The translations under genes and the position numbers were made by a program. Below, piece after piece: positions 1 to 39,063 of a DNA stretch of 39,063 nt; the first letter of the stretch is position 1; every line of letters starts with the position of its first letter. The stretch is from Chthoniobacter flavus (GTDB taxonomy: Bacteria > Verrucomicrobiota > Verrucomicrobiia > Chthoniobacterales > Terrimicrobiaceae), in the NCBI GenBank assembly GCA_020718585.1, contig DYRS01000004.1, positions 1 to 39,063 of the forward strand. Reading direction: 5' to 3'. The notes beneath the pieces were generated by a model that saw nothing but the letters and a program-made list of their open reading frames with translations, did no database searches and had not been told where the DNA came from.

Positions 1-2
1 GC

Positions 3-506
3 TCATTGTGGGGAAGCCGTGTCGGCCTGAGCCTGCCAGAAATCGCAGGCCCAGCTGGTCTTGATAACGTCAGCGCTTTTTGCCCACCGGCGGAGATCCC
101 AGAGGAGCCGATTGTAATCAATGGCGATTCCCTCGCGCCCGAAGCGGATGAAAAGCCGGTGGAGCCCGTCCCCCAGCTCTTCCAGCTCGTTGCCATTCGC
201 AGCAAGCAGCCTCCGGAAATGTCGTTCCATGGACTCGAACGCATCACCGTCCCCGAGGCACAGAGCCGCGCAGCCAAGGGAATTGCCGCCGGGCTGGTGG
301 TTCGGGTTCTCGGCATAAAGCGCGGCGGTGAGGGCATCGGGCAGCTTGTGCTCGCCCAGCGCCCCGAGCCGCCCGAGGACTGGAAACGCGTAGTGCCGGG
401 TGGCATTGCTCCAATACCGCCGGAGCTCGGCGCGGTGCCCTCGATCCTTACACACTCGGGCGAGTTGCTCAATGAACGGCTCGTTGGTGGGACTTTCTGT
501 TTTCAT
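3..506 (-). CDS. casB: CRISPR-associated protein Cse2/CasB (type I-E Cascade small subunit)
   Basis: Internal Met MKTESPTNEPFIEQLARVCKDRGHRAELRRYW in ORF 3..635; ATGA overlap with the cse1 stop at 503-506; Cse2-like N-terminus and position after cse1. Stop at 3-5 overlaps an ATG at 4-6 of the next gene. Confidence 0.85.
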   Translation of the reverse strand: MKTESPTNEPFIEQLARVCKDRGHRAELRRYWSNATRHYAFPVLGRLGALGEHKLPDALTAALYAENPNHQPGGNSLGCAALCLGDGDAFESMERHFRRLLAANGNELEELGDGLHRLFIRFGREGIAIDYNRLLWDLRRWAKSADVIKTSWACDFWQAQADTASPQ

Positions 507-1957
507 TTTTTCTTCTTGGGTTTTGGATTCAAAACTTTCAGCCCCGCAGCATACGCTTGGAGCTGGCGCGGAGTCTGCCGGGGGCAGACTGAGTTGTAGG
601 CGTCGCGCGCGGCCTGCCGCACGGCAAGCGTCCACGGGTCGGAGCCTTCGCCGAAGGACAGACCGCCCATCAATGCTGGTTTGCGGACGATTTCAAGCAG
701 CGTGCCGGACTGCTGGTCGAGGGCGTGCCAGAAGTGCATTTTGGCTTCATCTGTCGGCGGAAACTCATTTTTTAGTGACGAGCCATACTGTTTGACCGCG
801 CCGTAGAGCTGGTTCGATCGGCCCTCGGCAAACAGGACGCCTGCCTCGTAGCGGGCTCGTCCGGCTTCAGTGAACATCGAGCGAGGAAGGGGAAACGTGG
901 ATTCCATCGTGTCGAGAATTTTCGCTTTGAGATCTGTCACGAGTGCTCCAACCCAGACATGAAATTCTTCAAAACCCCTTTGAGACTGGATTTGAAGAGC
1001 CATCGGGGCTTTTGCCTCCTCGTTCTTTGTCTGGCGCAAGACAGTCATCAGGTGAAGATCCCGCCAGACAGAACGCCCCAGCCTTGCTGGAAGGAGGCGG
1101 CGCTCCGCCACCTCTTTTTTCGTAATAACAACAACCGTTGCTGACGGCTCTCTCGACTCCTCAAAACGCGGATATTCCAGCCCGCATTGCTGCAAGTAAA
1201 ACCCCGATCCATCAGCGACAAGCTTCAGATCGCGGTGTCGTGGGACCATCCGCCCAAGGTAGCTTTTTGTCGCAAGCAGGTGCTCGCTGCCGACCGCGGA
1301 TTTAAGTTCCCAGATTGGACGTCCTATCCCGTCGGGGTGAAAATACTCCCGGACCCAGTCCGCCGTGAGGCAATTCAAAAGGATTGTCTGCTTAAGTGTC
1401 TCGCCGATCAGCAGCGCGTGGACCATGTTGCCGTCAACGCATGGACCCTTGCCTTTGTATCCCGCTCCATAAAGTGGATAAAAACACTGAAAAGACAACA
1501 GCGCCAACGCCATGCGCGAGAGATGCAATCGTCGGTCCTCATCGCAGCCGTCGTGATCAAAAAGAGTGGGGTTGTTCCCTGTTGCCAAATGAGGAATGAG
1601 CTTGCTGGACTTCACGGGATCTCTACTGGAAGGCACCTCAACCTGCAAAAACCTCGGTCCATCGCCGAACAGGTTGAAGTGCGGGAATATATCCTCGCGG
1701 CAGAGGTAGGCCGGGACCCGGGTTTCGATATCATCCCCGAAGCCGTCCCAGTCGTCCGGCGTATCCGGTGCGCCAAGCTCGGCCTGGGTGATGCAGACGA
1801 GCAGGCGCATGAGGGAGATTCGTTCATGCGGCGCGCAATCGAGGTCAGCAATTTCAGCACTTTCGCGGAATGCGGCTTCGAGGCTGACGAGCACGTTGCG
1901 CCCATCGCGGTAGCGGACTGGAATCCAGGGATTTTCAACGAGGTGAAAGGTATTCAT
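503..1957 (-). CDS. casA: CRISPR-associated protein Cse1/CasA (type I-E large subunit)
   Basis: 484 aa; MNTFHLVENPWIPVRYRDG and PHERISLMRLLVCITQAELG are typical Cse1 motifs; follows cas3. Confidence 0.92.
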   Translation of the reverse strand: MNTFHLVENPWIPVRYRDGRNVLVSLEAAFRESAEIADLDCAPHERISLMRLLVCITQAELGAPDTPDDWDGFGDDIETRVPAYLCREDIFPHFNLFGDGPRFLQVEVPSSRDPVKSSKLIPHLATGNNPTLFDHDGCDEDRRLHLSRMALALLSFQCFYPLYGAGYKGKGPCVDGNMVHALLIGETLKQTILLNCLTADWVREYFHPDGIGRPIWELKSAVGSEHLLATKSYLGRMVPRHRDLKLVADGSGFYLQQCGLEYPRFEESREPSATVVVITKKEVAERRLLPARLGRSVWRDLHLMTVLRQTKNEEAKAPMALQIQSQRGFEEFHVWVGALVTDLKAKILDTMESTFPLPRSMFTEAGRARYEAGVLFAEGRSNQLYGAVKQYGSSLKNEFPPTDEAKMHFWHALDQQSGTLLEIVRKPALMGGLSFGEGSDPWTLAVRQAARDAYNSVCPRQTPRQLQAYAAGLKVLNPKPKKKK

Positions 1958-1965
1958 AAGAAAAA

Positions 1966-4578
1966 TTAGAACCAGGATTCCTCTTCGTCATGGAAAGTTG
2001 GGACGGCCGAGATGCGCTCATGCGAGAGCCCTCGCTCCTCGCGGTAGCTGAGCCGGTAGGCGGAGGTTTCCGGTGCATGGCATGGCAGGCAGTCTGCCGA
2101 ACCCGACGGGCAGACGGCGAGGATGGAATCTGGAAAATGCTGAAGCAGCCACGGCGGGTTGCCGGGAGAGCGGAGGGCATCCGCAATCAGGTATCTGGGG
2201 ACCCTGCAGGCATTCTGGTGGAGCTTGCGGGCCAGGTCGAAATCGAACCGTCCGGGAACGAACGCATGTGAGGTGCCATCCAGAAAGTGGAGAGAGATTC
2301 CATTTGCAGATTGGGTGGGCGAAGATTGCAGGAGGATCACAAACCCTGATGGCTTCGGCTTCCAGCGCGTCTGCATGCCCTCGACATCGTCCACCGCGCC
2401 GGTTCCAAAGACGGAGTTCATCCAAGCGGTGCCCCGCATTTCTTCCACCAGTTTCTCCAGTTCGATGCGCAGCGCATCCGCCCCAGTTGGCATCGAATCG
2501 GTGACGCGCGAAGATTCCTCCAGAAGTGGTCGGATGTCCATTGGCAGAGAGACTTGGGAGAGCGTTTGCCAGACCCTCTGCGCTTGGAAGAGGGCAAACG
2601 GCGGGTAAACGTAGGCGGATGCACCGAGAGACTTTTTGATCGAAGCGGCATCCACCGACCAATCCACTGACGGCTGAAGGATGATGCAGCGCGGATGCTC
2701 GAAGCCCGGCGGGCGCTGACGCTCGTGGCGATGCAGCCGGCCGATGCGCTGGAAAAGGAGATCCGTGGGGGCCAGATCCGTGATGAGAAGGTCGGCATCA
2801 ATGTCCACGGATTGCTCGACAACCTGCGTTCCCACCAGGATGCAACCCGACTTCGGGCGATGCTCCCCGCCCTTGCCAAGAAGCTGCATCCACCGGCTTT
2901 CGTTCAGGCCCCTGCGAAACTGCGGAAACCTGCTGTGGAGGAGTCCGAACTCGATCCCGAGATCCCGGCAGGAGGACTTGACTTGGTCGAAGCACTCCTG
3001 AGCCGCCGCGATGGTATTGCGAACCACGAGCACGCACGCGCCGGCTTCGGCTGCCGATGCGGCTTCGCGAATCCAAATCGCGCCTTCCCGATCACGGTTT
3101 TCGATGCGGATCGTTTTCTTCTGCCGAAGAGATTCGGGAACTGAAATCGACCGGGCCTTGGAACTGCCAACGGAAACTTTTGTGATGAGGGGATAAGAGT
3201 CAGAAACCTCTTCCTCTACCGCTCCGGCCGCTGCCACAAGCTGGGCCCGGCGTGCTTTGGTGAGCGTTGCCGAAAGAACGATCACCGTGCAGCCGACTTG
3301 GAGGAACCACTCGACCGCGCGGTCCACAAGCGCGGACGTGTAGGGGTCGTAGGAATGCACTTCATCCATCACAATCACCTTCCCACCGAGGGCAAAAAGC
3401 CGGAGCGCCGAGTGCTTGACGGGCAGGACAGCCATCAATGCCTGATCCAACGTGCCGACGCCGAACGGTGAGAGAAGAGCCTTGCGGGAGTCGGAATACC
3501 AGAGGTTGGCCAGCGCCGCTCCATCGTCTTCTCCATTCACAGCAGGCAGCACCGGAGTGATCCGGCGGCCGGAGAGTCCCGCATTGCCATGTGCCAGCGC
3601 CAGGACGGACGGCGACGCCAAAACATTCGCAAGGAAGGTCTCGACCCGCTGGTGGATGCGGTTGCTCGTGAGCTGGGTCGGCAATGCAAAGTAGAGCCCG
3701 AACTCGCCGCCCTCGGCCCATCTGCGGCAGGCAACCGCCAGCGCAGCCTCCGTCTTGCCCTCGCCCATCGGCGCTTCGACGATGTAGAGCCCCGGAGTTT
3801 CCGCAGCCTCAATCAGGGCCGATTGAAGCGGGCGCATCTCCATCAATTGTCCGGGACCTGACGAAAACATCCGGCCGAACGTCAAATCCGTAGAAACCTT
3901 GTGCCGCCGCCATCCGATATCGGCCAAAGCGGATCTCGCCTGTTCTCGGGCCGCTTCCAACGATATCCGGCAGTCCATCCCCTCCGCCGGAAACCATCCC
4001 GTGTTCGAGCCGATCCAGTCACAAAACACCATGAACCCAGTGAACCAATGAAGGCGGGCAGATTTCTCAACGAGGGCCAGTGGGAGGGGCCCAAACATAG
4101 CGCAGATTTCTTCGATGAGTTCTTCCTTGATCTGCTTGATCCAGTCGGCATCTCCTTCAAAAACCTTCTGCCCCCGTGCCGCCGTCGAGGAGTATTTTCC
4201 GTGGTGACCTCCGACAGCAATCAGCCATCCGGGTGGCTTCCCACAAAACTCCGGGCGGGCAGACAAATACCGCTGGCCGATTTTCGCGTGGTTGCCCTCG
4301 TAGATATCCGGGGAATCCAGACCCAAGCGGCCTTGCCACGATTCTCGCCACATCTGGCATTTCATCAGGAAGCCCGGGGAAATTTTCCCGATATCGTGAG
4401 CCGCGATCAAGGAAACGCCGCCGCCGGGCAAAAGAGCACGGAGCGAAGCGGGAAGCGTCGCGCCCGACTCCTCCGCCACGGCCCCGACGTTGAGGCAGTG
4501 GTCGCGTACGGACAGGCAGGGGCGGCCACTCTCGTCGGTCTTCGCCCAGCAGTCGTTTATGCGCAAAGCGTTGCTCAT
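1966..4578 (-). CDS. cas3: CRISPR-associated HD nuclease-helicase Cas3 (type I-E)
   Basis: HD motif AAHDIGKISPGF, Walker A-like APMGEGKTEAAL, DEVHSYDPYTSAL, QRIGRLHRH. ORF opens with TTG at 4602; ATG at 4578 (MSNALRINDCWAKTD) is the likely start. Confidence 0.93.
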   Translation of the reverse strand: MSNALRINDCWAKTDESGRPCLSVRDHCLNVGAVAEESGATLPASLRALLPGGGVSLIAAHDIGKISPGFLMKCQMWRESWQGRLGLDSPDIYEGNHAKIGQRYLSARPEFCGKPPGWLIAVGGHHGKYSSTAARGQKVFEGDADWIKQIKEELIEEICAMFGPLPLALVEKSARLHWFTGFMVFCDWIGSNTGWFPAEGMDCRISLEAAREQARSALADIGWRRHKVSTDLTFGRMFSSGPGQLMEMRPLQSALIEAAETPGLYIVEAPMGEGKTEAALAVACRRWAEGGEFGLYFALPTQLTSNRIHQRVETFLANVLASPSVLALAHGNAGLSGRRITPVLPAVNGEDDGAALANLWYSDSRKALLSPFGVGTLDQALMAVLPVKHSALRLFALGGKVIVMDEVHSYDPYTSALVDRAVEWFLQVGCTVIVLSATLTKARRAQLVAAAGAVEEEVSDSYPLITKVSVGSSKARSISVPESLRQKKTIRIENRDREGAIWIREAASAAEAGACVLVVRNTIAAAQECFDQVKSSCRDLGIEFGLLHSRFPQFRRGLNESRWMQLLGKGGEHRPKSGCILVGTQVVEQSVDIDADLLITDLAPTDLLFQRIGRLHRHERQRPPGFEHPRCIILQPSVDWSVDAASIKKSLGASAYVYPPFALFQAQRVWQTLSQVSLPMDIRPLLEESSRVTDSMPTGADALRIELEKLVEEMRGTAWMNSVFGTGAVDDVEGMQTRWKPKPSGFVILLQSSPTQSANGISLHFLDGTSHAFVPGRFDFDLARKLHQNACRVPRYLIADALRSPGNPPWLLQHFPDSILAVCPSGSADCLPCHAPETSAYRLSYREERGLSHERISAVPTFHDEEESWF

Positions 4579-4946
4579 ATTCCGGGAAAACGGCTGCGGC
4601 AATCGGCGGGTGACGGACGGTTCTGCGCGTAGAAATCCATGGCGGGCGTCGCGTCAGGATAGCCGGTCGGCTGCGCGGGGGAAGCGGAACCTGACGGGGA
4701 ATTTGCGAAGATCATGCCCGGGAGGATATGGGAGGGGGTAGGTCAACGAGCGTCCTACCCAAAGAAAAAAATCTGGCCCTTGAGTCAAGATCTGCAACTT
4801 GAGCCCAGTGCGCTCGCCAGGCGCATCCGCTTGCCGTTTCTATCGCCGGCTTCGGCTGTAGACCGATTTCATCGGATGAAAATCAAGGCAGTTGGGCCGC
4901 AAAAGAACGCAAAGAGCGCCAAAAACAATCCCTGTCTGGAAAAACG

Positions 4947-5051
4947 ATGGCGCGTGGAAAATGGATGTCAGAAATCGGCGTCCACACGGACGGGATGTTC
5001 GTGCCGCTTTCGCCTGAGCTGGCTGACTTCCTTCGGGGTCAGGATGTCTGA
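4947..5051 (+). CDS. putative 34-aa small ORF MARGKWMSEIGVHTDGMFVPLSPELADFLRGQDV
   Basis: Continuous ATG-to-TGA frame in the cas3/ldh intergenic region; weak GGA upstream only. Confidence 0.2.
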   Translation: MARGKWMSEIGVHTDGMFVPLSPELADFLRGQDV

Positions 5052-5096
5052 TGATTCGCGATTTTTCGCGTGATTCGCGGGCGACCGCCGGATTTC

Positions 5097-6017
5097 CTAG
5101 ATTTTTGCGCGGGTATCTTTGAGGGCTTTGGCGGAGGCTTGGAGGCCTTGGAGTTCTTTTGGCCAGAGTTCGAGTTCGATGTGGCCGAGGATGCCGGCGC
5201 GTCCGACGATGGTGGGGACGCTGAGGCAGATGTCGCGGATCCCGTAGGTGCCGTTGATCCGGCTGGAGACCGGGAGGATGCGGCGGCGGTCGAGGGCGAT
5301 CGAGTCAATGACTTCGCGGATTGCGACGCCGACCGCGTAGCCTGCGCCGCCTTTGCGGGAGATGACTTCGGCGCCGCTCTTCTGGGTGCGCTCGAAGATC
5401 TGGGTCTGGAAGGCCGGGGTGACGCCTGGGAATTTCGCGAGGGGAAATCCGTCGAGCGAGGCGGACGACCAGATCGGGAGCATGGTATCGCCGTGTTCGC
5501 CGAGGATCATTGCGCGGACCTGGGTGGCCGGGAGGTTGAGCGAGCTGGAGATGAGCGAGCAGAACCGGGAGGTATCGAGCATCGTGCCGAGCCCGAGGAC
5601 CTGGCTGGCCGGGAGCCCGGTCTTTTCGACCGCGAGCTGGGTCAGGATATCCACCGGATTCGAGACCACGAAGATGATCGCCTCCTTTTTCATTCCAGCG
5701 CCCTTGAGGCTTTCGAGGATGCCGAGGAAGAGGGAGACATTGCGGTTGATGAGGTCAAGGCGGGATTCGTCCGGCTTGCGGCGGAGTCCGGCGGTGATGC
5801 AGATCAGGTCGGCATCTTTGCAATCCGCATACGTTCCGGCCGAGATCCGCTGGTCTGCGCAGTAGGCCGCGCCGTGGAGGAGGTCGAGTGCCTCGCCCTC
5901 GGCCGCCGCCTGGTTGGCGTCGAGCATCACGATTTCGCGAACGATCCCCGAGCACTGGAGCGCGAATGCCGCGCACGATCCGACCCGGCCACCACCGCCG
6001 ATGATTGCAATTTTCAT
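5097..6017 (-). CDS. lactate/malate dehydrogenase family protein (BMC locus)
   Basis: MKIAIIGGGGRVGSCAAFALQ Rossmann start, LILGEHGDT-like AMILGEHGDTMLPIW; gene context with BMC. Confidence 0.9.
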   Translation of the reverse strand: MKIAIIGGGGRVGSCAAFALQCSGIVREIVMLDANQAAAEGEALDLLHGAAYCADQRISAGTYADCKDADLICITAGLRRKPDESRLDLINRNVSLFLGILESLKGAGMKKEAIIFVVSNPVDILTQLAVEKTGLPASQVLGLGTMLDTSRFCSLISSSLNLPATQVRAMILGEHGDTMLPIWSSASLDGFPLAKFPGVTPAFQTQIFERTQKSGAEVISRKGGAGYAVGVAIREVIDSIALDRRRILPVSSRINGTYGIRDICLSVPTIVGRAGILGHIELELWPKELQGLQASAKALKDTRAKI

Positions 6018-6021
6018 GATA

Positions 6022-7062
6022 TTATTTATTCAGGCTTGCGATGATTTCGTCGGTGAGTTTTTGGACAAGTGCCTCCATGTCTGCGCCCGATTGCGGGGCG
6101 GGCATCGGGTTGAACGGGGTGACCGGCGACGAGCAGCCGTGCTGTCCGCACATCTGGTCCCAGGGGTCCACCTCGCTGAGCTCGGCATTTTTGAGTCCGA
6201 ACCGGTTGTCCGGGAGGCCCATGCTCTTTTTCATATTGAGCAGGTCGCCAAGCTTCTCGCCCGGGATCGAGGCCGATCCGGGCAGTGCCTGGGCAAGGAT
6301 CACCGTTCGGCAATAGGCGTCGGTGATCTCCATTTTGAAGTAGGCATCCTCGACGGATTTCCCCCAGCAGATGACTCCGTGGCAGCCCATGATGATGGAT
6401 TGGTGCTGGGGAGCGAGCGGGCGGATGCTGGCCGCGATTTCCGGCGAGCCGGGCGTCTGGTATCCGGCGACGGCGACCGTGCCGACAAAGACTTCGAGCT
6501 CGGGGATGAGGCGGGCCGGCGGCTGGAGTTCCTTGATCGCGAATGCGCCCGCGTGGCAGGGGTGGGCGTGGCAGACCGAGGCTGCACCGGGAGTGGTCTC
6601 GTAGATCGCCGCGTGGGTCGTGAACTCGCTCGAGCGCTTCCATGTCCCGGCGAGCTGGGTCCCCTTGATATCGACCATGCTCATCATTTCGGGCGTCATA
6701 AACCCCTTGCTGACGCCGGTCGGGGTGATGATGAAGCGGTCCGGGCCGATGCGGGCGGAGATGTTGCCGCCGTTGCCATCGCAATACTCGCGCGCCCAGA
6801 TCCGGCGTCCGATGTCGCAGATTTCCTTTTTGATCCGCTCGGCTTCTGGCGAGTGGAAGAGCTTCTGGTCATCGGTCGTGCCGGGCGACGCCGATGCGAC
6901 GGCTGCGGGTGCGGCGGCGTCGGCATCAAAGACCACCTTAACTCCGGCCTCGGAGAAAATGTCCTTTGCGCCCGGGGTGATCCGGATGTCGCGGGAGAAC
7001 CGGAATTCTTTGGCTCCGGATTTCACGAATTCCTCGGCGTCTTTTTGTGCGAATAGTTTCAT
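6022..7062 (-). CDS. class II aldolase (fuculose/rhamnulose-1-phosphate aldolase type) with N-terminal extension and C-terminal helix
   Basis: DGNGGNISARIGPDRFIITPTGVSKG, VCHAHPCHAGAFA; PVC BMC context. Confidence 0.88.
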   Translation of the reverse strand: MKLFAQKDAEEFVKSGAKEFRFSRDIRITPGAKDIFSEAGVKVVFDADAAAPAAVASASPGTTDDQKLFHSPEAERIKKEICDIGRRIWAREYCDGNGGNISARIGPDRFIITPTGVSKGFMTPEMMSMVDIKGTQLAGTWKRSSEFTTHAAIYETTPGAASVCHAHPCHAGAFAIKELQPPARLIPELEVFVGTVAVAGYQTPGSPEIAASIRPLAPQHQSIIMGCHGVICWGKSVEDAYFKMEITDAYCRTVILAQALPGSASIPGEKLGDLLNMKKSMGLPDNRFGLKNAELSEVDPWDQMCGQHGCSSPVTPFNPMPAPQSGADMEALVQKLTDEIIASLNK

Positions 7063-7343
7063 GGTTTGTTTTGATAAAAATGTTCATCCACGAGTGCCAC
7101 GCAATACGCGTCCACCGGCGTGGGTTTGGGAAACGGGCAGGCGGCCTCGCGGCCCTCGCTGATGGCGATGTGCTGGCCGATATTTGCGCCGAGCTCGTCG
7201 TAGACGACGATCGCCGGTGCGAACTTCGCCGCGCCGCCGAACGTCTCGGACTTCCACGGAAGCGTGAGGAGCAGGCGCTCGCCGACAAACCGTTTATTGC
7301 GGACCGCGAGCGTGACCCGGCCGATGACGGTGCCCATCCTCAT
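7059..7343 (-). CDS. BMC-P (EutN/CcmL) shell vertex protein
   Basis: MGTVIGRVTLAVRNKRFVGERLLLTLP...VVYDELGANIGQHIAISEG. Start 7343 or 7337; overlaps the upstream stop at 7340 as ATGA and the aldolase ATG downstream. Confidence 0.9.
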   Translation of the reverse strand: MRMGTVIGRVTLAVRNKRFVGERLLLTLPWKSETFGGAAKFAPAIVVYDELGANIGQHIAISEGREAACPFPKPTPVDAYCVALVDEHFYQNKP

Positions 7344-7603
7344 ACGGCGAGGCACCTTTCGGGATCGATGATGCCGAGGACCGACCAGCGGGCGGGGCTG
7401 AGCTCGTCGCCGACCATCTTGCGTGCTTCGCTGCCGTCGCTCGAAATGAGGACCTGCTGCCCGATCGCGGCGCCGAGGTTGTCGAGAACGATCTGCGGCG
7501 CGAGATCCGGGGAATCCGGCTCCGCGATCAGCAGCCGCCAGCCCTCGAGGCTGGGGTGCTTGACCGTGCTCGTCGCATACCCGCAGATCGTGGCGGTTCT
7601 CAT
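7340..7603 (-). CDS. BMC-P (EutN/CcmL) shell vertex protein
   Basis: MRTATICGYATSTVKHPSLEGWRLLIAEP...LDNLGAAIGQQVLISSDGSEAR; BMC-P pattern. Confidence 0.9.
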   Translation of the reverse strand: MRTATICGYATSTVKHPSLEGWRLLIAEPDSPDLAPQIVLDNLGAAIGQQVLISSDGSEARKMVGDELSPARWSVLGIIDPERCLAV

Positions 7604-7606
7604 TTT

Positions 7607-9043
7607 TTAGTAGAGATTCAAGTTCTCGACCATGACGCAGCGGCGGGAGCGGGTGAATGTCATCGGGGTGGTGACGCCTTCGCCGGTCGGGGTGGCGATG
7701 CTGAAGCTGAGGAAGCCTTCGCCGCCGAGGCCAAGGCCGGTCATGCACGGGCCGTTCTTGATGAAGAGCGTTGTATCAATCTCCTGGGCCATCTTGGTGA
7801 GGTTGCGGATATTCTGCGAGTGCATGATCCCGGTGTGCTTGTAGCCGTGCTCGGCGCGGATGGCGGCGGCGATGGCGGCGTCCACATCCGGCACGCGCAC
7901 GACGGGGATGAACGGCATCATCTGCTCCTCGTCCACAAAGATGTGGTCCTCTTTTGTTTCGCCGAAGAGGAGCTGGGTTGCGGGCGGGACATCGAGCCCG
8001 ATCGCCTTTGCGAGCACGGCGGCATCGCGTCCGACAAGGTCGCGGTTGACTACCGGGTGCGGACAGCCCGCGCCCTGGCCCTTGGGAAACACGAACGCCT
8101 TTTCAGCGAGCTGCTCGACCTGTTTGGCGTCGAGGCGGACCGCGCCCGCGCGGGCGAGGGCGTCCATGAGTTTGTCGGCGACCGAGGCGACGACGAAGAC
8201 CTCTTTTTCGCCGATGCAGAGGAGGTTGTTGTCGTAGGATGCGCCCTGGATGATCGAGCGGGCGGCCGAGTCGAGGTCGGCGGTTTCGTCCACGACGACC
8301 GGTGGGTTGCCGGGGCCGGCGCAGATCGCGCGCTTGCCGACCTTCATCGCGGCGGCGACGACGGCGGGTCCGCCGGTGACGCAGAGCAGGTTGACCGATG
8401 GGTGCTTGCAGAGCGTGTCAAACGTGTCGAGTGTCGGCTTGACGACCGTGCAGAGGAGGTCGGTGATCCCGGTTTCGGCTGCGATTGCGCGGTTGTATTC
8501 GCGGATTGCGATCGCCGCGCATTTTGCGGCCGAGGGATGGGTGTTGAAGACGACCGCATTGCCGGCGGCAATCATGTTGATCGCGTTGCCGGTGAGCGTG
8601 GGAACGCTGTGGGTGGACGGCGTGATCGCGCCGATGACCCCCCATGGGGCATGGTCAATGACCGTGAGTCCGGAGTCCCCGCTGAACGCGGTGCGGTCGA
8701 TCATCTCGACGCCCGGCACCAAGTCGCCGCAGATTTTGAGCTTCTCGATCTTGTGGTCGAGTCGACCGATCTTCGTCTCGTTGAACTCGATTTCGCCCCA
8801 TGCCTTCGCGTTCTCAACGCAGAGCTTCCGGACGACTGCGATCGCGGATTTGCGGGCGGTGATCCCGCCATCGCGGAGCTTCTCGAACGACCGCTGGGCC
8901 GCGTCGATCGCCGCGCCCATGTCGTCATAGACCCCGAGGGCCGATGGACCCGAGGACTTGGCGGCCGAGGGAGCCTGGCTCTTGAGCCGGGCGAGGACCT
9001 CGCCGACCACCTTGGTGACTAGTTTTTCGTCAATCGCGACCAT
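7607..9043 (-). CDS. pduP: PduP-like CoA-acylating aldehyde dehydrogenase with N-terminal encapsulation-peptide-like helix
   Basis: 478 aa; catalytic region GASYDNNLLCIGEKEVFV; N-terminus MVAIDEKLVTKVVGEVLARLKSQ plus linker. Confidence 0.92.
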   Translation of the reverse strand: MVAIDEKLVTKVVGEVLARLKSQAPSAAKSSGPSALGVYDDMGAAIDAAQRSFEKLRDGGITARKSAIAVVRKLCVENAKAWGEIEFNETKIGRLDHKIEKLKICGDLVPGVEMIDRTAFSGDSGLTVIDHAPWGVIGAITPSTHSVPTLTGNAINMIAAGNAVVFNTHPSAAKCAAIAIREYNRAIAAETGITDLLCTVVKPTLDTFDTLCKHPSVNLLCVTGGPAVVAAAMKVGKRAICAGPGNPPVVVDETADLDSAARSIIQGASYDNNLLCIGEKEVFVVASVADKLMDALARAGAVRLDAKQVEQLAEKAFVFPKGQGAGCPHPVVNRDLVGRDAAVLAKAIGLDVPPATQLLFGETKEDHIFVDEEQMMPFIPVVRVPDVDAAIAAAIRAEHGYKHTGIMHSQNIRNLTKMAQEIDTTLFIKNGPCMTGLGLGGEGFLSFSIATPTGEGVTTPMTFTRSRRCVMVENLNLY

Positions 9044-9048
9044 AATAT

Positions 9049-9357
9049 TCAGTGAGTTTTGTAGAGGATTGTTTTCCCGAGATCCACGGTGTCCACGATG
9101 CCGACGACCACGGCATCCACCGGCGAATCCTTGTCATCCGCCGCGAGGCGCGCCGAGCTCCCCTGGACGACGAGCACGTATTCGCCGATCCCCGCGCCAA
9201 GGCTGTCCACCGAGACGAGCGTGGATGTGCCCGGCTTGAGCTCCTTCGCGGACGGCGAGTCGATGACGAGCGGTCGCACGACGAGGAGCTTGCTCCCGGT
9301 CATCTTCGGATTTTTTTTGGTGGCAACAATGCTGCCTTCGACGCGGGCAAGAATCAT
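9049..9357 (-). CDS. BMC-P (EutN/CcmL) shell vertex protein
   Basis: MILARVEGSIVATKKNPKMTGSKLLVVRPL...SVDSLGAGIGEYVLVVQGSSAR. Confidence 0.93.
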   Translation of the reverse strand: MILARVEGSIVATKKNPKMTGSKLLVVRPLVIDSPSAKELKPGTSTLVSVDSLGAGIGEYVLVVQGSSARLAADDKDSPVDAVVVGIVDTVDLGKTILYKTH

Positions 9358-9635
9358 TTCGCCTTTGGCAGGACCGCGCCGAGGTCGTTGTGCGGGCGGG
9401 CGATCACGCTGACGCTAACGACCTCGCCGAGCGACTGGGCGGCAATCTTGCCGGCTTCGGTCGCCGCCTTGACCGCGGCGACATCGCCCGAGACGCAGGC
9501 GGTGACCATCGCGTTGCCGACCTGGGTCATCGGGCCGATGAGTTCGACGTTGGCCGACTTGAGCATCGCGTCCGTCGCCTCAACGAGGGCGACAAGTCCG
9601 CGGGTTTCGATCATTCCGAGTGCTTGTTGTGACAT
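9354..9635 (-). CDS. BMC-H shell hexamer protein (paralog 1)
   Basis: [34 protein letters not shown]; classic BMC domain; ATGA overlap with the next BMC-P. Confidence 0.95.
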   Translation of the reverse strand: MSQQALGMIETRGLVALVEATDAMLKSANVELIGPMTQVGNAMVTACVSGDVAAVKAATEAGKIAAQSLGEVVSVSVIARPHNDLGAVLPKAK

Positions 9636-9722
9636 GGTTTTGTTAGGTTTGTTGGTTGGTTTTTTAGTTAATGGGAAATGCGGAATGGGGAATGCAGAAT
9701 GAAGAGGCTTGGGAAGGGGGCT

Positions 9723-10904
9723 TCATGCTTTTTCTTTGAGTTTTTGCCAGGCGTTGCGGGCGATGATGATTTCCTCGTTTGTGGGGATGACGCGGACCTC
9801 GATTTTTGAGGTGGGGGTTGAGATGACGGCTTCGGTGGCGCGGGCGGCGGAGTTCGCGGTGGGGTCGAGTTCGAGCCCGCAGAACCCGAGGTCGGCGCAG
9901 ACGGCGGCGCGGAGGTCGGGGTTATTTTCGGCGATGCCGGCTGTGAAGATCAGGACGTCGGTGCCGTTCATTTCGACGAGAAATTGGCCGATGAATTTTC
10001 GGATTTGGGCGACGAAGACCCGGAGCGCGATTGCGGCGTCGAGGTTGCCATCGGTGGCAGCGGCGACGAGGTCGCGGAGGTCGCCGGAGCCGAGGCCGGA
10101 CATTCCCTTGAGTCCGGCGGCGGTTGTGAGTGCTTTTTCGACGGCATCGAGTCCGAGCCCGAGGTCGCGGGCGAGGTAGATGAGCGCGAAGCAGTCAAAG
10201 TCTCCCGCGCGGTTGTTTTGGGGGAGACCGCTTTGGGCGGTCATTCCCCAGCTTGAATTGACTGCGGTGCCATCCACCACAGCGGCGATGGACGAGCTTC
10301 CGCCGAGGTGGCACGAGATCATGCGCAGCTTGTCGGTGCCGCGGAGTTCGGCGCAGCGCCCGGTGACATAGCGATGGCTTGCGCCGTGGAACCCGTAGCG
10401 ACGGATGCCGTAGCGGGACTCCCAGTCGAGGGGCACCGGGTAGCGGTAGGTCTCGACCGGCACCTTGTCGTAGAATGCGGTCTCAAACGTGCCGATGCAC
10501 GGCAGGGTGGGATACAGCTTGTTGAACAGCCGGACGCCCGCGATATAGGGCGGGTTGTGCGCGGGCATGAGGGTATTGAACTCCTCCATCGCCCGCAGCA
10601 CCGTCCCGTCCATGAACTGGGTGCCGGAGATCCCCTTCGCCATGACCGGCTTGAAACCCACGGCGGCCAGACCGTCGAACCCGCCCAGCTCGGCCTCGAG
10701 GAATTGGATCGCAGCCGCATGGTCGGGGAATCGCGCGGTGCCCTTTTTGGGGACCGCCTCGCCGACCGTGATGCTGAACGGGCAATCGTCCGAACCGATC
10801 CGCTCGACTCCGCCCTGCGCGAGCACGCGTTCGGACGGCATCTCGAACAAGCGGAACTTGAACGAGGTGCTGCCGATGTTGGCGACGAGGATTTTGTTAT
10901 TCAC
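9723..10904 (-). CDS. ackA: acetate kinase family protein
   Basis: MNNKILVANIGSTSFKFRLFEMPS, RRYGFHGASHRYV, ISCHLGGSSSIAAV. Confidence 0.95.
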   Translation of the reverse strand: MNNKILVANIGSTSFKFRLFEMPSERVLAQGGVERIGSDDCPFSITVGEAVPKKGTARFPDHAAAIQFLEAELGGFDGLAAVGFKPVMAKGISGTQFMDGTVLRAMEEFNTLMPAHNPPYIAGVRLFNKLYPTLPCIGTFETAFYDKVPVETYRYPVPLDWESRYGIRRYGFHGASHRYVTGRCAELRGTDKLRMISCHLGGSSSIAAVVDGTAVNSSWGMTAQSGLPQNNRAGDFDCFALIYLARDLGLGLDAVEKALTTAAGLKGMSGLGSGDLRDLVAAATDGNLDAAIALRVFVAQIRKFIGQFLVEMNGTDVLIFTAGIAENNPDLRAAVCADLGFCGLELDPTANSAARATEAVISTPTSKIEVRVIPTNEEIIIARNAWQKLKEKA

Positions 10905-10956
10905 GGATCTGGCGCGGCGGCGCGAACGGAGAGTCCTCCGTTCGGGCGAGTGAGGC

Positions 10957-11259
10957 TTACTTCGAGGCGGCGGCGGGCTTGGCGGCGAGGAACTTGCCGA
11001 GCTTCGCGAGATCGTCGTGCGGGCGCGGGATCACATGGACGGCGACAACTTCGCCGATCGTGCTCGCTGCGGTCGCTCCGGCCTCGACGGCCGATTTGAC
11101 GGCCGCCACCGAGCCGGCGACAAAGACGGTCACGTTGCCGGAGCCGACTTTTTCCCATCCGACCAGCTCCACATTTGCGGCCTTGAGCATCGCGTCCGTC
11201 GCTTCGAACTGCGACACGAGGCCTTTGGTTTCGATCATTCCGAGTGCTTGATTAGCCAT
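10957..11259 (-). CDS. BMC-H shell hexamer protein (paralog 2)
   Basis: [49 protein letters not shown]. Confidence 0.95.
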
Positions 11260-11332
11260 AGTATTTAGTAGGTGAATTGATGATTGGTAATGCGAAATGA
11301 GGAATGCGAAATGGGCTGAAGGGATACTATCC

Positions 11333-11352
11333 CCGGAACCGATCCGGTTTTT
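11333..11352 (+). terminator. small hairpin plus T5 (CCGGA-ACCGA-TCCGG-TTTTT) between two BMC-H genes
   Basis: 5-bp perfect stem followed by TTTTT on the + strand, no + strand gene; function uncertain (intercistronic hairpin on the BMC mRNA is equally possible). Confidence 0.25.
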
Positions 11353-11369
11353 CCTGATCTCATGATTTT

Positions 11370-11639
11370 TTAGGCGGTGAAAAACTTCAGAAGTTCCGGC
11401 ACCGGGCGGGCGATGACGTGGGATGCTACGAGGTTGCCCACGCGGGCCGCCGCTTCGCGTCCGGCTTCGACGGCCGCCTTGACGCTGCCTACATCGCCCT
11501 GGACGATCGTTGTGATCAGGGCTCCACCGATCGGGATGGATTTGATCAGTTGCACGTTCGCGGCTTTGACCATCGCATCACTGGCTTCCACCAGGCCGAC
11601 GTATCCGCGGGTTTCGAGTAGTCCGATTGCTTCGCTCAT
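11370..11639 (-). CDS. BMC-H shell hexamer protein (paralog 3)
   Basis: Internal Met [33 protein letters not shown] within ORF 11370..11783. Confidence 0.93.
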
Positions 11640-11664
11640 TTGGTTTTTTGTTGTTGGTTGTTGG

Positions 11665-12339
11665 TTAGGGTTTGAAAAGTTCGACCTTCGTCGCGTGTTC
11701 GAGATCGCAGGCATTCGCCTCATCGGTGTCCATGTGGACCTCGAGTTTGAACGTCGGGTCCACGCGGACGAGGAGGTCGTCAAATCGTGTCGTGCAGCCT
11801 TTGGCTGTGACTTTGAGGGTGATGAGGTCGAGGTGCTTCACGCCGTAGAACACGGCGTCGGCGGGCGACATGTGGACGTGGCGCGCGGCCCGGATCACCC
11901 CATTTTTCATTTCGAGCATCCCCTTCGGACCCATGATGTAGGCGCCCGGCGTGCCCTCGATGTCGCCGGACATCCGCACCGGCAGGTCGATCCCGAGCTG
12001 GATCGCATCGGTAAACGAGAGCTCGATCTGTGTGAGGTTCCGGCACGGGCCGAGGATCCGCAGGTTCGGGATGATCCGCTTCCGCGGGCCCACCATCGTG
12101 ACCGTCTGCTCCGAGGCAAACTGGCCCTCCTGGTAAAGCATCTTGTGGACCGTGAGCTGCGCCCCCTTGCCAAAAAGCACCTCGAGGTTCTCCGGCGAGA
12201 TGTGCATGTGCCGGGCCGAGCTGTTTGCCAAAAGTGTGGGAGCCGATCCGGACGGGGTAGAAATCCCGGCCTGCCGGAACAGCGCCTCGCGCACAAGCGA
12301 CTCGACAAACGGGCGGCTGGAAAAATCGGTTGATGCCAT
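11665..12339 (-). CDS. pduL: PduL-type phosphate propanoyltransferase/phosphotransacylase
   Basis: ARHMHISPENLEVLFG, AARHVHMSPADAVFYGV, DTDEANA; start chosen at MASTDFSSRPFVESLVREALFRQAG. Confidence 0.93.
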   Translation of the reverse strand: MASTDFSSRPFVESLVREALFRQAGISTPSGSAPTLLANSSARHMHISPENLEVLFGKGAQLTVHKMLYQEGQFASEQTVTMVGPRKRIIPNLRILGPCRNLTQIELSFTDAIQLGIDLPVRMSGDIEGTPGAYIMGPKGMLEMKNGVIRAARHVHMSPADAVFYGVKHLDLITLKVTAKGCTTRFDDLLVRVDPTFKLEVHMDTDEANACDLEHATKVELFKP

Positions 12340-12366
12340 CGGAAGGAAAAAAGGGGAGAGAATTAA

Positions 12367-12384
12367 ATGACTGGGTTCAGTCAT
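12367..12384. promoter_or_regulatory. perfect 7-bp inverted repeat ATGACTG-GGTT-CAGTCAT (putative DeoR-type operator)
   Basis: Exact palindrome overlapping the predicted -10 upstream of pduL. Confidence 0.6.
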
Positions 12385-12407
12385 ATAAGGAATTTTTTGC
12401 CCGTCAA
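12380..12407 (-). promoter_or_regulatory. predicted sigma70-like promoter of pduL/BMC genes (TTGACG-N16-TATGAC)
   Basis: -35 at 12402-12407 and -10 at 12380-12385 on the minus strand, just upstream of pduL. Confidence 0.5.
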
Positions 12408-12479
12408 TGATTTTTTTCAAAGATTTCTCTGAGCGCGTTTCTCCCGAATTTTGGCATGAGCCCGGGCTTCATCCGCTGT

Positions 12480-13322
12480 TCAGAGGAAGTGGACCGGGAT
12501 CGGATCTTTTGGGGTGAGGAGGAGATCGGGAGGGGGGGGGGAGGCATCGCAGGGCAGGATGCGCACGACATTCGGTCTGATGCCCGATCTGGCGAGCTTT
12601 TCGTCCGATGCGTCGGTGAGGAGAACGTCCACATTCCGCCAGTTCTTGAGAAGAATGGGTGCGGCGCGTCCGATTTTTGAGGCTTCCAAGCAGTAGATTG
12701 CGTGGGTTGAGCGGCGGATGGCGACGAGTTGCTGCTCGACGATGATTTCCTGGGAGTTCCAGATCCCCTCGCTGTTGGCGGCTTCGGAGGAGAGAAAGGC
12801 GATGTCAAAATTCCAAAATTCGAGGCTTCGCTGGGCGGTATTTCCGAGGAGCACAGACTGGCGGTTGAGGAGCTGGCCGGCTGTGAGGAAGACGTCGAGC
12901 TCCGGCACGATTGAGAGGAGTTCGCCGACCGGGAGGTTCGATGTTACGATGGTCGCTGGAGAAACGGGAGCTTCCAAAAAAGCTTCGGCCAGGGCGAAGA
13001 TCGTTGTTCCGGAGTCGAAAAAGTATGTTCCGCCGGGCTCGATGAGTTTGGCAGCGGTCCTTGCGACCTTGAGTTTCCCGCGGGCTCCGGAAGATTTTCT
13101 TTCATTAAATGACGGGAACCGCTCATTAAATTCGGCCAATGCGCCGCCGTGTGTGCGTTTGACGCGATTGCTTCCGACGAGTGCGGCGAGATCCCTGCGG
13201 GCGGTGGCCTCGGAGACGCCGAGCTGGCGGCAGAGTTCATTAATCGGGAGGTAGCGGTGGCGTTCGATGAGGGCAGAGAGTTTTTCCCGGCGGGCTTCGA
13301 CGATATGGCGAGGCACTCTCAT
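12480..13322 (-). CDS. DeoR family transcriptional regulator
   Basis: N-terminal HTH RREKLSALIERHRYLPINELCRQLGVSEATARRDLAALV and DeoR sensor domain with DSGTTIFALAEAF. Confidence 0.93.
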   Translation of the reverse strand: MRVPRHIVEARREKLSALIERHRYLPINELCRQLGVSEATARRDLAALVGSNRVKRTHGGALAEFNERFPSFNERKSSGARGKLKVARTAAKLIEPGGTYFFDSGTTIFALAEAFLEAPVSPATIVTSNLPVGELLSIVPELDVFLTAGQLLNRQSVLLGNTAQRSLEFWNFDIAFLSSEAANSEGIWNSQEIIVEQQLVAIRRSTHAIYCLEASKIGRAAPILLKNWRNVDVLLTDASDEKLARSGIRPNVVRILPCDASPPPPDLLLTPKDPIPVHFL

Positions 13323-14062
13323 TGTGGCGGGGCGGGTTTGGCGAGGTATTTCGCGAGGGTCGGGGACTGGCGGTAGGGATCGAAAACCGGATCTTCGAGC
13401 AGGCAGGCGAGGTTTGTTTTCGTGAGGGAGGCGGATGCGCGGGCGAGCATTTCGGCGGCCTGCGTCGGTTGGCCGTCGAGCAGATGCAGGGCCGCAGCCG
13501 CAACGATCCAGCCGTCTGTCGCATTCTGGAGTCCGCGGCGTGCGCCAAGCTTCATCCGGTCTCTGACGGGCTCCAGGTCTCCGGCCGCGATGAGAAAGAG
13601 GTAGTGGCGGTTCGAGTAGAGCGGGGTCGAGGGGGCCAGTTCCGCCGCCCGGCGGGGCGATTCGCGCGCGGGCTGGGTGGGATCTTTCAGCGCCTCTTCG
13701 ATATCGTCAATAAACAGCACGGCGAGCGCCAGCGGCAGAACGAGCAGAATCATGAACCCTATCACCAGTGCAAAAACCCGTTCGGGTCCGAATCGGGGGT
13801 CGCTCAAATAATCGAGCCACCCTTGGCGAACCGGCGGGGGAAGCGATCCAAATTCCTGAGAGCCGGCCGGCAGACCAGCGGGTTTTTCGGCGTCGGGGCC
13901 GTGGAGCTCCGGCTTCGAGCGGGACTGCGGGAGAAGGGTCCGCCGCGGAATGGGTCTCAAAACCGCGCGGCACTCGCTCGCGCGCCGAGCCATCAGGAAC
14001 GGCCCCCTCTGTGGATTTCCCTTCCCGAAAACCCCATATTTTTTTCCGCCATAGACGCCCAC
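13319..14062 (-). CDS. hypothetical membrane protein
   Basis: Hydrophobic segment VFALVIGFMILLVLPLALAVLFI; stop overlaps deoR ATG (ATGA). Start uncertain. Confidence 0.6.
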   Translation of the reverse strand: MGVYGGKKYGVFGKGNPQRGPFLMARRASECRAVLRPIPRRTLLPQSRSKPELHGPDAEKPAGLPAGSQEFGSLPPPVRQGWLDYLSDPRFGPERVFALVIGFMILLVLPLALAVLFIDDIEEALKDPTQPARESPRRAAELAPSTPLYSNRHYLFLIAAGDLEPVRDRMKLGARRGLQNATDGWIVAAAALHLLDGQPTQAAEMLARASASLTKTNLACLLEDPVFDPYRQSPTLAKYLAKPAPPQ

Positions 14063-14077
14063 CTCAAGGGCCGCAAA

Positions 14078-14278
14078 TCACCTGGCTTCGGGGAAAAACC
14101 TCGGCGGTTCCGGGGTGACGGATTCCGGGGTCGTCGCCCGGGCATTTTCGGTGGCATGTTTTTCGGCGAGTTTTTCGGCGAAGCCGGGAATTGTCTGCGA
14201 AGCCGGGTGGCGCTCGCAGCCGGGCTGGGCGAGCGCGAGGGCAGCGGTCGAGGCAATTGCGGCGGCCGCGCGGTTCAT
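14078..14278 (-). CDS. hypothetical 66-aa protein with hydrophobic N-terminus
   Basis: ATGA overlap with the khpA stop; signal-like MNRAAAAIASTAALALA. Confidence 0.4.
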   Translation of the reverse strand: MNRAAAAIASTAALALAQPGCERHPASQTIPGFAEKLAEKHATENARATTPESVTPEPPRFFPEAR

Positions 14279-14505
14279 TCGACGACCTCCAGCGTGGCCT
14301 TGGTGCCGCGTTTTTGGGCGGCGGCGCTGAGCAGCGTGCGGACCGCCTGGATCGTGTGCCCGCCCTTGCCGATGGCGCGGGGGATGTCGGTCCGCCGCAT
14401 GGCGACGTGAAAAATCGTGCGCTCCGGGGTGTCGGTCCTTGTGAAGACGACCTCGTCGGGGAATTCCACGAGCGAGCCGATCACGTAGCGCAGGAATTCT
14501 TCCAT
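14275..14505 (-). CDS. khpA: KH domain RNA-binding protein (KhpA-like)
   Basis: MEEFLRYVIGSLVEFPDEVVF ... RAIGKGGHTIQAVRTLL (GxxG motif); follows rpsP. Confidence 0.88.
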   Translation of the reverse strand: MEEFLRYVIGSLVEFPDEVVFTRTDTPERTIFHVAMRRTDIPRAIGKGGHTIQAVRTLLSAAAQKRGTKATLEVVE

Positions 14506-14524
14506 CGCGGCGGGGGATGTCCGG

Positions 14525-14776
14525 CTAGGCGGCGATCTTTTTGCGCGCCTTGGTGATGATGCTGCCGACGGTCTGCGACGGGCGCGCGCCGACCCCGACC
14601 CAGTAGTCGGCACGGTCGAGTTGGATCGTGAAATTTTCGCCCTCTTTTTTCGGGTCGTATGTCCCGATGATCTCGATGAACTTGCCATCGCGCGCGCGCC
14701 GCTGGTCGGCGACGACGATCTTGTAATAGGGACTGTTCTTGGCGCCTTCTCGGCGAAGTCGGATTGCTACGGCCAT
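14525..14776 (-). CDS. rpsP: 30S ribosomal protein S16
   Basis: [44 protein letters not shown]. Confidence 0.97.
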
Positions 14777-14859
14777 GGAATAAGAGACTTAAGTGTTAAG
14801 TTTTCAGGTTTAAGTTGTCGGTGCGCGGGCTCTGATTTTTTTCGGGAAACCCACCAGCC

Positions 14860-16200
14860 TCACGATCCCCGGGGGATCGGGAAGCCAAAATTTTTCCCGG
14901 CGCGGGACATCATTTTTTTCATTTGCCCCGCATTTTTCATCATCTTGCGCATCTGGGAGAAGCGCAGGAGGAGGTTATTGACCTCGGTGACGGTGGTGCC
15001 GCTGCCTCGGGCGACCCGCTGGCGGCGACGCGCGTTCAGGATGTCCGGCCGCGTGCGCTCCTGCGGCGTCATGGAAAGCACGATCGCTTCCACCCGCTTC
15101 AGTTGCTTCTCGTCAATCGAGGAATCTTTCAGTTTATCCATTCCCGGGATCATGCCAAGGATATTTTCGAGCGGTCCCATGCGCTTGAGCATTTTGAACT
15201 GCTGGAGGAAGTCCTCGAGGTCGAATCCCGACGTGCGAAGTTTTTCTTCCATCCGGCGGGCGTCGGCCTCGGTGATCGCCTCGGCGGCCTTCTCGACGAG
15301 GCTCACGACGTCGCCCATGCCGAGGATGCGCCCGGCGAGGCGGTCGGGGTAAAATGGCTCGAACTGGTCGATTTTTTCTCCAATGCCGGAAAATTTGATC
15401 GGTCTGCCGGTGACCGCACGGAGCGAGAGTGCGGCACCGCCGCGGGCATCGCCGTCGAGCTTGGTGAGGACGATGCCGGTGATCCCGAGCGCGGAGTGGA
15501 AGTGCTCGGCGACGCTCACCGCCTGCTGACCGGTGGCCGCGTCGCACACGAGCAGGATCTCCTGCGGCTTGAGAAAATCCCTGAGCGCTACCAACTCGCG
15601 CACGAGCGGCCCGTCAATTTCCTGGCGTCCGGCCGTGTCGAAAATCTGGACATCTCCGCCGGTTGCGGCGCACCATTCGAGCGCGCGCGCGGCGGATTTG
15701 ACGATGTCGGTCTCTCCCGGTTCCGGGCGGAAAACCGGGGAGCCGATTTGTTCGCCGAGCACGGCGAGCTGCTCGATGGCAGCCGGCCGGAAGAGGTCGG
15801 AGGCGATGAGGAGCGGCGAGCGGCCCTGGGATTTCAGCAGGCGGGCAAGCTTCGCGGAGGAGGTGGTTTTGCCGGCACCGTTGAGGCCGACCATGAGGAT
15901 GCGCGCCGGCTTTGCGAGATCGAGGGGAGCGGGATCACCGCCAAGCAGCCCGCACAGTTCCTCATGAAAGATTTTGACGATCTGCTGTCCGGGCGTGACG
16001 CTTCGGAGCACCGCCTCGCCGAGCGCCTTTTCGCGGACTTTCGCGACGAAGTCCTTCGCCACCTGGTAATGCACATCGGCGTCGAGCAGTGCCATGCGGA
16101 CCTCGCGCAGGGCATCGCCGACATTCGTCTCGCTGATCTTGCCGTGCCCGCGGAGATCCTTGAAGACGCCCTGAAGTTTTTCTGAAAGCCGGCTGAACAT
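14860..16200 (-). CDS. ffh: signal recognition particle protein Ffh/SRP54
   Basis: GLNGAGKTTSSAKLA, LTKLDGDARGGAALS, M-domain at C-terminus. Confidence 0.97.
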   Translation of the reverse strand: MFSRLSEKLQGVFKDLRGHGKISETNVGDALREVRMALLDADVHYQVAKDFVAKVREKALGEAVLRSVTPGQQIVKIFHEELCGLLGGDPAPLDLAKPARILMVGLNGAGKTTSSAKLARLLKSQGRSPLLIASDLFRPAAIEQLAVLGEQIGSPVFRPEPGETDIVKSAARALEWCAATGGDVQIFDTAGRQEIDGPLVRELVALRDFLKPQEILLVCDAATGQQAVSVAEHFHSALGITGIVLTKLDGDARGGAALSLRAVTGRPIKFSGIGEKIDQFEPFYPDRLAGRILGMGDVVSLVEKAAEAITEADARRMEEKLRTSGFDLEDFLQQFKMLKRMGPLENILGMIPGMDKLKDSSIDEKQLKRVEAIVLSMTPQERTRPDILNARRRQRVARGSGTTVTEVNNLLLRFSQMRKMMKNAGQMKKMMSRAGKNFGFPIPRGS

Positions 16201-16209
16201 CGGATGCCG

Positions 16210-16237
16210 AATCTATGCGAGCGCGCGGGGATGAAAA
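16210..16237 (-). promoter_or_regulatory. predicted ffh promoter TTTTCA-N16-TAGATT, 9 nt from ATG
   Basis: -35 at 16232-16237, -10 at 16210-16215, start codon at 16198-16200. Confidence 0.4.
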
Positions 16238-16358
16238 GTGATTTTCGCGCCCGGCTTGGGATTTCTGCCTTGTTGGGTTGCCGGAGATGCGGTCATTCCG
16301 CTCGCAATTTCCTCGCACCCGCATAGTTTGGGCGGATGTCCACGACCGCATTTTCCGT

Positions 16359-16955
16359 ATGAACATTGCATTTCCGACCCGGCCATTTGGCGGCTACATT
16401 TTCGATTGCGACGGCACGATTGCCGACACGATGCCGATCCATTTTCGGGCATGGACGCAGGCGATGCACGAGTTTGGAGGGGAGTTTCCCGAGGATCTTT
16501 TTTATTCTTGGGGCGGCAAGCCGACCGATGTGATTGTTGGCGAACTCAACAAAATCTACGGGCTTTCGATGGATGTCGAGGTGACGGCGCGGACGAAGGA
16601 GAGCTACTATCTGGCGGAGGTCTCGGAGGTTGAGCCGGTCGGTCCGGTGCTGGATTTTGCGCGGCGCATCCATGGGACCGCGCCGATGGCGATCGCGTCC
16701 GGCGGGCACCATTATCTTGTGGACGCCACGCTTGGGGCGCTTGGGATTGCGGGGCTTTTTGATGCGGTGGTCTGCGCGGAGGATTACGTCAACGGGAAGC
16801 CGGCACCCGATCCGTTTCTTGAGGCAGCCCGGCGGCTCGGGGTGCCGCCCGGCGAATGCGTTGTATTTGAGGACAGCCCGACCGGGATCACGGCGGCTGA
16901 GGCGGCCGGCATGGCGCACGTCTTTGTGCCGACCGCCCTGCGCGGACGCGAGTAG
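16359..16955 (+). CDS. HAD-superfamily hydrolase (beta-phosphoglucomutase-like)
   Basis: YIFDCDGTIADTMPIHFRAW, KPAPDPFLEAA, VFEDSPTGITAAEAAGM. Confidence 0.9.
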   Translation: MNIAFPTRPFGGYIFDCDGTIADTMPIHFRAWTQAMHEFGGEFPEDLFYSWGGKPTDVIVGELNKIYGLSMDVEVTARTKESYYLAEVSEVEPVGPVLDFARRIHGTAPMAIASGGHHYLVDATLGALGIAGLFDAVVCAEDYVNGKPAPDPFLEAARRLGVPPGECVVFEDSPTGITAAEAAGMAHVFVPTALRGRE

Positions 16956-16971
16956 GCGGGGCCGTGGCGGA

Positions 16972-18063
16972 TCAGCGCGGCAGGCAGTCGAGCGCGCGCT
17001 GGCGCAGCGCATGGTCGCAGAGCACGAGCGCGGTCATGGCCTCGACGATCGGAACCGCTCGGGGCAGGACGCACGGGTCGTGGCGTCCGCGCGCGGCGAG
17101 CGTGGAATCCTCCCCGGCGGCGGTGACGGTCGCCTGGCATTGCGAGATCGTCGCCGTCGGCTTGAAGGCGACCCGGAACGTGATCGGCTCGCCGTTGCTG
17201 ATCCCTCCCTGCACGCCGCCCGAGCGGTTGCCCACGGTGCGCACGTGGCCGGCCTCCATGCGATACGGGTCGTTGTGCTCGGAGCCGGTCATGCATGCTC
17301 CCGCGAACCCGGAGCCGACCTCGAATCCCTTCGTCGCGGGCAGGCTGAGCATCGCCTTTGCAAGGTCGGCCTCCAGACGGTCAAAAACCGGTTCGCCGAG
17401 CCCCGGCGGGCATCCGCGCACCAGCCCCTCGATCACCCCGCCGACGCTGTCGCCTGCGGCGCGTGCGGCCTTGATCCGGTCGGTCATTGCCGCCGCCGCC
17501 AGTGGGTCCGGGCAGCGGACCGGGTTCGCCTCGATGTCCTCGCGGCCGACCGTTCCGGCATCCACAAGCGAGGTGATGTCATGGACAGCCGACACCCATG
17601 CAAGGATCTCGAGACCGGGATGCACGAGGCTCAGAACCTTTTTTGCGACGGCGGCGGCGGCCACGCGTCCGATCGTCTCGCGGGCGGACGAGCGTCCGCC
17701 GCCCTCCCAATTTCTCACACCGTATTTCGCCTGGTAGGTAAAGTCGGCGTGCGACGGGCGGAAGTGGGTCTCCATCTCGCGGTAGGCGTCCGGCCGCGCG
17801 TCGCTATTGCGGACCATGATCGAGATCGGGGTGCCGAGCGTGAGCCCGCGGAAGACCCCGGAGAGGATCGTGCAGGTGTCGGACTCCTTGCGCGGCGTGA
17901 CGATGTCGCTCTGACCCGGCCGCCGCCGGTCGAGGTCCGGCTGGATGTCCGCCTCCGAAAGCGGGAGGCGGGGCGGGCATCCGTCGATCACCACGCCCAC
18001 GCCGCCGCCGTGCGACTCACCCCATGTCGAAATCCTGAACAATGTGCCGAATGTGCTTGCCAT
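16972..18063 (-). CDS. aroC: chorismate synthase
   Basis: [51 protein letters not shown]. Confidence 0.97.
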
Positions 18064-18134
18064 GCCGACCGGCATTCAACGCGAAGACGCGTGTGGAATC
18101 ACGCGAAAACGATGGCGCATCCAGTTTTCTGCGA

Positions 18135-19160
18135 TCAAAGGAGGCTTTCCTGGGCCGGCTTGCTTGGGGGGATGATGCCGAGTTTGCGGTAGGCTTTTGG
18201 CAGGGCGACGCGGCCCTGGGGGGTGCGCTTGAGGAACCCCTGCATGATGAGGAACGGCTCGTGGACCTCCTCGATCGTGCCGGCCTCCTCGCCGATCGCA
18301 ACGGCGAGGCTGTTGACCCCGACCGGTCCGCCGTCGAAAAGCCCGATGAGCGACTCGAGGATCCGCTTGTCCATTTCGTCGAATCCCTCCTCGTCGATCT
18401 CCAACATCGTGAGCGCCTTGTCGGCGGTGTCGGCGTCCATGCGTCCGCCCGCGCGGACCTGCGCGAAGTCGCGGACCCAGCGCAGGAGGTTGTTTGCGAT
18501 GCGCGGGGTGCCGCGCGACCGGCGCGCGATCTCCATCGCGGCGCCCTCGCCCATTTCCGAACCGATGAGCCCGGCGCTGCGGGAGACGATCGTGGCGAGC
18601 TGCTCGGCCGGATAGTAATCGAGTCGGCAGTTCATCCCAAAGCGCGAGCGGAGCGGCTCGCTGATCATCCCGGCGCGGGTTGTCGCGCCGATGAGCGTGA
18701 AGCGGGCGAGGTTGAGTCGGACGCTGCGCGCGCTCGGCCCCTGGTCGATGAGGATGTCGAGCTTGAAGTCCTCCATTGCGGGGTAAAGGTATTCCTCGAT
18801 CGCCGGCTGGAGCCGGTGGATCTCGTCAATGAAGAGGACCCCGCCGCGCTCGATGTTGGTGAGGAGTCCGGCGAGGTCGCCCGCCTTGTCGATCATCGGG
18901 CCGCTCGTCGTGCGGACCTCGACCTCCATCGCGTTGCCGATGATGTAGGCGAGCGTCGTCTTGCCGAGTCCCGGCGGGCCGCTCAGGAGGATGTGCTGGA
19001 GCGTGTCGCCCCGCTGCCGGGCGGCCTCGACCATCAGGCGCAGCCGCTCGACCGTCTTCTCCTGCCCGGAAAACTCCTCGAAGAGCGGCGGCCGGAGCGA
19101 CGCCTCGAAGTCGGCGTCCACCGCCGCCTCCTCGGGTGCCTTCGGATCGGGCGCGCTCAT
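18135..19160 (-). CDS. ruvB: Holliday junction branch migration helicase RuvB
   Basis: [55 protein letters not shown] overlap with ppk1 stop. Confidence 0.97.
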
Positions 19161-21229
19161 TCCTGCTTTTCCAGCGCGCGCTGCTTCCGCCGCCGCTGGG
19201 CATCGGCGAGGAATTCCGCCTGCGCATCGAACGGCTCGCCGCCATCGTCGAGCGGCGCATACGTGCCGTCCGGCCGCATGACCTTCGACTTCACGTTGTC
19301 CTTCCAGAACCACTCGAGGATCTCCTCGACGTGCTCGGCCGCGCGCGGCAGGACGACCGGAAAAACCGTCTCGACCCGTCGGAAGAGGTTCCGCGGCATC
19401 CAGTCGGCGCTGCCGAGGAAGATTTTTCGGGTGCCGCCATTTTCGAAGCGGAAGATCCGGCTATGTTCGAGGAACCTGCCGACGATGCTGCGGACCTCGA
19501 TATTTTCGCTCACGCCGGGGATCCCGACCTTCACCGCGCACATCCCGCGCACGAGGAGGCGGATCGGAACCCCTGCGGCGGACGCCCGGTAGAGCGCCTC
19601 GATGATCCCCTCCTCGACCAGCGAATTCACCTTGACGTAAATCCCGCACGGACGTCCGGCCGCCGCATGCTCGATCTCGCCGTCAATCATCTTCAGAAAC
19701 GTGTCGAGGAGCGTCCATGGCGCGACGATCAGCTCGTTCATCGGGGGGAATTTTGCGACCCCGGTGAGGCAGTTGAACGTCTCGGCAAGGTCGGTCGTGA
19801 TCGCCTCCCGGCAGGTGAGCATGCTCAGGTCGGTGTAGATTTTTGCGGTTGAGGGATGGTAGTTCCCGGTCCCGAGGTGCGCGTAGCGGCGGATCCCGTT
19901 GCCCTCGCTGCGGATGATAAGCATCGCCTTCGCGTGGGTCTTGAGCCCGGCGACCCCGTAGATGACATCCACCCCGGCCTCGCGCATCATCCGCGCCCAT
20001 TTGATGTTCGCGGCCTCGTCGAACCGCGCCTTCAGCTCGATGACCGCCGTGACCTGCTTCCCGTTTTTTGCCGCCGTGATCAACGCCTGCACGATCGGCG
20101 AGTCCGAGCTCGTCCGGTAGAGCGTCTGCTTGATTGCGAGCACCTGCGGGTCCTCGGCCGCCTGCGCGAGAAAATCCACCACCGTCTGGAAATTGTCATA
20201 CGGATGGTGAAGCAGGATGTCGCCCTTGCGGATGTGGAAAAAGATGTCGCTCTCGGTTTCGAGCGAGACGACCGTGCGCGGGGTGAACCGCTTGTAGCGC
20301 AGGTCCGGACGGTCAATCTGGATCGCCAGCGGCATGAGCCTCGAAAAATTCAGCGGCCCATGAATTCGGAAAACATCCTCCTCCTCGAGGTTGAAGATCT
20401 GCAGCAGCCGGTCCACCACCTCCGGCGGGCAGTCGTCCTGCACCTCAAGCCGCACCGCCGCACCGCGCTTGACCCGGCGGAGCTCCTCCTCGATCGCGTG
20501 GAGGAGGTTCAGTTCCTCCTCCTCGTCGAAGTAGAGGTTGCTGTTGCGGGTGAGGCGGAAGAGGTGCGAGCCCTTGACCCGGACGCCCTTGAAAAGCGAG
20601 GCGAGGTGCTCCTGGATGATGTTTCCCAGGAACACGTAGTCGTCGCCGTTCTGCTGCTTCGAAAACGGGACGACGCGCGGCAGGATCCGCGGTGCCTGGA
20701 CGACCGCGATGTCGGTCTGGAGACCGTCGCCCTCGAGCTCGACGATCACGTTCAGGCTCTTGTTGAGGAGCTGCGGAAACGGATGCGAAGGGTCCACAGC
20801 GATCGGCGTGAGCACCGGGTAAACCGTTGTATCGAAGAAATTCTTGAAGTGCGCCCGCTCGTCATCCGGCACGTCAGGATACGTGTGGAACCGGATCTTC
20901 TGTTTTTCGAGTTCCGGAAAAATCCGCTCCCGCCAGCACCGGTATTGGTCGTCCACCATCCGGCGCGAGCGGTCGCTGATCGCGGCGAGCATCTCGCTGG
21001 CAGAGAGCCCGTCCGGACCGGTCTCCGACGTGTGCGTCTGCCGCTGCTGCTTGAGCCCGGCGACCCGGACCTCAAAAAATTCGTCGAGGTTCGAGCTGAC
21101 GATGCACAGGAACTTCAGGCGCTCGAGGATCGGGTTCGCGTCGTCCATCGCCTGGTCAAGAACCCGCTGGTTGAACTCCAGCCAGCTCAGCTCGCGGTTG
21201 ATGAAATTCGAACTGTCGGAAAAAGCCAT
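19157..21229 (-). CDS. ppk1: polyphosphate kinase 1
   Basis: [78 protein letters not shown]. Confidence 0.97.
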
Positions 21230-21235
21230 CCCTGC

Positions 21236-21263
21236 ATCGTCGGATTTGCCGCGAATTGGTCAA
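21236..21263 (-). promoter_or_regulatory. predicted ppk1 promoter TTGACC-N16-GACGAT, 6 nt from ATG
   Basis: -35 at 21258-21263, -10 at 21236-21241, ATG at 21227-21229. Confidence 0.4.
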
Positions 21264-21458
21264 GAGGAGATTTCCCAAGGCGGAGGCGTGGAAGGCTGAT
21301 TTTTTTTAATTTTCCATACGGAAGGGGCCTTGGAGGTTTTTGGAGATGCCCGGCGGCCGTTCGGGGCTGTCGCAGAGCCTTGCATTTTGGCAGTTTGCAA
21401 CCAAGACTGCGCGAAAATTCCGGCGTGCATTTGATGGGGCGGCCGAATTTCTCGCGCT

Positions 21459-22343
21459 ATGTCGAAAATCAACGAAACCAAGTCCGGCAGGCGATCCGAG
21501 CCCGTTCGCGGACGCAAAGCGTCACCGGCGGCGATGCCTTCGCGTCAGGTGACGCTCGAAAATTCGCGAGCAGCACGGGGAGTTTCTGCCGGATCGGGGG
21601 CGGTGTCTGGGGATGTTCTACTGGTGGACATCAGCAACTCGTTTGTGAAGCTTGCGCTGGCGAGAGGCGGGCGGATCGGACGGGTCCACCGCCTGCCGAC
21701 GAAAACCCTGAGGGCAGGTCAAATCCGGGCACTGATCGGGGGCAGGGTACTCGCCGGAACGGTTGCCGCCTCGGTGGTTCCAAAAAAATGCCGCGAGGTG
21801 GATGCCGCCTGCGGTCCGGGAGTTTGCTGGATCGGGCCGCACACGCACCTCGGGGTGGGGATTGATTATCCGAATCCGGGCAAGATCGGCCCCGACCGGC
21901 TTGCCAACGCGGCTGGATGCGCCGCGCACTACGGGGTGCCTGCGATCGTGGTGGACTTCGGGACGGCGGTTACGTTCGACGTGATCTCTCCGGGCGGGAG
22001 CTACATCGGCGGGGTGATCGCGCCCGGCCTGAACGCGATGACCGAATACCTGCACGACCGTACGGCGCTCCTCCCGTTGATCCGGCTGCGCGAGCCGGTC
22101 GCGGCGGTCGGGCGCACGACCGAAGGCGCGATGCTCTCGGGTGCGGTCAACGGCTACCGCGGCCTTGTCGCAGAAATCCTCCGGCAGGTCCGCCGCGAGG
22201 CATTCCCGCGCCACCGTCCGAAAGTCGTGGCCACCGGCGGCGACGCCCGGCTCATCTCGGCTGGCCTGCCGGTCTTTGACGCGGTGGATCCGATCCTCAC
22301 GCTCCGCGGGCTTCTGGTCGCCGCGCACCTGAATTTGGGCTGA
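21459..22343 (+). CDS. coaX: type III pantothenate kinase
   Basis: LLVDISNSFVKLALARGG, GIDYPNPGKIGPDRLANAAG, VVDFGTAVTFDVI. Start uncertain; in-frame GTG at 21603 gives a family-typical N-terminus. Confidence 0.92.
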   Translation: MSKINETKSGRRSEPVRGRKASPAAMPSRQVTLENSRAARGVSAGSGAVSGDVLLVDISNSFVKLALARGGRIGRVHRLPTKTLRAGQIRALIGGRVLAGTVAASVVPKKCREVDAACGPGVCWIGPHTHLGVGIDYPNPGKIGPDRLANAAGCAAHYGVPAIVVDFGTAVTFDVISPGGSYIGGVIAPGLNAMTEYLHDRTALLPLIRLREPVAAVGRTTEGAMLSGAVNGYRGLVAEILRQVRREAFPRHRPKVVATGGDARLISAGLPVFDAVDPILTLRGLLVAAHLNLG

Positions 22344-22349
22344 TCCCTG

Positions 22350-22368
22350 CCGCTCAGCGGGCTTTTTT
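22350..22368 (+). terminator. weak intrinsic terminator after coaX (CCGC-TCA-GCGG then T6)
   Basis: 4-bp stem with T-run just after the coaX stop. Confidence 0.35.
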
Positions 22369-22394
22369 GACGCTGGATTCGCCGACCGACGGCC

Positions 22395-23030
22395 TCATGG
22401 TTTATCCGGTGGCAATGGAGTGCCCGGGGGCTTTGTGGCGGAGAATTCGCCGGTGCGCTCGTAGTCGCGGTATCGCTCTGTGATTGCGCGGATGTAGGAT
22501 TTTGTTGCTGGAAAATCCATCGCGGCCCGGAGCTCGTCCGCCCCGAAGTCTCCTCCAAGCCCGGAGTCGCGCTCCCAGCGCTTCACGCGGGTGCGGCCGG
22601 CATTGTATTCGGCGAGCGCAAACGGGATCGGGTCATCCTTCCCAGCCCAGTGGCGGAGCGCGTTCGCAAGATACCATGTCCCGGCATCGATGTTCGTCTT
22701 CGGATCGAGGAGGTCGGTCGGAACGAACGTTTCGATTTTTTCCGCGCGCGCCCAGTCGAGCGCCGCGCCCTCAGTGATCTGCATGAGCCCGCGCTCGCCG
22801 TGCGCTCCGAGCATCTCCGGCTGGAACCGCGATTCCCGCCAGATCACCGCCTTGACGAGCGACGGTCTCACGCCGTAGCGCGCGGCGGCCGCAGCGATCC
22901 GGGCGTCGTGGCTTGCGAACCGCACGCCGAACACCAGCTTCTGCAAGCGGTAGCTTTTCCCGGCGGCAAACCATGCAAGCAGGATCGCCGCAGCCAGCAG
23001 CCCGCAAACCGAAATTGCCCAAAATTTCAT
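22395..23030 (-). CDS. lytic transglycosylase (SLT family)
   Basis: VKAVIWRESRFQPEMLGAHGERGLMQI, LAEYNAGRTRVKRW; start at MKFWAISVCGLLAAAILLAWF. Confidence 0.9.
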   Translation of the reverse strand: MKFWAISVCGLLAAAILLAWFAAGKSYRLQKLVFGVRFASHDARIAAAAARYGVRPSLVKAVIWRESRFQPEMLGAHGERGLMQITEGAALDWARAEKIETFVPTDLLDPKTNIDAGTWYLANALRHWAGKDDPIPFALAEYNAGRTRVKRWERDSGLGGDFGADELRAAMDFPATKSYIRAITERYRDYERTGEFSATKPPGTPLPPDKP

Positions 23031-23093
23031 CCGCGCGACCATACAGCCGGCGCGGCCCGCCGACAATCCCACGCATCCGCGATTTCAAAACAT

Positions 23094-23122
23094 TTGAGCT
23101 TTGCGTCCGTGCGGGCTACGGT
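23094..23122 (+). promoter_or_regulatory. predicted promoter TTGAGC-N17-TACGGT, 9 nt from ATG at 23132
   Basis: Same -35, spacing and -10 as upstream of hom. Confidence 0.55.
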
Positions 23123-23131
23123 GGCGAATCT

Positions 23132-23671
23132 ATGAAATCCATTCTCTTGTCCTGCACGCTGGCCGCGCTTTTCGCGGGTTCCGCCCTCGCCCAGTCCCCC
23201 ACCCTGCCGGCACTGCCGCCCGACGGGTTTGTGACGCTCGAGCAGATCGTCTCGGAGTTTGGGACATCGCCGGATGCCGCGATGCAAAAATACAACGGGA
23301 TGAGGATCCTGGTTTACGGTCGGGTCGGTCTGGTCACCCAGTCGGACGACTCGGCGGGCGATCCGCTGACGGTTGTGATGCAGCTTCCGAACCAGACGAC
23401 GCCGGATGTGAAGGCGGTCTTCGGGGCGGACGACGTGCCGACGAACAATGTGTCGGTGGGCGGGAACAACTCGAAGGCGGATGTCTTCCACCGGAACTGG
23501 GAAGGCGCGCTGACAAAGGAGCGGGCGTTCATCGTCGCGGGCGAGAACACCGGGATCCGCGGGACGTTCGACAACTTTGTGGCGGGCGACATCGTGCTGC
23601 AAAACTGCCACAAGCTGGAGACCGGGGTGCTCATGAAAAAGCTCGCCGAGCACGGCATCGCGACCGAATAA
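23132..23671 (+). CDS. secreted protein of unknown function, possible OB-fold (tRNA_anti-like)
   Basis: Signal peptide [35 protein letters not shown] and [14 protein letters not shown] resemble OB-fold tRNA_anti-like proteins. Confidence 0.6.
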
Positions 23672-23672
23672 G

Positions 23673-25565
23673 TTGAGCGATTTCGAGTATCCGAAGTGCT
23701 ACGACGTGGCGGTCGTCGGCGGCGGCCATGCGGGGATCGAGGCCGCGATGGCGGCGGCCCGGCTTGGCTGCGAGACGCTGCTGCTCACGCAGAATGCCGA
23801 CACGGTCGCGCAGATGTCGTGCAACCCGGCGATTGGCGGGCTCGCGAAGGGTCACATCGTTCGCGAGATTGACGCGCTCGGCGGCGCGATGGCGCTGAAC
23901 ACCGACGCGACCGGCATCCAGTTCCGGATGCTGAACACGAGCAAGGGGGCGAGCGTGCGGGCACCGCGCGCGCAGTGCGACAAGAAGGCCTACCAGTTCC
24001 GCATGAAGGCACTCCTCGAGGCGCACCCGCTTCTCGATTTGAAGCAGGGAAATGCCATCCGCCTGGCCGTCGAAAATGGTGCGGTCGCCGGGGTCGAAAC
24101 CGCCCTCGGGATCACGTTCCGCGCGCGGGCGGTCGTCGTCACCACCGGCACGTTCATGCGCGGGCTCCTGCATGTCGGGCTCCACAACCAGGCTGGCGGA
24201 CGCCTCGGTGATGAGGCCTCGACATTCAGCGATTGCCTGCGCGAGCTGGGGTTCGAGGTCGGACGCTTCAAGACCGGCACCCCGTGCCGGCTGCTCGCCA
24301 AAAGCATTGATTTTTCAAAATGCGAGGTCCAGCCGGGCGACGATCCCGCGCCGGTATTCAGCCACCTCGCAGACACCCTCCGGCGCGGGGAAGACGATAT
24401 TTTCACGCTCAACGAGTGGAGGGACGGCGGGCTGCGGGCGCGGCAGGTCGCCTGCCATATCACGCACACGAACGAGCGCACGCATGAAATCATCCGCGCG
24501 AACCTCGACAAATCCCCGCTCTACGCCGGCGTCATCGAAGGGGTCGGGCCAAGGTATTGCCCGAGCATCGAGGACAAGGTCGTAAAATTTGCCGACCGGC
24601 CGGCCCACCAGATTTTCCTCGAGCCCGAGGGCCGGCACACCGGGGAGATCTACGTCAACGGGGTCTCGACGAGCCTGCCGTTCGACGTCCAGCTCGCGTT
24701 TATCCGCAGCATCGCCGGCCTCGAAAATGCGGAGATCCTCCGCCCCGGCTACGCGGTGGAATACGATTACTGCCCGGCGACCCAGCTTCATGCGACGCTC
24801 GAGACGAAGCGCCTTGGCGGGCTGTATTTTGCGGGGCAGATCAACGGGACCTCCGGCTACGAGGAGGCCGCCGCGCAGGGTCTCATCGCCGGCGCGAACG
24901 CGGCGCTCAAGCTGCTCGGCCGACCGGCCTTTGTCCCGGCCCGCCACGAGGCGTACATCGGGGTGCTTCTCGACGATCTCGTCACGCGGGGCGCATCTGA
25001 GCCCTACCGAATGTTCACCAGCCGCGCGGAATACCGGCTCCTCCTGCGGCAGGACAACGCGGACCTCCGGCTCACCGGAAAGGCGGTTCTCGCAGGTCTC
25101 GTCACGGGCGAAAGAAAATCGCGGTTCGAGAAAAAGTCGGCTCTCGTCGCCGGGCTTCGAGCGCGACTCGTCGAGATCAAGGTCGCTTCCCTCCCGCTCG
25201 GGCACTGGCTGAAGCGATCGGAGAACGCCTGGCGCGGGCTCCCGCCGGAGATCCGCGACGCCTACCCCGTCGACGTCTGGGACCAGATCGAAACCGATCT
25301 CAAATACGACGGCTACATCCGCCGCCAAGAGGACCAGATCGCCCGCACGGAACGCCACGAATCAAAACAGATCCCCGACGGCACCGCCTACGAATCCATC
25401 GTCGGGCTTCGCACTGAGGCAGTCCACCGCCTTTCAAAAATCCGTCCGGAAACCCTCGGGCAGGCGTCCCGAATCGACGGGGTCACTCCGGCCGATGTCG
25501 CGCTCCTTGGCATCTGGCTCGCCCGCAGCGAGCGCGCCCGCCAGCCCGGCGGAGCGGAGGCGTAA
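23673..25565 (+). CDS. mnmG: tRNA uridine-5-carboxymethylaminomethyl modification enzyme MnmG
   Basis: [49 protein letters not shown] start. Confidence 0.97.
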
Positions 25566-25569
25566 AAGC

Positions 25570-26844
25570 TCAGAAGACGCCTGCCAGCGCGGTCGCGACA
25601 ACGCGGACGGATTCGTCAATGTCGGCGTCGGTGTGCGCGAGCGACAGGAAGCCGGACTCGAATTGCGAGGGCGCAAAATACACGCCGTCGGCGAGGCATC
25701 GGTGGAAGAATTTTGCGAACTTTGCGCGGTCGCTCCGCATGGCATCGGAGAGGCGGACGACCGGCCCCTCGCAAAAGTAGAGGCAGAACATCGAGCCGAT
25801 CCGGCGGAACGAGCACGGGAGGCCGCGGGTCGCCTCTTGGGCGAGCGTCTCGAACCGCGCGCCCGATTCCTCGAGCCGGGCCCAGCCATCGAGCCGCTCG
25901 AGTTCTCGGATCTGTGCGAGCCCGGCAGCAAGCGCGAGCGGGTTTCCCGAGAGTGTGCCCGCTTGGTAAACCGGGCCGTCGGGCGAGAGCTGGCCCATGA
26001 TTTCCGTGCGGCCGCCGAACGCTCCGACCGGTAGCCCGCCGCCGATGACTTTCCCCAGCGCGGTGAGGTCGGGGCGGATTCCAAAGACCTCCTGGGCCCC
26101 GCCCCGGGCGAGGCGGAACCCGGTCATCACCTCGTCAAAAATCAGGAGTGTGCCGGAGTCGCGGCAGAGCTTTTCGAGCTCCTCGAGGAACCCGGGTTCC
26201 GGAAGGTAAAGCCCGGCGTTGGCGGGCACTGGCTCGACGATGATGGCTGCGAACTCGCGCGGGTTGGCGGCAAACGCGGCGCGGACGGCATCCAGATCGT
26301 TGAACGGAACCGCGACGGTGAGCCGCGCGAGCGCGACGGGAACTCCGGCGCTGTCGGGGGTGCCGTGCGTAAGTGCCCCGCTCCCCGCGTTCACCAGCAG
26401 GGAATCCACATGCCCGTGGTAGCAGCCCTCGAATTTTAGAATCTTATCGCGCCCGGTGAACCCGCGGGCGAGGCGCACGCAGCTCATCGTCGCCTCGGTC
26501 CCGCTGTTGACCATTCGCACTTTTTCGACTGAGGGGACGAGCCGGCAGATCGTCTCCGCCATCTCGACCTCGAGCGGGTTCGGGGTTCCGAAGCTGAGCC
26601 CGTGCGTCGCGGCCTCGCGCACCGCCGAGACGACCGGCTCCGGCGCATGCCCGAGAATCGCCGGCCCCCATGTGCCGACATAGTCAATCATCTCCTGCCC
26701 ATCAACCGTCGTGAGCCGGCATCCTTTCGCGGACTTTGTAAAAAACGGCTGGCCACCAACTCCACGAAACGCGCGGACCGGAGAGTTGACCCCGCCGGGA
26801 ATCCTCCGCAGCGCGGACTCAAAGAGGTGTTCGGATGCGGTCAT
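25570..26844 (-). CDS. hemL: glutamate-1-semialdehyde 2,1-aminomutase
   Basis: RIPGGVNSPVRAFRGVGG, FDEVMTGFRLARGGAQ, LGKVIGGGLPVGAFGG. Confidence 0.96.
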   Translation of the reverse strand: MTASEHLFESALRRIPGGVNSPVRAFRGVGGQPFFTKSAKGCRLTTVDGQEMIDYVGTWGPAILGHAPEPVVSAVREAATHGLSFGTPNPLEVEMAETICRLVPSVEKVRMVNSGTEATMSCVRLARGFTGRDKILKFEGCYHGHVDSLLVNAGSGALTHGTPDSAGVPVALARLTVAVPFNDLDAVRAAFAANPREFAAIIVEPVPANAGLYLPEPGFLEELEKLCRDSGTLLIFDEVMTGFRLARGGAQEVFGIRPDLTALGKVIGGGLPVGAFGGRTEIMGQLSPDGPVYQAGTLSGNPLALAAGLAQIRELERLDGWARLEESGARFETLAQEATRGLPCSFRRIGSMFCLYFCEGPVVRLSDAMRSDRAKFAKFFHRCLADGVYFAPSQFESGFLSLAHTDADIDESVRVVATALAGVF

Positions 26845-27532
26845 CGGTTCGAATTTCCTGGCGTGTCATCGGCGTCTTCGGACCTTCTTCGGGCTCGTTG
26901 TTCCATGCGGCGAAGATCTCCTGGTCCTCGAAGAGTTCCTGTGGATTGACCGCATAATTCGGGCGCGCAAGGACTCCCCGGTCGGCATATTCCGGCTGGC
27001 AGTCGAGGCAGTAGGCCGAGAGCTCAGAGCAAATCCAGCGGCTGTCGCGGTTTAGCAAACGGCCGACAAACCGGTCCGGATCGGTCCCGAAATGCGTCAT
27101 CATCCACCGGCGCAGAAAACTGCCCTCAAGGATCTGCGCCGCGATGACGAGGTTATCGTATTTCGTGCCGACCTGCGCCAGCGCGGTCGCCGCGATCCGG
27201 CGTCCGACCGCCGGCGTGCATTTCCGGGGCTTGCGGAAAAAGATCTGCGTCTTCGGGTCGTTGAAATACCGGTCGAGCGGCGACCGCACGACCCCCTTGC
27301 CGGCGAGTGCCTCGACGCATTCGTTTTCGGCGGTGACGACGAGCGCGTGCGAGACCCGAATGTCGCCGAGCCTTGCCCAGCGCGTGAAATACGCGATGCC
27401 GGTCGAGAGGAGCGACGACCCGGTGAACGTGAACCCAATGTAGCCGGCCCGGTAGTTTTCCCCGAACTCGGGCTTGAGCGACTGCACGGATATGCGCGAT
27501 TGCGCGAGGCGGGATGTGTCCGGACGTTTCAT
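26819..27532 (-). CDS. YiiX-like permuted NlpC/P60 papain-fold protein
   Basis: GDIRVSHALVVTAENECVEALAGKGVV and WICSELSAYCLD resemble YiiX-type permuted papain-like enzymes; 26-bp overlap with hemL. Confidence 0.6.
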   Translation of the reverse strand: MKRPDTSRLAQSRISVQSLKPEFGENYRAGYIGFTFTGSSLLSTGIAYFTRWARLGDIRVSHALVVTAENECVEALAGKGVVRSPLDRYFNDPKTQIFFRKPRKCTPAVGRRIAATALAQVGTKYDNLVIAAQILEGSFLRRWMMTHFGTDPDRFVGRLLNRDSRWICSELSAYCLDCQPEYADRGVLARPNYAVNPQELFEDQEIFAAWNNEPEEGPKTPMTRQEIRTDDRIRTPL

Positions 27533-27539
27533 GCGCCGC

Positions 27540-27567
27540 ATTCTAGGCTGGAAGAAAAAGATGGGAA
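27540..27567 (-). promoter_or_regulatory. predicted promoter TTCCCA-N16-TAGAAT, 7 nt from ATG at 27532
   Basis: -35 at 27562-27567, -10 at 27540-27545. Confidence 0.4.
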
Positions 27568-27658
27568 GCCGGAAAGCGCGCCCTCGCTGCTATTCCCATC
27601 GCGCCGAAGCCGTTCGGGCGGGCAACCGTTTTTGCCTCCGGTTGCGCTCGATTATTGT

Positions 27659-27687
27659 TTGAGCGATTTGTGCGGGCGCGATACGGT
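27659..27687 (+). promoter_or_regulatory. predicted hom promoter TTGAGC-N17-TACGGT, 7 nt from ATG
   Basis: -35 at 27659-27664, -10 at 27682-27687; identical boxes to those at 23094-23122. Confidence 0.55.
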
Positions 27688-27694
27688 GGCGCAT

Positions 27695-28966
27695 ATGAGC
27701 AGCACAACCTACGGGGTGGCATTGTTGGGGTTCGGGACCGTCGGGCGCGGGGTCTATGACCTTCTGAATTCCAAGGCGTCGCCAATCAAGCAAAAGCACG
27801 GGGCAGATTTTCAAGTCCGCCACATCCTCGTCCGCAATCCCAAAAATCCAAAGTATGGAGATATTCCTCAGGAGCTGTTTGCGGAGGACATCGGGACGAT
27901 CATCGGCAGCGGGGCGGTGGACATCGTCATCGAGGTGATGGGCGGGATCGAGCCGGCGCGCTCGCACATCCTCTCGGCACTCAAGTCGGGCAAGCATGTG
28001 ATCACCGCCAACAAATCGCTCCTCGCCGAGTGCGGCTGCGAGATCGCTCGTCGCGCGAAGGAAGCCGACCTCTACCTCGGGTATTCCGCCGCGATCACCG
28101 GCGCCCACCAACTCGCCGACTCGATCGCCAATTCCGTGATGGTCCGCTCGCTTCGCGGCGTCTTCAACGGTACGTCAAACTACATCCTGACAAAGATGGA
28201 CGAGGAACGGCTGGATTTTGACGCCGTCCTCCGGCAGGCGCAGGATGCCGGCTATGCGGAGGCCGATCCGAGTGCCGACGTGGACGGGATTGATACGCGG
28301 AACAAGCTAGCGATCCTCACGAATCTCGCATTCGGAATTTTCCCAGCACCCGAGCAAATCCAAACGTCCGGGATTCGGAACGTCCACCGGAAGGACATCG
28401 AGTTCGCCGCCGGGCTGGGCTACAAAATCAAGCTCGTCGGCGAAAGCCTGCTGAATGCTGACGACCGGATCGAGGCGCAGGTGAGCGCATGCCTTGTGCC
28501 CGCCGACGGCCTGTTCGCGCGGGCACGCGGGATCAACAATGCGATCGAGGTGGACGACATGTTCCGTGGCCTGCAGGGGATGATTGCCGAGGGGGCGGGC
28601 GCGAACCCGACGGCGATGGCGATCTATACCGACCTCGTGAACCTGATCAAGGGGAAGCCGCTCCTCTGGCCGGTCGTGAAGGGCAGCGAGCGTCGGGTCG
28701 CCGCGCACCACAAATTGCCGCGCCGGTATTACGTCCGCATGGAGGTGAAAAACTGCCCGGGCACACTCGGCGAGATCTCCCGCACGCTCGGTCGTCATGG
28801 GATCAACATCGGCAGCGTCCACCAGCCGGAAGCCTCGAGCCAGACCGCCGCGCAGATCGTGCTGACCTGCGGCTCGGCCGCCCGCGGCGCAATCGAAAAA
28901 GCCCTCCGGGATGTCGCGCAACTCGACGAGGCGATCGGCGAGCCGTTCCTGCTTCCGATCATCTAG
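27695..28966 (+). CDS. hom: homoserine dehydrogenase
   Basis: YGVALLGFGTVGRGVYDLL, ANKSLLAECG, FNGTSNYILTKM, C-terminal ACT domain. Confidence 0.96.
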   Translation: MSSTTYGVALLGFGTVGRGVYDLLNSKASPIKQKHGADFQVRHILVRNPKNPKYGDIPQELFAEDIGTIIGSGAVDIVIEVMGGIEPARSHILSALKSGKHVITANKSLLAECGCEIARRAKEADLYLGYSAAITGAHQLADSIANSVMVRSLRGVFNGTSNYILTKMDEERLDFDAVLRQAQDAGYAEADPSADVDGIDTRNKLAILTNLAFGIFPAPEQIQTSGIRNVHRKDIEFAAGLGYKIKLVGESLLNADDRIEAQVSACLVPADGLFARARGINNAIEVDDMFRGLQGMIAEGAGANPTAMAIYTDLVNLIKGKPLLWPVVKGSERRVAAHHKLPRRYYVRMEVKNCPGTLGEISRTLGRHGINIGSVHQPEASSQTAAQIVLTCGSAARGAIEKALRDVAQLDEAIGEPFLLPII

Positions 28967-29000
28967 GGTTTGGATCCGGTCGCATCCTGACACCGCCCGC

Positions 29001-29043
29001 AAAAAAAATGGTCCGGACAGGGATTATCTCCCCGCCCGGACCA
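29001..29043 (-). terminator. strong intrinsic terminator for the minus-strand sORF at 29058..29177
   Basis: TGGTCCGG ... CCGGACCA 8-bp stem followed on the minus strand by T8 (A8 at 29001-29008). Confidence 0.75.
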
Positions 29044-29057
29044 AACCGATCAGGTCC

Positions 29058-29177
29058 TTATTTGGACATGGAAACGCTGCTCGGTGCCGGAGCCGGTTTC
29101 GGCTTGCTGGCGCATGCGCCGAGGCCGAGAGCGGCGGCGGCAAAAGCAACGACTGCTGCGATTTTGACGAATTTCAC
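29058..29177 (-). CDS. 39-aa putative small lipoprotein (GTG start): VKFVKIAAVVAFAAAALGLGACASKPKPAPAPSSVSMSK
   Basis: SD AAGGAGGGG 9 nt upstream, signal peptide with lipobox LGAC, TAA stop followed by a terminator; not in the supplied ORF track. Confidence 0.75.
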   Translation of the reverse strand: MKFVKIAAVVAFAAAALGLGACASKPKPAPAPSSVSMSK

Positions 29178-29338
29178 GATGGTTGTCCCCTCCTTTCTTG
29201 GCTGGTAGCCGGGAGAACCTTGGCACATCCCGCCATCGCGACAACAACAAATTCACGCGCTCCGATGGATTTGTTCAAGGCATCTCCATTAACATGGTTC
29301 GGGGTCCCGCTTTTTCCTTTTCCGAACGGCTTGATCGG

Positions 29339-30340
29339 CTAGCCCGTCATGCGCACGGGACCGAAGGGATCACATGATTTGCCGGTCAAAATTGCAGAGG
29401 CCGCCGCTCTTCCGAGGCGTTTGAAGTCGTATCGGAGTCGGGCATGGGGGGCTTGAAGGACGCCGGTGCCCTGGGTGCCAATCACCGGGGGACCGCTTTT
29501 CCCGAAGTGCTCTGCAAGGACATGGGCGACATTGTCCTCTGGGCAGACCACCAGCGAAAACTTGCCGATGTTTCGGGTCGCCACCACCTCCCGAAAATCC
29601 TGGACCTCCATGTCAAATTCCGAAAAGGCTTTCTTCAGCAGCCGGAGTGAGAGGTCGATGGCGGGGTCGCCGGAGAAGGGCACTGCCAGCAAAATTTTGC
29701 GGGCACCCAGCGAACGGGCGTAATCCGAGACCATCGCGGCCCCCTTCGCAGCATCCACTCGGACGCTGTGTGACCCCTTCCCACTTCCGCAGAGAAGCTG
29801 GACCCGTTGCCCTCCCGGCCAGCGGGCAGCTTCGATCACCCGCGGCATCCACAGGTGGTCCAGCACGAACCCGGCGCATCCCTTGGGAGCGGCCGTAAGA
29901 AGGGCTGAAAGCTCCCTGTTTTGCGTCCGCTGCGATGCGAACAGGGGAGCCTCATCGGCGGACGACTGCCAGACCAGCGAGCGCGCCGTGAGCGCGACGA
30001 GCGGGCTACCGTTGGCCACTGCGATTTCAGAGACGCCCTCCAGGATTTCCTGATACAGGCGGCTCCACCGCCAGACTTCCCGCCCTACGAAGCAAATGGG
30101 CGCGCCGCGGAGCTTCTTTCTTCGTGATCCCGCCGAGTAAAACCTCCCCGAGGGGCTCTGCCAGTAGATTGCCTCCTGAACAAGATCGCGCAGGATCCGC
30201 AGCACTGTCGAGGGGTGGATGGCGAATGTTTCTCCCAGACGTGCGAGTGGAGGCAACGGGACGCCCTCGGAAAGGGATGAGGCCAATTTTTCCAAACCCG
30301 CCCGCGCCTCCCGCGCAAATTTTGTCGGCTTCCTCGGCAT
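29339..30340 (-). CDS. GntR-type wHTH fused to LacI-like ligand-binding domain, transcriptional regulator
   Basis: LPPLARLGETFAIHPSTVLRILRDLVQEAIYW wHTH; C-terminal periplasmic-binding-like domain with PPVIGTQGTG. Upstream TTG at 30376 in the ORF track is unlikely as start. Confidence 0.85.
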   Translation of the reverse strand: MPRKPTKFAREARAGLEKLASSLSEGVPLPPLARLGETFAIHPSTVLRILRDLVQEAIYWQSPSGRFYSAGSRRKKLRGAPICFVGREVWRWSRLYQEILEGVSEIAVANGSPLVALTARSLVWQSSADEAPLFASQRTQNRELSALLTAAPKGCAGFVLDHLWMPRVIEAARWPGGQRVQLLCGSGKGSHSVRVDAAKGAAMVSDYARSLGARKILLAVPFSGDPAIDLSLRLLKKAFSEFDMEVQDFREVVATRNIGKFSLVVCPEDNVAHVLAEHFGKSGPPVIGTQGTGVLQAPHARLRYDFKRLGRAAASAILTGKSCDPFGPVRMTG

Positions 30341-30366
30341 GGGGGACAGGAAGCCGCGGATCCAAT

Positions 30367-30397
30367 CTATTTGCAATAAAAAAGATGTTGCATATAG
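30367..30397. promoter_or_regulatory. inverted repeat CTATTTGCAA-N11-TTGCATATAG (putative operator)
   Basis: 10-nt arms with one mismatch in the divergent region between the regulator and the amino-sugar operon; right arm overlaps a TTGCAT -35. Confidence 0.6.
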
Positions 30398-30425
30398 GCG
30401 CGTGGTATGGGATATTCCGTGGGGT

Positions 30426-31337
30426 ATGGGAACGACACTATTGGTATTGGCGGCCGGAATGGGTAGCCGTTACGGCGGGTTGAAGCAATTGGACCATGTG
30501 GGGCCTGGCGGCGAAACCCTTCTGGATTACTCGATTTTTGACGCGCTGCGTGCGGGATTCGGGAAGGTGGTTTTTGTGATTCGCAAGTCGATTGAGGCGG
30601 AGTTTCGGGAGGCGGTGATCTCGCGCTACGAAGGGGTTGTGGAGGTGGGCGTGGCCTTTCAGGAGCCATCGGATCTGCCGGAGGGATTTTCGGTGTCCGG
30701 GGACAGGGAGAAGCCGTGGGGGACTGGGCACGCGGTCTGGGCGGCGCGGAAAGAGGTCCGGGAGCCGTTTCTGGTGGTGAACGCCGACGATTTCTACGGG
30801 AGGGAAGCGTATGCGATCATGGGTGCCCATCTTCGCGGGGAGGGGAGCGGGATGGCGATGGTCGCCTACCAGCTTGAGAACACGCTATCAGAGAACGGGG
30901 AGGTTTCGCGCGGGGTGTGTCGGCTTGATGCCGGGGGGGGGCTGGAATCCGTGGAGGAACACACCCACATTGCGCGGTCGGAAGGCGGCGTCATTTGCGG
31001 CTGCGACGAGGGAGGCGCCGTGCGCGAACTCGGACCCGGGATGCTGGTATCGATGAATTTCTGGGGATTTCCGACGGATGTCTTCGCTGGGCTGGAGGAG
31101 AGGATGAGTGTTTTTCTTCGTGCCGGAGGGGAGCGGGACGCGAAGGCGGAATTCTATCTGCCGACGGCGATCAGCGATTTGGTGGGGGAGGGACGGAGCC
31201 GGGTTTCTGTGTATGCGAGCCGGGACAAATGGTTCGGTGTCACCTATCGTCCGGATCGGGAGCTGGTGGCAAGTGCGCTTGCGGAGAAGGTGGCCGGGGG
31301 CGAGTATCCGGCACCGGTCTGGGGGGGGGCGAAATGA
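30426..31337 (+). CDS. sugar-1-phosphate nucleotidyltransferase (NTP_transferase)
   Basis: MGTTLLVLAAGMGSRYGGLKQLDHVGPGGETLLDYSIFDA; VVNADDFYGREAY. Confidence 0.88.
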   Translation: MGTTLLVLAAGMGSRYGGLKQLDHVGPGGETLLDYSIFDALRAGFGKVVFVIRKSIEAEFREAVISRYEGVVEVGVAFQEPSDLPEGFSVSGDREKPWGTGHAVWAARKEVREPFLVVNADDFYGREAYAIMGAHLRGEGSGMAMVAYQLENTLSENGEVSRGVCRLDAGGGLESVEEHTHIARSEGGVICGCDEGGAVRELGPGMLVSMNFWGFPTDVFAGLEERMSVFLRAGGERDAKAEFYLPTAISDLVGEGRSRVSVYASRDKWFGVTYRPDRELVASALAEKVAGGEYPAPVWGGAK

Positions 31338-32440
31338 GCGCGAAGCCCCACATTGAAGAAGCCGTCAGTCTTTTCCGGATTCCCGGGGCGCATCTGGAGA
31401 GCCGCCCATACGGGAGCGGGCACATCAACGACACCTTCGTCGCCGCCTTCAGCCATGCGGGAACGCGGGTCCGCTACATTTTCCAGCGGGTCAATGAAAC
31501 GATCTTCCGGCAGCCTGAAGCCCTCATGGAGAACATCTCGCGGGTGACTTCCGCCGCCCGGAGCAGGTTGGAGGAGACGGGAGTCGTGGATCCGACGCGC
31601 AGGACATTGAGCCTTGTTCTCGCGCTGGACGGGAAACCCTTTGCCCGTGACGGGGAAGGCCGACTCTGGAGGTGCTATCTTTTCATCGAAGGCGCACGGA
31701 CCTACGACATCATCAAGAGTCCGCAGCAGGCCTATGCCGCGGCCCGGGCGTTCGGGAATTTTCAGGGGCTTGCGGCGGGTCTTGGCGGGCCCCGCCTGCA
31801 TGAGACCATCCCGAATTTCCACAACACCCCCGCGCGTTTCCTGCGTCTCAAGCAGGCGTTTGAAGCCGACGTGGCGGGGCGTGCCGGGGAGGTTCCGGTC
31901 GAGCGGGATTTCATCGCCGCGAGAGAGGGCGATACGGGAGTGTTGCTGGATTTGCTGGCGCGGGGAGAAATTCCCGAGCGCATCACGCACAACGACACGA
32001 AGCTCAACAACGTGATGATCGACGACGCGTCGGGTGAGGGGATTTGCGTGATCGATCTCGACACGGTGATGCCCGGTCTTGCGCTCTATGATTTTGGCGA
32101 TTTGGTGCGGACGGCGACCAGCCCGGCGGCGGAAGACGAGACCGATCTTTCGCTGGTGCGGATGCAGATGCCGATGTTTGAGGCGCTGGTGCGGGGGTAT
32201 TTGTCCTCGGCGGGAGGCTTTCTGAACGAGGCCGAGATTGCGCACCTGGCATTTTCCGGAAAAGTGATCGCGTTGGAGATTGGCATCCGTTTTTTGACCG
32301 ACTACCTCGAAGGGGATGTGTATTTCAAAACGAAGAGGCCCGGCCACAATCTGGACCGGTGCCGGACCCAGTTGGCCCTCGTGCGTAGCATCGAGGAGCA
32401 GATGGAAACCATGAACCAGGTTGTTGCCACCACCAAATGA
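31334..32440 (+). CDS. APH-family sugar kinase, NahK-like (N-acetylhexosamine 1-kinase candidate)
   Basis: GSGHINDTFVAAF, RITHNDTKLNNVMID, VIDLDTVMPGLALYDFGDLVRT; ATGA overlap with upstream gene. Confidence 0.82.
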   Translation: MSAKPHIEEAVSLFRIPGAHLESRPYGSGHINDTFVAAFSHAGTRVRYIFQRVNETIFRQPEALMENISRVTSAARSRLEETGVVDPTRRTLSLVLALDGKPFARDGEGRLWRCYLFIEGARTYDIIKSPQQAYAAARAFGNFQGLAAGLGGPRLHETIPNFHNTPARFLRLKQAFEADVAGRAGEVPVERDFIAAREGDTGVLLDLLARGEIPERITHNDTKLNNVMIDDASGEGICVIDLDTVMPGLALYDFGDLVRTATSPAAEDETDLSLVRMQMPMFEALVRGYLSSAGGFLNEAEIAHLAFSGKVIALEIGIRFLTDYLEGDVYFKTKRPGHNLDRCRTQLALVRSIEEQMETMNQVVATTK

Positions 32441-33363
32441 AAATTCTTGTCACAGGAGGATCGGGTTTTATCGGGAGTCACCTTGTCGAGCGCTATCAGG
32501 GCCGCGCGGAGGTCATCGTGCTTGACAACCTTCGCTCCGGCCGCAGGGGCAATCTCGACGGGCTGGAGTGCCGGTTCGTCGAGGGGAGTATTCTTGACGC
32601 CAAGCTCGTGAGGGAGCTTGCGGAGGGGGTTGACCAGATTTTCCACCTTGCCGCGATGGTGAGTGTTCCCGAATCGATGGAGGATCCGCTCGAGACGGTC
32701 TCGATCAACATCACGGGGCTGCTCAATGTCCTGGAGGCCGCGCGCGCGGCGCGGGTTGGACGTTTTGTGTTCGCCAGTTCGGCCGCAGTTTATGGGGAAA
32801 ACACCCCGCAGCCCGCAGTTGAGACCGCCGTGCCGGATCCGAGGAGCCCCTATGCGATCACCAAGCTGGACGGGGAATACTACTGCTCGCTCTTTGCGCG
32901 TGAGGGCTGGGTCTCGACTGCCTGCCTGCGGTTTTTCAACGTGTTCGGTCCGCGACAGGATCCCGCGAGTCCCTATGCGGCCGCCGTGCCGATTTTTGCG
33001 GCAAGGGCACTGGCTGGAAAGCCTCTCACGGTTTATGGGGACGGCGGGCAGACACGGGATTTTATTTCTGTGAAGGATATTGCCGGCGCACTGGATTTTA
33101 TCGCCGGAAGCGGGGAAACCGGGGTGTTCAATGCCGGTTACGGGAGCTCGATCACCGTGCTTGAGCTCGCGAACAGGATCCTTGCGCTGGCCGGTTCGGG
33201 GTCCGCGATCGAGCACGCGCCGGTCCGTGCGGGCGATATCCGCCACTCGACCTCGGATCCCGGGAAACTTTTTCGCTCCGGGTGGGTGCCGGAACACGGC
33301 CTGGAGGAGGCACTGGGTGAAACGGTGGCGGCGATGAGGGAGGCCGCCGGACGGGCAGGTTGA
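32437..33363 (+). CDS. NAD-dependent epimerase (UDP-glucose/UDP-GlcNAc 4-epimerase type)
   Basis: MKILVTGGSGFIGSHLVERY, FASSAAVYGENTPQP, SPYAITKLDGEYY. Confidence 0.9.
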   Translation: MKILVTGGSGFIGSHLVERYQGRAEVIVLDNLRSGRRGNLDGLECRFVEGSILDAKLVRELAEGVDQIFHLAAMVSVPESMEDPLETVSINITGLLNVLEAARAARVGRFVFASSAAVYGENTPQPAVETAVPDPRSPYAITKLDGEYYCSLFAREGWVSTACLRFFNVFGPRQDPASPYAAAVPIFAARALAGKPLTVYGDGGQTRDFISVKDIAGALDFIAGSGETGVFNAGYGSSITVLELANRILALAGSGSAIEHAPVRAGDIRHSTSDPGKLFRSGWVPEHGLEEALGETVAAMREAAGRAG

Positions 33364-34394
33364 ATCTCATGGAAAGCCTCCCCCGCGAATCTCCTCCATC
33401 CGCCCAAGCGGTTTGCAATGCCGGTCCCCGGCGGTCCGCGGAGAGAGTCAGCCTCTTCGACGTCCAGGTCAACGGATTCGCCGGAGTGGATTTTCAGAAT
33501 CCCAACCTTTCCTGCGAAGATCTGCTGTCCGCAGTCCGTGCGCTTGCGCGCCACAGCGTGCGGCGGTTTTTTTTGACGCTGATCACCGATGAAATCGGCG
33601 CGCTGGAAACCAAGTTTCGTCGCATTGAGGATTTTCGTTCCCGCGAGCCCGGGATCGGGGAGGCGATCTGCGGCTACCATTTAGAGGGCCCGTGGATTTC
33701 GCCCTTGCCGGGATTTCGCGGGGCGCACGATCTCGGGGCCGTTAAGGCACCCGTGCGCGGGGACTTCGATACATTGCAAAGGGCCGCGGGAAACAACATC
33801 CGCCTTGTGACACTGGCTCCGGAGCTTCCGGGCTGCGTGGAATTCCTCCGGGGCCTGACGTCCGCCGGGGTTGCCGTATCCATCGGGCACAGCGACGCCT
33901 CCGAGGAGGACATCGGAGCGGCGATCGATGCCGGAGCAAAGTTCTGCACGCACCTCGGGAATGGGGTTCCGGAAATGTTGCCGCGCCATGCGAACGTGGT
34001 GCAGAGGCTTTTGGCGCGAGACGAGCTCACGGCATTTTTCATCCCCGACGGGATCCATCTTCCCCCGTCAACGCTCAGGAATTTTTTCCGGGCGAAGCCG
34101 GACGGGAAGGCGGTATTCACGACGGATTGCATGTCTGCGGCTGGGGCCCCCTGCGGGTGCCACCGACTCGGGAAGATCGAGGTCGAGGTGGGCGGGGACC
34201 GCGTAGTCCGATTGCCCGGCAGCCAACAATTTGCAGGGTCCGCACTTGAGCCGGAGCGCGCCGTCGAAAATGCGAGCCGGTGGATCGGGCTCCCGAAGGC
34301 CCGCGCCCGCGAGCTTTTTTCTTCCGTCGTGGCCTCACATTTTGGAATCGACCTCCCGTTTTGCCCTGCCTGTCATGAACATGAAACCACCTGA
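33360..34394 (+). CDS. nagA: N-acetylglucosamine-6-phosphate deacetylase-like amidohydrolase
   Basis: DVQVNGFAGVDFQNP, YHLEGPWISPLPGFRGAHD, SIGHSDASEEDI, DGIHLPP. Confidence 0.87.
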   Translation: MNLMESLPRESPPSAQAVCNAGPRRSAERVSLFDVQVNGFAGVDFQNPNLSCEDLLSAVRALARHSVRRFFLTLITDEIGALETKFRRIEDFRSREPGIGEAICGYHLEGPWISPLPGFRGAHDLGAVKAPVRGDFDTLQRAAGNNIRLVTLAPELPGCVEFLRGLTSAGVAVSIGHSDASEEDIGAAIDAGAKFCTHLGNGVPEMLPRHANVVQRLLARDELTAFFIPDGIHLPPSTLRNFFRAKPDGKAVFTTDCMSAAGAPCGCHRLGKIEVEVGGDRVVRLPGSQQFAGSALEPERAVENASRWIGLPKARARELFSSVVASHFGIDLPFCPACHEHETT

Positions 34395-35169
34395 CCTTCT
34401 TTCCTCCTCCCGTTTTTCCATTGAAATCCACGCCACCCGCGGGAGTGCCGGAGCCTCTGCGGCGGCGAGGGCGGCGGAGATCCTCCGCTGCGCACTGCGG
34501 GAACGTGGGGAAGCGCGGGCGATTGTGGCCAGCGCCCCTTCACAGGACGAGTTGCTTGCCGGCCTGGCATCGGCTCCGGATATCGACTGGGGGAAAATCA
34601 CCATTTTTCACATGGACGAATACGAGGGGCTGCCGGAGTCGCATCCGGCGACTTTCCGGGCGTATCAGAGGCGGAATTTTCTCTCGAAGATCACCCCGCG
34701 TGTCTTTCATGGCATCTGCGGGGAGTCGCCGGATCTGGAGGCCGAGTGCGCGCGGTATGCGGCCCTGCTTGCGGAGGCTCCCATCGACCTCCTTTGCATG
34801 GGGATCGGCGAGAATGGGCACATAGCATTCAATGATCCGCCCGTGGCGGATTTCTGCGATCCCTTGGACGCCAGGGTGGTTGAGTTGGATGAGGCCTGCC
34901 GTCGGCAGCAGGTCAATGACGGGTGTTTTCCAGACATGGAGTCCGTGCCGGCGCGGGCGGTCACCCTCACCTGCCCCGCGCTCATGAGGGCGGCTCACGC
35001 GGTCTGCATCGTGCCGGGTCCCCGCAAGGCAAAAGCCGTGCGCGACGCGCTGCTGGGACCGGTTTCCGAGGCATGCCCCGCCTCGATTTTGCGGGCGCAC
35101 CCGGACGCATATGTCTATTTGGATACGGGCTCCGCATCCGGGCTCGGCAACCTCCTGCGATCATGTTGA
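34375..35169 (+). CDS. nagB: glucosamine-6-phosphate deaminase-like protein (NagB family)
   Basis: ITIFHMDEYEGLPESHPATFRAYQRRNF, LLCMGIGENGHIAFNDPP. Start 34375 or 34381. Confidence 0.88.
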   Translation: MNMKPPDLLSSSRFSIEIHATRGSAGASAAARAAEILRCALRERGEARAIVASAPSQDELLAGLASAPDIDWGKITIFHMDEYEGLPESHPATFRAYQRRNFLSKITPRVFHGICGESPDLEAECARYAALLAEAPIDLLCMGIGENGHIAFNDPPVADFCDPLDARVVELDEACRRQQVNDGCFPDMESVPARAVTLTCPALMRAAHAVCIVPGPRKAKAVRDALLGPVSEACPASILRAHPDAYVYLDTGSASGLGNLLRSC

Positions 35170-37133
35170 ACAAGCCCCCCACCTCTCCCGCTCTCCCCCC
35201 GGTTCTCCTCTGCGCAATGGCCGTCGCCATTTGCGCGTTTGCGGTTTCCTGTCAGCGCAAACCCGCACCCGAGCGTCCGACACCAGAGGTGCAGACGCCC
35301 ACCACGGCTTCGCAGCCGCCTGCCGGGGTGCCAGGGAAGCCACCAACCCCGGAGCGGGTGGCGGAGATCGCAAAGATGCTCAACGGCAAAGCGGTTGGGC
35401 TGTGCTCACCGATCGGAGAGCGTGCGGCATGGACGGGGATCCCTGGAGGGACGGATATTGTTTCGTATGCGGCGCAATCCGCATCGGCACCGGCACCGGA
35501 GACGACGGACGATCTGTATTTGGCCTTCAAAAATACGGGAGACCGGCGCGGGTTTGAGGATGTTGCCTCGCGGAGACGCATGCGCCTGACGCAGTTTGTT
35601 CTTGGGGAGTGCATCGAAGACAAGGGCCGGTTTCTTGCGCCTGCGGAGAAGGAAATTGCGGCAATTTTGGACGAGCGGGCCTGGACGCTTCCCGCCCACG
35701 ACCGCGATCTGAAGAGCTTCAACGGGCAGCCGATTGTGGATCTGGCCGCGTCCCAGCGGGGGTGGATCCTTGCTTCGTCCGATTACCTTTTGGGCGACAA
35801 ACTGCGGCCCGAAACGCGCGCGCGCATCCGGGCGGAGGTCGCCCGGAGGGTCCTCCTGCCTTACAAGGAAGCGGTGATGGGAACCTCCCTCCAGGGCGCT
35901 CCCTGGATCAAAGACAAAGCGAAAACGAACTGGAATGCGGTGTGCCATGCCGGGATTGTCGGAGCCGCCCTGGCACTCGGAGGCGAGCCAGCGGATCTTG
36001 CTTGGTATGTTTCGGCCGCGGAGAATTTTCTCCCGTATTATTTCGACGGGTTCGGAAAGGATGGGTATTGCCCGGAAGGCCTTGGTTACTGGAACTACGG
36101 GTTCGGGCATTTTGTCATGCTGGCGGAGACGGTCGGACGCGCCACCGGCTGGCAAATCGACTTTTACCTTCTGGACAAAGTGGAGGCGATTCTGGCGTAT
36201 CCCAACCGGATCGCCCTCTTTCCGGGTGTGTATCCCGCCTTTTCGGATATGGATCCCACGGTGCAACCCGAGCCGTGGATCCCAGCCCTCGTGCGTTCGC
36301 GCTCCGACCAGAAGGGATCTCCGTGTCGGCTCACAAAAAAAATGCCGCTTTTCGAGGCCCTCGCGGCGGCGACGGCAAGATGCGACGGGAAGGCAGCTCC
36401 CCCGCTTGCTCTGCGCGACGAGTTTCCCGATGCGGGCGTTTATGTTCTTCGCAGTGAAGGTGCCTCTTCGGGGAAGGGACTCGCGATGGCCTTCATGGTC
36501 GGCGACAACGGAGAGCCGCACAACCACGACGACATCGGCTCCTATGCGGTCGCGCGCGATGGACGCATTGTTTTGGCGGATCCCGGAGCGGAAGTTTATA
36601 CTGCGAGAACCTTCGGTCCGCGCCGCTATGAAAGCCGGGTCCTCAGTTCCTTCGGCCACCCGGTGCCGGCGCCTGATGGTGCTTTGCAGGACACCGGCGC
36701 ACAGGCCCGTGGCTCGATCACCGATGCCAAGCTTTCGCCGCAGGCGGATTCCTTCCTCATCGATCTCGGGCAGGCTTACGTGAAATCGGCTCCCGGTCTG
36801 GAGGCACTCACGCGTCGGATCGAGTTCCTCCGTGCGCCGGAGCCGGAGATCCGCATCACCGACACGGCGGATTTCCGGGGACGCGGATTTTTGGAAACCG
36901 CGCTTGTGACATTCGGTTCGTGCGCCGAAAAGGACCCCGGGGAATTGACGGTGGCCAGCGAAGGAGCCGGGCTCCTCGTCAAAGTTTCGTCCAACCGCGG
37001 GCCCGTCGCGTGTTCCCAGAACGTGATCGATGAGAAATTGCCGGGAGGAAAGAAACCTTTGCGGATCGGCCTCAGGGCAGAGCCCGGGGAGGGCGGGTCC
37101 TGGATTTCATATTCACTCAGCCCTTCTCCATGA
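35163..37133 (+). CDS. heparinase II/III-like lipoprotein (putative polysaccharide lyase)
   Basis: Lipoprotein signal FAVSCQRKP; alpha/alpha toroid-like region NAVCHAGIVGAALALGG; GEPHNHDDIGSYAVARDGRIVLADPGAEVY. Confidence 0.72.
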   Translation: MLNKPPTSPALPPVLLCAMAVAICAFAVSCQRKPAPERPTPEVQTPTTASQPPAGVPGKPPTPERVAEIAKMLNGKAVGLCSPIGERAAWTGIPGGTDIVSYAAQSASAPAPETTDDLYLAFKNTGDRRGFEDVASRRRMRLTQFVLGECIEDKGRFLAPAEKEIAAILDERAWTLPAHDRDLKSFNGQPIVDLAASQRGWILASSDYLLGDKLRPETRARIRAEVARRVLLPYKEAVMGTSLQGAPWIKDKAKTNWNAVCHAGIVGAALALGGEPADLAWYVSAAENFLPYYFDGFGKDGYCPEGLGYWNYGFGHFVMLAETVGRATGWQIDFYLLDKVEAILAYPNRIALFPGVYPAFSDMDPTVQPEPWIPALVRSRSDQKGSPCRLTKKMPLFEALAAATARCDGKAAPPLALRDEFPDAGVYVLRSEGASSGKGLAMAFMVGDNGEPHNHDDIGSYAVARDGRIVLADPGAEVYTARTFGPRRYESRVLSSFGHPVPAPDGALQDTGAQARGSITDAKLSPQADSFLIDLGQAYVKSAPGLEALTRRIEFLRAPEPEIRITDTADFRGRGFLETALVTFGSCAEKDPGELTVASEGAGLLVKVSSNRGPVACSQNVIDEKLPGGKKPLRIGLRAEPGEGGSWISYSLSPSP

Positions 37134-38491
37134 ACGGTGGAACCGGAGACCCCGTCCCGCGGAAGTGGATTGCGGGGACACTGACCTACGGAGCGACCGG
37201 ACTCGCCGTGCTTTTTTTCTGGCTCCTCTGGGGGGACTTCGCATGGAACATGAAGGAACGCTCGGTGATTCCCGTCGCCCAGTTGATGCTCAAGCGCTTC
37301 GGCGCGGCCGACTTCATCGTCGGGCTTTTGATTGGCTCTCTGCCGGCGGCGCTTGGGATGTTGCTGGTTCCGGTGGTGAGTGTGAAGTCCGACCGTCACC
37401 GCGGGCGGTGGGGGCGTCGCATCCCGTTTTTGTTGTATCCGGTTCCCTTCGCTCTGGTGGCTCTCACCGGCTTGGCGCAGGCGCCGGTCCTGTCGGATTG
37501 GATTCAGGCGCGGCTTGGGGAGAGCGCCGACCCGTATGTGGTGCGGATTTTGGTGTTCTCGATCTTTTGGACCCTGTTTGAGATTGCGAGCGTGGTGTCG
37601 AATGCGGTCTTCGGGGGATTGATCAACGACGTGGTGCCGCATGAAGTGATCGGGCGGTTTTTCGGGTTGTTCCGGGCGGTGAGTTTGGTGGCGGGAATTA
37701 TTTTCAATTACCTCATCATGGGCCATGCCGAGGAGCAATACGGGTGGATTTTCCTCGGAGTCGGCCTCCTCTACGGGGTCGGCTTTCCCCTGATGTGCCT
37801 GAACATCAAGGAGGGGAAGTATCCTCCCCCGGCACCCGCGTCGGATCGGGTGGGCGCGGGCATGGTCACTTATGTGCGCGAATGCTACGGACAGCCCTAC
37901 TACATGCTGCTCTTCGTGGGGATGACCCTTGCGGCGGTCTCCTTCGGGCCGGTCAACGCATTCAGTGTTTTCTACGCAAAAAGCGTAGGCATGAGCATGG
38001 ACTCTTACGGGAAATACCTTTCGCTCACCTACGCCATCTCGCTCGTGCTGAGTTATTTTCTCGGAGTTCTCGCCGACCGGTTCCATCCGCTCCGCACGTC
38101 GATTGTGGCGGCGGTTCTTTACGCCGGGGCCATGTTCTGGGGTGGTTTTGCGGCGGACACCCCAGCGGCGTTTGCTGTCTTCTTTGTCCTGCACGGCGTG
38201 CTCGCCGGGGTTTATGCGACCGTCTCGGCCTCGCTCGGGCAGCGCCTTTTCCCACGGGCAAAATTCGCGCAGTTCGCCTCGGCGGGAGGCATCCTGACGG
38301 CAGTCGCTTTTTTTGTGACGCCCGCGCTTGTCGGGGGGATCCTCGATGCCAGCGGACACGCTTACCGCATCACGTTCTGGGCGGCCGGGATTTTGGCCGC
38401 CGGCGCGGTTTTTGTTTTGCTGTCCGTCGAGGCCCGATTCCGCAAGCTGGGTGGACTGACGGGATATTGCCCGCCGGAAAGCGGAGGGTAG
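37130..38491 (+). CDS. MFS sugar transporter (SLC45/GPH-like)
   Basis: Multi-TM protein; SDRHRGRWGRRIPFLLYPVPFALVAL; NDVVPHEVIGRFFGLFRAVSLVAGI. Confidence 0.88.
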   Translation: MNGGTGDPVPRKWIAGTLTYGATGLAVLFFWLLWGDFAWNMKERSVIPVAQLMLKRFGAADFIVGLLIGSLPAALGMLLVPVVSVKSDRHRGRWGRRIPFLLYPVPFALVALTGLAQAPVLSDWIQARLGESADPYVVRILVFSIFWTLFEIASVVSNAVFGGLINDVVPHEVIGRFFGLFRAVSLVAGIIFNYLIMGHAEEQYGWIFLGVGLLYGVGFPLMCLNIKEGKYPPPAPASDRVGAGMVTYVRECYGQPYYMLLFVGMTLAAVSFGPVNAFSVFYAKSVGMSMDSYGKYLSLTYAISLVLSYFLGVLADRFHPLRTSIVAAVLYAGAMFWGGFAADTPAAFAVFFVLHGVLAGVYATVSASLGQRLFPRAKFAQFASAGGILTAVAFFVTPALVGGILDASGHAYRITFWAAGILAAGAVFVLLSVEARFRKLGGLTGYCPPESGG

Positions 38492-38497
38492 GCCGGG

Positions 38498-39063
38498 TCA
38501 GCGCCAGGGGTTTCGGTATTTGACCCCGGCGAGGTCAAGGCGGACGAGGTGCGGACGCAGCCGTTCAAGAAAGCCGGAGTAATCGCGCCGGGAGGGAGCC
38601 GACCATGCCACCTCGGCCAGCGCACAGGCGCGGGGGAAGGTCATGTATTCCACAAGCGCGGGCGTGGGAAGGTACTCGGTCCAAATTTGTCCCTGAACCC
38701 CAAGGATGCGGGCGACTTCCACGGCGGTGAGCGCGGGGGCAATCGGCTCGAATGCGTAAACGGTTTCCAATGGGAGGTGCCCATGGATGGCAAGCGGCTC
38801 GGCCGATGAATCGGCGCTCTGGTAGAAATCCAGGTAGGTGAATTCCTTGGGAGCCATGACGACATCGAACCCTGCCTTGGCTGCGGCAATTCCCATTTCG
38901 GCACTCCGCCAGGACATCACGACCGAACCTTCGACGAACCCGCCTTCGAGGTTCTCATCCCAACCCAGCGTCCGCCTCCCGCGTTCACGGAGAAAGTCCG
39001 CCATTCGTGCCATGAACCAACCCTGGAGAGCTTCGGTTCCGGAAAGTCCGTGCGCGGCGATTT
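38498..39063 (-). CDS. beta-N-acetylhexosaminidase GH20 (partial, 5' end beyond window)
   Basis: Frame stays open to the window edge (IAAHGLSGTEALQGWFMARMADFLRERGRRTLGWDENLEGG); GWDE, VMSWRS, LGVQGQIWTEY typical of GH20. Confidence 0.9.
   Translation of the reverse strand, partial: IAAHGLSGTEALQGWFMARMADFLRERGRRTLGWDENLEGGFVEGSVVMSWRSAEMGIAAAKAGFDVVMAPKEFTYLDFYQSADSSAEPLAIHGHLPLETVYAFEPIAPALTAVEVARILGVQGQIWTEYLPTPALVEYMTFPRACALAEVAWSAPSRRDYSGFLERLRPHLVRLDLAGVKYRNPWR

Follow-up and report, generated by a model that had tools for sequence, protein, structure and literature searches.

Known systems

The bifidobacterial GNB/LNB pathway (GH112-NahK-GalT-GalE) is a route in which an N-acetylhexosamine is phosphorylated at C1 and passed through UDP-sugars. 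A NahK-type kinase is also found in Bacteroides, where BT4240, a relative of the kinase described below, is a GalNAc 1-kinase needed for growth on GalNAc and is encoded together with an MFS transporter in a glycan-use locus connected with the use of mucin and chondroitin sulphate; the same work left open the route taken after GalNAc-1-P (PMC11992087). The window studied here, a stretch of 39,063 nucleotides from Chthoniobacter flavus, carries a kinase of this type within a larger gene set.

Organization of the operon

Seven intact open reading frames on the + strand, spanning positions 30426-38491, are packed as one operon with junction overlaps of 4, 4, 4, ~20, 7 and 4 bases, in operon order. 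The coordinates and open frames confirm the arrangement given in the preliminary description, namely seven same-direction genes with overlaps or near-overlaps that face a GH20 gene. The features are as follows.

29339..30376, - strand: divergent regulator (start TTG 30376 or ATG 30337)
30366..30397, no strand assigned: putative operator, TCTATTTGCAA followed some 12 bases later by TTGC
30426..31337, + strand: sugar-1-phosphate nucleotidyltransferase of the 3pnn family (3pnn, E 1e-90), predicted UTP:HexNAc-1-P uridylyltransferase
31334..32440, + strand: NahK-type N-acetylhexosamine 1-kinase (4ocu, E 1.6e-78)
32437..33363, + strand: predicted UDP-HexNAc 4-epimerase, extended SDR (6wjb, E 3.3e-65)
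33360..34394, + strand: NagA-like deacetylase with a short N-terminus (TIGR00221, 159 bits, below cut-off; motifs)
34375..35169, + strand: NagB-like glucosamine-6-P deaminase/isomerase (GENGHIAFNDPP)
35163..37133, + strand: PL33-like heparinase II/III-fold lyase lipoprotein (PL33 structures, E 4.9e-24)
37130..38491, + strand: MFS sugar transporter (PF07690/PF13347)
38498..39063, - strand: GH20 beta-N-acetylhexosaminidase, C-terminal part (PF00728, E 9e-38)

The TTG start of the NagA-like gene overlaps the end of the epimerase gene, and an alternative ATG at 33369 would turn this overlap into a gap of +5. The GH20 gene, whose stop codon lies at 38498, is convergent with the MFS gene, and its 5' part lies past the end of the window, which is also the end of the contig. 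No glycosyltransferase gene was found inside the operon.

The kinase is a full-length homologue of NahK, aligning with 4ocu over residues 10-365, and retains the catalytic motif THNDTKLNN, so that it has the sequence features of that enzyme; with BT4240 as precedent, it is most likely a GalNAc/GlcNAc C1 kinase. The epimerase keeps the SSAAVYG, YAITK, RFFNVFG and IRHS motifs, and its best match is 6wjb, which we take to be PelX, with WbgU and WbpP among the next matches. It is a candidate UDP-HexNAc 4-epimerase of group 3, the WbpP/PelX type (for PelX function, see PMC9135694). The matches to 4ocu, 3pnn and 6wjb back the earlier assignment of a NahK-type kinase, an NTP-using nucleotidyltransferase standing in for GalT and a UDP-HexNAc-type epimerase.

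The NagA-like protein scores 159.5 bits against a TIGR00221 cut-off of 225.65, over profile positions 58-349, and its alignment retains the active-site Glu, two His and Asp (HLEGP, GHSDA, THLGN and TTDCMSAAG). The NagB-like protein reaches 122.8 bits against a TIGR00502 cut-off of 236.9; with respect to Asp72, His143 and Glu148 of NagB (E. coli numbers), the Asp and His are kept and the catalytic Glu is replaced by Asp. The lyase, for which no Pfam match above cut-off was obtained, carries the lipobox AVSC, and its N257, Y310, HNHDD and EVYT motifs align with PL33 residues N238, Y291, H444 and Y470, the four catalytic residues of that family (PMC11848413). What had been described as a heparinase II/III-like lipoprotein can thus be specified as PL33-like, with a lipobox and intact catalytic residues. 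Coupling of a lyase to the operon was rejected as a conserved feature, being seen in only two of the 80 related kinase loci surveyed, and because this link is weakly conserved a GAG is proposed here only as a possible substrate.

The divergent regulator combines a GntR-like winged-helix N-terminus with a C-terminus resembling sugar-binding proteins, and its match to PF00392 is weak (E 0.15). Related loci carry a gene 47-58% identical to it in divergent orientation to the kinase operon. The putative operator takes the form of an inverted pair in the window, CTATTTGCAATA / CTATATGCAACA, and 11 bases of the site are invariant across the six loci compared among relatives. The exact core occurs in 15 of 210 loci, all of them kinase loci of this group, and has two matches in the window where 0.06 would be expected.

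Conservation of the first three genes

Gene content in relatives was determined by tblastn with reference proteins at 80 related kinase loci. The nucleotidyltransferase gene adjoins the kinase gene in 31 of them and the kinase gene adjoins the epimerase gene in 39; the three genes follow each other in the same order in 23, belonging to Verrucomicrobiota and Lentisphaerota, a recurrence that led us to judge the arrangement as not due to chance. NagB, a deacetylase or a ROK kinase is encoded within 7.5 kb of 13 of these triads, the neighbouring amino-sugar genes varying between loci (NagA, PIG-L deacetylase, NagB, ROK kinase). The tail made up of NagA, NagB, lyase and MFS genes was not found in the relatives, and loci of the same genus and related ones have ROK kinase, PIG-L deacetylase and NagB in its place. 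The triad is also seen without NagA/NagB, and many loci have the kinase without nucleotidyltransferase or epimerase. The conserved unit is therefore the first three genes, rather than all seven. The core idea of the preliminary description is supported, including the linkage to amino-sugar catabolism; NagB, PIG-L and ROK genes accompany the triad in related loci. As to conservation of gene order, this holds for the triad and not for the seven-gene set.

A nucleotidyltransferase that may replace GlmU

The predicted structure of the nucleotidyltransferase (pLDDT 91) superimposes on 3pnn with a TM score of 0.93, and by structural alignment the Porphyromonas gingivalis protein 3PNN is 50% identical to it over the whole length; we found no paper on the function of 3PNN in the open-licence literature. 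The gene adjoining the kinase gene encodes a protein of NTP_transferase fold and not the GalT of the bifidobacterial pathway. The search of NCBIfam gave no TIGR01173 match at E 1e-3, no equivalog match and no MurU match, which leaves the protein outside the MurU family, and the best match was TIGR03992, at 22 bits, below all GlmU cut-offs. After 3pnn, UDP-glucose pyrophosphorylase, RmlA, GlmU and MurU are nearly level as the next closest folds. Because enzymes for UDP-Glc, dTDP-Glc, UDP-GlcNAc and UDP-MurNAc are about equally near, the fold does not fix the substrate, and it was dropped as an indicator.

UDP-GlcNAc is required for the wall and LPS in nearly all Gram-negative bacteria. Among 241 Verrucomicrobiota genomes, none has a canonical GlmU (TIGR01173 over cut-off), and 228 have a nucleotidyltransferase of the 3pnn family. 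TIGR03991 (alt_bact_glmU) was rejected as the substitute for 240 of the 241 genomes, the single genome that carries it being one without the 3pnn-family protein. The N-half of archaeal-type GlmU is present in 9 of the 13 genomes that lack the 3pnn-family protein versus 0 of the 228 that have it (Fisher 1e-13; 2e-5 counted by family; the phyletic counts are non-independent, resting on four families), and two more of the 13 carry a GlmU-like two-domain protein. GlmS, GlmM, MurA and LpxA are all retained in the reduced genome G030 (0.92 Mb), together with a GlmU-C acetyltransferase that stands alone, and searches of this genome for GlmU-N, GalU and UDPGP found none of the three; its other nucleotidyltransferases are GlgC, ManC-like, IspD and KdsB, so that the 3pnn-family enzyme is its only sugar nucleotidyltransferase without an assigned role. 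The 3pnn-family enzyme is thus exclusive with GlmU-type uridylyltransferases and present in a genome that depends on UDP-GlcNAc. The phyletic pattern, the exclusivity with GlmU-N and the elimination in G030 indicate that it is probably the GlcNAc-1-P uridylyltransferase of the phylum. No statement on a missing GlmU in Verrucomicrobia was found in the open-licence literature, and the last-step enzyme of UDP-GlcNAc synthesis seems to have been unnamed until now in this phylum, which includes Akkermansia.

The source genome has a second, solitary copy of the nucleotidyltransferase, which groups in the tree with another solitary one, while the copy in the window groups with the linked copies of relatives (100/98). 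A single clade of all kinase-linked copies was rejected, the tree needing nine changes; linkage to the kinase has therefore been gained or lost several times. Relatives of the nucleotidyltransferase also occur in Bacillota (Ruminococcus albus). GlmU is expected in that phylum, so the 3pnn family may have other roles.

Proposed pathway and alternatives

We consider it fairly likely that the locus is a regulated operon for the use of GalNAc (and GlcNAc) via UDP-sugars, and that its nucleotidyltransferase arose by duplication of the phylum's GlmU-N replacement; genes, motifs, gene order and phyletic pattern are the observations from which the substrates, the fluxes and the mutase step are predicted. 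The PL33-like lyase of the outer envelope and the GH20 enzyme would act on a glycan that contains uronic acid and free GalNAc or GlcNAc from it, and the MFS transporter would bring the freed sugar in. The kinase would convert HexNAc to HexNAc-1-P, the 3pnn-family enzyme would form UDP-HexNAc from it with UTP, and the epimerase would convert UDP-GalNAc to UDP-GlcNAc. The latter could enter wall synthesis or yield GlcNAc-1-P by the reverse reaction of the nucleotidyltransferase, after which GlmM or PGM, as a mutase whose gene lies outside the locus, and then NagA and NagB, would lead to fructose-6-P. That no phosphomutase is in view, as noted before, is true of the locus and not of the genome, which encodes both GlmM (590 bits) and a phosphoglucomutase (PGM) outside the operon. 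The operon nucleotidyltransferase would thus be the catabolic duplicate of a housekeeping GlcNAc-1-P uridylyltransferase that replaced the N-half of GlmU.

It could also be that the triad serves anabolic salvage only, turning HexNAc from outside the cell into UDP-GlcNAc/UDP-GalNAc for the wall or for surface polysaccharides, with NagA and NagB acting separately on GlcNAc-6-P made by a ROK kinase. A C1 kinase followed by a uridylyltransferase follows the logic of AmgK-MurU (PMC5371407), UDP-GlcNAc is usable directly, and the source genome has ROK kinases, one of them NagK/fructokinase-like, so that NagA and NagB have another substrate source. We regard salvage alone as unlikely, however, in view of the lyase, transporter, NagA and NagB genes in the operon and the GH20 gene that it faces, of the catabolic set (NagB, PIG-L, ROK) paired with the triad in relatives, and of an operon free of glycosyltransferases.

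The two other alternatives concern the nucleotidyltransferase. UDPGP (PF01704) proteins occur in 208 of the 241 genomes, most of them scoring weakly, which might point to AGX-like proteins, and this family includes eukaryotic-type UDP-GlcNAc pyrophosphorylases; where UDPGP is present, the 3pnn-family enzyme need therefore not be the sole source of UDP-GlcNAc. That UDPGP fills this role in most Verrucomicrobiota, the 3pnn-family enzyme having a different essential role, seems nevertheless quite unlikely: 33 genomes lack UDPGP, including G030, where MurA and LpxA were identified, and G093, both of which retain the 3pnn-family enzyme, and GlmU-N is exclusive with that enzyme and not with UDPGP (G042 and G114 have GlmU-N and UDPGP). 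Activation of another sugar-1-P, such as glucose-1-P or galactose-1-P, or use of another nucleotide, in a Leloir-like route for non-amino sugars, would fit the undiscriminating fold and the lack of an equivalog match. This we hold to be the least probable of the three, since the partner kinase is NahK and not GalK, the epimerase is nearest to 6wjb and to enzymes of the WbgU/WbpP type, and the GlmU-N exclusivity and the G030 elimination favour GlcNAc-1-P.

Comparison with known systems

With the bifidobacterial pathway the operon shares a NahK homologue and, on the route proposed here, a UDP-HexNAc intermediate, a predicted 4-epimerase and an exit through amino-sugar phosphates. It differs in having a pyrophosphorylase-type nucleotidyltransferase where GalT stands, in an epimerase closest to 6wjb/WbpP-type enzymes and not to bifidobacterial GalE, in the absence of GH112 within the window, and in the addition of NagA, NagB, lyase and MFS genes. 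The NahK-type kinase and MFS transporter are shared with the BT4240 locus, for which nucleotidyltransferase and epimerase are not described, whereas the operon has both and so suggests what becomes of GalNAc-1-P, a question that the Bacteroides study did not settle. The lyase is like family 33 in fold and in its four catalytic residues, but is distant from it (E 5e-24). AmgK-MurU salvage of peptidoglycan sugars likewise places a uridylyltransferase after an anomeric sugar kinase, with a different sugar and different enzyme families. GlmU (TIGR01173) and archaeal-type GlmU (TIGR03992) catalyse the same GlcNAc-1-P uridylyltransferase step as that predicted for the 3pnn-family protein, which stands alone, the acetyltransferase half being a separate gene. 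The phyletic data thus favour, with reasonable though not full confidence, a split of GlmU in Verrucomicrobiota in which the acetyltransferase half would be a separate gene, the uridylyltransferase half would have been replaced by the 3PNN-type enzyme, and a duplicate of the latter would have joined NahK and the epimerase in GalNAc catabolism.

Operon architecture

The operon comprises seven + strand genes (30426-38491) with an overlap between every consecutive pair, and the GH20 gene lies on the opposite strand, convergent with them and interrupted by the contig end, so that the arrangement of the preliminary description was borne out. The contig (C275), which is the window in its entirety, belongs to a 2.58-Mb metagenome-assembled genome, 96% complete, of Chthoniobacter/Spartobacteria (Verrucomicrobiota) affinity. 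Gene assignments were verified against Pfam, NCBIfam and PDB sequences, and judging from their sequences the seven products, enzymes or transporters, all look intact. The NahK catalytic motif is present in the kinase, the metal and catalytic motifs are retained in NagA, the lyase has all four catalytic residues defined for PL33 (PMC11848413), and NagB shows a single conservative substitution (Glu to Asp). The left end of the window (503-4602, - strand) carries CRISPR type I-E genes:

1966-4602, - strand, Cas3
503-1957, - strand, Cse1

Distribution of the 3pnn nucleotidyltransferase

The operon nucleotidyltransferase (P0001; AlphaFold model confident, pLDDT 91) most closely resembles 3PNN of Porphyromonas gingivalis. 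Among 241 genomes sampled evenly across Verrucomicrobiota, this family is found in 228, including 0.9-Mb ones, usually as a single copy, while GlmU above the cut-off was found in none, against 9 of 14 control genomes. The alt_bact_glmU family was detected once, in a genome (G042) without the 3pnn enzyme. A free 240-aa protein best matching the N-half of archaeal-type GlmU occurs (E < 1e-60) in nine genomes and no others, and these nine all belong to the 13 without the 3pnn enzyme. Of the remaining four, two encode a GlmU-like protein of 505 aa with two domains, and the other two have a completeness of 86-91%. Fisher's test of this exclusivity returned 1e-13 when genomes were counted and 2e-5 when families were counted, both values uncorrected for tree dependence. 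A lone acetyltransferase matching the GlmU C-half is encoded in many of the 241 genomes, and GlmU appears to be split across Verrucomicrobiota.

G187, G108, G031, G202, G042, G046, G078, G090, G114 (four families): free archaeal-type GlmU N-half, exclusive with the 3pnn enzyme
L175:2822-3610, L176:2658-3395, L174:2586-3515: GlmU-C-like acetyltransferases encoded on their own, with an additional N-terminal region in some

A probable phylum-wide role of the 3pnn family in making UDP-GlcNAc has a rival in the UDPGP family, which 208 of the 241 genomes encode and some members of which could be UDP-GlcNAc pyrophosphorylases; the 33 genomes lacking that family cannot be accounted for in this way. 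G030, a reduced genome of 0.916 Mb in a single contig, encodes GlmS, GlmM, MurA, MurC, MurE, MurG, MraY, LpxA, LpxB, LpxC, LpxD and a GlmU-C acetyltransferase, and its MurA and LpxA require UDP-GlcNAc. There, the E. coli GlmU-N query gave no match, no UDPGP protein was found, and GlgC, a ManC-like protein, IspD and KdsB make up the rest of the nucleotidyltransferases, so that the 3pnn enzyme is the sole remaining candidate UDP-GlcNAc maker.

The genome of the window has two 3pnn-family copies. In a tree of 62 nucleotidyltransferases, the operon copy clusters with kinase-linked copies of relatives (support 100/98) and the second with a solitary copy, as would suit one housekeeping gene and one duplicate serving catabolism; the housekeeping copy is likely the one on contig C57:

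L146:815-1708 (C57): solitary nucleotidyltransferase of the 3pnn family, sharing 57% identity with the one in the operon and adjoining an L,D-transpeptidase-like gene

Conservation of gene order and regulation

A kinase-based scan of genome contigs, with neighbouring genes located by tblastn, yielded 80 loci. Three gene orders recur among them, nucleotidyltransferase-kinase-epimerase in 23, nucleotidyltransferase-kinase in 31 and kinase-epimerase in 39, and the taxa concerned include Spartobacteria, Opitutae, Akkermansiaceae and Lentisphaeria. The conservation for which a search had been suggested thus holds for the triad, but not for the NagA-NagB-lyase-MFS tail, absent from all other loci among the 80. 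In locus L016, assigned by contig position to a same-genus genome (G001), the order is regulator, nucleotidyltransferase, kinase, epimerase, ROK kinase, PIG-L deacetylase and NagB, and the block of the last three also occurs on a separate contig of the window's genome:

L152:3498-6626 (C89): NagB, PIG-L deacetylase and large ROK kinase, the block directly 3' of the triad in L016

Unrelated deacetylases (NagA, PIG-L) take the same position beside the triad, which speaks for a genuine association with HexNAc catabolism. The nucleotidyltransferase-kinase pair extends to Bacteroidota, as it is present in Hymenobacter, where a plasmid locus (L209) shows a row of LacI regulator, 3pnn-family nucleotidyltransferase and APH-family kinase.

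Five loci (L063, L066, L075, L077, L082), from Kiritimatiellota-type genomes and relatives, carry two NahK-type kinases in tandem, of which the second shares ca. 47% identity with the query; NagB comes next, and neither a nucleotidyltransferase nor an epimerase accompanies them. In five others (L050, L059, L067, L068, L085), possibly devoted to a different sugar, a uroporphyrinogen-decarboxylase-like protein adjoins the kinase, with a GFO/IDH oxidoreductase in four of them; in L068 and L085 a protein related to the PL33-like lyase of the window comes after.

The divergent regulator, whose N-terminus weakly resembles GntR proteins, is retained in Chthoniobacterales loci. The regulator-operon intergenic region contains TCTATTTGCAA and, after it, TTGC, with no variation among six loci; the core was found in 15 of 210 loci, every one a kinase locus of this group. 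In the window the site forms an inverted pair (2 matches observed, 0.06 expected) and would represent a putative direct operator.

Proposed pathway and comparison with known systems

Taken as a whole, the operon probably encodes a new version of the HexNAc-1-P/UDP-HexNAc route. By homology to NahK and BT4240, the kinase would convert HexNAc into HexNAc-1-P; BT4240 is a GalNAc 1-kinase on which growth on GalNAc, as well as full growth on chondroitin sulphate, depends (PMC11992087). The nucleotidyltransferase would produce UDP-HexNAc and PPi from HexNAc-1-P and UTP, and the epimerase, whose closest matches are UDP-HexNAc epimerases, would convert UDP-GalNAc into UDP-GlcNAc. This product could go to the wall, or could yield GlcNAc-1-P and, through a putative mutase step (GlmM or PGM), reach NagA and then NagB. 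The phosphomutase reported missing is indeed lacking from the operon, but both GlmM and PGM are encoded elsewhere in the genome. The usual substrates of bacterial GlmM are GlcN phosphates.

The likeness drawn to the bifidobacterial NahK-GalT-GalE-type pathway (PMC6668579) is apt, and the predicted NTP-type activation without GalT exchange agrees with the operon sequence, in which a pyrophosphorylase-type enzyme would stand where bifidobacteria have GalT. A parallel logic, kinase plus uridylyltransferase, is found in AmgK-MurU (PMC5371407).
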